Source of the DNA: a bacterium | Lineage (GTDB): Bacteria; Planctomycetota; UBA11346 | Assembly: GCA_020047915.1 (NCBI GenBank) | Contig: JAIFND010000068.1 | Span: 1-56,227, forward strand | Direction of reading: 5' to 3' | Length of the DNA stretch: 56,227 nt | Notes under the pieces: generated by a model | What the model saw: the letters and a program-made list of their open reading frames with translations, nothing else | Told to the model about the DNA's origin: nothing | Database searches by the model: none | In this document: piece after piece, positions 1 through 56,227 of the stretch | Layout of the letters: each line of letters opens with the position of its first letter | Numbering within the stretch: position 1 is the first letter of the stretch | Translations under genes and position numbers: made by a program

Positions 1-1613
<1,613 letters not shown>

Positions 1614-1622
1614 GGCGTGCCC

Positions 1623-3227
<1,605 letters not shown>

Positions 3228-3260
3228 GATTGCGGTCCTAGATGGTCTTCTGGAGGTTGT

Positions 3261-3809
3261 TCAGCGGTCCCACAGCGCATCGCTGAGGGGTGCGGTAAGC
3301 ATACGGGCATGCATCTCGCGCAGATGGCGGCGGACGCTGGCATCGACGAGGCGGTCGCCGACGCGGATGGTGACGCCGCCGACCAGCGCCGGATCGACGG
3401 TGGCGACCAGGCGGGCGTTGGCCCCGGTGGCGTTGACCACGCGCTGGGCGTTGGTCTCGGACAGCGGCAGGGCGGTGGTCACGTGCACCTCGACCACGCC
3501 GTCCTCGGCTTCGGCCTGGCGCACGGCGTCGGCCAGGATGCCGCCCGCCTCGGGCAGGCGGTTGCGGTCGATGAGCAGCTGCAGCAAGTCGATCAGCGGC
3601 TTGGGCTTCCCGGCGAGGACGCCGGCCACGGCCAGCTTGGCCTTGGCCTTGCCCAGGCGGGGATCGTCGAGGGCGGCCAGGGCGCCGGACGCGAGGGTCG
3701 GCGCCAGTTCGCGGCAGGCCTCGACCACGGCCGGACGCACGCCCTGGTCGCGGGCGACGGCGAGCAGCGCGGCGGCGTAGACGCCAGTGACGGTGGCGGG
3801 CGTGGCCAT
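3261..3809 (-). CDS. atpH: F0F1 ATP synthase subunit delta
   Basis: 182 aa; C-terminal TVDPALVGGVTIRVGDRLVDASVRRHLREM typical of OSCP/delta; operon position. Confidence 0.93.
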   Translation of the reverse strand: MATPATVTGVYAAALLAVARDQGVRPAVVEACRELAPTLASGALAALDDPRLGKAKAKLAVAGVLAGKPKPLIDLLQLLIDRNRLPEAGGILADAVRQAEAEDGVVEVHVTTALPLSETNAQRVVNATGANARLVATVDPALVGGVTIRVGDRLVDASVRRHLREMHARMLTAPLSDALWDR

Positions 3810-3812
3810 GGC

Positions 3813-4313
3813 TTAGCGCTTGGCCTTCTCGTAGGCGTCGATCGCCTCGCCGACCAGTTGGAACTGGCGGCTGGAGTCGAGCTTCTCGGTGACGATCTTG
3901 GCCGCGATCGTGGCGGCGATGTCGGCCACCTCGGTGCGGATCGAGACGATCGCCGCGTGGCGCGCCGCCTCGATGTCCTGCTGGGCGCGCAGGCGGATCT
4001 GCTCGACCTCGGCGGTGCCCTTCTTGAGCAGCGCGTCGCGCGCCTCGTCGGCCTCGCGGCGGGCCTGCGCCAGCAGGGCGCCGACCTTGTCCTCGGTCTC
4101 GCGGATCTTGCGGTCGAGCTCGACCTTCAGCTCCTGAGCCTTGCGGTTGGCCGCCTCGGCATCGCCCAGGTCCTTGGCGATCTTCGCGTCACGCGCGTCG
4201 ATCGCCTTCAGGACGCTGCCGATCCCGAGCTTGAGGAGGATGAGCACGAACACCACGAAGGCCGCAAGGCCCCAGAAGAAGTTCGCCAGAAATGAGGTGA
4301 AGAAGGGTTCCAT
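3813..4313 (-). CDS. atpF: F0F1 ATP synthase subunit b
   Basis: N-terminal TM (FLANFFWGLAAFVVFVLILLKLGIGSVL) then a long charged helix; operon position. Confidence 0.93.
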   Translation of the reverse strand: MEPFFTSFLANFFWGLAAFVVFVLILLKLGIGSVLKAIDARDAKIAKDLGDAEAANRKAQELKVELDRKIRETEDKVGALLAQARREADEARDALLKKGTAEVEQIRLRAQQDIEAARHAAIVSIRTEVADIAATIAAKIVTEKLDSSRQFQLVGEAIDAYEKAKR

Positions 4314-4357
4314 GATCGTCCCGCGCGGGGTTCAGCGGTCAGTGGCCGTCGCCGGCA

Positions 4358-4648
4358 TCACTTGATGACGAACACCAGGGCGAAGCCGAACAGGGCGAGG
4401 GCTTCGATGAAGCCGATGCCGAGGAACATCAGGGTCTGCAGGGTGGCCTTCTGCTCGGGCTGGCGGGCGATGCCGTTCAGCGTGGCGGCGGCGACCAGGC
4501 CGATACCGACGCCGCAACCGGCAGCGGCGAGGCCGTACACGAGGCCCTTGCCGATCGGCGCGAAGGCGGCGGAAGCGGCCTCGGCGGCGGGCTCGGCGGC
4601 GACGGCGGCCTGGGCGATGGTCTGGGCGATGAGCGCGAAATCGGTCAT
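4358..4648 (-). CDS. atpE: F0F1 ATP synthase subunit c
   Basis: MTDFALIAQT...GIGLVAAATLNGIARQPEQKATLQTLMFLGIGFIEALALFGFALVFVIK. Confidence 0.95.
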   Translation of the reverse strand: MTDFALIAQTIAQAAVAAEPAAEAASAAFAPIGKGLVYGLAAAGCGVGIGLVAAATLNGIARQPEQKATLQTLMFLGIGFIEALALFGFALVFVIK

Positions 4649-4670
4649 GGGAACTCCGGGGAGAGAGGGG

Positions 4671-5843
4671 TCAGTGTTCTTGGTGGATGCACAGGCCGAT
4701 GAACACGGCGCTGAGCAGGGTGAAGATGTAGGCCTGCAGGAAGCAGACCAGCAGTTCGAGGGCGTAGAGCGGCACGGCGACCAGCCAGCCAAGCAGCCCG
4801 ATGCCGCCGGCCATGCCGTCGGAGCCGGGCGAGGAGGCATAGATGACGAAGCCGAGGCTGAGGAACACCAGCAGGGCGATGTGCCCGGCGAACATGTTGG
4901 CGAAGAGACGCACGGCCAGGACGATCGGACGCGAGAACAGGCTGACCAGTTCGAGGAAGAAGAGGAAGAACCACAACACCATGCCGCCCGGGTTCCAGCT
5001 CCACTTCACCGGCACCAGGTTGATCCAGAACTTGGCGATGCCGTTGTGCCACATGCCGAGAACCAGCATGAGCACGGCGATGATCAGCGACCAGGCCGCC
5101 GTGACGCCGATATGGCCGGTGGCGGTGCCGAAGATCGGGATCAGGCCAACGACATTGCAGGTGATCAGGGCGAGCAGGATGGCGGTGAAGAACGGCGTCC
5201 AGGCATCGGGCGCCGGCGCGGCGACGGCATGCGCATCACCGTGTCCATGTCCATGTCCGTGGTTCTGCGGAATGTTGGGGCGGACGATCTCGTCGCGCAC
5301 GAACAGCACGACCGATTCGATCATGTGCTGGACACGGCCCTGCGGCTTCAACTGCTCGGGCTTGCGGCGATGCGTCACCAGCAGCACCCCGGCGAGCACG
5401 AACAAGGCGATCGTGGACCAGAAGGTCTGGTGGTTGAAGAACGAGAGCGGACGCGGCAGCGAGCCGAGCAGCGAGTTGCCCTCGGCCAGGGTCATCGCCT
5501 TGGCGAGCTGGCCAGCCTCGATCCCCTTTTTCGCCGCGACATCCTGGGCCCAGGCGACATGGCCGGACTCGGCGACAACGGTGTTGAACTTCTCGTCAGA
5601 GCTGAGCGAGGCGTAGTTCTTGCTCGCGTAGCCGGCGAGATCGAGGATCAGCTGCGGCTTGCCGTGACCCCAGGCGATGGCCGGGTAGGGGTAGTTGTGG
5701 CTGAGATTCAGGGCGTCGAAGTCGAAGGCATGGCTGCTGTGGCCGCTGCCATGGCCCGAGGCGTGCGCCTCGGCGGCGACCGCAGGAGCGGCGCCTTCGA
5801 CGGCGGGGGCAACGTGCGGAACGCCGGTCTCAGGCACGGGCAA
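4671..5843 (-). CDS. atpB: F0F1 ATP synthase subunit a (His-rich insertion)
   Basis: C-terminal ...VRLFANMFAGHIALLVFLSLGF... and operon position; carries NHGHGHGHGDAHAVAAPAPD before the conserved helices. Confidence 0.93.
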   Translation of the reverse strand: MPVPETGVPHVAPAVEGAAPAVAAEAHASGHGSGHSSHAFDFDALNLSHNYPYPAIAWGHGKPQLILDLAGYASKNYASLSSDEKFNTVVAESGHVAWAQDVAAKKGIEAGQLAKAMTLAEGNSLLGSLPRPLSFFNHQTFWSTIALFVLAGVLLVTHRRKPEQLKPQGRVQHMIESVVLFVRDEIVRPNIPQNHGHGHGHGDAHAVAAPAPDAWTPFFTAILLALITCNVVGLIPIFGTATGHIGVTAAWSLIIAVLMLVLGMWHNGIAKFWINLVPVKWSWNPGGMVLWFFLFFLELVSLFSRPIVLAVRLFANMFAGHIALLVFLSLGFVIYASSPGSDGMAGGIGLLGWLVAVPLYALELLVCFLQAYIFTLLSAVFIGLCIHQEH

Positions 5844-6186
5844 GCTTCCTTTCCTGGACCAGACGCAGGGTCCACAGCGTCATCTCGACCAGCCAGCCGG
5901 CGGCGACGCCGGCGAGCAGGGCGATGACGGCCGCAGGCGCGGCGATCAAGGCCATGCCGGCGGCGATGCCGATGATGCGGATAAAGACGGAGGCGAGGCG
6001 CAGGCCGATCGCGGCAACCGCGGTCGAGCCCTCACCGAGGGTGGCGGCAGCGGCGGCGAGGCCGGCGACCAGCACAGCGGCGCAGGCGCCGGGCAGCAGC
6101 ACCGACCAGGCCGGTACGGCGGCGGCGCACAGCGCGAGAATCGCGGCCGGGGCGACGGCAAGCAGGATGGCGGGCAGCGGCTTCAT
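5830..6186 (-). CDS. small membrane protein of ATP synthase operon (AtpI-like)
   Basis: About 118 aa, several hydrophobic helices; located upstream of atpB and overlapping its start. Confidence 0.6.
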   Translation of the reverse strand: MKPLPAILLAVAPAAILALCAAAVPAWSVLLPGACAAVLVAGLAAAAATLGEGSTAVAAIGLRLASVFIRIIGIAAGMALIAAPAAVIALLAGVAAGWLVEMTLWTLRLVQERKLARA

Positions 6187-6392
6187 CAGCGGCCCACCTG
6201 GCGCATCAGCTGGTACATGCCCAGGACGATGGCGGCGGTGCTGCACACCAGAAGCCATAGCGGCGTCGTGGCGAAGGTGCGGTCGAGCCACAAGCCGACC
6301 AGCACCCCGGTGACCGCCAGGCCGATCAGCGACGAGGCCGCGACCCAGGCGCGCAGGGCGCGACGGGACGGGGTGTTCTGATCAGGGGTGGA
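6186..6392 (-). CDS. AtpZ/AtpI-like small membrane protein
   Basis: MSTPDQNTPSRRALRAWVAASSLIGLAVTGVLVGLWLDRTFATTPLWLLVCSTAAIVLGMYQLMRQVGR; two TMs, first gene of the operon. Confidence 0.65.
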   Translation of the reverse strand, partial: STPDQNTPSRRALRAWVAASSLIGLAVTGVLVGLWLDRTFATTPLWLLVCSTAAIVLGMYQLMRQVGR

Positions 6393-6621
6393 CATCGTCA
6401 GGGTGATCATCGGGCAGATAGCCGCGGACGGCGTGCGGCAAAGTCAGCCTCACCCCGCTGGTGTCAAGGGCGGGCAGGGTGCGATGTATGCGTTACGTGG
6501 GGGACCGTAGGAGGTGTACCTCCACTCCATGCATACGACAGACGTAGTTGACAGGGATGACTCCACCATAACCTTCCCGACCCTCCGGCACGGACAGTTG
6601 CCGGAGCACAGCGGAGCCGTC

Positions 6622-6993
6622 ATGAACCTGATCAGCATCGTCACCAAGAACTCGCTGCGCAAGGAGCCCCTGGGCGACTTCAAGGTCGGCGACACCGTGG
6701 ACGTCCACGTCAAGATCAAGGAAGGCGACAAAGAGCGCATCCAGATCTTCAACGGCACGGTCATCGCCCGTTCGAAGAAGCACGATGCGATCAACGCCAC
6801 CTTCACCGTGCGCCGCATCGTCGCCGGCGAGGGCGTCGAGCGCACCTGGCCGCTGAACAGCCCGCGCCTGGCCAAGGTCGATGTGACCCGCGCCGGCCGC
6901 GTCCGCCGCGCCAAGCTCTACTACCTGCGCGGCCGCGTCGGCAAGGCGACCAAGGTCAAGGAACAGCTGGTCGAGGCCGACGCGAAGGCCTGA
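6622..6993 (+). CDS. rplS: 50S ribosomal protein L19
   Basis: [83 protein letters not shown]...; ATG at 6622. Confidence 0.96.
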
Positions 6994-7017
6994 ACCTGCG
7001 GTCGTCCCGACCACGGC

Positions 7018-7054
7018 ACGAGCCGGGCGCATCCGCGCCCGGCTCGTTGCGTTT
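7018..7054 (+). terminator. rho-independent-like terminator of rplS
   Basis: ACGAGCCGGGCGC-atcc-GCGCCCGGCTCGT followed by tgcgttt, 25 nt after the rplS stop. Confidence 0.7.
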
Positions 7055-7084
7055 GGAGCGCGGGCGCCCTCGCTCCATCTTGCG

Positions 7085-8452
7085 CTACCCCCGCACGCTC
7101 ATCCCCGCCCACGCGCCGCGCCGGTAGCGCCAGCCCATCGCCACAGCGATGAAGGCGACGTAGAGGATGAACAACCCGTAGCACAGCCGCAGACCAGGCA
7201 GGCCCGGTTCCATCGAGCCGTGCAGCAGCCAGGCAGGCAGCGCCAGCAGGCAGGTTGCGCCGAGCACCAGCGCGACCAGCGGCCAGCGCGTATCACCGGC
7301 CCCCTGCACCGCCGAACGCCAGATCCAATGCGCCGCCTCGAATGGCATGGCGACGGCCAGCATCAGCATCACCGGCACGGCCAGGACCATCTGCCGTGCC
7401 CACAGGGCGTCATCACCGTGATGCGCCGGCAGCAGGAGCAGGTGCGGGATGAGGGCGAAAGCCCCGGCAACGATCAGCACATACGGCCCGAGGATGAGGA
7501 ATGCGGAACGCACCGCCTGGCGCGCCTGGTCGGGCACCCCGGCACCGATCGCCTGGCCGACCGCGATGCTGATGCCCTGCGAGAAGCCGATCACCGGCAC
7601 CATCAGCAGCAGATAGGTGTTGAACGCGAGGTTGCTGGCCGACAGCGCGTCGGTGCCCAGACGGGTCAGCACGGCAGTGAAGGCGACGAAGGCGACCATC
7701 TCGAGGATCTCGGTCGCACCGCGCGGCAGAGCGTAGCGGCAATAGCGCAGGAAACGCACCGGATCGCGGTTGCGCCCCGCCCAGGTGGCGTAGTCGCGGC
7801 GCTGCGCCGGCGCGAACAGCCAGACCAGCCAGGCGGCGCACATCAGCACCGCGGTGCCGAGGGTGGCGAGGCCGGCCCCGGTGATGCCCAATGCAGGCAC
7901 GCCAAGGCCGCCGAGTACCAGCCAGCGGTTGAGCGCCATGCATACCACGGCGCCGCACACGCTCATCACCAGTACCAGTCGGGTGCGACCGATGCCGCCG
8001 CAGAAGCCGGCGATGCCCGAGGCGATGGCCATCGGCCCCAGCTCGGCCAAGTACCAGCCGAGCAGTTCGGCGAGGCCGCGTTCGACCACCGCCTCGGTGC
8101 CGAACACCGCCGCCATCGGCTGGCGCAGCAGGATCAGCGCCACGCTCACCAGGCTGGCGAGGGCGGCGAGCAGGAGCATCGGCCAGACCATCGCGCCGGC
8201 CTCGCGTCGTTCGCCGGCCGAACTGTGCTGGGCGGCGAACACGCCGACATAGCCGCACGAGATGACGAAGAAGCCCTGGAAGGTCCACGCCAGCATACCG
8301 GCCGGCAGGCTGGCGGCGAGGGCCTCGGGGCTGTGCCAGCTCAGCACCGTGCGATTGACGTAGTGCAGAAAGAAGCCCAGGCCCGTACTGGCGGCCAGGG
8401 GCAGGGCGAGGCGGGCGAGGCCGGGGACTGAGGCGGACTCCACGGGGGGCAT
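7085..8452 (-). CDS. MATE family efflux transporter
   Basis: MPPVESASVPGLARLALPLAASTGLGFFLHYVNRTVLSWHSPEALAASLPAGMLAW...; about 12 TM, MATE-like architecture. Confidence 0.8.
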   Translation of the reverse strand: MPPVESASVPGLARLALPLAASTGLGFFLHYVNRTVLSWHSPEALAASLPAGMLAWTFQGFFVISCGYVGVFAAQHSSAGERREAGAMVWPMLLLAALASLVSVALILLRQPMAAVFGTEAVVERGLAELLGWYLAELGPMAIASGIAGFCGGIGRTRLVLVMSVCGAVVCMALNRWLVLGGLGVPALGITGAGLATLGTAVLMCAAWLVWLFAPAQRRDYATWAGRNRDPVRFLRYCRYALPRGATEILEMVAFVAFTAVLTRLGTDALSASNLAFNTYLLLMVPVIGFSQGISIAVGQAIGAGVPDQARQAVRSAFLILGPYVLIVAGAFALIPHLLLLPAHHGDDALWARQMVLAVPVMLMLAVAMPFEAAHWIWRSAVQGAGDTRWPLVALVLGATCLLALPAWLLHGSMEPGLPGLRLCYGLFILYVAFIAVAMGWRYRRGAWAGMSVRG

Positions 8453-8471
8453 CAGACTGGGGCCAGAAACC

Positions 8472-8621
8472 GGTTCGGCGTTCGGCGTTCGGCGTTCGCC
8501 GTTCCGCAGGGGGCGCAACGGGGTGCAATGACCGGCCCGCGGCCATCGGTTAGGAACCTCGCCAACGGCGCTACAGGTAGCCAGCTCACAACGCCGAACG
8601 TCGAACGCCGGACGCCGAACG
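8472..8621. repeat. heptanucleotide inverted-arm element (GGCGTTC)
   Basis: Left arm GGTTC(GGCGTTC)3GCCGTTC at 8472-8507; right arm CGCCGAACGTCGAACGCCGGACGCCGAACG at 8592-8621 is the reverse complement of the same heptad. Confidence 0.85.
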
Positions 8622-8633
8622 ATGGCATAGCCA

Positions 8634-10571
8634 TCAAGCCGGAGGCGCCTGGACCTGGACCTTCACCACCACCTTGTCGGCCAACTTGGTGCCGCGCGTG
8701 CCGACGCCGCACGGTTCGAGGGCGCCGAGATCGACGACCTGTTCGTGCACGCGCTGACCCTTGGCCGGGGCGAAGTGCAGCGTGCACACGCCGCCCTTCC
8801 TGACCGAGAAGTAGTCGATCTTCCCGGCCCGGTCCTTGATCAGCTCGTACTCGCGGTCCTTGATGAAGCTGCTGATCGTGGTGACCTTGCCCCACGGCTC
8901 GCGGTCCTTGTCGCGGTAGACCATGGTGATGGTCAGGCCGGCCGCCTCGTCGAAGCGGTCGAGGTAGAGCAGCTTGCCTTCCAGCACGCTCTTCTCGGTG
9001 GGCGCCATGATCTTGTACATGCCGTCCTGCATCACGGCGATGACCTTGTCGTACTCGCTGACCTTGAGTTCACGGTCGCCGCCCTTCACCGCGGTGCCGA
9101 TGAAGCCGGTCGATGCGTCGTAGCCGATGCGCAGGTTGGCGATCGCCACCGCCTTCTTGTCCACCGTCTCGAAGCCCTTGACCTTGGTGCGGCGCGGGAA
9201 CTTCGGACCGTACTTGGCGAGGACGGCCTCCAGCCAGGCGATGCAGGTGCCGACCAGATCCTTGAGCTTGGCCTTGATCGCCTTGATCTCGGCCTCGATG
9301 GCACTGATGTCCCTGCGGTTCTGCTCGATGTCGAAGGCGCTGATGCGCTTGATCGGGATGTCGAGCAGGCGGGTGACGTCCTCGTCGGTGAGGTCGCGCA
9401 CGAACTGCGCCCTGAACGGCTCCATGCCCTTGACCACGGCGCTGCGCACGCCTTCGGCGGTCTTCTGCTCCTCGATCTTCTTATAGACGCGGTTCTCGAT
9501 GAAGATGCGTTCCAGGGTCAGGCTGTGCTGCTTGGCGGTCAGCTTGCCCAGCTCGTGCTCCAGTTCGGCCTTGATCAACTGCTGCAGGCGCTCGGTGCAC
9601 GAGCGCAGCATGTCGCTGGCCTTCAACTCGACCGGCTTGTCGTCGCGGATCACGACGATGTTCGAGTTGATCGACATCTCGCAATTGGTGTAGGCGTAGA
9701 GCTGCGGGATGACCTCGTCGGCGTACACGCCACGCGTCAGCATCAGCACGATCTCGACCTCGGAGCCGGTGCGGTCGCTGATCTCGCTGATCTTGACCTT
9801 GCCCTTCTGGATCGCCTCCTCGATCGACTCGATCAGGCTCTCGACCGTGGTCCCGGGCGGGATCTCGCGGATGATCACCTTCTTGTCGCCGTCGTTCTCG
9901 ATCTTGGCGCGCACCCGCACCTTGCCGTTGCCGTCGTCGTATTCCGAGGCGTCCATGATCCCGCCCTGCGGGAAGTCGGGATGCAGGCGGAATTTCTCGC
10001 CCTTGAGGATGGCGATCTGGCCCTTGAGCAGGTCACCGAGATTGTGCGGCAGGATGCTGGTCGCCATGCCGACCGCGATGCCCTCGGTGCCGAGCAGCAG
10101 GATGGTCGGCAGCTTGCTGGGCAGCGCCTCCGGTTCCTCTTTGCGGCCGTCGTAGGACGGGGTCATCGGGGTCAGCGCCGGGTTGAAGAGCGTCTCTTTG
10201 GCCAGCGCGGTCAGGCGGCACTCGATGTAGCGCGGCGCGGCGGCGTTGTCGCCGGTCAGCACATTGCCGAAGTTTCCCTGACGCTCGATGAAGTAGCCGA
10301 GATCGGGATCGTCGGGGCAGCGGCCCTTGTTCGCCAGCACCACCAGCGCATCGCCGATCGAGGCGTCGCCGTGCGGATGCAGCTTCATGGTCTCGCCGAT
10401 GACGTTGGCGACCTTCATGAACTTGCCGTCATCCATCGTCCACAGCGTATGCAAAATGCGCCGCTGTACGGGCTTGCAGCCGTCGCGCAGATCGGGGATG
10501 GCACGATCGACGACGACGTAGCTGGCGTACTCGAGGAAATTGCGCCGCATCAGCGGCTCAAGGTAGGCCAT
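8634..10571 (-). CDS. DNA gyrase / topoisomerase IV subunit A
   Basis: MAYLEPLMRRNFLEYASYVVVDRAIPDLRDGCKPVQRRILHTLWTMDDGKFMKVANVIGETMKLHPHGDASIGDALV; GyrA/ParC signature; short C-terminal region. Confidence 0.93.
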   Translation of the reverse strand: MAYLEPLMRRNFLEYASYVVVDRAIPDLRDGCKPVQRRILHTLWTMDDGKFMKVANVIGETMKLHPHGDASIGDALVVLANKGRCPDDPDLGYFIERQGNFGNVLTGDNAAAPRYIECRLTALAKETLFNPALTPMTPSYDGRKEEPEALPSKLPTILLLGTEGIAVGMATSILPHNLGDLLKGQIAILKGEKFRLHPDFPQGGIMDASEYDDGNGKVRVRAKIENDGDKKVIIREIPPGTTVESLIESIEEAIQKGKVKISEISDRTGSEVEIVLMLTRGVYADEVIPQLYAYTNCEMSINSNIVVIRDDKPVELKASDMLRSCTERLQQLIKAELEHELGKLTAKQHSLTLERIFIENRVYKKIEEQKTAEGVRSAVVKGMEPFRAQFVRDLTDEDVTRLLDIPIKRISAFDIEQNRRDISAIEAEIKAIKAKLKDLVGTCIAWLEAVLAKYGPKFPRRTKVKGFETVDKKAVAIANLRIGYDASTGFIGTAVKGGDRELKVSEYDKVIAVMQDGMYKIMAPTEKSVLEGKLLYLDRFDEAAGLTITMVYRDKDREPWGKVTTISSFIKDREYELIKDRAGKIDYFSVRKGGVCTLHFAPAKGQRVHEQVVDLGALEPCGVGTRGTKLADKVVVKVQVQAPPA

Positions 10572-10631
10572 GATCCCTCCGAAGGCGGGGCAGCATGGAC
10601 CCGTCCGTGAAACGGCAAGCCAGGACGGCGA

Positions 10632-11561
10632 TCAGCCTGCGACCAGGGCGTTGACGTCGGCGGCAGTGTCGAGGTTGCGGCAGCGCACGTCCTTGACCGT
10701 GCGGCTGATCATGCCGCCCAGGGTCTTGCCGGGGCCGAGTTCGAGGAACTCGTCGAAGCCGGCGGCGTGCATCGCCACCACGCTGTCGGCCCAGCGCACC
10801 GGGCTGGTCAGCTGGGCGACGAGCAGGGCCGGGACCTCGGCGGCACTGGTCACCGGCTTGGCGGTGACATTGGTGTACACCGGCCACTGCGGGTCCTTGA
10901 GCGTCACGCCGGCCAGCGCGGCGCGCAGACGGTCGGCGGCGGGGGCCATCAGCGGGCTGTGGAAGGCGCCGGCCACCGGCAGGCTCATCGCCCGGCGGAT
11001 GCCGTGGTTCTTGGCCAGCTCGGTGGCGCGCACGCAGGCGCCGCGTGCGCCGCTGATCACCACCTGGCCGGGGCTGTTGAGGTTGGCCACCGCCAGCACC
11101 TCGCCGTTGGCCGCCTCGGCGCACAGCTTGGCGGCCGACGCCTCGTCGGCGCCGATCAGCGCAACCATGCCGCCCGGCACCGCGTCGGCGGCAGCCTGCA
11201 TCGCCTCGCCGCGCAGGCGCACCAGGCGCACGGCGTCGGCGAAGCTCAGCGATCCAGCGGCATACAACGCGGAATACTCGCCCAGGCTGAGTCCGGCCAC
11301 CGCGCCGCACACCAGCGGCCGGCAGGCCTCTTGGGCGACGGCCAGGGCCATCGCGCTGGCCACCAGGATGGCGGGCTGGCTGACGTCGGTGCGGGTCAGA
11401 TCGGCCTCGGGGCCGTTGGCCATGATATCCGAGAGGGCGAAGCCGAGCACGCGGTCGGCCTCGTCGAGCAGTTGCCGCGCACTCGGGAAGCGTTGGGCGA
11501 GTTCGACGCCCATGCCGACATACTGGGCCCCCTGGCCGGGGAAGACGAGAGCTCTGGGCAT
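10632..11561 (-). CDS. fabD: malonyl CoA-acyl carrier protein transacylase
   Basis: MPRALVFPGQGAQYVGMGVELAQRFP...VAGLSLGEYSALYAAG...; GQGAQ and GLSLGEY motifs. Confidence 0.96.
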   Translation of the reverse strand: MPRALVFPGQGAQYVGMGVELAQRFPSARQLLDEADRVLGFALSDIMANGPEADLTRTDVSQPAILVASAMALAVAQEACRPLVCGAVAGLSLGEYSALYAAGSLSFADAVRLVRLRGEAMQAAADAVPGGMVALIGADEASAAKLCAEAANGEVLAVANLNSPGQVVISGARGACVRATELAKNHGIRRAMSLPVAGAFHSPLMAPAADRLRAALAGVTLKDPQWPVYTNVTAKPVTSAAEVPALLVAQLTSPVRWADSVVAMHAAGFDEFLELGPGKTLGGMISRTVKDVRCRNLDTAADVNALVAG

Positions 11562-11599
11562 GGGATCCTCCGGGCGCCGCGTGCGGGCGAGGCCCTGTC

Positions 11600-11992
11600 C
11601 TATGCCCCGGCGCCGTCGCTTCCAGTCGGGGGTGGGGGCCGCGCCACGGCTCGCGTGGTGACGTGGGCGGCGGCGTCGGCGGCCGGGGGCGCGTCCGGCA
11701 GGTCGCCAGGCGGGAAGAGGTGGTCGCCCGGCACGTTCTGGTAGGCACGCAGAGCGCGCAGGGCGCGGTGCTGACCGCTGCCCGTCCGGGTCGGTTCCAG
11801 GGCGCGCAGGCGATCGATCTCGGCGAGTAGCGGATCGACCTCCAAGCTGGCGGGTTCGGGCTCATCGCTGGCGTCGGGCCGGGGCCGCGCCTCACCCGGC
11901 TTGCGCCGGCGCGCGAAGGTCCCGGTCCCGGGTCGCTGCTGCGTCCCGCCCTGATAGGGATCCATCCCCGTCACCTTGGGCAGAAGGTCCAT
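11600..11992 (-). CDS. hypothetical protein, low complexity
   Basis: 130 aa ORF with coding-like frame, no recognised domain. Confidence 0.4.
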   Translation of the reverse strand: MDLLPKVTGMDPYQGGTQQRPGTGTFARRRKPGEARPRPDASDEPEPASLEVDPLLAEIDRLRALEPTRTGSGQHRALRALRAYQNVPGDHLFPPGDLPDAPPAADAAAHVTTRAVARPPPPTGSDGAGA

Positions 11993-12058
11993 GGTACTTC
12001 CAGTATCGGAAAATCAGCCCGTCACCCAAGCTGCAAATCCCAGCAGATGCACGCATCT

Positions 12059-12567
12059 AGTGGGTCCAGGGCCGCCCAGGCCCTGGCCGCAGCGTCAGCG
12101 AGGATCGCGCGCCGAGGGGCGGTGGGCGGATACAATGGGCGCAGCCCATCCGCCCACGGTTTCAGAGCGAAGCGATGAAACCGAGCCCCGACAAAGCGCG
12201 CGGGTCCAGGGCCGTGGAGGCGGGTCCAGGGCCGCCAAGACCCTGGCCGCAGCGCAGCGAGGATCGGCCGCCGAGCAGCGGTGGACGGATACAATGGGCG
12301 TAGCCCATCCGTCCATGGTTTTGGAGCGGAAGCGACAAAACCAAGCAGCGACAAAGGCCGGGGGGCAGGCCCGCAGGGCCGCGGGGGCGGGTCCAGGGCT
12401 TAGCCCTGGCCGCAGCGCAGCGAGGATCGCGCGCCGAGTGGCGGTGGCGGCATACAATCGGCGTAGCCGATGCCGCCACGGTTTCGGAGCGTAGCGAGGA
12501 AACCGAGCCGCGACAAAGCGGCGGGGGGCAGGCCCGCAGGGCCGTGGGGGTGAAACCCCCAAGCTAA
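12059..12567 (-). repeat. structured interspersed element (family B), three tandem copies
   Basis: Three units with core GTGGnCGGnATnGGCTnCGCCnATTGTATnCCGnCCAC on the minus strand (around 12127-12162, 12272-12307, 12442-12479); outermost copy begins at the TAG stop (12564-12566) of the 12564..13637 gene. Confidence 0.85.
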
Positions 12568-13637
12568 TACCTCCGCCACGCCCATTCCTCCAGCGCCTTG
12601 CGATGCCGCGCCAGTTCGGCCCAGCCGGTGGCCCCGGGCAGGGCCATGACGCGGTCGGGGGCGAGGCGCAGCAGGACGGCGAAGAGGGCGTGGCGCACCG
12701 CCGGATCGCTCTCCCGCGTCAGACGCTCGGCCAGGGGGCCAGCGGCGATCGCGTCCTTCCAGGTGACGATGCGCGCCAGCGCGGCGGCGGCGGCGCAGGC
12801 CAGTTCGCGCGGCGCTGAGGCGGCGAGAACGGCGAGGGCGCGCGCCGTCGCCTCGCCAACCGCATCGCCCAGCCGGGCACAGGCCATGACCGCCGCCGCC
12901 ATGCCGTCATCGTCAAGACGTCCGGCCTGCAACGTTTCGGTCAGGTGCTGCAGGCAGCCGGCGACGAGATCCGGGGCGGTGGCGGGGCCGATCGCGCCCA
13001 GGGCGGCCAGACGCTCGCCACCATCGGCCTTGAGCAGGGCCCATTCCAGACCCTGGCGCGCCGACGGGGCGTCCACCTCCAGCAGCAGGGCCAGCGCGAA
13101 ACTACGCGCAACCGGCAGGCCGGCGGCCGGCAGACGGTCGGACAGACGCGGATCGGCGATGCGCCGGGCCATCGCCACCCCGGCTTCGCGCGACAGCAGC
13201 CACAAGTCGGTCAGGGCCGAGATCGCCAGTCCGGCATCGGCCGAGTCGCGCTGCAGCACGGCCTCAAGCACGGGACGGAAGGCGGGATCGCGACGCCAGC
13301 GCAGATCGCGCAGGATCGCCAGCTTGATCTCGCGATCGGCGGCGCGCCAGCGGCGCAGACTGCTCGGCTCGTTCTCGCGCCGGGTCCACGGCTCGCCATC
13401 GTAGAGCAGACGCGCCGCCCACAGGGTCGGCAGGCGCTGCGGGTGGTTGACCGCGAGGACCGCGACATCGCGCGTCGGCCAGCTTGGCGCGGGATCGAAC
13501 AACGCGCGCCACGCTTCTTGCGAACGACGGTCGGGCAGCCATTCGACGCCCAACCGGGGCGCGACCACGATCTGGCGCTCGATCTCGCCGGCCAGGCACA
13601 ACCCCAGGCCGACGACCAGCAGCAGGGCGACTCTCAT
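12564..13637 (-). CDS. exported HEAT-repeat-like protein
   Basis: Signal peptide MRVALLLVVGLGLCLAG; Ala/Leu-rich helical repeats. Confidence 0.6.
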   Translation of the reverse strand: MRVALLLVVGLGLCLAGEIERQIVVAPRLGVEWLPDRRSQEAWRALFDPAPSWPTRDVAVLAVNHPQRLPTLWAARLLYDGEPWTRRENEPSSLRRWRAADREIKLAILRDLRWRRDPAFRPVLEAVLQRDSADAGLAISALTDLWLLSREAGVAMARRIADPRLSDRLPAAGLPVARSFALALLLEVDAPSARQGLEWALLKADGGERLAALGAIGPATAPDLVAGCLQHLTETLQAGRLDDDGMAAAVMACARLGDAVGEATARALAVLAASAPRELACAAAAALARIVTWKDAIAAGPLAERLTRESDPAVRHALFAVLLRLAPDRVMALPGATGWAELARHRKALEEWAWRRY

Positions 13638-14551
13638 CGCCGCACCGCCAGGCGCGCCCGCATGCCTTCGACCAATCCGCGGAACGGCCCCTCGGCGGTA
13701 CGTAGGCGGGCAAGCACCTCGGGCGGGGGCAGACGCCGCGTCGCGATCCAGCCCTCGGCCGCCGCCGCCGCATTGGCCAGGGGGCGCAGATCAGCGGGAT
13801 CGCCGGCCGAGGAACTGCCCAGATAGGCGAGGTCCATCACGATGCGGCGCGCGGTGAACGCGGCCGGCGGCGGCAACTCCTCGCGCAGGGTGAAGGTGAT
13901 GCGCGCCTCGCGCGGGACGCCGCGCAGCGTGTCGAAGCGGTAGATAGCGATCAGATCACGGACCTGGCGATAGCGCCCGGTCGCCGCATCGATCCATTCG
14001 ACGCTGGTCGGAAAGGTGCAGCGGAACTGCGGCGTCGCGCCGGAACGCAGGCGTTTCACCGTACAAGTGACGGCACGGCGATCGGCGGGCAGGGCCGCCC
14101 ACACCACCTCGGGCTTCCATTCCTGCTCGGCCCCCAGCGGCAGGGGCAGCAGGTTGAAATCGAATCCGGCCACGTTCGGCGCCGCCTCGGCGAGCCGGCC
14201 GTCCGGCCCAAGCTGTCGCACCCGGCCATCCGGCGGGGCATCGACCAGCCAGGCACTGCCCGGCACGCCCTCAAGCGGACCGGCGAGCAGCGCCGCAGTG
14301 CCCGGACCGGGGCCGATGCCGACCAGAGCCAGACGATGCGTCGCGATGCGTTCGGGACCGGCCACGCCGCGCGCATCGAGCGTGGCGGTCGCCACACGCA
14401 GCGACCAGGCGAGTTCGCGGCCATCCGGCACCGCAAACCGGCACGAGCGGAAGGCGAGCGCAAACAGCGAGAGGCCGATGCCGGCAACGACGAGGCAGCC
14501 GATGGTGATCCACAATCCACGTCGCGTGCGCATGCGCTGTCCGCTCGGCAT
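13634..14551 (-). CDS. membrane-anchored hypothetical protein
   Basis: MPSGQRMRTRRGLWITIGCLVVAGIGLSLFALAFRSC...; ATGA overlap with the downstream gene. Confidence 0.6.
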   Translation of the reverse strand: MPSGQRMRTRRGLWITIGCLVVAGIGLSLFALAFRSCRFAVPDGRELAWSLRVATATLDARGVAGPERIATHRLALVGIGPGPGTAALLAGPLEGVPGSAWLVDAPPDGRVRQLGPDGRLAEAAPNVAGFDFNLLPLPLGAEQEWKPEVVWAALPADRRAVTCTVKRLRSGATPQFRCTFPTSVEWIDAATGRYRQVRDLIAIYRFDTLRGVPREARITFTLREELPPPAAFTARRIVMDLAYLGSSSAGDPADLRPLANAAAAAEGWIATRRLPPPEVLARLRTAEGPFRGLVEGMRARLAVRR

Positions 14552-14769
14552 GGCGGCATGGTTGCACCCAGACGGTGGCTGCAACCGCCGCATCACCAGC
14601 CCCCGGACGGTCTTCCCGGCGGACCCGGACGGTGTACCACCCGCCTCCCACAGCCTGTCATACACCCCTTCCACAGCCCTTCCGAGAGTGGTTGTGGGGT
14701 CTCACCCGTGTGGACAGCATCACGGTCCCAACCAGCGGTGTCGCAACGACGACCGCCTGATGAGGAAGG

Positions 14770-17313
14770 ATGAGCAACATGCACATGGTCCCCACGCGAG
14801 CCCGCCTGATGCGTCCCCTGGCATCCGTGCTGCTCGCCGCCGCCATGTGCGCGCCGGCCATCGCCGAGGAGGGCGGCCCGGCCAAGCCGGATGCCAACTT
14901 CCCCAACGCCGACCAGGCGCGCTCGTACTTCGCCGAGGGCGTCAACCAGTATCGCAGCGGCCGCTACAAGGATGCCGCGCTCAGCCTGCGCAGCGCGCTG
15001 GCCCTCGACCCCGAGAACAAGCTGGTCTACGAGTTCTACCTCGCCTGCGGCGACGCCCTGGTGGTGCGCATGCAGGACCAGGACGTGCTCGAGGACGTGC
15101 TCAAGGACGTCCTGCGCCGCGCCCGCATCTACCAGAAGGAGATGCGCCGCGATCCCGCCTATATCAACCTGCTCATCGCCAAGCTCGAGAAGAGCGAGGA
15201 AGAGCGCGTCGTCGCCACCAACGAACTTGCTGCCGTCGGCCCGTGGGCCGTGCCCCAGCTGGTCGCCGCGATGGCCGACAGCCCGCAGGAAGAGCGTCGC
15301 ACCTACTGCCGCGTCGCGTTGACCCGCATGGGTGGCCGCGCCGTGATCCCGCTCGGCACCGCGCTGGCCAGCGCCGACCAGCGCCAGGTGCGCTCGGTCG
15401 CCCTGGTGCTTGGTGACATCGGTGACGCCCGTGGCCTGCCCGCCCTGCTGCGCGCCCAGGGCCGCGAAGGCATCGAGGATGTGACCAAACAGGTCCTGGC
15501 TAACACCATCGCCGCGATCGTAGCCGGCACCCAGATGGCCGAGGTGCCCAAGGCCGAGGATCTGCACCTGGCCGAGGCCCTGCGCTACTTCCGCAGCGGC
15601 CCCGAGGTGCGCGACGAACTGTCCGGCTCGGGCAGCCTGGTGTGGCGCTGGGATCCTGCGGCCGAGGGGGCTGCCAAGCTCAACTTTGTGCGCGTGCCGT
15701 CCTACGCCTGGAACGAACTGATCGCCGAGGAGATCCTCTTCCAGGGCATGGCCACCTACCCCAAGACGGCCGGCTTCCACCCGACCCTGGCCGCGGTCTA
15801 TGCCGCCCAGCAGACCGAGGTCGATATCCGCGCCCGTCTGGCCAAGGAACGCACCATGCCGGCCGGTGCGGCCGAGGACACAGCCGACGCCATTGCCGAG
15901 CGCGTCACCGCCCTGGCCGAGGCCGGGCATCGCGTGCGCATGACTGGTGCCGAGAATATCTGCCGCGCCATCCAGCAGTCGCTGGCCTCCGAGCGATTCG
16001 ACGTCGCCGCCAGCCTGCTGCGTACCCTGCAGGACCGCGAACTGGCCCGCCCGGATGAGATCCTGCCGACCAGCGAACAGGGCCTGACCCCTGAAAAGCC
16101 GGGCAGCGTGCTGATCTCAGCTCTGGATCACCCCGAGAAGCTGGTGCGCTATCAGGCCGCCATCACCCTGGCCAGTCTCGACCCGACGGTGGACAAGCCG
16201 GTGGACGCCGCCGCCGTCAAGGCCCTGGCCGACCAGCTCGCCAATTCGGTCAAGAAGGACACCGAGCGTGTCTCTGCTGAACTGGTCACCCAGTTGCAGG
16301 CGGCGCTGAGCAAGACCTCGACGCGCGGTTTCATCGGTGCCGAGAAGGTCATCCCGACCCTCGCGCAGGCGATCGGCGAGTGGGGTGTGCGTGTGGTCCT
16401 GGTGGTCGATCCCGACTACCGCCAGCGCAACGCCGCCCGCGCCGCGTTGCAGGCCAAGGGCTTCCTCGTGATCACCGCCGCCGACGGCTTCGAGGCGGTC
16501 AACCGCCTAGCCGAGTCGCCGGTCAAGGATGGCGTGATCATCGCCGGTGACCTCGGCCCGTCGCTCAAGGACAGCCACGGCGCCCTGCTCGACGCGCCGC
16601 AGCAGACCGCGGCCGGCCTGCTTGCCTCGCTCGCCACCGACCCCCGCCTGTCCGGCGCGCCGATCTTCATCGCCCTGCCCGACAATCCGCAGAAGGCGGC
16701 GGAACTGCAGACCGCCTTTGAAGGCAAGATGCCCGCCAACGGCGGCTTCGTCGGCAAGCCCTTCGACGCGGTTGAACTGCACGACAAGATCGACGCCGCG
16801 CTTAAGCAGTCGCAAGAGCCGAGCGTCAACCAGGCTACCGCCGAAGACATCGCCCTGCGCGCCGCCATCGCGCTGCAGCAGCCCGATCCGCTGCGCACCG
16901 GACTCGACCTCGGCGCCGCCGCCGAAGCCCTGGTCACGACCCTCGACGCCCGGGCCGACGGCCTGCGCATCGAAGCGCTCAAGGCTCTGGGTCATGCCGC
17001 CTCCGGGGCGGCATCCGCCGCGATTGGCGCGCACGCCAACCGCCTGACCGACACCTACACCACGCAGGACGCCGAGCTGGAGAAGAATCCCCAGCTGCGC
17101 GCCGCCTGGGTCTATGCCATCGGCCAGGTCACGCCGACCAGCGAAGCCGCGGTCGCCATCCTCAAGAAGGCCCTCGCGCATGCCGACGCCGGTGTGCGCG
17201 CCGCCGCCGCTGGCGCGGTCGGCGCCTCGCCGATCGTTCCCGCCGACCTGCTCGCCGCCTACCAGCTGCAGCAGCGCCTCGACGTCCGCGCCCCTGGCGC
17301 CGGCGCCCCCTAA
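14770..17313 (+). CDS. exported TPR/HEAT-repeat protein with receiver-like domain
   Basis: Signal peptide (MRPLASVLLAAAMCAPAIAEE), TPR-like FAEGVNQYRSGRYKDAALSLRSALALDPENK, HEAT repeats, then VRVVLVVDPDYRQRNAARAALQAKGFLVITAADGFEAVNRLAESPVKDGVIIAGDL...GGFVGKPFDAVELHDKIDAAL. Confidence 0.8.
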   Translation: MSNMHMVPTRARLMRPLASVLLAAAMCAPAIAEEGGPAKPDANFPNADQARSYFAEGVNQYRSGRYKDAALSLRSALALDPENKLVYEFYLACGDALVVRMQDQDVLEDVLKDVLRRARIYQKEMRRDPAYINLLIAKLEKSEEERVVATNELAAVGPWAVPQLVAAMADSPQEERRTYCRVALTRMGGRAVIPLGTALASADQRQVRSVALVLGDIGDARGLPALLRAQGREGIEDVTKQVLANTIAAIVAGTQMAEVPKAEDLHLAEALRYFRSGPEVRDELSGSGSLVWRWDPAAEGAAKLNFVRVPSYAWNELIAEEILFQGMATYPKTAGFHPTLAAVYAAQQTEVDIRARLAKERTMPAGAAEDTADAIAERVTALAEAGHRVRMTGAENICRAIQQSLASERFDVAASLLRTLQDRELARPDEILPTSEQGLTPEKPGSVLISALDHPEKLVRYQAAITLASLDPTVDKPVDAAAVKALADQLANSVKKDTERVSAELVTQLQAALSKTSTRGFIGAEKVIPTLAQAIGEWGVRVVLVVDPDYRQRNAARAALQAKGFLVITAADGFEAVNRLAESPVKDGVIIAGDLGPSLKDSHGALLDAPQQTAAGLLASLATDPRLSGAPIFIALPDNPQKAAELQTAFEGKMPANGGFVGKPFDAVELHDKIDAALKQSQEPSVNQATAEDIALRAAIALQQPDPLRTGLDLGAAAEALVTTLDARADGLRIEALKALGHAASGAASAAIGAHANRLTDTYTTQDAELEKNPQLRAAWVYAIGQVTPTSEAAVAILKKALAHADAGVRAAAAGAVGASPIVPADLLAAYQLQQRLDVRAPGAGAP

Positions 17314-17358
17314 TCCTCCGCACCTCGCCCCCTGCCTCTCCCCGGGAGTCCCCGACCC

Positions 17359-18243
17359 ATGAGCCTCGCCCTGCGCATCTTCATCGTCCTGGTCCTGGTC
17401 ATGACCCTGGCGTTCATGTTCATCCAGATGACCCTGTTCGCGACCAAGGAGAATTGGAAGCGGCGCTGGGACACCGAGACGAAGGCGCTCGCCGCCGAGC
17501 TCAAGCAGAGCACCCAGCTGCTGACCACCGAGTCGGCGCAGAAGGTGCGGGCTGAGAACCAGGTCGCCTCGCTGCAGACCGAGATCCAGAACGGCCAGGC
17601 CAAGGTGAAGGAGCTGGAAGGCCAGATCACCGAGCGAGCCAACCGCATCCAGAACCTCGAGCGCGACCTGTCCAAGGGCCAGACCGACTACAACGCGCTG
17701 AAGGAAGACTATCAGGCGCAGAGCAAATCGCTGGACATGGTGCGCCAGCGCAACGGCGAGTTGACCAACATCGCCTCGGTCGCCCGCGCGGTGGCCTTCA
17801 ACCTCAACGTCAAGCTGGCCGAGGTCGAGGACGACCTGAACAACCTGCAGACCGAGTACACCAAGCGCGGGGAAGACCTCGAGAAGACCAATAGCGAGCT
17901 GAAGCAGGCCAACGCCTTCATCGCCCAGGTCCGCGAGAAGTACAGCAAGGTCTACGACTCGCTGAAGGACGAGAAGGGCTCGGTCAAGGTGCTGCGCGCC
18001 ATGGTCGCCGCCGTCCGCCCGAATCCGCAGGGCCAGCAGGAATTCGTCATGCTCTCGATCGGCACCGAAGAGGGCATCGAGGAAGGCCAGGAGTTCATCA
18101 TCTACCGCGACAGCAAGTATATCTGCAAGGTCCGCGTCGAGAAGATCATGAACGACATGGCCCCGGCGCGCATCATCCCGAGCAGCTGGAACACCAACGG
18201 TCTGACCATCCAGCAGGGTGACCAGGCCGCCAACCGCCTGTGA
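17359..18243 (+). CDS. membrane-anchored coiled-coil protein, MreC-like C-terminal region
   Basis: N-terminal TM, about 150 aa of heptad coiled coil, C-terminal FVMLSIGTEEGIEEGQEFIIYRDSKYICKVRVEKIMNDMAPARII. Confidence 0.75.
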   Translation: MSLALRIFIVLVLVMTLAFMFIQMTLFATKENWKRRWDTETKALAAELKQSTQLLTTESAQKVRAENQVASLQTEIQNGQAKVKELEGQITERANRIQNLERDLSKGQTDYNALKEDYQAQSKSLDMVRQRNGELTNIASVARAVAFNLNVKLAEVEDDLNNLQTEYTKRGEDLEKTNSELKQANAFIAQVREKYSKVYDSLKDEKGSVKVLRAMVAAVRPNPQGQQEFVMLSIGTEEGIEEGQEFIIYRDSKYICKVRVEKIMNDMAPARIIPSSWNTNGLTIQQGDQAANRL

Positions 18244-18259
18244 GCGCAAGGAACCCGCC

Positions 18260-18394
18260 ATGCTGAACGACAAGATGTACCTGTGGCTGGTGATCATCTC
18301 GTGCCTGGCGCTGGCCGTGGCCGGCACCCTGGGCGTCATCGAGCTGATCGAACTGCAGGACCAGACCATCATCACCGGCGCCGCACCGTTCTGA
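18260..18394 (+). CDS. 44-aa single-TM protein (absent from supplied ORF track)
   Basis: MLNDKMYLWLVIISCLALAVAGTLGVIELIELQDQTIITGAAPF*; 16 nt after the coiled-coil gene and just before a terminator. Confidence 0.6.
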   Translation: MLNDKMYLWLVIISCLALAVAGTLGVIELIELQDQTIITGAAPF

Positions 18395-18414
18395 CGGGCG
18401 CGGTCGGAAGGCAC

Positions 18415-18449
18415 AAAGCCACGGCATATGCCGTGGCTTTATGTGTTTT
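18415..18449 (+). terminator. rho-independent-like terminator
   Basis: Perfect palindrome AAAGCCACGGCATATGCCGTGGCTTT followed by atgtgtttt. Confidence 0.75.
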
Positions 18450-18547
18450 GTAGCGTCGGCTTCAGCCGGCCTCGGGCAATGGGTGCCCCGCCATTGCCAC
18501 TCGGCGGACTGAAGTCCGCCGGCCAGGCCGGCTGAAGCCGGCGCTAC
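18450..18547. repeat. inverted-repeat element (GTAGCGyCGGCTTCAGCCGGC family)
   Basis: GTAGCGTCGGCTTCAGCCGGCC ... GGCCGGCTGAAGCCGGCGCTAC with inner hairpin CGGCGGACTgaAGTCCGCCGG; ends 2 nt from the yicC stop. Confidence 0.8.
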
Positions 18548-18549
18548 GC

Positions 18550-19392
18550 TCACATGACGTTCGCGCTCTGTTCCTTCAGCTGATCGACCGCGACCTTCAG
18601 GGCGATGCAGTGTTCCGACAGGGCGGCATCGTTGGCCTTGGCGCCAGCGGTGTTCGCCTCGCGGCCCAGTTCCTGGGCGAGGAAATCCAGTTCGCGGCCG
18701 ACCGGCTCGGCCTTGACCAGCAGACGGTCGAGTGCGTCGAGGTGGGCGGCGATGCGCGTCAACTCCTCGGCGATGTCGATGCGTTGCGCCTCGATGGCCA
18801 CCTCGCGGGCCAGCACCTCGGGCGGTACGCTGCGGCCAACCGCTTCGGCGACCACCGCCGCCAAGCGCTCGCGCACCAGTGGCAGCCGCGCTCCGGCCAG
18901 GGCGGTCATGCGCAGGTGCAGCTTGCGCATACGCACGGCCAGCCCGCGCATCGCTTCCGACAGGCTCTGGCCCTCGCGCTTGCGCGCCGCATCCAGGCGG
19001 AGCAGCGCCTCCTCCACCGCAGCAAGCAGCATCGGCGCCACCGCCAGGGTGTCCTCGGAGCGGCGCCCGGCCACGGCGAGGGCCTCGGCCAGGGTCGGCA
19101 TCGGGGCACCAAGTTCTGCTGCAAGGGCGGCCAGCTCACGCCAGGCGGCCGCCACCCGCTCGCGGTCCCAGGTGGCGCCAGCGGCCGGCTCCCAGGCCAG
19201 CTGCACCGAAGCCGAGCCGCGGCCCAGGCTGGCGCGCACCCGTTCGCGCACCTGCTCTTCCAGGGCCAGATCACGCAGATCGCCACGCACCTGCACGCTC
19301 AGCGTCTTGTGGTTGACCGACGCGATGGCGGCCCGCGCCATGCCCAGCGGTCCCTGGCAGAAACCCTCGCCGAATCCGGTCATCGACTTCAT
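18550..19392 (-). CDS. yicC: YicC family protein
   Basis: MKSMTGFGEG N-terminus and C-terminal ...EANTAGAKANDAALSEHCIALKVAVDQLKEQSANVM, typical YicC. Confidence 0.93.
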   Translation of the reverse strand: MKSMTGFGEGFCQGPLGMARAAIASVNHKTLSVQVRGDLRDLALEEQVRERVRASLGRGSASVQLAWEPAAGATWDRERVAAAWRELAALAAELGAPMPTLAEALAVAGRRSEDTLAVAPMLLAAVEEALLRLDAARKREGQSLSEAMRGLAVRMRKLHLRMTALAGARLPLVRERLAAVVAEAVGRSVPPEVLAREVAIEAQRIDIAEELTRIAAHLDALDRLLVKAEPVGRELDFLAQELGREANTAGAKANDAALSEHCIALKVAVDQLKEQSANVM

Positions 19393-20591
19393 TGCACAGC
19401 CTCCAGCCGCGCGCTGCTATCTGCCGCGGTCGCATGGGTGAAACGACGATGCGATGCGGTCAGTTCGTCATCGACCACACCGGCGATGCGTTCCAGCGCT
19501 CCGCCCCCGCCCAGACTGTGGCGCAACCCGGCCAGGCCGAGGCGGCACTCGCGCCGCCGCGGGCCATCCCACAGACGTAGGAGATGGGCGGTGAGACGCG
19601 GCACGGTGAACTGCTCCTGCAGCAACTCGGGACAGATGCGACTGCCCGCAATCAGGTTGGGCAGCCCGACGTGCTCGGTGAGCAGGACATGACGGGCAAT
19701 CATCGCCGACAGCGGGTCCATGCGGTAGCAGATCGCGTGCGGCAGGCCGATCAGGCCTGCCTCAAGGGTTGCGGTGCCGCTGGCCAGGCAGCCGGCATGG
19801 GCGCGCGCGCAGAGTTCGCGCCAACGCCCCTCGACCAATGGCAGGTCGGTGACCGAGCGGTACAGCTCCAGCGGCAGGTCGGGCACGCGTGAAACCAGCA
19901 CGATAGGGCGGCCAGGCAGCCGCGCCGAGGCGGCCAGCGCAGCCTGCGTCATGATCGGCAGCAGGCTGCGCACCTCGCGCTCGCGCGAGCCCGGGGCGAC
20001 CAGCAGGACCTCCTGGCCGCTGAGACCAAGGTCGCGGTCGAGCGATTCGGTCGGGATCTGCTCGGGGACCAGGTCGAGCAGGGGATGGCCGACGTGGATG
20101 GCGCGGCAGCCGAAGCGGGTGAAGAGGGGCGGCTCGAAGGGGAAGAAGCACAGCAGGGCATCGACGCTGTGGGCGATGCGCTTGGCCCGGCGCGGACGCC
20201 AGGCCCACACCTGGGGGGCGACGACGTGGACGATGCGCATGCCAGCAGCCCGCAGATCGGCTAGACGCCGGGCCAGACGCAGGTTGAATCCAGGATAATC
20301 GATGGTTAGCAGCACGCGCGGCCGACGCGCCCGAACCGTGCGCTCGACGTGGGCCAGGACCTTGGCGAAGGTCGGCAGACGAGCCAGGACCGGCCACAGA
20401 CCCATCACCGCCAGGCCTTCGATATCCTGTTCGATATCCACCCCGGCCCCGGCCAGGTGCGGCCCACCCATCGCCGCGACCACCGCCTCGGGGCGTCGCC
20501 CGCGCAGCGCCCGCACCACCGCCGCCCCGTAGGCGTCCCCAGAGGCCTCCCCAGCGCAGACGAAGACATCGCACAACGGGGCCAGGGGCAT
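19389..20591 (-). CDS. lpxB: lipid-A-disaccharide synthase
   Basis: DVFVCAGEASGDAYGAAVVRALR...LLTIDYPGFNLRLARRL...HVVAPQVWAWRPRRAKRI; LpxB motifs. Confidence 0.94.
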   Translation of the reverse strand: MPLAPLCDVFVCAGEASGDAYGAAVVRALRGRRPEAVVAAMGGPHLAGAGVDIEQDIEGLAVMGLWPVLARLPTFAKVLAHVERTVRARRPRVLLTIDYPGFNLRLARRLADLRAAGMRIVHVVAPQVWAWRPRRAKRIAHSVDALLCFFPFEPPLFTRFGCRAIHVGHPLLDLVPEQIPTESLDRDLGLSGQEVLLVAPGSREREVRSLLPIMTQAALAASARLPGRPIVLVSRVPDLPLELYRSVTDLPLVEGRWRELCARAHAGCLASGTATLEAGLIGLPHAICYRMDPLSAMIARHVLLTEHVGLPNLIAGSRICPELLQEQFTVPRLTAHLLRLWDGPRRRECRLGLAGLRHSLGGGGALERIAGVVDDELTASHRRFTHATAADSSARLEAVQ

Positions 20592-20610
20592 CGCTGTACC
20601 ATATACCTGG

Positions 20611-20630
20611 CGGCGGATATGCATCCGCCG
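20611..20630. promoter_or_regulatory. 20-bp perfect palindrome in divergent lpxB / kinase promoter region
   Basis: CGGCGGAT-ATGC-ATCCGCCG between divergent starts at 20591(-) and 20689(+). Confidence 0.4.
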
Positions 20631-20688
20631 ATCCTGTCGTGACTTGCCAAGAGGCGGCAGGCACGGCATCCTGCTGCCCGGAAGTCAC

Positions 20689-23104
20689 ATGCCCAAGCTG
20701 GTCTGCCAGAGCGGCCCGAATGCGGGTCACGAGTTCGTCATCGCCAAGGACCTCGTCGTCCTCGGCCGTCAGAGCAGTTGCGACGTGCAGATCGTCGATG
20801 GCATGGCGAGCCGCGCCCACTGCCACATCCGCCGCGACGGCAAGCTGTGGTCGCTGATCGATCTGGGCAGCCGCAACGGCACCCTGCACAACGACAAGCG
20901 CATCAACGAACGGCAGCTGACCTTCGGTGACCGCATCCGGGTCGGCCAGGTCGAGTACGTCTTCGTCAAGCAAGCCGGCGATGCCGAACTGAAGGACCTG
21001 CTCAGCAAGTACGAGGTCGGCGAGAAGCTCGGCGAAGGCGGCATGGGCATCGTCTTCAAGGCCAGCCAGCGTTCGATGGCGCGCACCGTGGCGCTGAAGA
21101 TACTCGCCCCGAAATACGCCAGCCGTCCCAAGTTCGTCGACCAGTTCATCCGCGAGGCGCGCGCCGCCGGAGCGCTGAACCATCCCAACATCATCCAGGT
21201 GCACGACGTCGGCACCGAGAACGACATCCACTACTTCTCAATGGAGTTCGTGGACGGCAGCACCTGTATGCAGCTGCTGCGCGCCGACGGCCCCTTCGTG
21301 GTCAGCGAGGCGCTGGAGATCGCGCGCCAGGTCGGCCGGGCGCTGGACTACGCGCACCAGCACCGCCTGATCCACCAGGACATCAAGCCCGACAACATCA
21401 TGATCGGGCCGGGCAACCTGGTGAAGCTCGCCGATCTCGGCATCAGCAAGAGAAAGCGAAACCGACGGCAAGAAGGTCATGGGCACGCCGCACTACATGG
21501 CGCCCGAGGCCGGCCTGGGCAAGAAGATCGACCACCGTGTCGACATCTACTCGCTCGGCGCGACGCTCTACCACCTGCTGACCGGCAAGACGCCCTACCA
21601 CGGCACCAGCGCCACCGAGGTGCTGAAGGCGCACGTGATGGACCCCCTGCCGCCGCTGCAGGACCTGAATCCGGAAGTGAACGACGACGTCTGCGCCCTG
21701 GTCGAGCGCATGATGGCCAAGAAGCCGGAAGAGCGCTACCAGACCGCATCCGAGATCGTCACCGAGATCGAGCGGTTGCAGGGCGGCAGCACCCTGGGCC
21801 GCGAGCGCATCCCCGGCAACGAGACGATGATCCTGCGCCGCTTCGCCAGCGGCAAGGCGGCCAGCCCACCGGGCACGGCGGCAGGCATGCCGACCACCGG
21901 CGACCATACCCCCGAAGCCCATGCCGCAGTGCCGCAGGCGCCCGGCTGGACCCGCCTGCTGGGCTGGGGCCTGGCCATCGTGGGCGTCGCGCTGGCTGGC
22001 GCCGCCGCCTGGCTGCTGCTGCGCGAACCGGCGGCGCCCGCCCCGCCCACGACTCCGACGCCCGGCTTGACCCGACCAGCCACTCCGCCCGCCCCGGTGG
22101 CGACGCCCGGCACAACCCCGGCCAGCGTCGATCCCGCGGTCGAGGCCGAACGGCGCGATGCGGCGCAGATCGCAGCCCTGAGCGAACGCCTGCGCCGCGA
22201 TGGCGACGGCGCCGACGCGCGCGACATCGGTGCCCAGATCGCCGATATCGCCGCCCGTCCGCTGACCCCGGCCAACCGCCAGCGCATCGACGAACTGCGC
22301 ACCCGGCTCGAGGATCTGGTGCGCCGACGCCGCAGCGAGGCCGATCGCAGCGCGTGGTCCGAGGTCGAGGGCGAAGCCACCCGCCTGACCCAGGAACGCA
22401 ACTGGGATCTCGCCCTGCGCCGGCTTGATGCCTTCAAGGCGAAGGATGATCCCACGCTGGCGCCGCGCATCCGCGCCCTGCGCGAGGAAATAGCCAAGGA
22501 CAAGCGCCAGTTCCTGGCCGGACTCGACGAACGCATCGCCGCCGCCCAGGCTCAGAAGAGCGTGGCCCGGCTGCGCGACCTGCGCGAGCAGCTGCCCAAG
22601 GCGCTGCTCGGCGGCGAGGTCGAGAACCGGCTGACCAGCGCGATCAGCGAACTGGAGGAGGCCAACCGGGCTGCGCTGTCCGGCGAGGTCACCGCGGTGG
22701 CCGCCGACCTCGCGCGCTGGGAACTGGTCAAGGTCGCCGAACGTCACGCACGTATCCGCAACCAGCTTGGGGACTCGACCCAGGGCCGCCAACTCGACGA
22801 CTACCTGACCGCCAGCCGGAAGCTGCCCGAACTGATCACGGCAATGGGCGGCGAACTCACCCAGAAGGGCCGGCTGCGCTACCGTGGGGCGCTCGCCGGC
22901 TGGCAGAATCCGGACATCGAGGGGACCAACGCGAAATCCCTCGTCCTGCTGGTCGCTGGCGGGGCCACCGTCGAGGTGGCCTGGGGCAAACTCAGCCCGG
23001 CCGAGATCCTGGCCGTCGGCCAGATGGTGCTCAAGGACGGCTTCGAACCGTTCCGCGCTTCCGTCAACGTGCTGGCGCAGGCCAAGGTCGGCTCGGAGAA
23101 GTAA
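20689..23104 (+). pseudogene. FHA domain Ser/Thr protein kinase with apparent single-base frameshift near 21450
   Basis: Frame 1 encodes FHA (VVLGRQSSCDVQIVDGMASRAHCHI...GSRNGTLHND) and kinase N-lobe to ADLGISKRK; frame 2 continues at ETDGKKVMGTPHYMAPEAGLGKKIDHRVDIYSLGATLYHLLTGKTPYHG. Removing one A in agaaagc joins them as ISKRSETDGKKVMGTPHYMAPE. Confidence 0.85.
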
Positions 23105-23128
23105 TTGGCCGACGGGCTGGACAGCTAG

Positions 23129-24259
23129 ATGCCCTCAGGCGGCAAGGACAAGGGCACCGGCCGTTACGGGCGCCAGCAGGGCATGGGCCGGCTGCGTCGG
23201 GCCAACGTCAAGCACGCCGGCCGGGTCGGCGGCTGGGAGCGGCATGACGAGGACGCCGAGGTATTCGACCTGCATGGCGAGATCACGCGCAGCAGCCATG
23301 CCGGCGAACGCTTGATCTCCCGCTTCAACCGCCTGGTCGCCCTCGGCCAGGGCACGGTGGCGGCCGGCGAGCCGGCCGAGATCAGCGAAGTGAGGCCGGG
23401 CCTGACCATGGTCCGTTTCGCCGATGGCAGCCAGGAGCCAGCCGCGATCCGCCGCGCGTTGGAAAAGCGCATGGTCGGCGTGCGCAACACCCTCGCGGTC
23501 GGCGACCGCGTGCGTGTCGAGCGCGAGGCTGGCGACCGGGTGATCGTCGCCATCGAGCCGCGCCGCAACCAGCTGGCGCGCTCGGATTCGCACAACCGCA
23601 GCCTTGAGCACATCCTGGCCGCCAACGTCGATCTGCTGATCGCGGTGGCGGCGGTGCACGATCCGGACTTCAAGCACGGCTTCGTCGATCGCGCCCTGCT
23701 CGTCGCCGCCGCGCACGGCATCGCCGCCTGCGTCGCGGTGACCAAGCGTGATCTCGGCGACCCGTCGCCGATGCTCGCGCTCTACGGCGGCCTCGGCCTG
23801 CCGGTGGTCGCGGTCGATGCCCGCGATCCCCAGGATCCCGGGGTCGCTGAACTGCGCCGGTTGATGGTCGGCCGGGCCTGCGTCTGCGCCGGGCAAAGCG
23901 GCGTCGGCAAGAGCTCGCTGATCAACGCCTGCTATCCCGGCATCGGGGCGCGCGTCGGCCTGGTCGCCGACGAGGGTTTCGGCCGCCACACCACCACCTC
24001 GGCGCGCGCCTACGTGCTGCCTGGCGGCGGTCGCCTGATCGACACGCCCGGCATCCGCGAATGCACCATCGGCGGCCTCGGACCGGTCGATGTCGCGCTG
24101 CTCTATCCGGATCTCGCGGCGCACCAGCCGGGCTGCCGCTTCCCGGATTGCACCCACCGCCACGAACCGGACTGTGCCGTGCTCACCGCGCTCGAAGACG
24201 GCAAGGTCACGCCGAGCCGCTACTGGAGCTACCGTTCGATCGTCGATGGCGAAGGTTGA
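23129..24259 (+). CDS. rsgA: ribosome small subunit-dependent GTPase A
   Basis: OB fold, permuted GTPase motifs (VTKRDLGD, GQSGVGKSSLINA, DTPGIRE), zinc-binding C-terminus CRFPDCTHRHEPDC. Confidence 0.95.
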   Translation: MPSGGKDKGTGRYGRQQGMGRLRRANVKHAGRVGGWERHDEDAEVFDLHGEITRSSHAGERLISRFNRLVALGQGTVAAGEPAEISEVRPGLTMVRFADGSQEPAAIRRALEKRMVGVRNTLAVGDRVRVEREAGDRVIVAIEPRRNQLARSDSHNRSLEHILAANVDLLIAVAAVHDPDFKHGFVDRALLVAAAHGIAACVAVTKRDLGDPSPMLALYGGLGLPVVAVDARDPQDPGVAELRRLMVGRACVCAGQSGVGKSSLINACYPGIGARVGLVADEGFGRHTTTSARAYVLPGGGRLIDTPGIRECTIGGLGPVDVALLYPDLAAHQPGCRFPDCTHRHEPDCAVLTALEDGKVTPSRYWSYRSIVDGEG

Positions 24260-24427
24260 GCCTAAACCCGGCGATAGGGGTCACACAGAGCACCAGAGTG
24301 ACCAGAGGGGAAATGCTATGCATGGTACATCGACATGCATCGTCCGGGTGAACCCGAGAAATCGCGCAAATCCTTGTCTTGACCTCTGGTGGCTCTGGTT
24401 CTCTTTGTGAAATGCTGCGTTTAGGGT
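24258..24427. repeat. inverted-repeat element (CACAGAG/ACCAGAG arms)
   Basis: CCTAAAC...CACACAGAGCACCAGAGTGACCAGAGGGGA versus TGACCTCTGGTGGCTCTGGTTCTCTTTGTG...GTTTAGG; starts at the rsgA stop and sits between convergent rsgA and crcB. Confidence 0.8.
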
Positions 24428-24442
24428 GAGCCGCGCCGCTGA

Positions 24443-24814
24443 TCAGGTCGCCGGCGCGACCATGCGCGCCAGCGTCCAGCCCGCCCAGCAGGCGAGCAGG
24501 CAGACGACCACCGACCCAAGCGCATACCCGAGCGCCAGCCCGATACGCCCCCCCTGCAGCAGTTGCAGACTCTGCAGGCTGTAGGCCGAGAAGGTGGTGA
24601 AGCCGCCGAGGACGCCGGTGATCAGCAGCAGTCGCACGGCCTCGCGTTCCAGGATGGCGGCGCCGACACCGATGAGCAGTCCACCCAGCACATTGACCGC
24701 CAGGGTGCCCCACGGGAACCCGCTACCTGAGCGGGCATCGATCCAGCCGGACAACGCCCAACGGGCGGCCCCTCCGACCGCGGAACCAATGGCGACGAGC
24801 AGGACGGGCGGCAT
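24443..24814 (-). CDS. crcB: fluoride channel CrcB/Fluc
   Basis: GSAVGGAARWALSGWIDARSGSGFPWGTLAVNVLGGLLIGV...TGVLGGFTTFSAYSLQSLQLL; CrcB signatures. Confidence 0.93.
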   Translation of the reverse strand: MPPVLLVAIGSAVGGAARWALSGWIDARSGSGFPWGTLAVNVLGGLLIGVGAAILEREAVRLLLITGVLGGFTTFSAYSLQSLQLLQGGRIGLALGYALGSVVVCLLACWAGWTLARMVAPAT

Positions 24815-24860
24815 GGCGTCATGCTAGCATGGTACTGGAAAACGCACCAAGCGGGGGGGT

Positions 24861-24984
24861 GCAGGGGGTCGTCTGACCCCCTGTGGCAAAGAGCGTACTT
24901 GCGATTCTTCGGGGAAAATAGCGACCGCAGGTCGCCCCGAAGAATCGCAAGGCTAGCAGGCTGCGGCCTCGCGCAGCCTGCTAG
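24861..24984. repeat. triple hairpin element
   Basis: GCAGGGGGTC/GACCCCCTG; CTTGCGATTCTTCGGGG/CCCCGAAGAATCGCAAG (17-bp perfect arms with nested GCGACC/GGTCGC); CTAGCAGGCTGCG/CGCAGCCTGCTAG (13-bp perfect arms). Confidence 0.85.
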
Positions 24985-25949
24985 AAGGAGACCCGCCCAC
25001 GGAAAGCGGCGAACGGCGCGGCCTCCAGCCGGATGCCCTGGCGACGCGCATCATCGGCCTCCTCGGATTCGCCGAGACGACGAGCGGTGGCAATGCCGCC
25101 GAGGACCTCAAGACGCAGGGCCGGGCCGAAACCGAGGCGCAGACCGGCTGCCGATTCCCACTGACTCTGACGCAGGCGATCCTCGTCACGCACCCGCTGC
25201 GCACGTCGGACCTCGATGACGCTCCAACGCGCCTCGGCCATGGCGCGCAGCGGACCATGCACCCGCACATCCGCCGACAGCGCAGGCAGCGGTCCGACCA
25301 CGGCGGTGGTGCTCCAGGATTCGGCCCGATAGGTGACGATGCTGAACGGCACCCCCAGCATCAGAAACCACGGCCCACGTATCGCCTGCCAGGCGACCAG
25401 CGGCAGCACCGGGACTCCGGGCAGCACGACACGCTCGGGATCGTAGTTGAGCGCCAGCAGCAGGCCATCCTGGCCTTCGGGACCGAGGCCGACGCGGCCG
25501 AAGACGGTGACGTTGCCGAGCGGGTCGAGGCCATCTGAGGCCGACAGCTGGCCGCTCAGACCGCCGCCGAGCGTGGCGCCGACCACATCGCCGTCGCCCA
25601 ATCGGCGCTTCCACGTTCCACTCAGGCCCACATCAAGATAGCGCCCGGCGGGCGCGACGCCGGAAGGCAGGCGGGCATCGCCGAGATACGCGGTACGCGC
25701 GGCCCGCATCCCCACCCACCATTCATCCTGCTCGCCGCGGCCAACCAGGTGGCTCGCCTGGAGGCTTTCCCGGTCCACGCCCAGTTCACCACCCCCGGCG
25801 TCGGCAGGTGCGTACCAGCGTAGTTCGGTGCCCAAGCGCGTCTCCATGCCGGGCGGCGTGGGACGGGGATCGAATGAGGCCATCATCTCATCGCTGGCGG
25901 AGGCCAGACTGGCCAGCAGCAGCACTCCAGATGGGAGGGAAACGCACAT
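24981..25949 (-). CDS. exported outer-membrane-like hypothetical protein
   Basis: MCVSLPSGVLLLASLASASDE signal peptide; beta-rich, ends in aromatic residue (RGRVSF). Confidence 0.6.
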   Translation of the reverse strand: MCVSLPSGVLLLASLASASDEMMASFDPRPTPPGMETRLGTELRWYAPADAGGGELGVDRESLQASHLVGRGEQDEWWVGMRAARTAYLGDARLPSGVAPAGRYLDVGLSGTWKRRLGDGDVVGATLGGGLSGQLSASDGLDPLGNVTVFGRVGLGPEGQDGLLLALNYDPERVVLPGVPVLPLVAWQAIRGPWFLMLGVPFSIVTYRAESWSTTAVVGPLPALSADVRVHGPLRAMAEARWSVIEVRRAQRVRDEDRLRQSQWESAAGLRLGFGPALRLEVLGGIATARRLGESEEADDARRQGIRLEAAPFAAFRGRVSF

Positions 25950-26038
25950 GCGAGAGCAGGTTTCCAGGGCGGAGCCGCGGCACAATCGACATCCATGGCG
26001 ACCTTGACCAGTCGTCGCCCAGCGCGCAGCATCGCCGC

Positions 26039-27376
26039 GTGCGATGCATCCTCCTCGTCCTGCCCACGGTCGCCTGCGCCGCCCAGCTGGAAGTGCTGAC
26101 CCTGCCCAACTGGCAGCGCGTCCCGGTCGGCGAACGCGCCGTGATGGAAGGCGGCGCCGTGGTCGCACGGGTGCACGGTCCGGCCGCTGGGTTCTGCAAT
26201 CCTGCCGGCCTGGCCCGCCTCGACCGACCCTCGGTCAGTGGCACGGTGACGGCGCTGGAATACGTCAGGGTCGGCGCCGCCTCGCTGGGCAACGAGAAGA
26301 GCAGCGATGACATCCAGTTGAAACCCAATCTGGTCGGCTTCGCCAGCGCCCTCGACGAAACCGATCCGTCGGCTGGCGGCTGGTCGTTCTGCCTGGCCAC
26401 GCCGACGCAGTGGAGCAGCGCCATCGAGGTGCGCTCCAGCACCGCCGCCGGATCGCGCTCCGACGACGGCCGTTCAAGTCTCGAATTCAGCTGCGCCAGC
26501 CTCGCCTACGGACGCCCGGTCGGCGACCGCCTCCAGTTCGGCCTGAGCCTCGAGGCCTGGCTGATCGACTACCGGTACGACAGCGGTACCTCGGCCGCGG
26601 ACGGCCTCACCCTGCTGACCGCGACCTACAACGAATCGGGCCGTCGCCTGGCCCTGCGCACGGCGATCGGCAGCCAGTTCCAGCTCCGCACCTGGCGCTT
26701 CGGCGCGATGCTGCGCTCGCCCGGCCTGGTCGTCGGCGAACAGGGCAAGATCAGTTCGTCGAGCACCTCGGGAGACGGGGTCAACACCACCCACACCGAG
26801 ATCGGCGACGAACAGGTCGGCTTCGCCATGCCCCTACCCTGGTCGCTGACCTGCGGAGCGGCCTGGGCGCCGGAGGCAGTGCCTGGCTTTGAAATGGAAG
26901 GCAACCTGGCGATCACCGGCGGCGCGTCGGCCGGCGACGTCTTCGCCTCGGCCAGTGGTACAGCGACCGTCATCGGTGCCTCGCCCAGCACATCCTCTAT
27001 CGAACTCGCGCCGCGCCGCCTCGACCTGCGCATGGTGTATAATCCCCGCCTCGGTCTGGCCTACCGCTTCCCCAATCCGCTGGCCGGCCACACCGTGCGC
27101 GCCCACCTTGGTGGCTACATCGAATACTCGCCGGTCGAAAACAGCGATGTCTTCACCAAGCTCGATCTGCTCGGCGGCACGGCCGGCATCTCCTTCGACA
27201 AGGGGCCGATGCTGCTCGGCATCGGCGGGGCTTACGTCACCAGTTCGTCGATAAGCGATGCGGTGGGGTTCATCACCTCGCCAGGATCGGGACTCAACCC
27301 GGATCTGTCGGATGCCAACGCCTCGTTCGCGGTGCGCACGTTCGTGTTGACCATCTCGTCCTCGTATCGGTTTTAG
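26039..27376 (+). CDS. OmpP1/FadL-like outer membrane protein (probable GTG start)
   Basis: Signal VRCILLVLPTVACAAQ, GPAAGFCNPAGLARL motif, beta-strand-rich, terminal aromatic (SSSYRF). Confidence 0.6.
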   Translation: MRCILLVLPTVACAAQLEVLTLPNWQRVPVGERAVMEGGAVVARVHGPAAGFCNPAGLARLDRPSVSGTVTALEYVRVGAASLGNEKSSDDIQLKPNLVGFASALDETDPSAGGWSFCLATPTQWSSAIEVRSSTAAGSRSDDGRSSLEFSCASLAYGRPVGDRLQFGLSLEAWLIDYRYDSGTSAADGLTLLTATYNESGRRLALRTAIGSQFQLRTWRFGAMLRSPGLVVGEQGKISSSSTSGDGVNTTHTEIGDEQVGFAMPLPWSLTCGAAWAPEAVPGFEMEGNLAITGGASAGDVFASASGTATVIGASPSTSSIELAPRRLDLRMVYNPRLGLAYRFPNPLAGHTVRAHLGGYIEYSPVENSDVFTKLDLLGGTAGISFDKGPMLLGIGGAYVTSSSISDAVGFITSPGSGLNPDLSDANASFAVRTFVLTISSSYRF

Positions 27377-27560
27377 CTGTTCGGGGGCTTCGCCCCCGCG
27401 GCCCTGAAGGGCCTGCCCCCCGGCCTTTGTCGCAGCTCGGTTTCGTCGCTTCGCTCCGAAACCGTGGCGGCATCGGCTGCGCCGATTGTATGCCGCCACC
27501 GCCGCTCGGCGGCCGATCCTCGCCTACGGCTGCGGCCAGGGCGGGGCCCTGGACCAGCCC
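27374..27560 (+). repeat. structured interspersed element (family B), single copy
   Basis: TAGCTGTTCGGGGGCTTCGCCCCCGCGGCCCTGAAGGGCC...CTTTGTCGCAGCTCGGTTTC...GAAACCGTGGCGGCATCGGCTGCGCCGATTGTATGCCGCCAC...GATCCTCGCC. Confidence 0.85.
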
Positions 27561-27611
27561 CAAACAACGACTCTGGCTATCCTCGTGCGGTGGCCGCCCT
27601 ATGCTGCGGCG

Positions 27612-28254
27612 CATGGCACTGGCTTCACCGGTACTGCTGGTCGGCGGATCGCCGCGCATCGCGGTCGATGCGGTGCGGCACCTCACCGTCGCAGCGACCG
27701 GCGCCACCGCCATCGCGCTCGGAGAACTGCTGCGCAGGCACGGCCGCGAGACCACGCTGCTGCTGTCGCAGGATGCCAGCCCCGGCGTGGCAGCGCAGCG
27801 CTACACCGGCCGCGACAGCCTCGAGGACGCGCTGGGCGGCTGGATCGCCCGCTACCCCGAAGGCTGCGTGGTCATGAGCGCGGCAGTCAACGACTACCGC
27901 GTGGTCTCAGTCGAACGCAGCGAGGACGGCGAGACCCGCGCCCTGCGCGCCGGTGAGAAGCTGAGCAGCGGTGCCGACGAGGTGGTCATCCGCCTGCGCA
28001 GCGCCCCCAAGCTGATCGATCGGCTCCGCCCCGAATTCGGCCTGCGCGGACCGATCGTCGGCTTCAAATACGAGGACCGCAGCACGGTGCTGGCCAGTGC
28101 CACCGCCCTGCAGCGTCGCGTCATGGCCCTGTGCGTCCTGGCCAACAGTCTGTGTGGCAAACTGCAAGCGATCGTCGATGCCGACGGCGAAACGCCCTAC
28201 GACAACCGCCAGGCCGTCCTCGCCGCCCTCGCCGAACGCATCATCCGGACCTGA
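27612..28254 (+). CDS. phosphopantothenoylcysteine synthetase (CoaB/DFP-type) domain protein
   Basis: VLLVGGSPRIAVDAVRHLTVAATGATAIALGELLRRHGRETTLLLS...VVMSAAVNDYRV...KLIDRLRPEFGLRGPIVGFKYE; DFP-like fold motifs, no CoaC half. Confidence 0.7.
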
Positions 28255-28306
28255 CCTGGCTGGACACTGGCATGGGCTGGGCCGGTCGGTAAATCAGCGC
28301 CCATAC

Positions 28307-28383
28307 GACCCCGTAGCTCAGCTGGATAGAGCGGCTGTTTCCTAAACAGCAGGTCCCGTGTTCGAATCTCGGCGGGGTCGCCA
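28307..28383 (+). tRNA. tRNA-Arg (anticodon CCT), CCA encoded
   Basis: GACCCCG acceptor pairs CGGGGTC; anticodon arm GCTGT-TTCCTAA-ACAGC; T-loop TTCGAAT; G + CCA at 28380-28383. Confidence 0.95.
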
Positions 28384-28504
28384 ATCTTCTCTGATGATGG
28401 CTGCTGGGGTGTACGGAAACCCGCGGCCCGTCGGGACGACAGGCCGGCTCAGATGGGACGAAGGCCACGCAGGTGGCCTTCTCGCCTGCGGCGCCCATCT
28501 TCGC

Positions 28505-28545
28505 CCTAAACAGCAGGTCCCGTGTTCGAATCTCGGCGGGGTCGC
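28505..28545 (+). repeat. 41-bp exact duplicate of tRNA-Arg 3' half
   Basis: CCTAAACAGCAGGTCCCGTGTTCGAATCTCGGCGGGGTCGC identical to 28341-28381; followed by TTTTTTT. Confidence 0.95.
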
Positions 28546-28586
28546 TTTTTTTGCCCAATGGTGTTCAGCGAAAGACGACCTGCCGC

Positions 28587-28654
28587 GTGTGGCACGGGCG
28601 TCTCGCCCGTGATCGACGAGGCTAATGCACATGGGCGGGACGCCCATGCCACAT
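28587..28654. repeat. double-hairpin inverted repeat element
   Basis: GTGTGGCA[CACGGGCGTCTCGCCCGTG]...[CATGGGCGGGACGCCCATG]CCACAT: two hairpins enclosed by a TGTGGCA/TGCCACA stem. Confidence 0.8.
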
Positions 28655-28693
28655 CAATGGCGTCGCTGCTCGGCGCCCGTTCATGTGGATACG

Positions 28694-29719
28694 CTAGGCT
28701 GCCGCTATTCGCGCTGGCTGGGGTCCTACCGCGGCAGCGGCCATGGCGGCGACATTCTCCGGCGGCACATCAGGAAGCACCGCCTCGTGGCTGGGGCTGA
28801 TGATGACATGCGGCCCGAGGAGGTCGCGCACCCGGCAGACCTCGTCGCAGATCTGCTGCGGCGTGCCATGCGGCAGCAACTCCTGAGCATCGATGCCGCC
28901 AAGGAAGGCGATCTTGCCGCTGAACTGCCGCGCCAGGTCGGCGGCGTCCATGCCACGCGCCTTGGCCTGCAGAGGATGCAGGCAATCGACCCCGGCATCG
29001 ATGAGGCGCGGGATCACGCGATGGATAGAACCGCACGAATGCAGGATGACCTGCAGGCCATGACGATGCCCCTGCTCGGTGAAGCGTCTGAACCAGGGTA
29101 GGACGAAGCGGTCGAAGAGCTTCGGACTGCAGATGCAATCCTGCTGAGTGCCGAAGTCGTTGCCGAAGAAATAGCCATCGACCTCGCCACGCGCCAGGGG
29201 GAAGAAGCGCTCGTTGGCATCGTAGAAGAACTGGCACACCCGCTCGGTGGCGGCCTCGACCACTGCGGGATGGGTATGCATCTTGGCGAGGTAGTCCTCG
29301 AAGCCGAAGAGGTCCATCACCACATGATAGAAGTGCGTCCACATGCCGCTGGCGCGATAAAATGGTCCGGTGGCCCTGAGCGCCGCGATGGTCGGCGCAA
29401 AGTCCATGTACGCCGCATCGGGCCAGTGCGGCCAGGCTTCGACCTCGGCGACGGTCTCGCAGGCCGCCAAAGGTCCAGCCGAACCGAACGCATGCTTGCT
29501 GATCTCCCACATCGGCCGGCCCTCGGGATGGACGTAGTCGAAGGGTGCGATCCAACGGAAATCATCACCCAACTTCTGGCGCAACGCCTCCTGGTCGGAG
29601 GTGGCGAAATGGCGATGCAGGATCGGCCAGGTTGCGCCGTCCGGATTGCCCAGCCAGAAGCCGGTACGATCCGGGGTCTTGCGGCCGATGATGGCGTGGA
29701 TGCGTTGGCGGGAATCCAT
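28694..29719 (-). CDS. uroporphyrinogen decarboxylase (URO-D) superfamily protein
   Basis: C-terminal VILHSCGSIHRVIPRLIDAGVDCLHPLQAKARGMDAADLARQFSGKIAFLGGIDAQELLPHGTPQQI, typical of the URO-D superfamily. Confidence 0.85.
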   Translation of the reverse strand: MDSRQRIHAIIGRKTPDRTGFWLGNPDGATWPILHRHFATSDQEALRQKLGDDFRWIAPFDYVHPEGRPMWEISKHAFGSAGPLAACETVAEVEAWPHWPDAAYMDFAPTIAALRATGPFYRASGMWTHFYHVVMDLFGFEDYLAKMHTHPAVVEAATERVCQFFYDANERFFPLARGEVDGYFFGNDFGTQQDCICSPKLFDRFVLPWFRRFTEQGHRHGLQVILHSCGSIHRVIPRLIDAGVDCLHPLQAKARGMDAADLARQFSGKIAFLGGIDAQELLPHGTPQQICDEVCRVRDLLGPHVIISPSHEAVLPDVPPENVAAMAAAAVGPQPARIAAA

Positions 29720-29736
29720 GTGCGTCTCCTGTAGGA

Positions 29737-30585
29737 TTATGCGCGGCGATTCCACCAGCCGAGCCAGGTCTGCAGATCGGTCGCGCGCGGGCCGTCCACC
29801 ACCCAGGGTTCCGGAAACTGGATCTCCAGATCGGGCTGGTTGGAGAATCGGCAGTCGATCGACCAGCGGATGCCCGCAGTGGTGTTGGGGCCCGAGGCAT
29901 GCCAGACGAGGTGGTGCATGAAGAGCACATCACCCGGCTGCATCGCACAGGTCACCAGATCAGGACCCATGGGCGGAGCCGGCAGACTGAGGAATCCGGC
30001 CTCGTCGGTCTCCTGACGATGCGCTGCCAATCCGGCGCGATGCGATCCCGCGAGCACCTGCATGCATCCGTTGGCGGCATCGACCGGTACTGCTGGCATC
30101 CAGGCGGTGACGAAGGTCGCCGGACTGCCCTCCGGGAAATAGGCCAGATCCTGGTGCCACGGCACCTCGGTTAGACGCTGGCCCGGCAGCTTGGGCCGGG
30201 CGTTGAACACACTGCTGCCCAGCAGGGTCGTTCCGCCGATGAGTTGCCGCAGGATGGCGACCAGACCAGGATCGTGATGGATCGCGAACACCTCGGGGCC
30301 GACCACCAGTTGACGCCACGAGCGCCCGTAGCGGTTGGCCAATGACCCGGCGGCGCACAAGGCGGTTTCGAGCGGAGCGGTACCAGGCCGTGCCGGCATC
30401 GCCCCGGAGGTGTGCAACTCGTCCAGGATGCGGTCGCTGGCCCGGGCGAAGGCGGTGTGCATGCCAGCGATGCTCTCGGGCTTCAGCACATTCCGCACGA
30501 TCAGGAAGCCATCACGTTCCCAGGCGGCTTGGCCTTCGTGGGAGAGGGGCGCCGATGTGGGAAGTCGGGTGGGTTGGCTGAGCAT
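29737..30585 (-). CDS. phytanoyl-CoA dioxygenase (PhyH) family protein
   Basis: FLIVRNVLKPESIAGM...PWHQDLAYFP...GDVLFMHHLVWHASGPNTTAGIRWSID; Fe(II)/2OG HxD...H pattern. Confidence 0.85.
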   Translation of the reverse strand: MLSQPTRLPTSAPLSHEGQAAWERDGFLIVRNVLKPESIAGMHTAFARASDRILDELHTSGAMPARPGTAPLETALCAAGSLANRYGRSWRQLVVGPEVFAIHHDPGLVAILRQLIGGTTLLGSSVFNARPKLPGQRLTEVPWHQDLAYFPEGSPATFVTAWMPAVPVDAANGCMQVLAGSHRAGLAAHRQETDEAGFLSLPAPPMGPDLVTCAMQPGDVLFMHHLVWHASGPNTTAGIRWSIDCRFSNQPDLEIQFPEPWVVDGPRATDLQTWLGWWNRRA

Positions 30586-30653
30586 ACCAACAGCATCGCT
30601 GGCGGCAGCGAACCGCGATTGGCGCAAACCACCATCATTGGTATAAAATCACC

Positions 30654-31415
30654 ATGCATGATGCTCACCCGGCGCGTCTCGCCCTGCCTCCGCTGGAACT
30701 GCGCTGCGGCATGGGCGTGCATGGCCCAGGAACAGAGCGATTTCGTATGGCAAATCATTGGCAAATGCACGTTTACAGCTATTCCGCCGAACTCAGCATC
30801 GGCGCTGCCCACTTGACCGTCAATCCGGGCACGGTGACGCTGATACCTCCTGGCGTGCCCAGTACGTACCGTTTCCCCAAACGGGTCGAACACCGCTACG
30901 CCCACTTCCGCCTCGGCGACGGCGAAGCAGACGCCGCGCTGCCCCTGCTCATCGCAGATCCGATAGCCATTGATGCCGATCTCGCGGAAGTGATGGCCTG
31001 GCAGTTCGAACGGCCTGCCGGAGCGACCGCCTGCTTCTGGCGACTGCTGTGGAAGCTGGCCGCACCCTGTGTCGCCCGTGCCCGACCCGACACCGCTGTG
31101 CGCGCCGCGATGGCCCACCTTGAGGCGAACCTCGGAGCCTCCCTGCGCGTGGCCGAGGTCGCGGCCGTGGCGGGTGTCTCGCACAACCAGCTGATCCGCC
31201 TCTTCCGCGCCCGGCTGGGCACCACGCCACTCGCCTGGTTGCAGCGCCGCCGCGCCGAGACCGCCGCCTACCTGATCCGCTCCACCGATCGTTCGCTTGG
31301 CAGCATCGCCAGCGAGGTCGGGCTACCCGATCGCCAGCATTTCAACAAGGTCATCCGCCGCTGCCTGGGCTGCGCCCCGAGCCGTTTGCGCAACGCACCT
31401 GGGACATCGCTGTGA
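30654..31415 (+). CDS. AraC family transcriptional regulator
   Basis: C-terminal LRVAEVAAVAGVSHNQLIRLFRARLGTTPLAWLQRRRAETAAYLIRSTDRSLGSIASEVGLPDRQHFNKVIRRCLGCAPSRLR. Confidence 0.92.
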   Translation: MHDAHPARLALPPLELRCGMGVHGPGTERFRMANHWQMHVYSYSAELSIGAAHLTVNPGTVTLIPPGVPSTYRFPKRVEHRYAHFRLGDGEADAALPLLIADPIAIDADLAEVMAWQFERPAGATACFWRLLWKLAAPCVARARPDTAVRAAMAHLEANLGASLRVAEVAAVAGVSHNQLIRLFRARLGTTPLAWLQRRRAETAAYLIRSTDRSLGSIASEVGLPDRQHFNKVIRRCLGCAPSRLRNAPGTSL

Positions 31416-31423
31416 TGTTCGGC

Positions 31424-32401
31424 TCAGGCCACCAGATCGACCTGGGCAACCGCTCCAGGCCGCCCGTCGGTGGAGAGGAACACGCCGCCGCGCCGGCCTT
31501 GGGCCTGCAGGGCTCCGGCGGCATCCCGGTAGCTGAACGGCAAGGCTACTGAGGTGGTAGCCAGGGCGGCGACTCCGCCGGCCGTCAACGACGAGAAGCC
31601 TTGGCCATCCCAGAGTTGCAGGCGTCCGAAGGCGGCATCGCCGGCGTCGATCCAGCCGTTGCCGTCCTCATCGAGCCGGGCGAGATCGCGGAAGGCCTCG
31701 CCGCTGCGCGCCCCCAGCACCGCCCCGTCGAGGGCGACGATGCGGTCGGCGCCAGCAGGTCGCGCCACCGCATCCATGCGCCCATCCTGATCGACATCGA
31801 ACCGCGCCAGGTCGCCGGAGAAGCGGATGCCATCGCCATCGAGATCGAGGACCAGCGGATCCTTGAGCGCCGCATCGCCCAAGGCCAGGCGCACGCTGCG
31901 CTGTTCGATGCGGATGCTCGACTGGCTCCAGTCGAGGGTGAAGGAGAGGTGACGACCGTCCTCCAGGGTCACCTCGCCCGAGGCCTGCAGCCGCGAGCTT
32001 TGCGTTTCCACCGTCCGCTCATCGAGTTCGTAGGAGACGCCCCAGCCAGCCCGCTGCGCCCCGGCCGCCGCCGGATCGCGCACCTGCGCCGCAGCGGCGG
32101 AACGCTCGGCCTGCAACGCCTGCATGCGCATGGCGAACCGGCGCGCGCCCTTCGCCCCGAAGACCTTCTCCAGGATGAGCAGCAGCTTTTCGAGCTCGGG
32201 ATCAAGCTTCTCTTCGCTCTCCACCGGCTTGCGCGCCTTCGCCGCCTGCTCCAGCAGTTTGCCCAGTCCGCCATCGGCGGGCGGCGCGTCAGTCCGCGCT
32301 GGCCGCTGCCCGACCCACATCTCCAGCCGCTCGCGCCGCTCATGCTGGAACAGCCGCGTACTACTCCCCGACAGCGCCACCGTCCCCGAGGAGATCTGCA
32401 T
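31424..32401 (-). CDS. EF-hand/DxDGDG-containing hypothetical protein
   Basis: DPLVLDLDGDGIRFSGDLARFDVDQDGRMDAVARPAGADRIVALD...LARLDEDGNGWIDAGDAAFGRLQLW. Confidence 0.65.
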   Translation of the reverse strand: MQISSGTVALSGSSTRLFQHERRERLEMWVGQRPARTDAPPADGGLGKLLEQAAKARKPVESEEKLDPELEKLLLILEKVFGAKGARRFAMRMQALQAERSAAAAQVRDPAAAGAQRAGWGVSYELDERTVETQSSRLQASGEVTLEDGRHLSFTLDWSQSSIRIEQRSVRLALGDAALKDPLVLDLDGDGIRFSGDLARFDVDQDGRMDAVARPAGADRIVALDGAVLGARSGEAFRDLARLDEDGNGWIDAGDAAFGRLQLWDGQGFSSLTAGGVAALATTSVALPFSYRDAAGALQAQGRRGGVFLSTDGRPGAVAQVDLVA

Positions 32402-32466
32402 GCCTGTAGCATCGGCCAATACCTGCCGCACTTGACCGCCATGCCCCGCATATTGCCCCCTGCGGG

Positions 32467-32683
32467 CGGGGGCGCCCGCGCCCCCGGAAGAAGTGGAGCG
32501 CGCCAGCGCGACCGGCCGCCGAGCAGCGGTGGGCGGATACAATGGGCGAAGCCCATCCGCCCACGATTTCGGAGCGTCAGCGACGAAATCGAGCTGCGAC
32601 AAAGGCCGAGGGGCAGGGCCTTTCAGGCCCGTGGGGACGAAGTCCCCAAGCTAACAGCCCGTGGGGACGAAGTCCCCAAGCTA
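32467..32683 (-). repeat. structured interspersed element (family B), single copy with duplicated terminal hairpin
   Basis: Minus strand: TAGCTTGGGGACTTCGTCCCCACGGGCTGT-TAGCTTGGGGACTTCGTCCCCACGGGCC...CTTTGTCGCAGCTCGATTTC...GAAATCGTGGGCGGATGGGCTTCGCCCATTGTATCCGCCCAC. Confidence 0.85.
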
Positions 32684-34561
32684 AGTAGCCATCCAGAGCA
32701 GCACGAAGATCTGCGCCCCGACCACGCGCATCAGCATGGTCAACGGATAGACCGTGGCGTAGGCCAGGCCGGGCAGTTCGTTGCCGGCCGTGCCGTTGGC
32801 GAAGGCGAGGGCCGGCGGGTCGGTGCACGAACCGGCCAGCACGCCCATCAGCGCGGTGTAGTTCTCCTTGAAGAACACGCGTGCGACGATGCCGACGATC
32901 AACAGCGGGATCATCGCGATGCACAGGGCGCAGACGATCCACAGCAGGCCCTGCATGCTGAAGGCGTAGGTCACGAAGCTCTGGGCCGAGAGCAGGCCGA
33001 CACAGGCGAGGAACAGGGCGATGCCGAACTCGCGCATCAGGTTGTTGGCTCCCTTGGCGACATGGAAGATGATGTGCTTGCCAAGGTGCCCCATGCTGCT
33101 GAATACCAGGGCGGCGACGATCGGGCCGCCGGCCAGGCCGAGTTTCACCGGCTGGGACAGGCCGGGGATGGGGATGGGGATCTGGCCGAGGACGATGCCG
33201 ACCGCGATGCCCAGGAACAGGCCGATGAGCTGGGGGTGATCGAGACCCGCCGAGGAGTTGCCGACCCGCTCCTCGACCCGTTTGATGCCCATTTCATCAC
33301 CGACCACCACCAGCCGGTCTGCGAAGTGGAGATCGGCATCATCATCGGCCAGCAGTTCCTTGCCGTGGCGCTTGATCCGCGTCACCGTGGCCCCGCAGGT
33401 GCGCGGGAAGTCGAGCTTGGCGATGCCGTCTCCAACGACGTGCTGATTGGTCACCACCACTTCGCGGGTAAGCAGCCGGTGGCAGACCTGGGCCTCACGG
33501 ATGTCGTCGTCGATGCGCTCGCCGACGATCTCCTGCAGGCGGGCAAGACCTTCCTTGCCGCCAACAGCATGCAGCAGGTCGCCCAGGGCGAGGCTGAAGT
33601 CGGGCTTGGGCACCAACTGCTCGTCACCACGCTGCACGCGCGACACCACCACGCCGTCACCGGCCAATGCATCGACGTGCGCCACGCTCTTGCCGATGAT
33701 GCCCGGATTGCTGACCTTGAGGTTGATGTTGGCCGCGCCCGCCGCCGCCTGGTTGGCCTTGGCGAAGGCCTCGACCTCGTCCTTGGGCCGGATGCCGAAC
33801 AGCATACGCAGGGTGATCAGCGAACCGATGATGCCGGCGATGCCGAAGGGGTAGGCGACGGCGTAGCCGGACACGGTCATACCGATCTGCTCGGCCGGGG
33901 CCTTCAGTTCCTTCAGTGTGGCCTGGGCCGCTGCCCAGCCGGGCGTGTTGGTGATCGCACCGCTCATCACGCCGACCGCGGCGGTGGGATGCTGGCCGGC
34001 GATGACCACGACCAGCGCCGTCACGCCGAGGCCGAGCAGCACCACGCTGCCGGCCATGATGTTCCAGCGCACTCCCTGGTTGCGCAGCGACTGCAGGAAG
34101 CCGGGACCGACCATCATGCCGATGCAGTACACGAAGAGCACCAGGCCGAACTCGCGGATGAACTCCAGCACCTCCTTGCGCACGTGCACCTTGTCCTCGA
34201 CCGACTTCTCGACCTTGGCGCGCACCGCAGCCTCATCGGGTGGCGGTGGGGTGACGACCGTCCCATCCGGTGCCGTCTGCGCCGCCGGTGGCGGGGCGGC
34301 CTGCAATCTGGCCATCTCGATCTGCACCTTGGTCTCGACCAAGGCATGGTGGGCCATGCCGTTAGGGCTCCACAGCGCCCACGAGTAGGCGATGGCGGCG
34401 AAGATCACCGTGGTGACCCCCAGCGACACGCCGAAGACCTTGATATGACCAAGCGCGACACCGGCGGCGATGGTGACGCCCAGGGCCACGATCCAGCCAG
34501 CCGGGGTCGCCCCGGTGACGATCTCAAGCCACATGGTCCACAACAGATCAGGCCAGTTCAT
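32681..34561 (-). CDS. AspT/YidE/YbjL duplication-family antiporter with TrkA_C-like domain
   Basis: Two membrane halves (FGLVLFVYCIGMMVGPGFLQSL ... FGIALFLACVGLLSAQSFV), TrkA_C-like FADRLVVVGDE, C-terminal ALMGVLAGSCTDPPALAFANG. Confidence 0.8.
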   Translation of the reverse strand: MNWPDLLWTMWLEIVTGATPAGWIVALGVTIAAGVALGHIKVFGVSLGVTTVIFAAIAYSWALWSPNGMAHHALVETKVQIEMARLQAAPPPAAQTAPDGTVVTPPPPDEAAVRAKVEKSVEDKVHVRKEVLEFIREFGLVLFVYCIGMMVGPGFLQSLRNQGVRWNIMAGSVVLLGLGVTALVVVIAGQHPTAAVGVMSGAITNTPGWAAAQATLKELKAPAEQIGMTVSGYAVAYPFGIAGIIGSLITLRMLFGIRPKDEVEAFAKANQAAAGAANINLKVSNPGIIGKSVAHVDALAGDGVVVSRVQRGDEQLVPKPDFSLALGDLLHAVGGKEGLARLQEIVGERIDDDIREAQVCHRLLTREVVVTNQHVVGDGIAKLDFPRTCGATVTRIKRHGKELLADDDADLHFADRLVVVGDEMGIKRVEERVGNSSAGLDHPQLIGLFLGIAVGIVLGQIPIPIPGLSQPVKLGLAGGPIVAALVFSSMGHLGKHIIFHVAKGANNLMREFGIALFLACVGLLSAQSFVTYAFSMQGLLWIVCALCIAMIPLLIVGIVARVFFKENYTALMGVLAGSCTDPPALAFANGTAGNELPGLAYATVYPLTMLMRVVGAQIFVLLWMAT

Positions 34562-34740
34562 CGGAGGCTCCTTCCCGCGTGGTGCGGAGATCGCATACTA
34601 GGGAGCTAAGTGATGACCAACCAGAACTGAACGCCTGCACCGCGATCGGATGACGAATGGACATGGGTCAACGGACATCCAGGCACACATGTACCGTGAT
34701 CCATGCGCGCATCGCATGCGCGACGATGCGCGACAGCGGG

Positions 34741-35178
34741 TCAGGGACGGTTGACGCGGATTTCGTGCGCGAGCGTGACGCCCGCGGCGTCCTGCACCAC
34801 GACGCGCAGGTCCCACGCGCCTGGACGCGGCAAGGGGCAGAGCAACGGCGCGGCAGGATCGGCCCAGAGCATGCTGCGGTCGGCAGACACGTCATCGGGT
34901 CGATACATGCGCACCATGGCGCCCTGGGGCCGGTCCTTGCCTGGGGCCACCAGAGTCAGGGTCGCCGAGGCGCCATCGACCACGCTGTCGAGACGCCAGC
35001 CGCGATCGGCGAAGGCCGCCCGCTCGCCAGCCCGCGCATCCTCATGCGCACTGGCGGCATAGGACCGCTCCTCGACCTTCTGCGGACGCACCTTCAGCGA
35101 GGTGAAGATCAGCACCGCGTTGGCGCAGGCGATCGTCCCGACGCCAATCACTGGAGCCATCCACCAACGGAATTTCAT
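34741..35178 (-). CDS. FixH family protein
   Basis: N-terminal TM and FixH-like domain immediately downstream of ccoG. Confidence 0.75.
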   Translation of the reverse strand: MKFRWWMAPVIGVGTIACANAVLIFTSLKVRPQKVEERSYAASAHEDARAGERAAFADRGWRLDSVVDGASATLTLVAPGKDRPQGAMVRMYRPDDVSADRSMLWADPAAPLLCPLPRPGAWDLRVVVQDAAGVTLAHEIRVNRP

Positions 35179-36671
35179 GGGGCGCGCACCGCGGTCATGG
35201 CCATGCCCAGTACCGTGCCGGCTTCGTCGCGCCCTTCCAGGGCTACATCGAGGTGGCGGGTGGAGAATGATCCACGCGGAATGAAGACGATCGGGGTCGC
35301 GGTGATGCGGCCACCCGCCGGCACCGTCAGGAACTCCTGCGACATGACCACGCGTGCCTCCAGTGCATCCGGCAGATGGATGGCGACGCGCAGGTCGCGA
35401 TCACTGCGATTGACCAGCGACAGCGGCAGGGCTGCGCGCACGCAGTCGCGACCTGCCGGATCGGCTTCGCGCACCGGAACGGCGGTCTGGCGCAGCGGTG
35501 CGATCAGCAGATCCGTACGACCCTGCAGCCGGTAGATCAGCACGCCCACCAGGACCACGCTGACCACGGCATAGAGGATGGTGCGCGGGCGCAGGATCTG
35601 GCGCTTGCGCCCAGCCAGCTGCTCCTCGCTGGCATAGCGGATCAGTCCGCGCGGCTTTCCGACCTTGTCCATGATCCCGTCGCACGCATCGATGCAGGCG
35701 GCACAGTGGATGCATTCCAGCTGGTTGCCATTGCGGATGTCGATGGCGGTCGGGCAGACGCGGACGCAGAGACCACAGTCGATGCAATCGCCGTGCGACT
35801 GCGGCTGGGGGCGGGGGGCGGGGGGCGGGGGGCTGCCAGCAACGACGCCCACACCAGTTTCGGCAGTGGCCTGCGGGCTCGAAGCTCGAAGCTCGAAGCT
35901 TGAAGCTGCGCGCGCGTCAGCGCGCGCCAGGTGCCCGCGCGGTTCGCCGCGCTTGGCGTCGTAGGCGACGGTCAGCGTGTGCGAGTCGAGCATCGCCGTC
36001 TGGAAGCGGCCGTAGGGGCAGACGATGGTGCAGGTCTGGTCGCGGAACCAGCCGAAATTGAACAGGATGCAGACGAACAGGATGCCCCAGAACCCCGTCG
36101 CATAGGGGTGGGCCGCCCAATCCAGGAGGACATAAGCGTGGAAGGCATCGGCGCCGATAAAGATCGCCGTGCCGGCATTGGCCAGCCCACCGGCGATCAA
36201 CACGAAGACGAACCACATCAGCGCTGCGCGCCAGGCCGGCGTCTTGCCGGGATTGCCCGGGCCGCCGAGGATGAGGTGCTCGACCGGGCGGAAGACCATC
36301 TCGAGGAACACGTTGTGCGGGCAGAACCAGCCGCAGAAGACACGCCCGAGCAGCGCGACCGTGAGCAGCGTGCCGACGATGCCGAGCAGCGCGAGGATGA
36401 CGAAGTAGGTCAGATCCTGTGGCCAGAAGACGACACCGGCGAGGTAGAATTTGCGCGTCGCGATGTCGAGTTGGAAGGCCGGCTTGCCGCCGATCATGAC
36501 GAAGGGGATGGCGCAGTAGAAGGCGATCAGCGGGATCGCCAGGGCCGAACGCCAGCGCCGCCAGCGCCCCCAGACGATACGTGCCTCGACCCACCTGCGC
36601 CTCCCCTCCTTGTCAACGGAGGCGAGGACAGACTTGTAATCGGGCTTCTCATTGGGGGTGGTATCGGCCAT
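35175..36671 (-). CDS. ccoG: cytochrome c oxidase accessory protein CcoG/FixG
   Basis: CGWFCPHNVFLEMVFRPVEHLI, CDCxxC-type CIDCGLCVRVCPTAIDIRNGNQLECIHCAACIDACD; contains an in-frame heptad-repeat insertion. Confidence 0.93.
   Translation of the reverse strand: MADTTPNEKPDYKSVLASVDKEGRRRWVEARIVWGRWRRWRSALAIPLIAFYCAIPFVMIGGKPAFQLDIATRKFYLAGVVFWPQDLTYFVILALLGIVGTLLTVALLGRVFCGWFCPHNVFLEMVFRPVEHLILGGPGNPGKTPAWRAALMWFVFVLIAGGLANAGTAIFIGADAFHAYVLLDWAAHPYATGFWGILFVCILFNFGWFRDQTCTIVCPYGRFQTAMLDSHTLTVAYDAKRGEPRGHLARADARAASSFELRASSPQATAETGVGVVAGSPPPPAPRPQPQSHGDCIDCGLCVRVCPTAIDIRNGNQLECIHCAACIDACDGIMDKVGKPRGLIRYASEEQLAGRKRQILRPRTILYAVVSVVLVGVLIYRLQGRTDLLIAPLRQTAVPVREADPAGRDCVRAALPLSLVNRSDRDLRVAIHLPDALEARVVMSQEFLTVPAGGRITATPIVFIPRGSFSTRHLDVALEGRDEAGTVLGMAMTAVRAP
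35806..35907. repeat. two heptanucleotide arrays inside ccoG (GGGGGGC and GCTCGAA)
   Basis: gggggcggggggcggggggcggggggc (35806-35834) and GCTCGAA GCTCGAA GCTCGAA GCTTGAA GCT (35877-35907), in frame in ccoG. Confidence 0.85.
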
Positions 36672-36673
36672 GG

Positions 36674-37282
36674 TCACCAGTCGATCGGGGTTTCCTTCTC
36701 ATCCGCAGCCGGTGGCTTGGCCGGATTGGCCTTGAGCCCCTCGCGGTTCATCGACACGACATACACCGCCAGATTGCGCACCGCCTCGGTGCCGAGGTTG
36801 GCATATGGCGCCATGCCCTTGCCCGGACGGCCGCCCTTTTCGAGTACCGTCGTGATCCCGGTCATGGTCGGCTCGACCAGCCAGTGGCGGTCGCGCAGAT
36901 TCGGTCCGACGCCGCCCAGGCCCTCGGCACCATGGCAGGCGACGCACAACTGGGCGTAGGTCTGCTTGCCCGCCGCGATGCGCGCCGGATCGCTGGCCAA
37001 AACGCGCAGCCCCGCCTCGTCGAGGGCGGTCCCGGCGTTCAACGAGGCGCGCTCGGCGGCCAGCGCAGCAAGATCCTCTTTGAGTCTATCCGGCCCGACC
37101 TTGCCAGGCCCACCGTGGTAGAACGGGATGTACCAGATCGCCCAGATGATCGTGGCATAGAACAGCCACAGCCACCACTTGGGCAGGTTGTTGTCGTATT
37201 CCTGGATGCCGTCGAAGGCGTGCCCGCCATCCTTCAACTGGTCCGGCTTGTGCTCGGTGCCGGTAGGCGCGGGGTCAGACAT
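36674..37282 (-). CDS. ccoP: cbb3-type cytochrome c oxidase subunit III, mono-haem
   Basis: GIQEYDNNLPKWWLWLFYATIIWAIWYIPFYH then a single CVACH motif. Confidence 0.88.
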   Translation of the reverse strand: MSDPAPTGTEHKPDQLKDGGHAFDGIQEYDNNLPKWWLWLFYATIIWAIWYIPFYHGGPGKVGPDRLKEDLAALAAERASLNAGTALDEAGLRVLASDPARIAAGKQTYAQLCVACHGAEGLGGVGPNLRDRHWLVEPTMTGITTVLEKGGRPGKGMAPYANLGTEAVRNLAVYVVSMNREGLKANPAKPPAADEKETPIDW

Positions 37283-37439
37283 GACGGTCATCCTCGAGGG
37301 GCAGATGCTCCATGCGTTCGATGTGGCCGCGCCGACGGTCACTGGCGACGTACCAGACGATCAGGGCGAACAAGCCGACGAAGCCGAGCATGCCGATCAC
37401 AGCCCACGGGTTCGCGTTGATGAATACTTCGCGGATCAC
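37275..37439 (-). CDS. CcoQ/FixQ-like small membrane protein (GTG start; absent from ORF track)
   Basis: MIREVFINANPWAVIGMLGFVGLFALIVWYVASDRRRGHIERMEHLPLEDDRHV; translationally coupled GTGA overlap with the ccoNO stop. Confidence 0.75.
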   Translation of the reverse strand: MIREVFINANPWAVIGMLGFVGLFALIVWYVASDRRRGHIERMEHLPLEDDRHV

Positions 37440-39658
37440 TTGGCCGCTCCCTTCTTCAAATCGGTGCCCAGGCGCTGCAGGTAGGCGATCATGGCAATGA
37501 TTTCGCTGTCGTCCTTGACCCGGGCACGATCGACCGGATCGGTAAGCTGGGTACGCAGTTCGTCTGCGACCTGCTTGGCCTGGGCCTTGGCCGTGCTGAC
37601 CGGATCCTTCACCACCTCGCGATCATAGGGCGTGTACAGCGGCGGCATCGCCAGGACACCGATCTTGGATGGCAGAGCCGCGTAGTCGGTCTCCCAGGTA
37701 TAGAGCCATGGGTAGCGCGGCATGGTGCTGCCCTGGGCCATGGAGGTGGGATCCTCCATGTGCGCCCAGTGCCAGCTGTGCGGACGCAGTCCGCCCTCGC
37801 GCCACAGGTCGGGCCCGGTGCGCTTGCTGCCCCAGACGAAGGGCCGGTCGTAGATCGTCTCGCCGGCGCGGGTGTAGTCGCCATAGCGCTCGACCTCGGC
37901 GCGCAGGGTACGCACCATCTGCGTGTGGCAGGTGTTGCAGCCTTCGCGTATGTAGATGTCGCGTCCGGCCAGTTCCAGTGGGGTATAGGGTTTGACGCTG
38001 GCGATCTTCGGGGTCACCGCACCCTGGATGAGCTGCGGCACGATCTCGCAGAACCCGCCGATCACCAGGCTGATCGTGATCAGCACGATCATGGTGGTCG
38101 GCCAGCGCTCGACCAGGCTGTGCAGGGCGTTGGTCTTGGCACGCGCGGTCGGCTGGTCGAGGGCGGCGTCGATGTGCTTGCCCACCTCGACATCGGGGAT
38201 GAGGCGCGGCACCTGCACGGTGGTGGTCTCTAGGCCACCCGGGGCCTTGCGGATGGTCATGATGATGTTGTAGATGCACAGGAAGATGCCTGCCATGTAG
38301 AGCAGGCCGGCGGTGGCGCGCAGCCAGTAGAACGGGATCGTGGTACGCACGATCTCCATCCAGTCGGTGTACATCAGGCGCGCCTCGTCGTTGAACTGCA
38401 GGGTCATCAGGCCCTGGGCGATGCCGGCGATCCACAGCGCGACCATGTAGAGGAAGATGGCGACCGTGGCGGTCCAGAAATGCAGGTTGGCGAGTCCGGT
38501 CGAGTGCAGCGTGGTCTTGTACAGTTTGGGGATCAGCCAGTAGGCCAGGGCGAAGGCGATCAGACCGTTCCAGCCCATGGCCCCCCCATGGACATGGCCG
38601 ATGGTCCATTCGCTGTTGTGCGACAGGGCGTTGACCGAGCGCAGCGAGAGCAGCGGACCCTCGAAGGTGGCCATGCCGTAGAAGGTGACGGCGGCGACCC
38701 AGAACTTCAGCACCGGATCCTGGCGCACCCGGTCCCACGCCCCGCGCAGGGTCAAGAGGCCGTTGATCATGCCACCCCAGCTGGGCGCCAGCAGCATGAT
38801 CGAGAAGGTCACGCCCAGGGTCTGCGCCCACTCCGGCGTGGCCTGGTTGAGCAAGTGGTGCGGGCCGGACCAGATGTAGAGGAAGATCAGCGACCAGAAA
38901 TGGATGATCGACAGGCGGTAGGAGTAGACCGGACGCTCGGCCGCCTTGGGCAGGTAGTAGTACATCAGGCCGAGGAACGGCGTGGTCAGGAAGAAGGCCA
39001 CCGCGTTATGGCCGTACCACCACTGCACCAGCGCGTCCTGCACGCCGCTGAACACGCTGTAGGAGTGCGTGAGGCTGGTGGGAATCGAGAGCGAATTGAC
39101 GACATGCAGCATCGCCACGCCGATCTGGGTGGCGAGCAGGAACCAGATCGCGACGTAGAGGTGGCGTTCACGGCGCACCATGATGGTTGCCACGGTGTTG
39201 ACCGTCCACGCCACCCAGACCAGGGCGATGGCGATGTCGATCGGCCAGATCAGTTCGGCGTATTCCTTGCCCGAGGTCCAGCCCAAAGGCAGCGAAATGG
39301 CGGCCGCGGCGATGATCGCCTGCCAGCCGAAGAAGTGGAACTTGCTGAGGGCATCAGACCACATGCGCGCCTTCAGCAGGCGTTGGGTCGCGTAATAAAA
39401 GCCGGCGAAGATGGCGTTGCCGGCGAAGGCGAAGATCACCGCGTTGGTGTGCAGCGGACGCAGGCGGCCATAGGTCGTCCACGGCAGGTCGAGATTGGCG
39501 CCCGGGATGGCCAGCTGAACGGCCAGGATCACACCGACCAGCAGGCCGACCACGCCGAAGATGAGCGAGGCCCAGATGAACCATAGGACGATGCGATCGT
39601 CGTAGGTGACGGTATCGAGGTCCGCCTCGCGCGGCGGAGGCATGGGAGAGTCGGTCAT
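37436..39658 (-). CDS. fused cbb3-type cytochrome c oxidase subunits I+II (CcoNO)
   Basis: CcoN part (NEWTIGHVHGGAMGWNG-type catalytic core) continuous with CcoO part (YIREGCNTCHTQMVRTLRAEVERYG...). Confidence 0.93.
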   Translation of the reverse strand: MTDSPMPPPREADLDTVTYDDRIVLWFIWASLIFGVVGLLVGVILAVQLAIPGANLDLPWTTYGRLRPLHTNAVIFAFAGNAIFAGFYYATQRLLKARMWSDALSKFHFFGWQAIIAAAAISLPLGWTSGKEYAELIWPIDIAIALVWVAWTVNTVATIMVRRERHLYVAIWFLLATQIGVAMLHVVNSLSIPTSLTHSYSVFSGVQDALVQWWYGHNAVAFFLTTPFLGLMYYYLPKAAERPVYSYRLSIIHFWSLIFLYIWSGPHHLLNQATPEWAQTLGVTFSIMLLAPSWGGMINGLLTLRGAWDRVRQDPVLKFWVAAVTFYGMATFEGPLLSLRSVNALSHNSEWTIGHVHGGAMGWNGLIAFALAYWLIPKLYKTTLHSTGLANLHFWTATVAIFLYMVALWIAGIAQGLMTLQFNDEARLMYTDWMEIVRTTIPFYWLRATAGLLYMAGIFLCIYNIIMTIRKAPGGLETTTVQVPRLIPDVEVGKHIDAALDQPTARAKTNALHSLVERWPTTMIVLITISLVIGGFCEIVPQLIQGAVTPKIASVKPYTPLELAGRDIYIREGCNTCHTQMVRTLRAEVERYGDYTRAGETIYDRPFVWGSKRTGPDLWREGGLRPHSWHWAHMEDPTSMAQGSTMPRYPWLYTWETDYAALPSKIGVLAMPPLYTPYDREVVKDPVSTAKAQAKQVADELRTQLTDPVDRARVKDDSEIIAMIAYLQRLGTDLKKGAAK

Positions 39659-39858
39659 GGATGCTTCTGGGCGGGGGGCAGGGGGCGGGGGGCGGGGGGC
39701 AGGTCGTCGGCCAGCATGCGCGCCGGGGGGGTATCCAGGTCGTCGAGCTGGCCGCTGCGGACCAGCGCGATGAGCGCGGCGACCGCGACGACGAACAATG
39801 CCAGACCGACGCCTGTAAGCAGATAGAGCATGGCTGAGGCTGCGATGCTTATGCCCAT
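39655..39858 (-). CDS. ccoS: cbb3-type oxidase assembly protein CcoS
   Basis: MGISIAASAMLYLLTGVGLALFVVAVAALIALVRSGQLDDLDTPPARMLADD...; tail encoded by a GGCGGGG heptad array. Confidence 0.75.
   Translation of the reverse strand: MGISIAASAMLYLLTGVGLALFVVAVAALIALVRSGQLDDLDTPPARMLADDLPPAPRPLPPAQKHP
39669..39703. repeat. heptanucleotide array (GGCGGGG) in 3' end of ccoS
   Basis: GGCGGGG GGCAGGG GGCGGGG GGCGGGG GGCAGG. Confidence 0.75.
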
Positions 39859-39960
39859 GCGAGTCGGAGGCAAATAGATATAGAGGTTCTTTTGACTAGA
39901 ACTCGCAGCGCCGTAGTTGGTTTCCTGGGGATCCCGGGGCGCCGCCCGGAGCTACTCCTA

Positions 39961-39991
39961 GCCTCCAGCCTCCAGCCTCCAGCCTCCAGCC
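39961..39991. repeat. heptanucleotide array (CCTCCAG) upstream of SafE-like gene
   Basis: (CCTCCAG)4CCC directly before ATG 40000. Confidence 0.75.
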
Positions 39992-39999
39992 CATCCCCC

Positions 40000-40707
40000 A
40001 TGCCCGACCCCGCCCCCCTCTACCTCCAGCTCCTCGGCCCCGGCACCATCTGGATCATGGTCCACTGCGGCGGCATGTGCGGGCCGATCGTCGCCGGCCT
40101 GCGGCTGGGGGAGGGCGGGTGGGCCCGCGCCTCACTGAACCTGGGCCTCTACCAGTTCGGCCGCGCCGTGCCCCTGGCCATCGCCGGCGCCATCGCCGGC
40201 GCTGCCGGTGCCGCCGCCGCCGACCTGCTCGACAGCTATGGGCCGTGGCTGACCCTGGTCATCGCGGCGGCGATGCTGATCGCGGTGGTCAACCGCCTGG
40301 GCTGGATCCCGTGGCTGAAGGCCGGCGACAGCAGCGGGGTGGCCGCACGCCTGCTGCGCCCGGTCGCCGGCTGGGCCGGCCGGCACCCGTTGCTCGGCAC
40401 CGTCGCCCTCGGCGCCGCCCTCAGCGTGCTGCCGTGCGGGGTGGTCTATTGGATCCTCTCCCTCTCGGCGACCAGCGCCTCACCGCTGCACGGGGCCCTG
40501 CTGCCGGTGCTGCTGGTAGCGATCAGCACGCCGCCGCTGGCCCTTGCCGCCGGGGCCAGCGCCGCCGCCTTCGGGCGCCTACGCCTGCGCCTGGCCTGGG
40601 TGCCGACCGTCGCTCTGCTCATCTCCGCCTTCTGGCTGGCGATGCATGGTCTGGCTGCACTCGGATATGTGGCGCATGTCCATGTGTGGAAGATCATGCT
40701 GTGGTAG
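40000..40707 (+). CDS. sulfite exporter TauE/SafE (DsbD_2) family protein, cbb3 maturation-associated
   Basis: WIMVHCGGMCGPIVAGLRL...FGRAVPLAIAGAIAGAAG...LPCGVVYWILSLS; divergent from the cco operon. Confidence 0.85.
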   Translation: MPDPAPLYLQLLGPGTIWIMVHCGGMCGPIVAGLRLGEGGWARASLNLGLYQFGRAVPLAIAGAIAGAAGAAAADLLDSYGPWLTLVIAAAMLIAVVNRLGWIPWLKAGDSSGVAARLLRPVAGWAGRHPLLGTVALGAALSVLPCGVVYWILSLSATSASPLHGALLPVLLVAISTPPLALAAGASAAAFGRLRLRLAWVPTVALLISAFWLAMHGLAALGYVAHVHVWKIMLW

Positions 40708-43079
40708 CAGCGTCCTGCATCCACTGCGGGCTGCCGGTGGCAGGCGCAGACGAGCGCTTCTGCTGCAGCGGCTGCGCCACGGCCTATCGCCTGCTGCATG
40801 ACGGTGGATTGGCTGAGTTCTACCGCCTGCGCGATGCGACCGCGACGGGACCGGGCCGCCAGGCCGGCGAGGATCCGGCGGCCGACGCCTTCGACGGGAG
40901 CGCCTTCCGGGCCGCCTGGGCGCGGCCGTTGGGGGGAGGCGACGAGCTCATCGCCTGGTACCTTGAAGGCCTGCACTGCCCGGCCTGCGTCTGGCTGGTC
41001 GAGCAGTTGCCGCGCCTGCTGCCCGGCGTGCGCTGGGCCAGGCTCGACCTCGGCACCGCGCAATTGCGCGTCGCCTACGATCCGGCCCACGCCGGCCCCG
41101 GCGCCCAGGCCCGCCTGCTCGCCCGGCTCGGCTATCGCGCCCGGCCCTTCCGCGCCGACGCGGTGCTGGCGGCCCTGACCGCCGAACACCGCGCCCTGCT
41201 GATGCGCGTCGCGGTCGCAGCGGCCAGCGCGGTGGGCGCCATGCATCTCACCGCCACGCTGACCGCCGGCGAGATCACCGGCGACCTCGACCCGGGTTGG
41301 CAATCCGGCTTCGCCTGGGGAGCGATCCTCGTCGCCCTGCCCGGCTGCCTGTGGGCGGCCTCCTCCTTGCACCGTGGCGCCCTCGTCGCGCTGCGGGCGC
41401 GGCGCTGGAGCGTCGATCTCGCGGCCTCCCTTGCCATCCTGCTGGCCCTGGCCGGCAGCGCCGCCCTGGCCGCGAGCGGCAGCCTGGCCAGCTACGCCGA
41501 TGCCGCAGCGATGTTCGCCGCGTTGCTGCTCACTGCCCGGCTGGCCGTGGTGCAGGCGCGACGACGGGTGGCGCGCGCGGCCGGCGGCCTGACGCATCTG
41601 CTGCCGCTGACCGCGCGGAGACTGCAGGACGGGATCGCCACCGAGGTCGCGATCCAGGCCCTGACGGCCGGCGAGGTGGTCGAAGTCGGCGAGGGTGCGA
41701 TCGTGCCCGGAGACGGGACGGTGGTCAGCGGCACGGCGGCCATCGACATCGCCGTGCTCACCGGCGAGCCACGGCCGATCGCCGTGACAGCAGGCAGCAC
41801 GGTCGCCGCCGGGGCGATCTGCCGTCATGGCAACGTCAGCATCAGGCTCTCGGCGGTGGGCGCCGACACGCGCCTCGCCGGCATCCTTGCCGCCGCCCTG
41901 CCGACCGGGCACGGCACAGCGGCCGAGTGGCAGAGCGACACCACCCTGCGCTGGTTCGCCCCGCTGACCCTGGGCTTGGCGGCCGCCGCTGCGCTGGCCT
42001 GGGGCTGGCACGACGGCTGGACGCGCGGGGCCGAGATCGCCCTCGCCGTCATCGTCGCCGCCTGCCCCTGCGCCATCGGACTCGCCGCGCCGCTCACCCA
42101 GGCCCTGGCGGCGGCCGCCGCCGCGCGGCGCGGACTGCTGATCCGCGATCCGGCGGTGCTGGCGCGCATCAGCAGCGTGCGCCATGTCGTCTGTGACAAG
42201 ACCGGTACGCTGACCCGCGGCCGCATGCAGGTGGTCGAGGCGCAACTCCCCAGTGAACTGCGCGGCGCCGTGCTGGGCGTAGCGGAACGCAGCGGCCATC
42301 CTGCGGCGCAGGCGGTCAGCGCGCATCTGCGTGCCGCCGGCGCCGTCGCCGTGCCGCCGACGACCTGGCGCGAGCTGTCCGGACAGGGTGTCCTGGCCGG
42401 GCACGACGGGCACGACCTGCGCCTCGGCGGCCAGCGGCTGACCGGCATCGAGCCCGGCGACCAGGGCCGTTCGCGCGTCGGAGTGCTGGCCGACGGCGCA
42501 CCGGTCGGCTGGTTCGATCTCGACGACCAGCTGCGGCCCGAGGCCCGGGATCTGGTGGCGACCTGGCGCAGGGCCGGGGCGCGCATCCATATCGCCAGCG
42601 GCGATCATCAGGCAGCCGTCCGGCAGAAGGCTGGGGAGCTGGGAATCGAACCGGCGGACGCGTATGGCGGCCTCAGCCCAGAGGACAAGGCGGCCCTGGT
42701 CGGCAGGCTGCGCGCCGAGGGCGGGGTGGCTGCGGTCGGGGATGGCGTCAACGATGCGGCCATGCTCGCGGCGGCCGACGTCGCGGTCGGGGTGAGCGGT
42801 GGCCTGGAGGCGGCACTCGACCGCTGCCATGCCTTCTGCGCCCGTCCCGACGAGGCCGGCCCGCGCGAGCTGTGGCTGGGAGCGGCCCGCACCCGCCAGG
42901 CCATCGCACGCATGCTGTGGATCAGCGCCGTCTACAACCTGCTGGCCATCGCCGGGGCGGCGGCTGGCCTGTTCGGCCCGCTGGTGTGCGCCATCGCGAT
43001 GCCGTTGTCATCGCTGACCGTGGTGGCGATGGCCCTGCGCTGCGATCCGTTCCCGACCGCTCAACCGACATCCTCGTAG
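40701..43079 (+). CDS. copper-type P-type ATPase CcoI/FixI (GTG start)
   Basis: CIHCGLPV...FCCSGCATAYRLL, CPACVW HMA, CPCAIGLAAP, DKTGTLTRG, GDGVNDAAML. Confidence 0.93.
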   Translation: MVAASCIHCGLPVAGADERFCCSGCATAYRLLHDGGLAEFYRLRDATATGPGRQAGEDPAADAFDGSAFRAAWARPLGGGDELIAWYLEGLHCPACVWLVEQLPRLLPGVRWARLDLGTAQLRVAYDPAHAGPGAQARLLARLGYRARPFRADAVLAALTAEHRALLMRVAVAAASAVGAMHLTATLTAGEITGDLDPGWQSGFAWGAILVALPGCLWAASSLHRGALVALRARRWSVDLAASLAILLALAGSAALAASGSLASYADAAAMFAALLLTARLAVVQARRRVARAAGGLTHLLPLTARRLQDGIATEVAIQALTAGEVVEVGEGAIVPGDGTVVSGTAAIDIAVLTGEPRPIAVTAGSTVAAGAICRHGNVSIRLSAVGADTRLAGILAAALPTGHGTAAEWQSDTTLRWFAPLTLGLAAAAALAWGWHDGWTRGAEIALAVIVAACPCAIGLAAPLTQALAAAAAARRGLLIRDPAVLARISSVRHVVCDKTGTLTRGRMQVVEAQLPSELRGAVLGVAERSGHPAAQAVSAHLRAAGAVAVPPTTWRELSGQGVLAGHDGHDLRLGGQRLTGIEPGDQGRSRVGVLADGAPVGWFDLDDQLRPEARDLVATWRRAGARIHIASGDHQAAVRQKAGELGIEPADAYGGLSPEDKAALVGRLRAEGGVAAVGDGVNDAAMLAAADVAVGVSGGLEAALDRCHAFCARPDEAGPRELWLGAARTRQAIARMLWISAVYNLLAIAGAAAGLFGPLVCAIAMPLSSLTVVAMALRCDPFPTAQPTSS

Positions 43080-43498
43080 ACCTGCACGCGCAGGATCCCG
43101 CCTGGCACCGCGAAGGCCTGCTCGGCGAGCAGCTGCAGCCGGCTCGCATCCAGGCCATGGTCTGTACCCGTCAGCACCGCCGGCAGGGCCAACTGGCTAG
43201 GCCCGGCGACGATCGATTTGATGTGGCCGCCAACCATGTTGGCCAGCTCGCCGAGCGCATCACGACGCTCCTCCGCACCGACCGCAACGGCATCGAGGGC
43301 GAACATCACCATGGCGGCGAGTTCCACCACGCCATCCGGGACGCCGATCACGACCACGCCACGAAAGGCGCCGGTGATCTGGATGCTGCCACTGAAGGCC
43401 GGCTCGGCCTGGGCGGTGACCGGCTCGACCTCGTGGCCGAGCACGTCACGCCAGACGTCGGTGACGATGCGCGAGATGTCCTCGACGGTCACACTCAT
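43061..43498 (-). CDS. CheX-like chemotaxis phosphatase domain protein
   Basis: ALGELANMVGGHIKSIVAG matches the CheX/CheC-type ExxNMxxG motif. Confidence 0.75.
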   Translation of the reverse strand: MSVTVEDISRIVTDVWRDVLGHEVEPVTAQAEPAFSGSIQITGAFRGVVVIGVPDGVVELAAMVMFALDAVAVGAEERRDALGELANMVGGHIKSIVAGPSQLALPAVLTGTDHGLDASRLQLLAEQAFAVPGGILRVQVYEDVG

Positions 43499-43501
43499 GG
43501 T

Positions 43502-44323
43502 TCAGCCCTTCAGGCGGTAGCATCCGCCCTTGTCGAAATCGACGCGCACGAACGCATCGTCGAGGTTCATCGTCGTCTCGGCCCCGCCCAGGAACAAGAA
43601 ACCGTCGGGGCGCAGCAGCTTGCGACACTTGGCGAGGATCTGCTTCTTGGTCTCGACGTCGAAATAGATCAGCACGTTGCGGATGAAGATGACATCAAGC
43701 TGCCCGCTGATCTGGAAGTTGTCGAGCAGGTTCTGCTCCTTGAACTCGATCATGCGCTTGAGTTCGTCCTTCACCTTCCAGTCCAGGCCGTCCTTGGTGA
43801 AGTGCTTGATCAGCAGCGGGGCTGGCAGGCCGCGATTGACCTCCAGCTGGCTGTAGCGCCCCTCGCGCGCCCGGGAGAGGACCTGCGCGGCGAGATCGGT
43901 GGCGATGAAACGCGTCGTCCAGGTGGCGATCTGCGGACAGTTCTCACGCATGACCATGGCGATCGAGTAGGGCTCCTGGCCGGTCGAGGCGGCGGCGCAC
44001 CACAGGTCGAGGCGGCGTTCGGCCGCGCGCCTGGCGATCAGATCCGGAAGGACCAGCTTCTTCAGGCACTCGAACGGATGGATGTCCCGGAAGAAGAAGG
44101 TCTCGTTGGTGGTCATCGCCTCGACCACCTGGCGCGCCAACTGTCCGGAGGGTTCGGCGCGCAGACGCACGCTCAGTTCGTCGAGGCCGGACAGACCGAC
44201 AGCCTTGGCCAACGGCAGGAGGCGGCTTTCCAGCAGATAGCCCTTGTCCTCGCCGAGCACGATGCCGCTGCGGGTGCGCACCAGACCGCGCAGGAAGACG
44301 GAATCAGCAGGAGAAAGCGGCAT
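43502..44323 (-). CDS. cheR: chemotaxis protein methyltransferase CheR
   Basis: MTTNETFFFRDIHPFECLKKLVLPDL...LWCAAASTGQEPYSIAMVMRE...DVIFIRNVLIYFD. Confidence 0.95.
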   Translation of the reverse strand: MPLSPADSVFLRGLVRTRSGIVLGEDKGYLLESRLLPLAKAVGLSGLDELSVRLRAEPSGQLARQVVEAMTTNETFFFRDIHPFECLKKLVLPDLIARRAAERRLDLWCAAASTGQEPYSIAMVMRENCPQIATWTTRFIATDLAAQVLSRAREGRYSQLEVNRGLPAPLLIKHFTKDGLDWKVKDELKRMIEFKEQNLLDNFQISGQLDVIFIRNVLIYFDVETKKQILAKCRKLLRPDGFLFLGGAETTMNLDDAFVRVDFDKGGCYRLKG

Positions 44324-45561
44324 CAGCAACCTCTGCCACGGACATGATGGACGATCTCGTTGGCCAGTTGCGCCAAAGGCACCGCCCGTTCGGTGATCCC
44401 GGCCTTGCACACGGCCCCGGGCATGCCCCACACAACACTGGACGCCTGGTCCTGCGCCAGCACCGAGGCGCCCAAGGTGTGCAGCTGGATGGCTCCGACC
44501 AAGCCGTCCTGACCCATGCCGGTCATGACCACGACCAGGACCCGCCCACCCCACACTTCGGCCGCAGAGCGGAACAGCACGTCGGCGGCGGGCCGCACCG
44601 AATTCTCGGCGGGATCGCGATTGAGGGAGCAGCGCACCGCACCGCCGGTGCGGCGGACCACCAGGTGATGGTCCCCCGGGGCAAGCAGCACTTCGCCAGG
44701 CAGCACCGGATCGCCCTCGGCAGCCTCGCGCACCGGCATCTGCGCCTTGGCTGCCAGGCGCTCGGCGAGCAGCCGGGTGAACACCGGCGGCATGTGCTGG
44801 ACGATCAGCACCGGCACCGGCAGGTCGCGCGGCAGGCGCGGCACCAGCTCGGCCAGAGCGTTCGGACCACCGGTCGATACCGCGATGAGCACGGCTTCGC
44901 ATGCGCCCGCACGACCGCGCAGCAGGGGCGGCGGGGTTGCACGCGACGGGCGCGCCAGCGCCTGCGGAGCCGGCGCTGGCGGCGCCTGGCGCAGGGGCAT
45001 GGCGGGGAACGACGAAGGTGTAGGCGGGGTCGGAGCCGGGATCGGAGCTGGAGCCGGAGCCGGAACAGGTGCGACCCGCATGGCCGGGATTTCGGCGCTG
45101 GAGGCATAACGCACTGCGGCCCGCGCCACCGCACTGAGATCGCCCGGCCCGCGCAGCAGAGCCTTGATCTTGCCGCCGAGCTCCTGACGCAGGCTGTCCA
45201 TGACCGCCGCCATCGCGGTCCCTGCGGCGACACTCGGTTTGGTCACGAAGTCGTTGGCCCCGGCATGCAGGGCCTCCAGCGTGATGTGCGCGCTTTCGCG
45301 GTTGGGCGAGGCGAACATCACCACCGGCAGGTGGGGCCACTGCCGCCGTACCGCCTGGACCGTCTCGATCCCGCTCAGTTCAGGCATTTCGACATCGCAG
45401 ATCACCGCATCCGGCTCGTCCTGCTTCAGCCAGGCCAGCGCCTCTCGGCCGTTGGCGGCCTCGCCGACCACCTCGATCTCGGTATCGGCATCGAGGGCGC
45501 CGCGCACCAGGCGCCGCACCACCGCAGAGTCATCGACCAATAGCACCCGGATACGAGGCAT
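44323..45561 (-). CDS. cheB: protein-glutamate methylesterase CheB
   Basis: Receiver domain RVLLVDDSAVVRRLVRGAL plus C-terminal AVSTGGPNALAELVPRLPRDLPVPVLIVQHMPPVFT. Confidence 0.96.
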   Translation of the reverse strand: MPRIRVLLVDDSAVVRRLVRGALDADTEIEVVGEAANGREALAWLKQDEPDAVICDVEMPELSGIETVQAVRRQWPHLPVVMFASPNRESAHITLEALHAGANDFVTKPSVAAGTAMAAVMDSLRQELGGKIKALLRGPGDLSAVARAAVRYASSAEIPAMRVAPVPAPAPAPIPAPTPPTPSSFPAMPLRQAPPAPAPQALARPSRATPPPLLRGRAGACEAVLIAVSTGGPNALAELVPRLPRDLPVPVLIVQHMPPVFTRLLAERLAAKAQMPVREAAEGDPVLPGEVLLAPGDHHLVVRRTGGAVRCSLNRDPAENSVRPAADVLFRSAAEVWGGRVLVVVMTGMGQDGLVGAIQLHTLGASVLAQDQASSVVWGMPGAVCKAGITERAVPLAQLANEIVHHVRGRGC

Positions 45562-45566
45562 GCGGC

Positions 45567-45941
45567 TCAGTTCCCGACAAGGCCCAGCATTTCGAGTTTC
45601 GACTGCAGCGCCGCGACCGTGAACGGCTTCATGAGGTACTCGTCGGCGCCGGCTTCAAGCGCCTTGGTGACCTGCTCGATCTCGGTCTCGGTCGTGCACA
45701 TGACGATCTTCATGTCGGCGCTGGGGATGGTGGTCCGCGCCTGGACCACGAAATCGTAACCGTTCATGCCCGGCATGTTCCAATCGACCATGGCGAGCTG
45801 GAATGGACCTTTGGCCGCAAGCGCGGCGAGGGCATCCTTGCCGTCGGCGGCCTCGGCGGTGTCGGTCACGCCCAGTTCCTTGAAAGCGCGTGCGAGGATG
45901 GCGCGGATGGCACGTGAGTCATCGACGATCAATACACGCAT
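45567..45941 (-). CDS. CheY-like response regulator
   Basis: MRVLIVDDSRAIRAILARAFKELGVTDTAEAADGKDALAAL...LAMVDWNMPGMNGYDFV...KPFTVAALQSKL. Confidence 0.93.
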   Translation of the reverse strand: MRVLIVDDSRAIRAILARAFKELGVTDTAEAADGKDALAALAAKGPFQLAMVDWNMPGMNGYDFVVQARTTIPSADMKIVMCTTETEIEQVTKALEAGADEYLMKPFTVAALQSKLEMLGLVGN

Positions 45942-46001
45942 GGGGGCAGCTCCTGGCCCCGACAGTCTAGAGGCTTGCGCCCACCAGAGCAACTGCGCGA
46001 C

Positions 46002-47183
46002 TCAGGCGTCGAGCAGCCGGTGCTCGTCGAGGACGGTGCGCCAGGCGTCCAACGCCCGGCGCGGGATGCGCACCTGCCCGTCAGCGGCATGCACCGGCAT
46101 GGTCCGCGCCTCGATGCGCTTGGCGATCGCGGTCGGACTGCGCCCAAGCAGCTCGGCCGCGGCCGCCGTATCGAGCAGTTCGCCAGGGTCGGCCGCCGTG
46201 ACCTGCCACAACGGTTCGCGGGTCAGGGCCTGACGCGCCAGCTTGCGGTCGGCCGCGACCAGGGCCGCGACCGCCGGACGCAAGTCGGCGGGGCCGCCGC
46301 CCAAGGCGGCGAGGATGCGGACGCGGGCGAAAGCGACGTCATAGGCCGAGCCAGCCAGCGCAGCCGGAGGCTCGGCGAGCCAGGCGGCCACCTCGGGGGG
46401 GCCACCGGCGCGGCAGACCGTGCTGGCCAAGTGGTCGAGCAGTTCAACCGCCTCGGCTTCGCCGCCGGCTGCCGCACAGGCGGCGAGCTCGCTGGTCGCC
46501 GCGGCAAAGTCGCCCGCCACCAGACGGCAACGGCACAGCGCAGCATGGTCCTCGGCATCGAGCTCATCCGCCCCGGCCAGGATCGCGACGGCCTCCGCCG
46601 TCCAGTGGCCGAGATCGGCCTGGCGCGCATCCTCGCGCAGACCGGCCAGCTCGCTCGCCTCGGCCACACCGTGCGCCAGTTCCAGCCAGAAGTTCACCAG
46701 ATCGCCATCCTTGACCGCCGGACCGGCGACCAGACGCGGCCAGTTGCGATCGCTCTGCGCCTCAAGCGCAGCCAAGGCGCCGGCGAAGGGCGTCCGGTAG
46801 GGTTCGGCCAGCACCTGGGCGGCGCCCTGCCGCCACTCGGGAGAGATATGGCCGAAGAACGGCTGCGGGATCGAAGCCACGCCATGGTCGCCGGCGACCA
46901 CCGCCACGCACAGGCCGGTCGCCGACTCGATCAGCTTGCGCGCCGTCTCCGTCGCCTCGGACGCCGACAGGCCCTGATGCCGCAACTGCTCGACGGTGGC
47001 CGACAGCGGACCGCCGCCATCGATCAAGAACTGCCGCCGCGACTCGGCGAAGGCCGGCGAAAAAGGCGCGAGGAAGCAGGCGTGGAAGCGCCACTCGCCG
47101 GCCAGCAACGACAGCGGATCGGCGGCGCCGGCCTTGAGCAGACCGGACAGTTCCGAGGCGATCTGGGCGGCGTCGTCAGGCAT
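46002..47183 (-). CDS. hypothetical protein with C-terminal excisionase-like HTH
   Basis: Helical-rich; C-terminus LLDTAAAAELLGRSPTAIAKRIEARTMPVHAADGQVRIPRRALDAW resembles HTH_17. Confidence 0.55.
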   Translation of the reverse strand: MPDDAAQIASELSGLLKAGAADPLSLLAGEWRFHACFLAPFSPAFAESRRQFLIDGGGPLSATVEQLRHQGLSASEATETARKLIESATGLCVAVVAGDHGVASIPQPFFGHISPEWRQGAAQVLAEPYRTPFAGALAALEAQSDRNWPRLVAGPAVKDGDLVNFWLELAHGVAEASELAGLREDARQADLGHWTAEAVAILAGADELDAEDHAALCRCRLVAGDFAAATSELAACAAAGGEAEAVELLDHLASTVCRAGGPPEVAAWLAEPPAALAGSAYDVAFARVRILAALGGGPADLRPAVAALVAADRKLARQALTREPLWQVTAADPGELLDTAAAAELLGRSPTAIAKRIEARTMPVHAADGQVRIPRRALDAWRTVLDEHRLLDA

Positions 47184-47186
47184 GGT

Positions 47187-48287
47187 TCAGGCCTTGTTGA
47201 ACAGGAAGTGGCAGACGTCGCCATCCTGCATCTGGTAGTCCTTGCCCTCGGCGCGCAGCTTGCCGACCTCGCGGCAGCCCTTCTCGCCCTTATGCGCCAC
47301 GTACTCGGCGTAGGACGCGATCTCGGCGCGGATGAAGCCCTTCTCGAAGTCGGTGTGGATCACCCCGGCGCAACGCGGCGCCTTCCAGCCCTTCTGGAAC
47401 TGCCAGGCACGCACCTCCTGCACGCCCGCCGTGAAGTAGGTGCTGAGGCCGAGGATCTCGTAGCCGGCGCGCACCAGGCTGTCCACGCCGGCCTCGGTGA
47501 TGCCGAGATCCTGCATGAACATGGCTCGTTCGTCGCCGGACAGGCCGACCAGTTCGCTTTCGATCTTGCCGCTGATCAGGATCGCCTTGGCCCCGACCTT
47601 GGCGGCGTGGGCCTGCACCGCGCGGCTGTGCTCGTTGCCGCCGACGCGGATGTCGTTCTCGCCGATGTTGCACACGAACAGCATCGCCTTGGCGGTGATC
47701 AGGTGGAGGTCACTGATGTGCGCCTGCTGTTCCTCGGTGAGGCCGAGGGCGCGCACCGGCTTCAGCTCCTTGAACGCGGCGACCAGCTTTTCGAGGGTCG
47801 GCACGCGGGCGGCGGCATCCTTGTCGAGCTGCGAGCGCTTCTTCGAGCGGTCGAGGGCGGCCTTCACCGTCTCCTCGTCCTTGAGCATCAGTTCGAGATC
47901 GATGATTTCGATGTCGCGTACCGGATCGATCGAGCCATCGACGTGGATGACGTCGGGATCGATGAAGCAGCGCACCACGTGCAGCACCGCATCGACGTTC
48001 TTGATCGCCGAGAGGAACTCGTTGCCCTTGCCCTCGCCCTTGCTGGCGCCCTTGACCAGGCCGGCGATATCGACGATCTCAAGCCGCTGCGGCACCACCT
48101 TGTTGGTCTTGGCGATGTCCTTCAGCACCCACAGCCGCGCATCCGGCACGGTCACCAGGCCGGTGTTCGGCTCGATGGTGCAGAACGGATAGTTGGCCGC
48201 CTGGGCCGCCTGCGTCTGGGTCAGGGCGTTGAAGATGGTGCTCTTGCCGACGTTGGGCAGGCCGACGATACCGCAGTTGAGTGGCAT
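47187..48287 (-). CDS. ychF: redox-regulated ATPase YchF
   Basis: MPLNCGIVGLPNVGKSTIFNALTQTQAAQAANYPFCTIEPNTGLVTVPD; TGS C-terminus HTDFEKGFIRAEIASY. Confidence 0.97.
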   Translation of the reverse strand: MPLNCGIVGLPNVGKSTIFNALTQTQAAQAANYPFCTIEPNTGLVTVPDARLWVLKDIAKTNKVVPQRLEIVDIAGLVKGASKGEGKGNEFLSAIKNVDAVLHVVRCFIDPDVIHVDGSIDPVRDIEIIDLELMLKDEETVKAALDRSKKRSQLDKDAAARVPTLEKLVAAFKELKPVRALGLTEEQQAHISDLHLITAKAMLFVCNIGENDIRVGGNEHSRAVQAHAAKVGAKAILISGKIESELVGLSGDERAMFMQDLGITEAGVDSLVRAGYEILGLSTYFTAGVQEVRAWQFQKGWKAPRCAGVIHTDFEKGFIRAEIASYAEYVAHKGEKGCREVGKLRAEGKDYQMQDGDVCHFLFNKA

Positions 48288-48322
48288 GGGGCGGGGAGGC
48301 TAACGGGAGGAGCAGGATGGGA

Positions 48323-48387
48323 AATGCCAAATGCTGGAATGCTGGAATGCTGGAATGATCGAACTGCGCCATTCCAGCATGCTTACG
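48323..48387. repeat. ATGCTGGA octamer inverted element
   Basis: aaATGCTGGAATGCTGGAATGCTGGAATG ... CATTCCAGCATGC; 11-bp perfect arms; abuts the pfkB stop. Confidence 0.75.
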
Positions 48388-49270
48388 CCTGCACCACCTG
48401 CACCCTGTCGATCAACTGCTTCACATCCTCTGGTCCGATGCGCGCGACCTCGGCCCGCGCGGCATTGGCTGCGCCGGCCGCCGCCGCCCAGGCCAGGGAA
48501 CGCGGGATGTCCCAGCCGCTCAGCCGGCCATGCGCATAGCCGGCCAGCCAGCAGTCACCAGAGCCGATGCCGTTGACCTCGGAGACCTGCGGCGGCACGA
48601 CCCGCCAGCGCCCTTCCGGCGCGCGTACCGTCACCGTCCCGCCGCCATCGGTCAGATGCAGCTCGCGCGCCGCCAGCCAGGGCTGCGGATCGACGCCATA
48701 CTCCTGGCGATTCGGCTTGGCCAGGGCCGGGGGGTGCGCGCCGGCCAGCGCCGCCAGCATGGGCTTGGCGTAGCTATCCACCCAGCACGGCACCCCGGCA
48801 GCATGCGCGGCATCGCAGATACGGCGATAGCTGTCCTCCATCCCGACCTCGGGCACCGAGCCGGACACGATCAGCAGTTCAGCGCCACGCACCTGCTCGG
48901 CGATCGTGGCGACGAAGCGGTCGCGCTCGTCAGGCGTGACGACGAAGCCGTCCTCGATGCAGGCGACGCTGCCGGACTGCAGTTCCGACAACTGGAAGCC
49001 GATGCGCAGCCGGGCGGCGGTGCGCACCAGCTCCGGCTTGATGCCATCGGCCGCGATCAGCCGGGCAAGCTCATCGGCTTCGTGGCCGCCGGCCAGACAC
49101 ACGGCCGTCACCTGATGGCCATGCCGGGCCAGCACGCGCGCCACATTGACGCCCTTGCCCCCGGCGACACGTGTGATGTGCGCCGTGCGCGACACCGCAC
49201 CGTGCCGCCAGGGGATCTCGGCGATGTGATCAAGGAGGGGATTGGCGGTGACGGTGACGATGCGGGCCAT
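48383..49270 (-). CDS. PfkB family carbohydrate kinase (1-phosphofructokinase-like)
   Basis: MARIVTVTANPLLDHIAEIPW...VAGGKGVNVARVLARHG...GIGSGDCWLAGYAHG. Confidence 0.88.
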   Translation of the reverse strand: MARIVTVTANPLLDHIAEIPWRHGAVSRTAHITRVAGGKGVNVARVLARHGHQVTAVCLAGGHEADELARLIAADGIKPELVRTAARLRIGFQLSELQSGSVACIEDGFVVTPDERDRFVATIAEQVRGAELLIVSGSVPEVGMEDSYRRICDAAHAAGVPCWVDSYAKPMLAALAGAHPPALAKPNRQEYGVDPQPWLAARELHLTDGGGTVTVRAPEGRWRVVPPQVSEVNGIGSGDCWLAGYAHGRLSGWDIPRSLAWAAAAGAANAARAEVARIGPEDVKQLIDRVQVVQA

Positions 49271-49322
49271 GGCAAAAAGCTAGCACAGCGGAAGGAAATC
49301 GCATCCTGCCGGCGTGCCTCGC

Positions 49323-49799
49323 ATGCCCCTCGCCCTGGTCGTCGCCTATGCCGTCCCCGGACGCGTGATCGGTGATGGCGAGCGCATGCCGTGGCATCAC
49401 TCCGAGGACCTCAAGCACTTCCGCTCCGTGACCACCGGCCACTCCGTGATCATGGGCCGGCGCACCTGGGCCTCGATCGGCCGACCGCTGCCCAAGCGCC
49501 GCAACATCGTGCTGTCGCGGGGGGCGGGATTCCGGGCCGAGGGCGCCGAGGTCTTCGCCGATCTCGACGCTGCGATCGCGGCGGCGCGTGCCGGCGGCGA
49601 CCCCTGCCCGATGATCATCGGCGGCGGCACGATCTACGCCCAGGCCCTGCCGCTGGCCACCGTGCTGCACCTGACCGAGGTGCACGAGACGCATGCCGGC
49701 AGCGTGACCTTTCCGGTCATCGATGAATCGACCTGGCATGAGACCGCGCACAGTGCCAGTGGCGTCCTGGTCTTCCGCACCCTGGAGCGCAGGCTGTAG
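49323..49799 (+). CDS. folA: dihydrofolate reductase
   Basis: MPLALVVAYAVPGRVIGDGERMPWHHSEDLKHFRSVTTGHSVIMGRRTWASIGRPLPKRRNIVLSR. Confidence 0.94.
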   Translation: MPLALVVAYAVPGRVIGDGERMPWHHSEDLKHFRSVTTGHSVIMGRRTWASIGRPLPKRRNIVLSRGAGFRAEGAEVFADLDAAIAAARAGGDPCPMIIGGGTIYAQALPLATVLHLTEVHETHAGSVTFPVIDESTWHETAHSASGVLVFRTLERRL

Positions 49800-49802
49800 G
49801 CA

Positions 49803-50020
49803 AGGCGGAAGGCGGAAGGCGGAAGGCGGAAGGCGGAAGGCGGAAGGCGGAAGGCGGAAGGCGGAAGGCGGAAGGCGGAAGATTCGCCAGGTCGCGCGCA
49901 CGGTAGCAAACGACAAGCACGCCCGTCTGCTGCCCGATCGGGCACTTTGATCCGGCTGGCGGATGACCTCCTGCCAGAGCCCCAGCATCTCTTCCGCCTT
50001 CCGCCTTCCGCCTTCCGCCT
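49803..50020. repeat. heptanucleotide inverted-arm element (GGCGGAA)
   Basis: About 11 copies of GGCGGAA at 49803-49881; reverse-complement CTTCCGC copies at 49991-50020. Confidence 0.9.
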
Positions 50021-50105
50021 TTCTTCCCTCTCCCCATCTGGCTCGGCACCTTGGTACGCGAACGCCGGTTGCCGGCATAGGCGCGGGACTAGGCTGCGCC
50101 GCCCT

Positions 50106-51680
50106 ATGACGCAGCCCATCGCCGCCGACCAGAACGAGTACCGCGCCGCCCGCGCCGCCAACGCCGCCAAGGTGCGCGCCCTCGGCCAGGATCCCTACGG
50201 CAGCCGCTATGCGGTGACCCACAGCTGCGTCCAGGCGCGCGCCCTGGCCGGGCCGGCGCCCGACAGCCCACACTCGGAACCGGTGCGCCTGGCCGGCCGC
50301 ATCGGCAACCTGCGCAACTCGGGCAAGCTGCTCTTCGCCACCCTGTACGACCGCTCGCGCGCCGACGCCTACCGTCAGCAGACCCTGGCCGGCCGCGCCG
50401 AGATCGACGGCGCCGAAGCCAAGAAGGAGCGCGGCATCCAGCTCTTCGTCGACCTCAAGAGCGTCGGCGAGGCCGGCTGGAAGATCGTCGAGGCGCTCGA
50501 CCTGGCCGACTGGGTCGGCGTCGAGGGCAAGGTCGGGCGCACCCGCCGCGGCGAGATCTCGCTGTTCGTCACCAGCCTGACCGTGCTGGGCAAGGCCATG
50601 CTGCCGCCGCCGCACCAGGCCGGCGCCGATGCCGGCGAGCTGTCGGAAGAGGTGCGCTCGCGCCAGCGCTACCTGGATCTCATGCAGAGCGACGCCTCGC
50701 TCGATGTCTTCGTCACGCGCAGCCGCCTGGTCGCTGAGATCCGCCGCTTCTTCACCGACCGCCAGTTCCTGGAGGTCGAGACGCCGATGATGCAGCCGAT
50801 CCCCGGCGGCGCGGCGGCCCGGCCCTTCGTCACGCACCACAACGCGCTCGACATGGACCTTTACCTGCGCATCGCGCCGGAGATGTACCTCAAGCGCCTG
50901 CTGGTCGGCGGCCTGGAACGCGTCTTCGAACTGAACCGCAACTTCCGCAACGAAGGCATCAGTCCGCGGCACAATCCCGAGTTCACCATGATCGAGTGGT
51001 ACATGGCCTACGCCGACCACCGCCAGCTCATGGACCTCTCGGAAGAGCTGTTCCGCGTCCTCGCCGACCGCGTGCTGGGTACGCGCAAGCTGACCTGGGG
51101 CGAGTTCTCGATCGACCTCGACAAGCCGTTCCGCCGCTTCACCTACCACGAGGCGATGAAGACCCTCGGTGGCGTCGACTACGCCGACACGGCGGCGGTC
51201 GAGGCGGTGTGCCGGAAGATGGGCCGCGACCCCAAGGATTTCGCGACCTACGACCGCATGGCCAACGAAGTCTGGGAGCACCTGGTCGAGCCGCACCTGA
51301 CCGAGCCGACCTTCATCACCGACCAGCCGACCTGGCTGACCCCGCTATGCAAGGCCCACCCCGAGGACCCGGCGAAGACCCTGCGCTTCGAGCTGTTCAT
51401 GTGCCGGATGGAGGTCGGCAACGCCTACACCGAGCTGAACGATCCCGATGTGCAGCGCGCGCGCTTCGGCGCCCAGGTCGCCGAGGCGACCGCCGCCAAG
51501 GACAAGGAGTCCGGCATCGTCGATGGCAAGATCGACGAGGACTACTGCACCGCCCTCGACCACGGCCTGCCCGCCTGCGGTGGCCAGGGCATCGGCATCG
51601 ACCGTCTGGTCATGCTGTTCACCGGCCGCACCAACATCCGTGATGTGATCCTCTTCCCGACCATGCGGCCCGGGGCCTAA
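50106..51680 (+). CDS. lysS: lysyl-tRNA synthetase, class II
   Basis: RFFTDRQFLEVETPMMQPIPGGAAARPFVTHHNALDMDLYLRIAPEMYLKRLLVGGLERVFELNRNFRNEGISPRHNPEFTMIEWY; GIGIDRLVMLFTGRTNIRDVILFPTMRP. Confidence 0.96.
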   Translation: MTQPIAADQNEYRAARAANAAKVRALGQDPYGSRYAVTHSCVQARALAGPAPDSPHSEPVRLAGRIGNLRNSGKLLFATLYDRSRADAYRQQTLAGRAEIDGAEAKKERGIQLFVDLKSVGEAGWKIVEALDLADWVGVEGKVGRTRRGEISLFVTSLTVLGKAMLPPPHQAGADAGELSEEVRSRQRYLDLMQSDASLDVFVTRSRLVAEIRRFFTDRQFLEVETPMMQPIPGGAAARPFVTHHNALDMDLYLRIAPEMYLKRLLVGGLERVFELNRNFRNEGISPRHNPEFTMIEWYMAYADHRQLMDLSEELFRVLADRVLGTRKLTWGEFSIDLDKPFRRFTYHEAMKTLGGVDYADTAAVEAVCRKMGRDPKDFATYDRMANEVWEHLVEPHLTEPTFITDQPTWLTPLCKAHPEDPAKTLRFELFMCRMEVGNAYTELNDPDVQRARFGAQVAEATAAKDKESGIVDGKIDEDYCTALDHGLPACGGQGIGIDRLVMLFTGRTNIRDVILFPTMRPGA

Positions 51681-51721
51681 GGACTCGCGCAAGAACAACT
51701 GGCGCCTCAGGCGCCCTGCGG

Positions 51722-51752
51722 GCTCAAAGCTTGAAGCTCAAAGCTCCAAGCT
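51722..51752. repeat. heptanucleotide array (GCTCAAA-type)
   Basis: GCTCAAA GCTTGAA GCTCAAA GCTCCAA GCT between lysS and ybaB stops. Confidence 0.75.
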
Positions 51753-51803
51753 GGGCGAGCGTGCGTCCCTAAGGGCCCGCGCAGCCACGCTGCGGGTTCG
51801 AGG

Positions 51804-52145
51804 CTACTTGAACCCGCCCATCATGCCCATCATCGCGCCCATGTCGGCGCTGCGGAACACGCGTGCCAACTGTTCGTCGGGGGTGGAACCGAAGCGCTCG
51901 CGGTGCTGACGCAGGGCGTCGCCGAGCGCAGCGGTGAACAGGTCTTCGAGCATCGTCGCGTCACCCTGCATCGCGGCAGGGAGCAGGCGTACGCCGCGCA
52001 CGGTCAGGTCGCCGCCGATGCGCACGACCACAGCCCCGCCGCCCGCCCGGCCTTCGAGGACCGTATCGGTGCGTTCGGTGCTGGCCTTGCGCATCGCCTC
52101 CTGCACCGGCGCCATCGCCTTGGTGAGGTTGGCGAGGTCCATCAC
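51804..52145 (-). CDS. YbaB/EbfC family nucleoid-associated protein
   Basis: About 113 aa: MMDLANLTKAMAPVQEAMRKAS...GGGAVVVRIGGDLTVRGVRLLPAAM. Confidence 0.75.
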   Translation of the reverse strand: MMDLANLTKAMAPVQEAMRKASTERTDTVLEGRAGGGAVVVRIGGDLTVRGVRLLPAAMQGDATMLEDLFTAALGDALRQHRERFGSTPDEQLARVFRSADMGAMMGMMGGFK

Positions 52146-52435
52146 TTCTTCTTGGGCGCGGCCTTGGCGGGGGCCGGCTTCTGGGCGGCGGCCTTGGCGG
52201 CGGCGGCCTGTTCGGCCAGCTTGCGCTTGTGCTCTTCGACGGCCTGCTGCAGCTGGATGCGGACTTCGCTGGAGACCATGCCGTTGAGCTCGCTGATCAG
52301 CTCGTTGCGCAGCTCGCTCTTGAGCTTCTCGCGCTCGGCGGCCTTCTCCTCGTCGGACTGGCAGCCGGCCAGGGCGAGCAGGGCGATGCAGAGCGGGGCG
52401 ACCAGGGCGGCGCGAGCCGAGAAGAAACGGGACAT
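52142..52435 (-). CDS. hypothetical lipoprotein with Lys/Ala-rich tail
   Basis: MSRFFSARAALVAPLCIALLALAGCQSDEEKAAERE...KPAPAKAAPKKK; lipobox LAGC. Confidence 0.65.
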   Translation of the reverse strand: MSRFFSARAALVAPLCIALLALAGCQSDEEKAAEREKLKSELRNELISELNGMVSSEVRIQLQQAVEEHKRKLAEQAAAAKAAAQKPAPAKAAPKKK

Positions 52436-52520
52436 GCGTCCTCCAGAATAGATGAGCGCCACATCATGTCACCCCGCTGCGTAGCGCAACGGGGGCGGCA
52501 TGAAGCGCGGTTAAACAGAC

Positions 52521-54485
52521 CTAAGTCGTTGCGGCAGCTGTGGGTAGACGCCTTTCGGCGATCTCCTCGAGGAACTGGGCGATGACATCATCAATCTCCA
52601 GGGTGCCCAGCTTTTCACCCTTCTGGTCCTGCAGCGCGACCGTGCCGGCACCTGCCTCCTGCGCCCCGACCACGGCGAAGTAGTTCACCCGCGCGTTGCG
52701 CGCTTCGCGGATCTTGGCGCCGAGCTTGTCCGGCTTCTCGTCGATGGTCGCACGGATTCCCGCCGACTTGAGCTGGTCGCAGACCTCGCGCGCGTAGGGC
52801 AACTGCTCGTCGCTGATCGGCAGGATGCGCACCTGCTCTGGCGCCAGCCAGAGCGGGAACTTGCCTTCGAAGTGCTCGATGAGGATGCCGATGAAGCGCT
52901 CCAGCGAACCGAGGATCGCGCGGTGCAGCATGACGCAGTTGTGCTTGGCCCCGTCCTCGCCGACGAAGGTGGCGTCGAGGCGCTCCTTGCCCGGCAGGTT
53001 GGGGTCGAGCTGGATCGTGCCGCACTGCCAGCCGCGCCCGATCGCATCGACCAGGGTGAACTCCAGCTTCGGGCCGTAGAAGGCGCCCTCGCCCGGGTTG
53101 AGGCCGTACTTCAGGCCGGCCGCCAGCACCGCGTTGCCGAGGGCCTGCTCGGCCTTGTCCCAGCTTTCATCGCTGCCGAGACGCTTCTCGGGGCGGGTGG
53201 ACAGCTTGACCTCGATGCGCTCGATGCCGAAGCCGAAGTCCTGGTACACCTCGGTGAGCATGCGGCAGAACGCCGCGACCTCGGCCTCGATGTGGCTCTC
53301 GGCGCAGAAGATGTGCGCGTCGTCCTGGACGAAGCCGCGCACGCGCATGATGCCGTGCAGCGCGCCCGACGCCTCGTTGCGGCAGCACGAACCGAACTCG
53401 GCGATGCGCAGGGGCAGCTCGCGGTAGCTCTTGAGGCCCTGCTTGAAGATCAGGATGTGCCCCGGGCAGTTCATCGGCTTGATCGCGAAGTCGCGCTTCT
53501 CCGACTCGGTCGTGAACATGTTGTCGCGGTACTTGTCCCAGTGGCCGCTCTTCTCCCACAGCGACTTCGACATCACGCTGGGGGTATGCACCTCGTGGTA
53601 GCCATTCTGCCGCTGCCTGGCGCGCATATAGTCCATCAGCGTGACGTAGAGCGACCACCCCTTGGGATGCCAGAATATCTGGCCGGGGTTGTCCTCCTCG
53701 ATATGGAAGAGGTCGAGTTCCTTGCCGAGTTTGCGGTGGTCGCGCTTCTTCGCCTCCTCGATGCGCGTGAGGTGGGCCTTGAGACCCTTCTCGTCCGCGA
53801 AGCAGGTGCCGTAGATGCGCGTCAGCTGGTCGCTGTTCTGGTCGCCGTGCCAGTAGGCCCCGGCCACCGACATGATCTTCGCCGCCTTGAGGAAGCCGGT
53901 GCTGGGCACGTGCGGCCCCATGCACAGATCCTCCCAATCGGCACCGGGCGTGCCGTTGGCGTAGAACGACAGGTTGGGTGAGCCCTTGGCGATGGCGCGC
54001 TGCGCGTTGTCGGTCTTGTAGAGATCGCCCTCGGTGCGCTTCAGGCCGTCGGCGTGCGACACCTCACAGCGCGTGAACGGTTTGTTGGCGGCGACGATCT
54101 CCTGCATCTTCGCCTCAATGACCGGGAAGTCGGCCTCGGAGATCGGACGCGGGGTCTTGAGATCGTAGTAGAAGCCGTCATCGACGGGCGGGCCGTAGGC
54201 CAGGCGGGTTCCCGGCAGCACGGCGCAGACCGCCTCGGCGAGCACATGCGCCGCGCTGTGGCGCAGCAGGAACAGCGCATCCTTGTCGTCGTTGCTGACG
54301 GTGATGATCTTGACCTGGCAGTCACGATCGAGCGGCCGCGACAGGTCGCGGATCTCGGCTCCGTCGAGCTTCACGCCGAGGGCGCGCTTGGCGAGGCCGG
54401 GCGAGATCGCGGTGGCGAGCTCGAGACCGGTGATGGGCTGCGGGAATTCACGGACGGCGCCGTCGGGCAGGGTGATGCGGGGCAT
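52521..54485 (-). CDS. thrS: threonyl-tRNA synthetase
   Basis: TGS, editing domain HSAAHVLAEAV, catalytic MNCPGHILIFKQGLKSYRELPLRIAEFGSCCRNEASGALHGIMRVRGFVQDDAHIF. Confidence 0.97.
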   Translation of the reverse strand: MPRITLPDGAVREFPQPITGLELATAISPGLAKRALGVKLDGAEIRDLSRPLDRDCQVKIITVSNDDKDALFLLRHSAAHVLAEAVCAVLPGTRLAYGPPVDDGFYYDLKTPRPISEADFPVIEAKMQEIVAANKPFTRCEVSHADGLKRTEGDLYKTDNAQRAIAKGSPNLSFYANGTPGADWEDLCMGPHVPSTGFLKAAKIMSVAGAYWHGDQNSDQLTRIYGTCFADEKGLKAHLTRIEEAKKRDHRKLGKELDLFHIEEDNPGQIFWHPKGWSLYVTLMDYMRARQRQNGYHEVHTPSVMSKSLWEKSGHWDKYRDNMFTTESEKRDFAIKPMNCPGHILIFKQGLKSYRELPLRIAEFGSCCRNEASGALHGIMRVRGFVQDDAHIFCAESHIEAEVAAFCRMLTEVYQDFGFGIERIEVKLSTRPEKRLGSDESWDKAEQALGNAVLAAGLKYGLNPGEGAFYGPKLEFTLVDAIGRGWQCGTIQLDPNLPGKERLDATFVGEDGAKHNCVMLHRAILGSLERFIGILIEHFEGKFPLWLAPEQVRILPISDEQLPYAREVCDQLKSAGIRATIDEKPDKLGAKIREARNARVNYFAVVGAQEAGAGTVALQDQKGEKLGTLEIDDVIAQFLEEIAERRLPTAAATT

Positions 54486-54499
54486 GGGGGGCGGAATCT

Positions 54500-54635
54500 A
54501 AGGCGGAAGGCCGAAGGCGGAAGGCTGAAGAATCGCCAGGCCAGGACATGCACGCAGACTGCCATCTGCACGACGCCAAACGACGATCGCGCACCCCGGC
54601 ATTCCTTCCGCCTTCCGCCTTCCGCCTTCCGCCTT
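54500..54635. repeat. heptanucleotide inverted-arm element (GGCGGAA)
   Basis: AGGCGGAAGGCCGAAGGCGGAAGGCTGAAG (54500-54530) and CCTTCCGCCTTCCGCCTTCCGCCTTCCGCCTTA (54604-54635), in the divergent thrS/glycosyltransferase region. Confidence 0.9.
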
Positions 54636-54646
54636 ATCGTGCGGCG

Positions 54647-55369
54647 ATGCCCGACGACGTCCTCATCACCATCGTCATCCCGGTGAAGAACGAGGAGGAG
54701 ACCCTGCCCGGCCTGGCGCGCGAGATCGATGCCGCCTTCGCCACCCAGACCTACCGCTGGGAGGTGCTGTGGGTCGATGACGGCTCGACCGACCGCTCGC
54801 GCCAACTGATGCAGGGCCTGCCCGCTCCGCACCGCTGGATCGCCCTGGATCGCAACCACGGCCAGTCGGCCGCCTTCCAGGCCGGCTTCCGCGCCGCGCG
54901 CGGCACCTGGGTGGGTACGCTGGATGGCGATGGACAGAACGATCCCGTCGATCTGCCGCGCCAGCTCGCGCGCGCGCTGGAGAAGGGCGTGGACATGGTC
55001 AACGGCATCCGCGCCAAGCGCCAGGATTCGCTGCTACGCAAGCTCAGCTCCAAGATCGGCAACGGGGTGCGCAACTGGCTGACCGGCAACACCGTGCAGG
55101 ATGTCGGCTGCTCGACCCGGGTGGTGCGGCGCGAGGCGGTCATCGACCTGCCCTTCTTCCACGGCATGCACCGCTTCCTGCCCACTCTGGTGCAGATGAA
55201 GGGCCACAGCATCGACGAGATCCCGGTCAACCACCGGCCGCGCGCCGGCGGCACCAGCAAATACGGCCTGTGGAACCGCCTGCCCGGCGCCACCCGCGAC
55301 CTCTTCGGGGTGCGCTGGCTGAAGACACGCAACCGCAACGTACGGATCAGCGCGCAGGGCGGGCTGTGA
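54647..55369 (+). CDS. glycosyltransferase family 2 (DPM1-like)
   Basis: ITIVIPVKNEEETLPGLAREIDAAF...VLWVDDGSTDRS...GTLDGDGQNDPVDLPRQL. Confidence 0.9.
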   Translation: MPDDVLITIVIPVKNEEETLPGLAREIDAAFATQTYRWEVLWVDDGSTDRSRQLMQGLPAPHRWIALDRNHGQSAAFQAGFRAARGTWVGTLDGDGQNDPVDLPRQLARALEKGVDMVNGIRAKRQDSLLRKLSSKIGNGVRNWLTGNTVQDVGCSTRVVRREAVIDLPFFHGMHRFLPTLVQMKGHSIDEIPVNHRPRAGGTSKYGLWNRLPGATRDLFGVRWLKTRNRNVRISAQGGL

Positions 55370-55615
55370 GCACTCAGGGGCTTCGCCCCTACGGCCTTAC
55401 AGGCCTACCCCCGGGCTTTGTCGCAACTCGAACCCCGGCTCGCTTGCTCCTCGGCCTACGGCCTGCGGGGCAGCGCTCGCGCTGCGCGGGCACGCAGGCC
55501 CCGCCCGGGGCCTGCTGCCGCCTACGGCGGCACCCGCTCGCCCCTCGGCAGGCCTCCGGAATCGTGGCGGCATCGGCTGCGCCGATTGTATGCCGCCACC
55601 GTTGCTCGGCGCCCG
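55367..55615 (+). repeat. structured interspersed element (family B), single copy with expanded internal stem
   Basis: TGAGCACTCAGGGGCTTCGCCCCTACGGCCTTACAGGCC...GGGCTTTGTCGCAACTCG...[~130 nt]...CGTGGCGGCATCGGCTGCGCCGATTGTATGCCGCCACCGTTGCTCGGCG. Confidence 0.8.
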
Positions 55616-55629
55616 CCCCATCGCGCGCA

Positions 55630-56043
55630 ATGGGGCCCCTACGGCCCATCCTCGCCATCGCCCTGCTGCTCGCGCTGGGCAGCGTCCTGCCGGCCGCCGA
55701 CTACGAGGGGCGCGGGCACATGCACCGCGTCCTGCTGACCATCGACCTGCCCTTCACCGCGACCGACTGGACGGTGACCGGCTGGAAGCTGCTCGGCTTC
55801 GTCGGGGCCTTCTGCTTCGCCGGCCGCTGGCTGGTCCAGCTGATCCACCGCAAGCGTACCGGCACGCGCGAGATCCCGACCGTGTTCTGGATCATCAGCC
55901 TGGCCGGCGCCGGCATGGTCACGGCGTACTTCGTGTGGGGCAAGAACGACTCGGTCGGCATCCTCACCAATATGCTGCCGGCCAGCGTCGCGCTCTACAA
56001 CCTGATCCAGGATCTGCGCGCACGCGCCGCCAAAACAGTGTGA
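55630..56043 (+). CDS. lipid A biosynthesis N-terminal (LAB_N) domain membrane protein
   Basis: WKLLGFVGAFCFAGRWLVQLIHRKRTGTREIPTVFWIISLAGAGMVTAYFVWGKNDSVGILTNMLPASVALYNL. Confidence 0.85.
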   Translation: MGPLRPILAIALLLALGSVLPAADYEGRGHMHRVLLTIDLPFTATDWTVTGWKLLGFVGAFCFAGRWLVQLIHRKRTGTREIPTVFWIISLAGAGMVTAYFVWGKNDSVGILTNMLPASVALYNLIQDLRARAAKTV

Positions 56044-56227
56044 CAGTTCAGGGGCTCTGCCCAATGGCGTAAAGGTAAGCCGGGGGTATGTGGTTCTGCG
56101 TCGAAATCCATAGGTTGGATGGAATCAAGGAGGAATGCGGAAGGCGGAAGAGTTGCTGGGGGGCTGCGGTTGGATGCCGTGCGACGGGGCATCGTCATCG
56201 CCCGATCGGGCGCGGGGCATCGGCATG

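Follow-up and report, generated by a model that had tools for sequence, protein, structure and literature searches.

A heptad-armed repeat element read in frame in the CcoG linker of a planctomycete

Heptameric repeats and the family in this genome

The heptameric repeats of Xanthomonas (GGGNATC) and Nostoc (GGGGA(T/C)T) show a preference for four units (Rehm et al. 2015, PMC4692102). Those of Xanthomonas number nearly 190 per genome and lie mostly between genes, at gene ends; 7 to 11% are intragenic, close convergent pairs number 70 in Xcc and 75 in Xac, and 83% of the positions are common to Xcc and Xac (PMC4692102). The GGGACCG elements of Geobacter metallireducens consist of four tandem heptanucleotides and occur in 49 dispersed copies inside and between genes; the accessible part of that report (PMC2700814) describes one heptad family with a proposed regulatory RNA role and reports no convergent hybrid pairs. 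In marine Beggiatoaceae, a single heptad (TAACTGA, in direct repeats of 2 to 6 copies) is found mostly just 5' of start codons and mostly directed toward them, and the repeats are one-armed (1 inverted repeat per 170 sets) (PMC4679880). The phase-variable simple sequence repeats (SSRs) of Haemophilus influenzae also include 7-nucleotide (nt) units. These tracts commonly hold at least 13 units, vary between strains, and shift the reading frame upon a one-unit change within an open reading frame (ORF) (PMC2651432). For Planctomycetota, a limited literature search turned up no paper on heptameric repeats, a weak indication that none exists.

Here, we describe an element with two heptad arms inside ccoG of a planctomycete (Planctomycetota; UBA11346). 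The gene lies in a 56,227-nt stretch (assembly GCA_020047915.1, contig JAIFND010000068.1), analyzed as a whole and referred to below as the window. Among the systems above, the closest match is the convergent heptameric repeat of Xanthomonas and Nostoc, and the ccoG element is of this kind, with features of its own. Shared with the Xanthomonas and Nostoc repeats are the 7-nt unit, the four-unit preference, convergent pairs, location at gene ends, and an intragenic minority. The repeats here differ in that several unrelated heptads coexist, some of them without G-tracts, in that arms can be hybrid and inner junctions carry CCGCAG, and in that most array positions are not common to two congeners (in contrast to the 83% shared by Xcc and Xac). 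The heptads do not match GGGNATC or GGGGAYT; the element therefore works like a Xanthomonas or Nostoc repeat without belonging to the GGGNATC family. The tandem heptanucleotides inside and between genes recall Geobacter, and the proximity to start codons recalls Beggiatoaceae. As in Haemophilus, a one-unit change in an ORF shifts the frame, but each ccoG arm has just 4.4 units, some of them mutated.

The genome bin (3.97 Mb, 248 contigs, 79.8% complete) was surveyed for arrays over 797 kb, comprising the window and 60 other stretches; this sample is about 20% of the genome and was chosen by contig number, i.e., nonrandomly. We found 163 period-7 arrays. An order-2 Markov control contained 3, and periods other than multiples of 3 or 7 gave 0 to 9 arrays each in the same 797 kb, which places the heptad arrays beyond chance. 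By simple scaling, the whole genome would hold about 800 arrays. Array length peaked at 31 to 32 nt (63 of 163), equal to 4.4 to 4.6 units. The main units were AAGGCGG, AACGCCG, AAGCTCN, AGCCTCC, and AACCCCT, with CCCCCCG also coexisting.

Most arrays (104 of 163) had an inverted partner less than 200 nt away. Read on the same strand, a G-rich arm was followed by a C-rich arm in 54 pairs, with the reverse order in 1; in the congener G003, the counts were 7 and 0. An ATG was present at offsets 0 to 20 outside the C-rich arm in 88 cases versus about 37 expected, and CCGCAG occurred at 24 of 146 inner junctions versus 1 of 146 outer junctions (about 1.5 expected). The cores of the AAGGCGG and AACGCCG families were partly alike between copies, as judged by eye. 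We propose that a typical element would comprise a G-rich arm of about 31 nt (4.4 to 4.6 units), a core of 30 to 145 nt that often begins with CCGCAG, and a convergent C-rich arm of about 31 nt. Such elements would build up between genes, beside gene ends and start codons.

Several arrays stood apart from this pattern. AAGGCGG arms had grown to 11 to 12 nearly perfect units at positions 49802 to 49881 of the window and 2885 to 3073 of stretch L086, and these are the sample's best candidates for unstable copy number. The window also contains three 163-nt units in tandem with an 82% match (12062 to 12550) and two perfect copies (1.9) of the 30-nt unit GCCCGTGGGGACGAAGTCCCCAAGCTAACA (32627 to 32684). 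In another genus of the taxonomic family, a convergent pair of the CCGGGGT/GACTCCG type (L066, 12644 to 12750) indicates that the architecture is wider than the source genus.

No target site duplications were detected around 58 elements (flank direct-repeat score of 5.42 versus 5.41 for shuffled pairs). Two near-empty sites at overlapping stop and start codons (L107 versus L053 and L115 versus L174) resembled duplications, which are explicable by retention of both the stop and the start. A Y1/RAYT transposase is an unlikely driver: the genome has five Y1 genes, one of them with a heptad array within 1.5 kb. The terminal inverted repeats of MITEs are absent from the ccoG copy, whose arms belong to different families, whereas other copies do have inverted arms.

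The element in ccoG and copies in other genes

CcoG is known as the cupric reductase that supplies the assembly of cbb3 oxidase, a process that is defective in mutants without CcoG (PMC8456105, citing Marckmann et al. 2019). The window's ccoG (35175 to 36677, minus strand; 500 amino acids [aa]) was identified from its ORF, Pfam matches to Fer4_18 and Fer4_5, and alignment with relatives. It starts with GTG and runs without an internal stop through both heptad arrays, and the linker between PRG and GDCIDC reads HLARADARAASSFELRASSPQATAETGVGVVAGSPPPPAPRPQPQSH. ORF calling and array detection thus reproduced exactly the open frame and the linker sequence given in the initial annotation. That annotation had assigned 35800 to 35940 to the insertion; the element itself occupies 35803 to 35907, and the remainder is ordinary linker and flanking coding sequence.

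Delimited by its arrays, by comparison with relatives, and by its absence from the congener G002, the element measures 105 nt, or 35 codons. Its plus-strand sequence is (GGGGGCG)4.4, then 43 nt with CTGCGG as the last six, then (GCTCGAA)4.4; this is the convergent order of the family, with the G-rich arm first. The G-rich arm (35803 to 35833, plus strand, 31 nt) was detected as an array of GGCTGGG plus GGGCGGG units in 4.4 copies and reads like PPPPAPRPQP on the ccoG strand. A pattern search located in it four G-tracts of 5 to 6 G each (35807 to 35832, plus strand), a potential G-quadruplex on the ccoG template strand; the GCTCGAA arm has none. The 43-nt core (35834 to 35876) is unique in the genome except for its last nucleotides, which form the inner junction motif CTGCGG (35871 to 35876, plus strand; CCGCAG on the other strand), common to several heptad families in the junction counts. 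The C-rich arm (35877 to 35907, plus strand, 31 nt) belongs to the AAGCTCN family, as judged from the arrays and the genome matches. Each arm carries a point-mutated unit. Unlike the arms of most paired family members, the two come from different heptad families and are not mutually complementary.

The GGGGGCG arm had 12 exact 24-nt matches in its own genome and 0 in the 20 other relatives searched, and the C-rich arm had 157 three-unit matches in its own genome. A query made of the junction and the C-rich arm returned 42 other genome matches that started at query positions of at least 19, most of them at 34 to 45; they cover mainly the arm, and the 43-nt core itself is unique. The same combination of GGGGGCG, CTGCGG, and AAGCTC recurs in L132, upstream of an ispF-like gene (named from sequence reading). 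A search for known RNA families at the ccoG element gave none at the gathering threshold. The heptad arrays are not peculiar to ccoG; this copy, with its hybrid arms, belongs to a repeat family found throughout the genome, which appears to favor intergenic positions close to start codons.

Since 7 and 3 have no common factor, an array of at least three units gives the identical seven codons in every frame, and on a given strand a heptad therefore leaves either every frame open or every frame blocked. Paired elements that would be both open and a multiple of 3 made up about 15% over six frames (46 of 312). In the sampled genome, the variable base in GAGCTTnGAGCTT was A in 21, T in 20, G in 15, and C in 2 cases. 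The ccoG copy has C; its GCTTCGA variant is the rarest (2 of 58) yet stop-free. The commonest bases, A and T, account for 41 of 58 and bring in TAG or TGA on the same strand.

Both the Fer4_5 membrane part and the Fer4_18 dicluster domain were found by Pfam in the window's CcoG, and alignment with relatives placed invariant cysteines at positions 112, 116, 213, 217, 295, 298, 301, 305, 319, 322, 325, and 329. The Fer4_18 match falls into two stretches here and one in the congeners G003 and G002, so the element splits the domain between its two cluster-binding parts. The distance from PRG to GDC is 47 aa, compared with 30 aa in G003, 13 aa in G002, and about 7 to 25 aa in more distant relatives; one of the relatives, G017, has an Ala/Thr/Gly linker of about 20 to 25 aa that is similar in composition to that of the window. 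Without the 35 codons, the window's linker would be 12 aa, near that of G002. An AlphaFold model built on an 11-sequence alignment had a mean pLDDT of 73.1, with values below 50 at residues 245 to 292, approximately the linker; a sequence search for a solved structure of a CcoG relative found none. Sequence and model support an insert that would be translated in frame and tolerated, with the CcoG domains predicted to be intact on either side. The earlier expectation of a normally short linker and a protein-tolerated insertion was therefore borne out. Its proposed counterevidence, close homologues with an unrelated long linker, was half found, in G003 with its 30-aa linker of a different heptad.

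A second GGGGGCG-type array of the cco operon (39669 to 39700, plus strand) lies in the tail of ccoS, about 11 nt before the start of ccoNO. The operon is ordered ccoS, ccoNO, ccoP, and ccoG, with ccoN and ccoO fused into a single ORF of 740 aa (37436 to 39658, minus strand; identified by sequence reading rather than by a family search). The 58-aa CcoS (FixS family; 39655 to 39831, minus strand) matches Pfam FixS over residues 1 to 43, and its C-terminal tail, LPPAPRPLPPAQKHP, is by translation largely heptad array.

Coding status beyond the named cases was judged from base composition or Pfam. Six of the eight GGGGGCG-type arms inspected were in coding sequence by sequence or Pfam reading. 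One adds about a dozen residues, in frame, inside the head domain of a CCA-adding enzyme (L125), another is at the end of a helicase-like ORF (L129), and another lies within a proline-rich stretch of L130. In the CCA-adding enzyme gene (L125, 1499 to 2713), a GGGGGCG arm stands at the start and a C-rich arm is read in frame within the head domain (SAPPAPRPPPPAGA); the two are convergent, with about 220 nt of ordinary coding sequence between them, and arms may therefore arise singly. In a base-composition scan of 88 elements, ccoG alone showed strong coding signal on either side of the element in a single open frame, which suggests that gene entry is rare for the family as a whole.

Array turnover between congeners

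The genome of G003, of the same genus and with a CcoG 70% identical, contained 69 arrays in 1.3 Mb, mainly AGCGGCC, AACCACG, and ACCAGCG. Its ccoG linker holds about ten ACCAGCG/AGCGGCC-type units, and its CcoS tail also has its own heptads; G002 has heptads in neither place. Three array positions of the cco region are common to the source genome and G003: the ccoG linker, the ccoS tail, and upstream of ccoS. Among 239 orthologous gene edges, arrays were present in both genomes at 6, in the source genome only at 20, in G003 only at 13, and in neither at 200 (odds ratio of 4.6, P = 0.009, with some double counting). Array positions are therefore subject to fast turnover with a mild excess of shared positions, which may reflect tolerant sites. 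A general conservation of positions between the congeners was rejected, as only the 6 edges have arrays in both. At one locus (L119 in the source genome, L176 in G003), the heptad type is also the same, which points to inheritance at that locus. These arrays, near position 18081 of L119, are of the G003 type (AGCGGCC), which suggests an older heptad set shared by both genomes.

Origin and possible roles of the insert

The insert probably belongs to a large family of heptad-armed elements, specific to this species, and landed as one copy in the CcoG linker, where it is most likely neutral. A hybrid-arm copy (GGGGGCG, CTGCGG, and GCTCGAA) would have entered CcoG between its two iron-sulfur cluster stretches, in a linker whose length already varied. 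We propose that it survived because its 105 nt of stop-free heptad variants could be read as a disordered Ala/Pro-rich loop. The number of units in ccoG would be set by the usual arm length of the family and not by switching. We infer that the element was inserted as a unit, is neutral for CcoG, and does not switch. Counting for insertion are the 31- to 32-nt peak, the polarity, the ATG and CCGCAG enrichment, the L132 copy, and the 42 matches, as well as the short linker of G002, the stop-free variant, the tolerance seen in L125, and the low pLDDT at residues 245 to 292. Counting against it, the ccoG arms are not complementary, the 105-nt unit was not seen whole elsewhere (its core being unique), arms may arise singly, and the sharing with G003 in both ccoG and ccoS exceeds what random insertion would easily lead one to expect.

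Alternatively, the arms may have grown in place by slippage from two short heptad seeds in a longer original linker, of which the core would be the remnant. The unique core, the longer linker of G017 with its like composition, and the L125 arms bracketing real coding sequence are consistent with this, and polymerase slippage has been proposed as the cause of heptad abundance (PMC4679880). However, the arms alone add 62 nt, which is not a multiple of 3, whereas 105 nt is; the linker without the 35 codons fits that of G002 (12 versus 13 aa); the C-rich arm including its CTGCGG junction matches the genome-wide family; and the narrow length peak is unlike free slippage. We regard growth in place as unlikely but worth serious consideration. 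We are somewhat more doubtful that array sites are kept while one heptad gives way to another, as the ccoG linkers, ccoS tails, and ccoS upstream regions of the congeners might suggest. If true, arrays at persistent sites would be rewritten in situ by a templated or conversion process and not inserted anew. An assembly artefact, i.e., a collapsed or misjoined repeat, is barely credible. Several contigs of these genome bins start or end in heptad arrays, which shows that arrays do disturb assembly, but the insert is flanked by the two halves of one ccoG, in their proper order and reading frame, and this is the single full-length ccoG that the genome yielded. The 31-nt arms and the 105-nt insert fit within one typical short read, and the independently assembled G003 has heptads in the same linker.

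The initial annotation had suggested that changes in copy number cause phase variation of cbb3 assembly. Its arithmetic holds: net changes of three units keep the frame and restore CcoG, while one or two units more or fewer would give a product of 342 to 427 aa without the dicluster domain. As read from the sequence, switching would be possible in principle, which does not imply that it occurs. Heptad SSRs of Haemophilus can phase-vary genes, one of them inside an ORF (PMC2651432), and the AAGGCGG arms of 11 to 12 near-perfect units (49802 to 49881 and L086) indicate that slippage occurs in this genome. The ccoG arms, however, are of the modal array length, which is no different where no reading frame is at stake, most arrays apparently lying between genes, and both are short and interrupted by mismatched units; the hmw1a and hmw2a tracts of Haemophilus have 13 to 38 units (PMC2651432). 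Heptad arrays are spread genome-wide and are not linked to surface or adaptive genes, and phase variation by the Xanthomonas repeats was judged unlikely by their authors (PMC4692102). A contingency locus at ccoG is therefore improbable, and the proposed phase variation is not supported. Even less probable is a retained regulatory element, in which the G-quadruplex-capable arm or the element RNA would tune transcription or translation of ccoG and downstream genes. It would accord with the four tracts of 5 to 6 G on the template strand, with the position of arms next to start codons genome-wide, and with similar Xanthomonas repeats, mostly transcribed, that form G-quadruplexes in vitro (PMC4692102). 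The ccoG copy nevertheless lies in the middle of the gene, and the congener G002 does without it. Arms of GCTCGAA and GTTCGGC keep four units without G-tracts, so G-quadruplex formation cannot be the common reason for this length and was rejected as its cause.

The ccoG case shows a route by which intergenic repeats can become part of conserved proteins without breaking the reading frame. With it, the range of convergent heptad repeats, which have received little study, comes to include Planctomycetota, where several heptads coexist in one genome and congeners use different sets.
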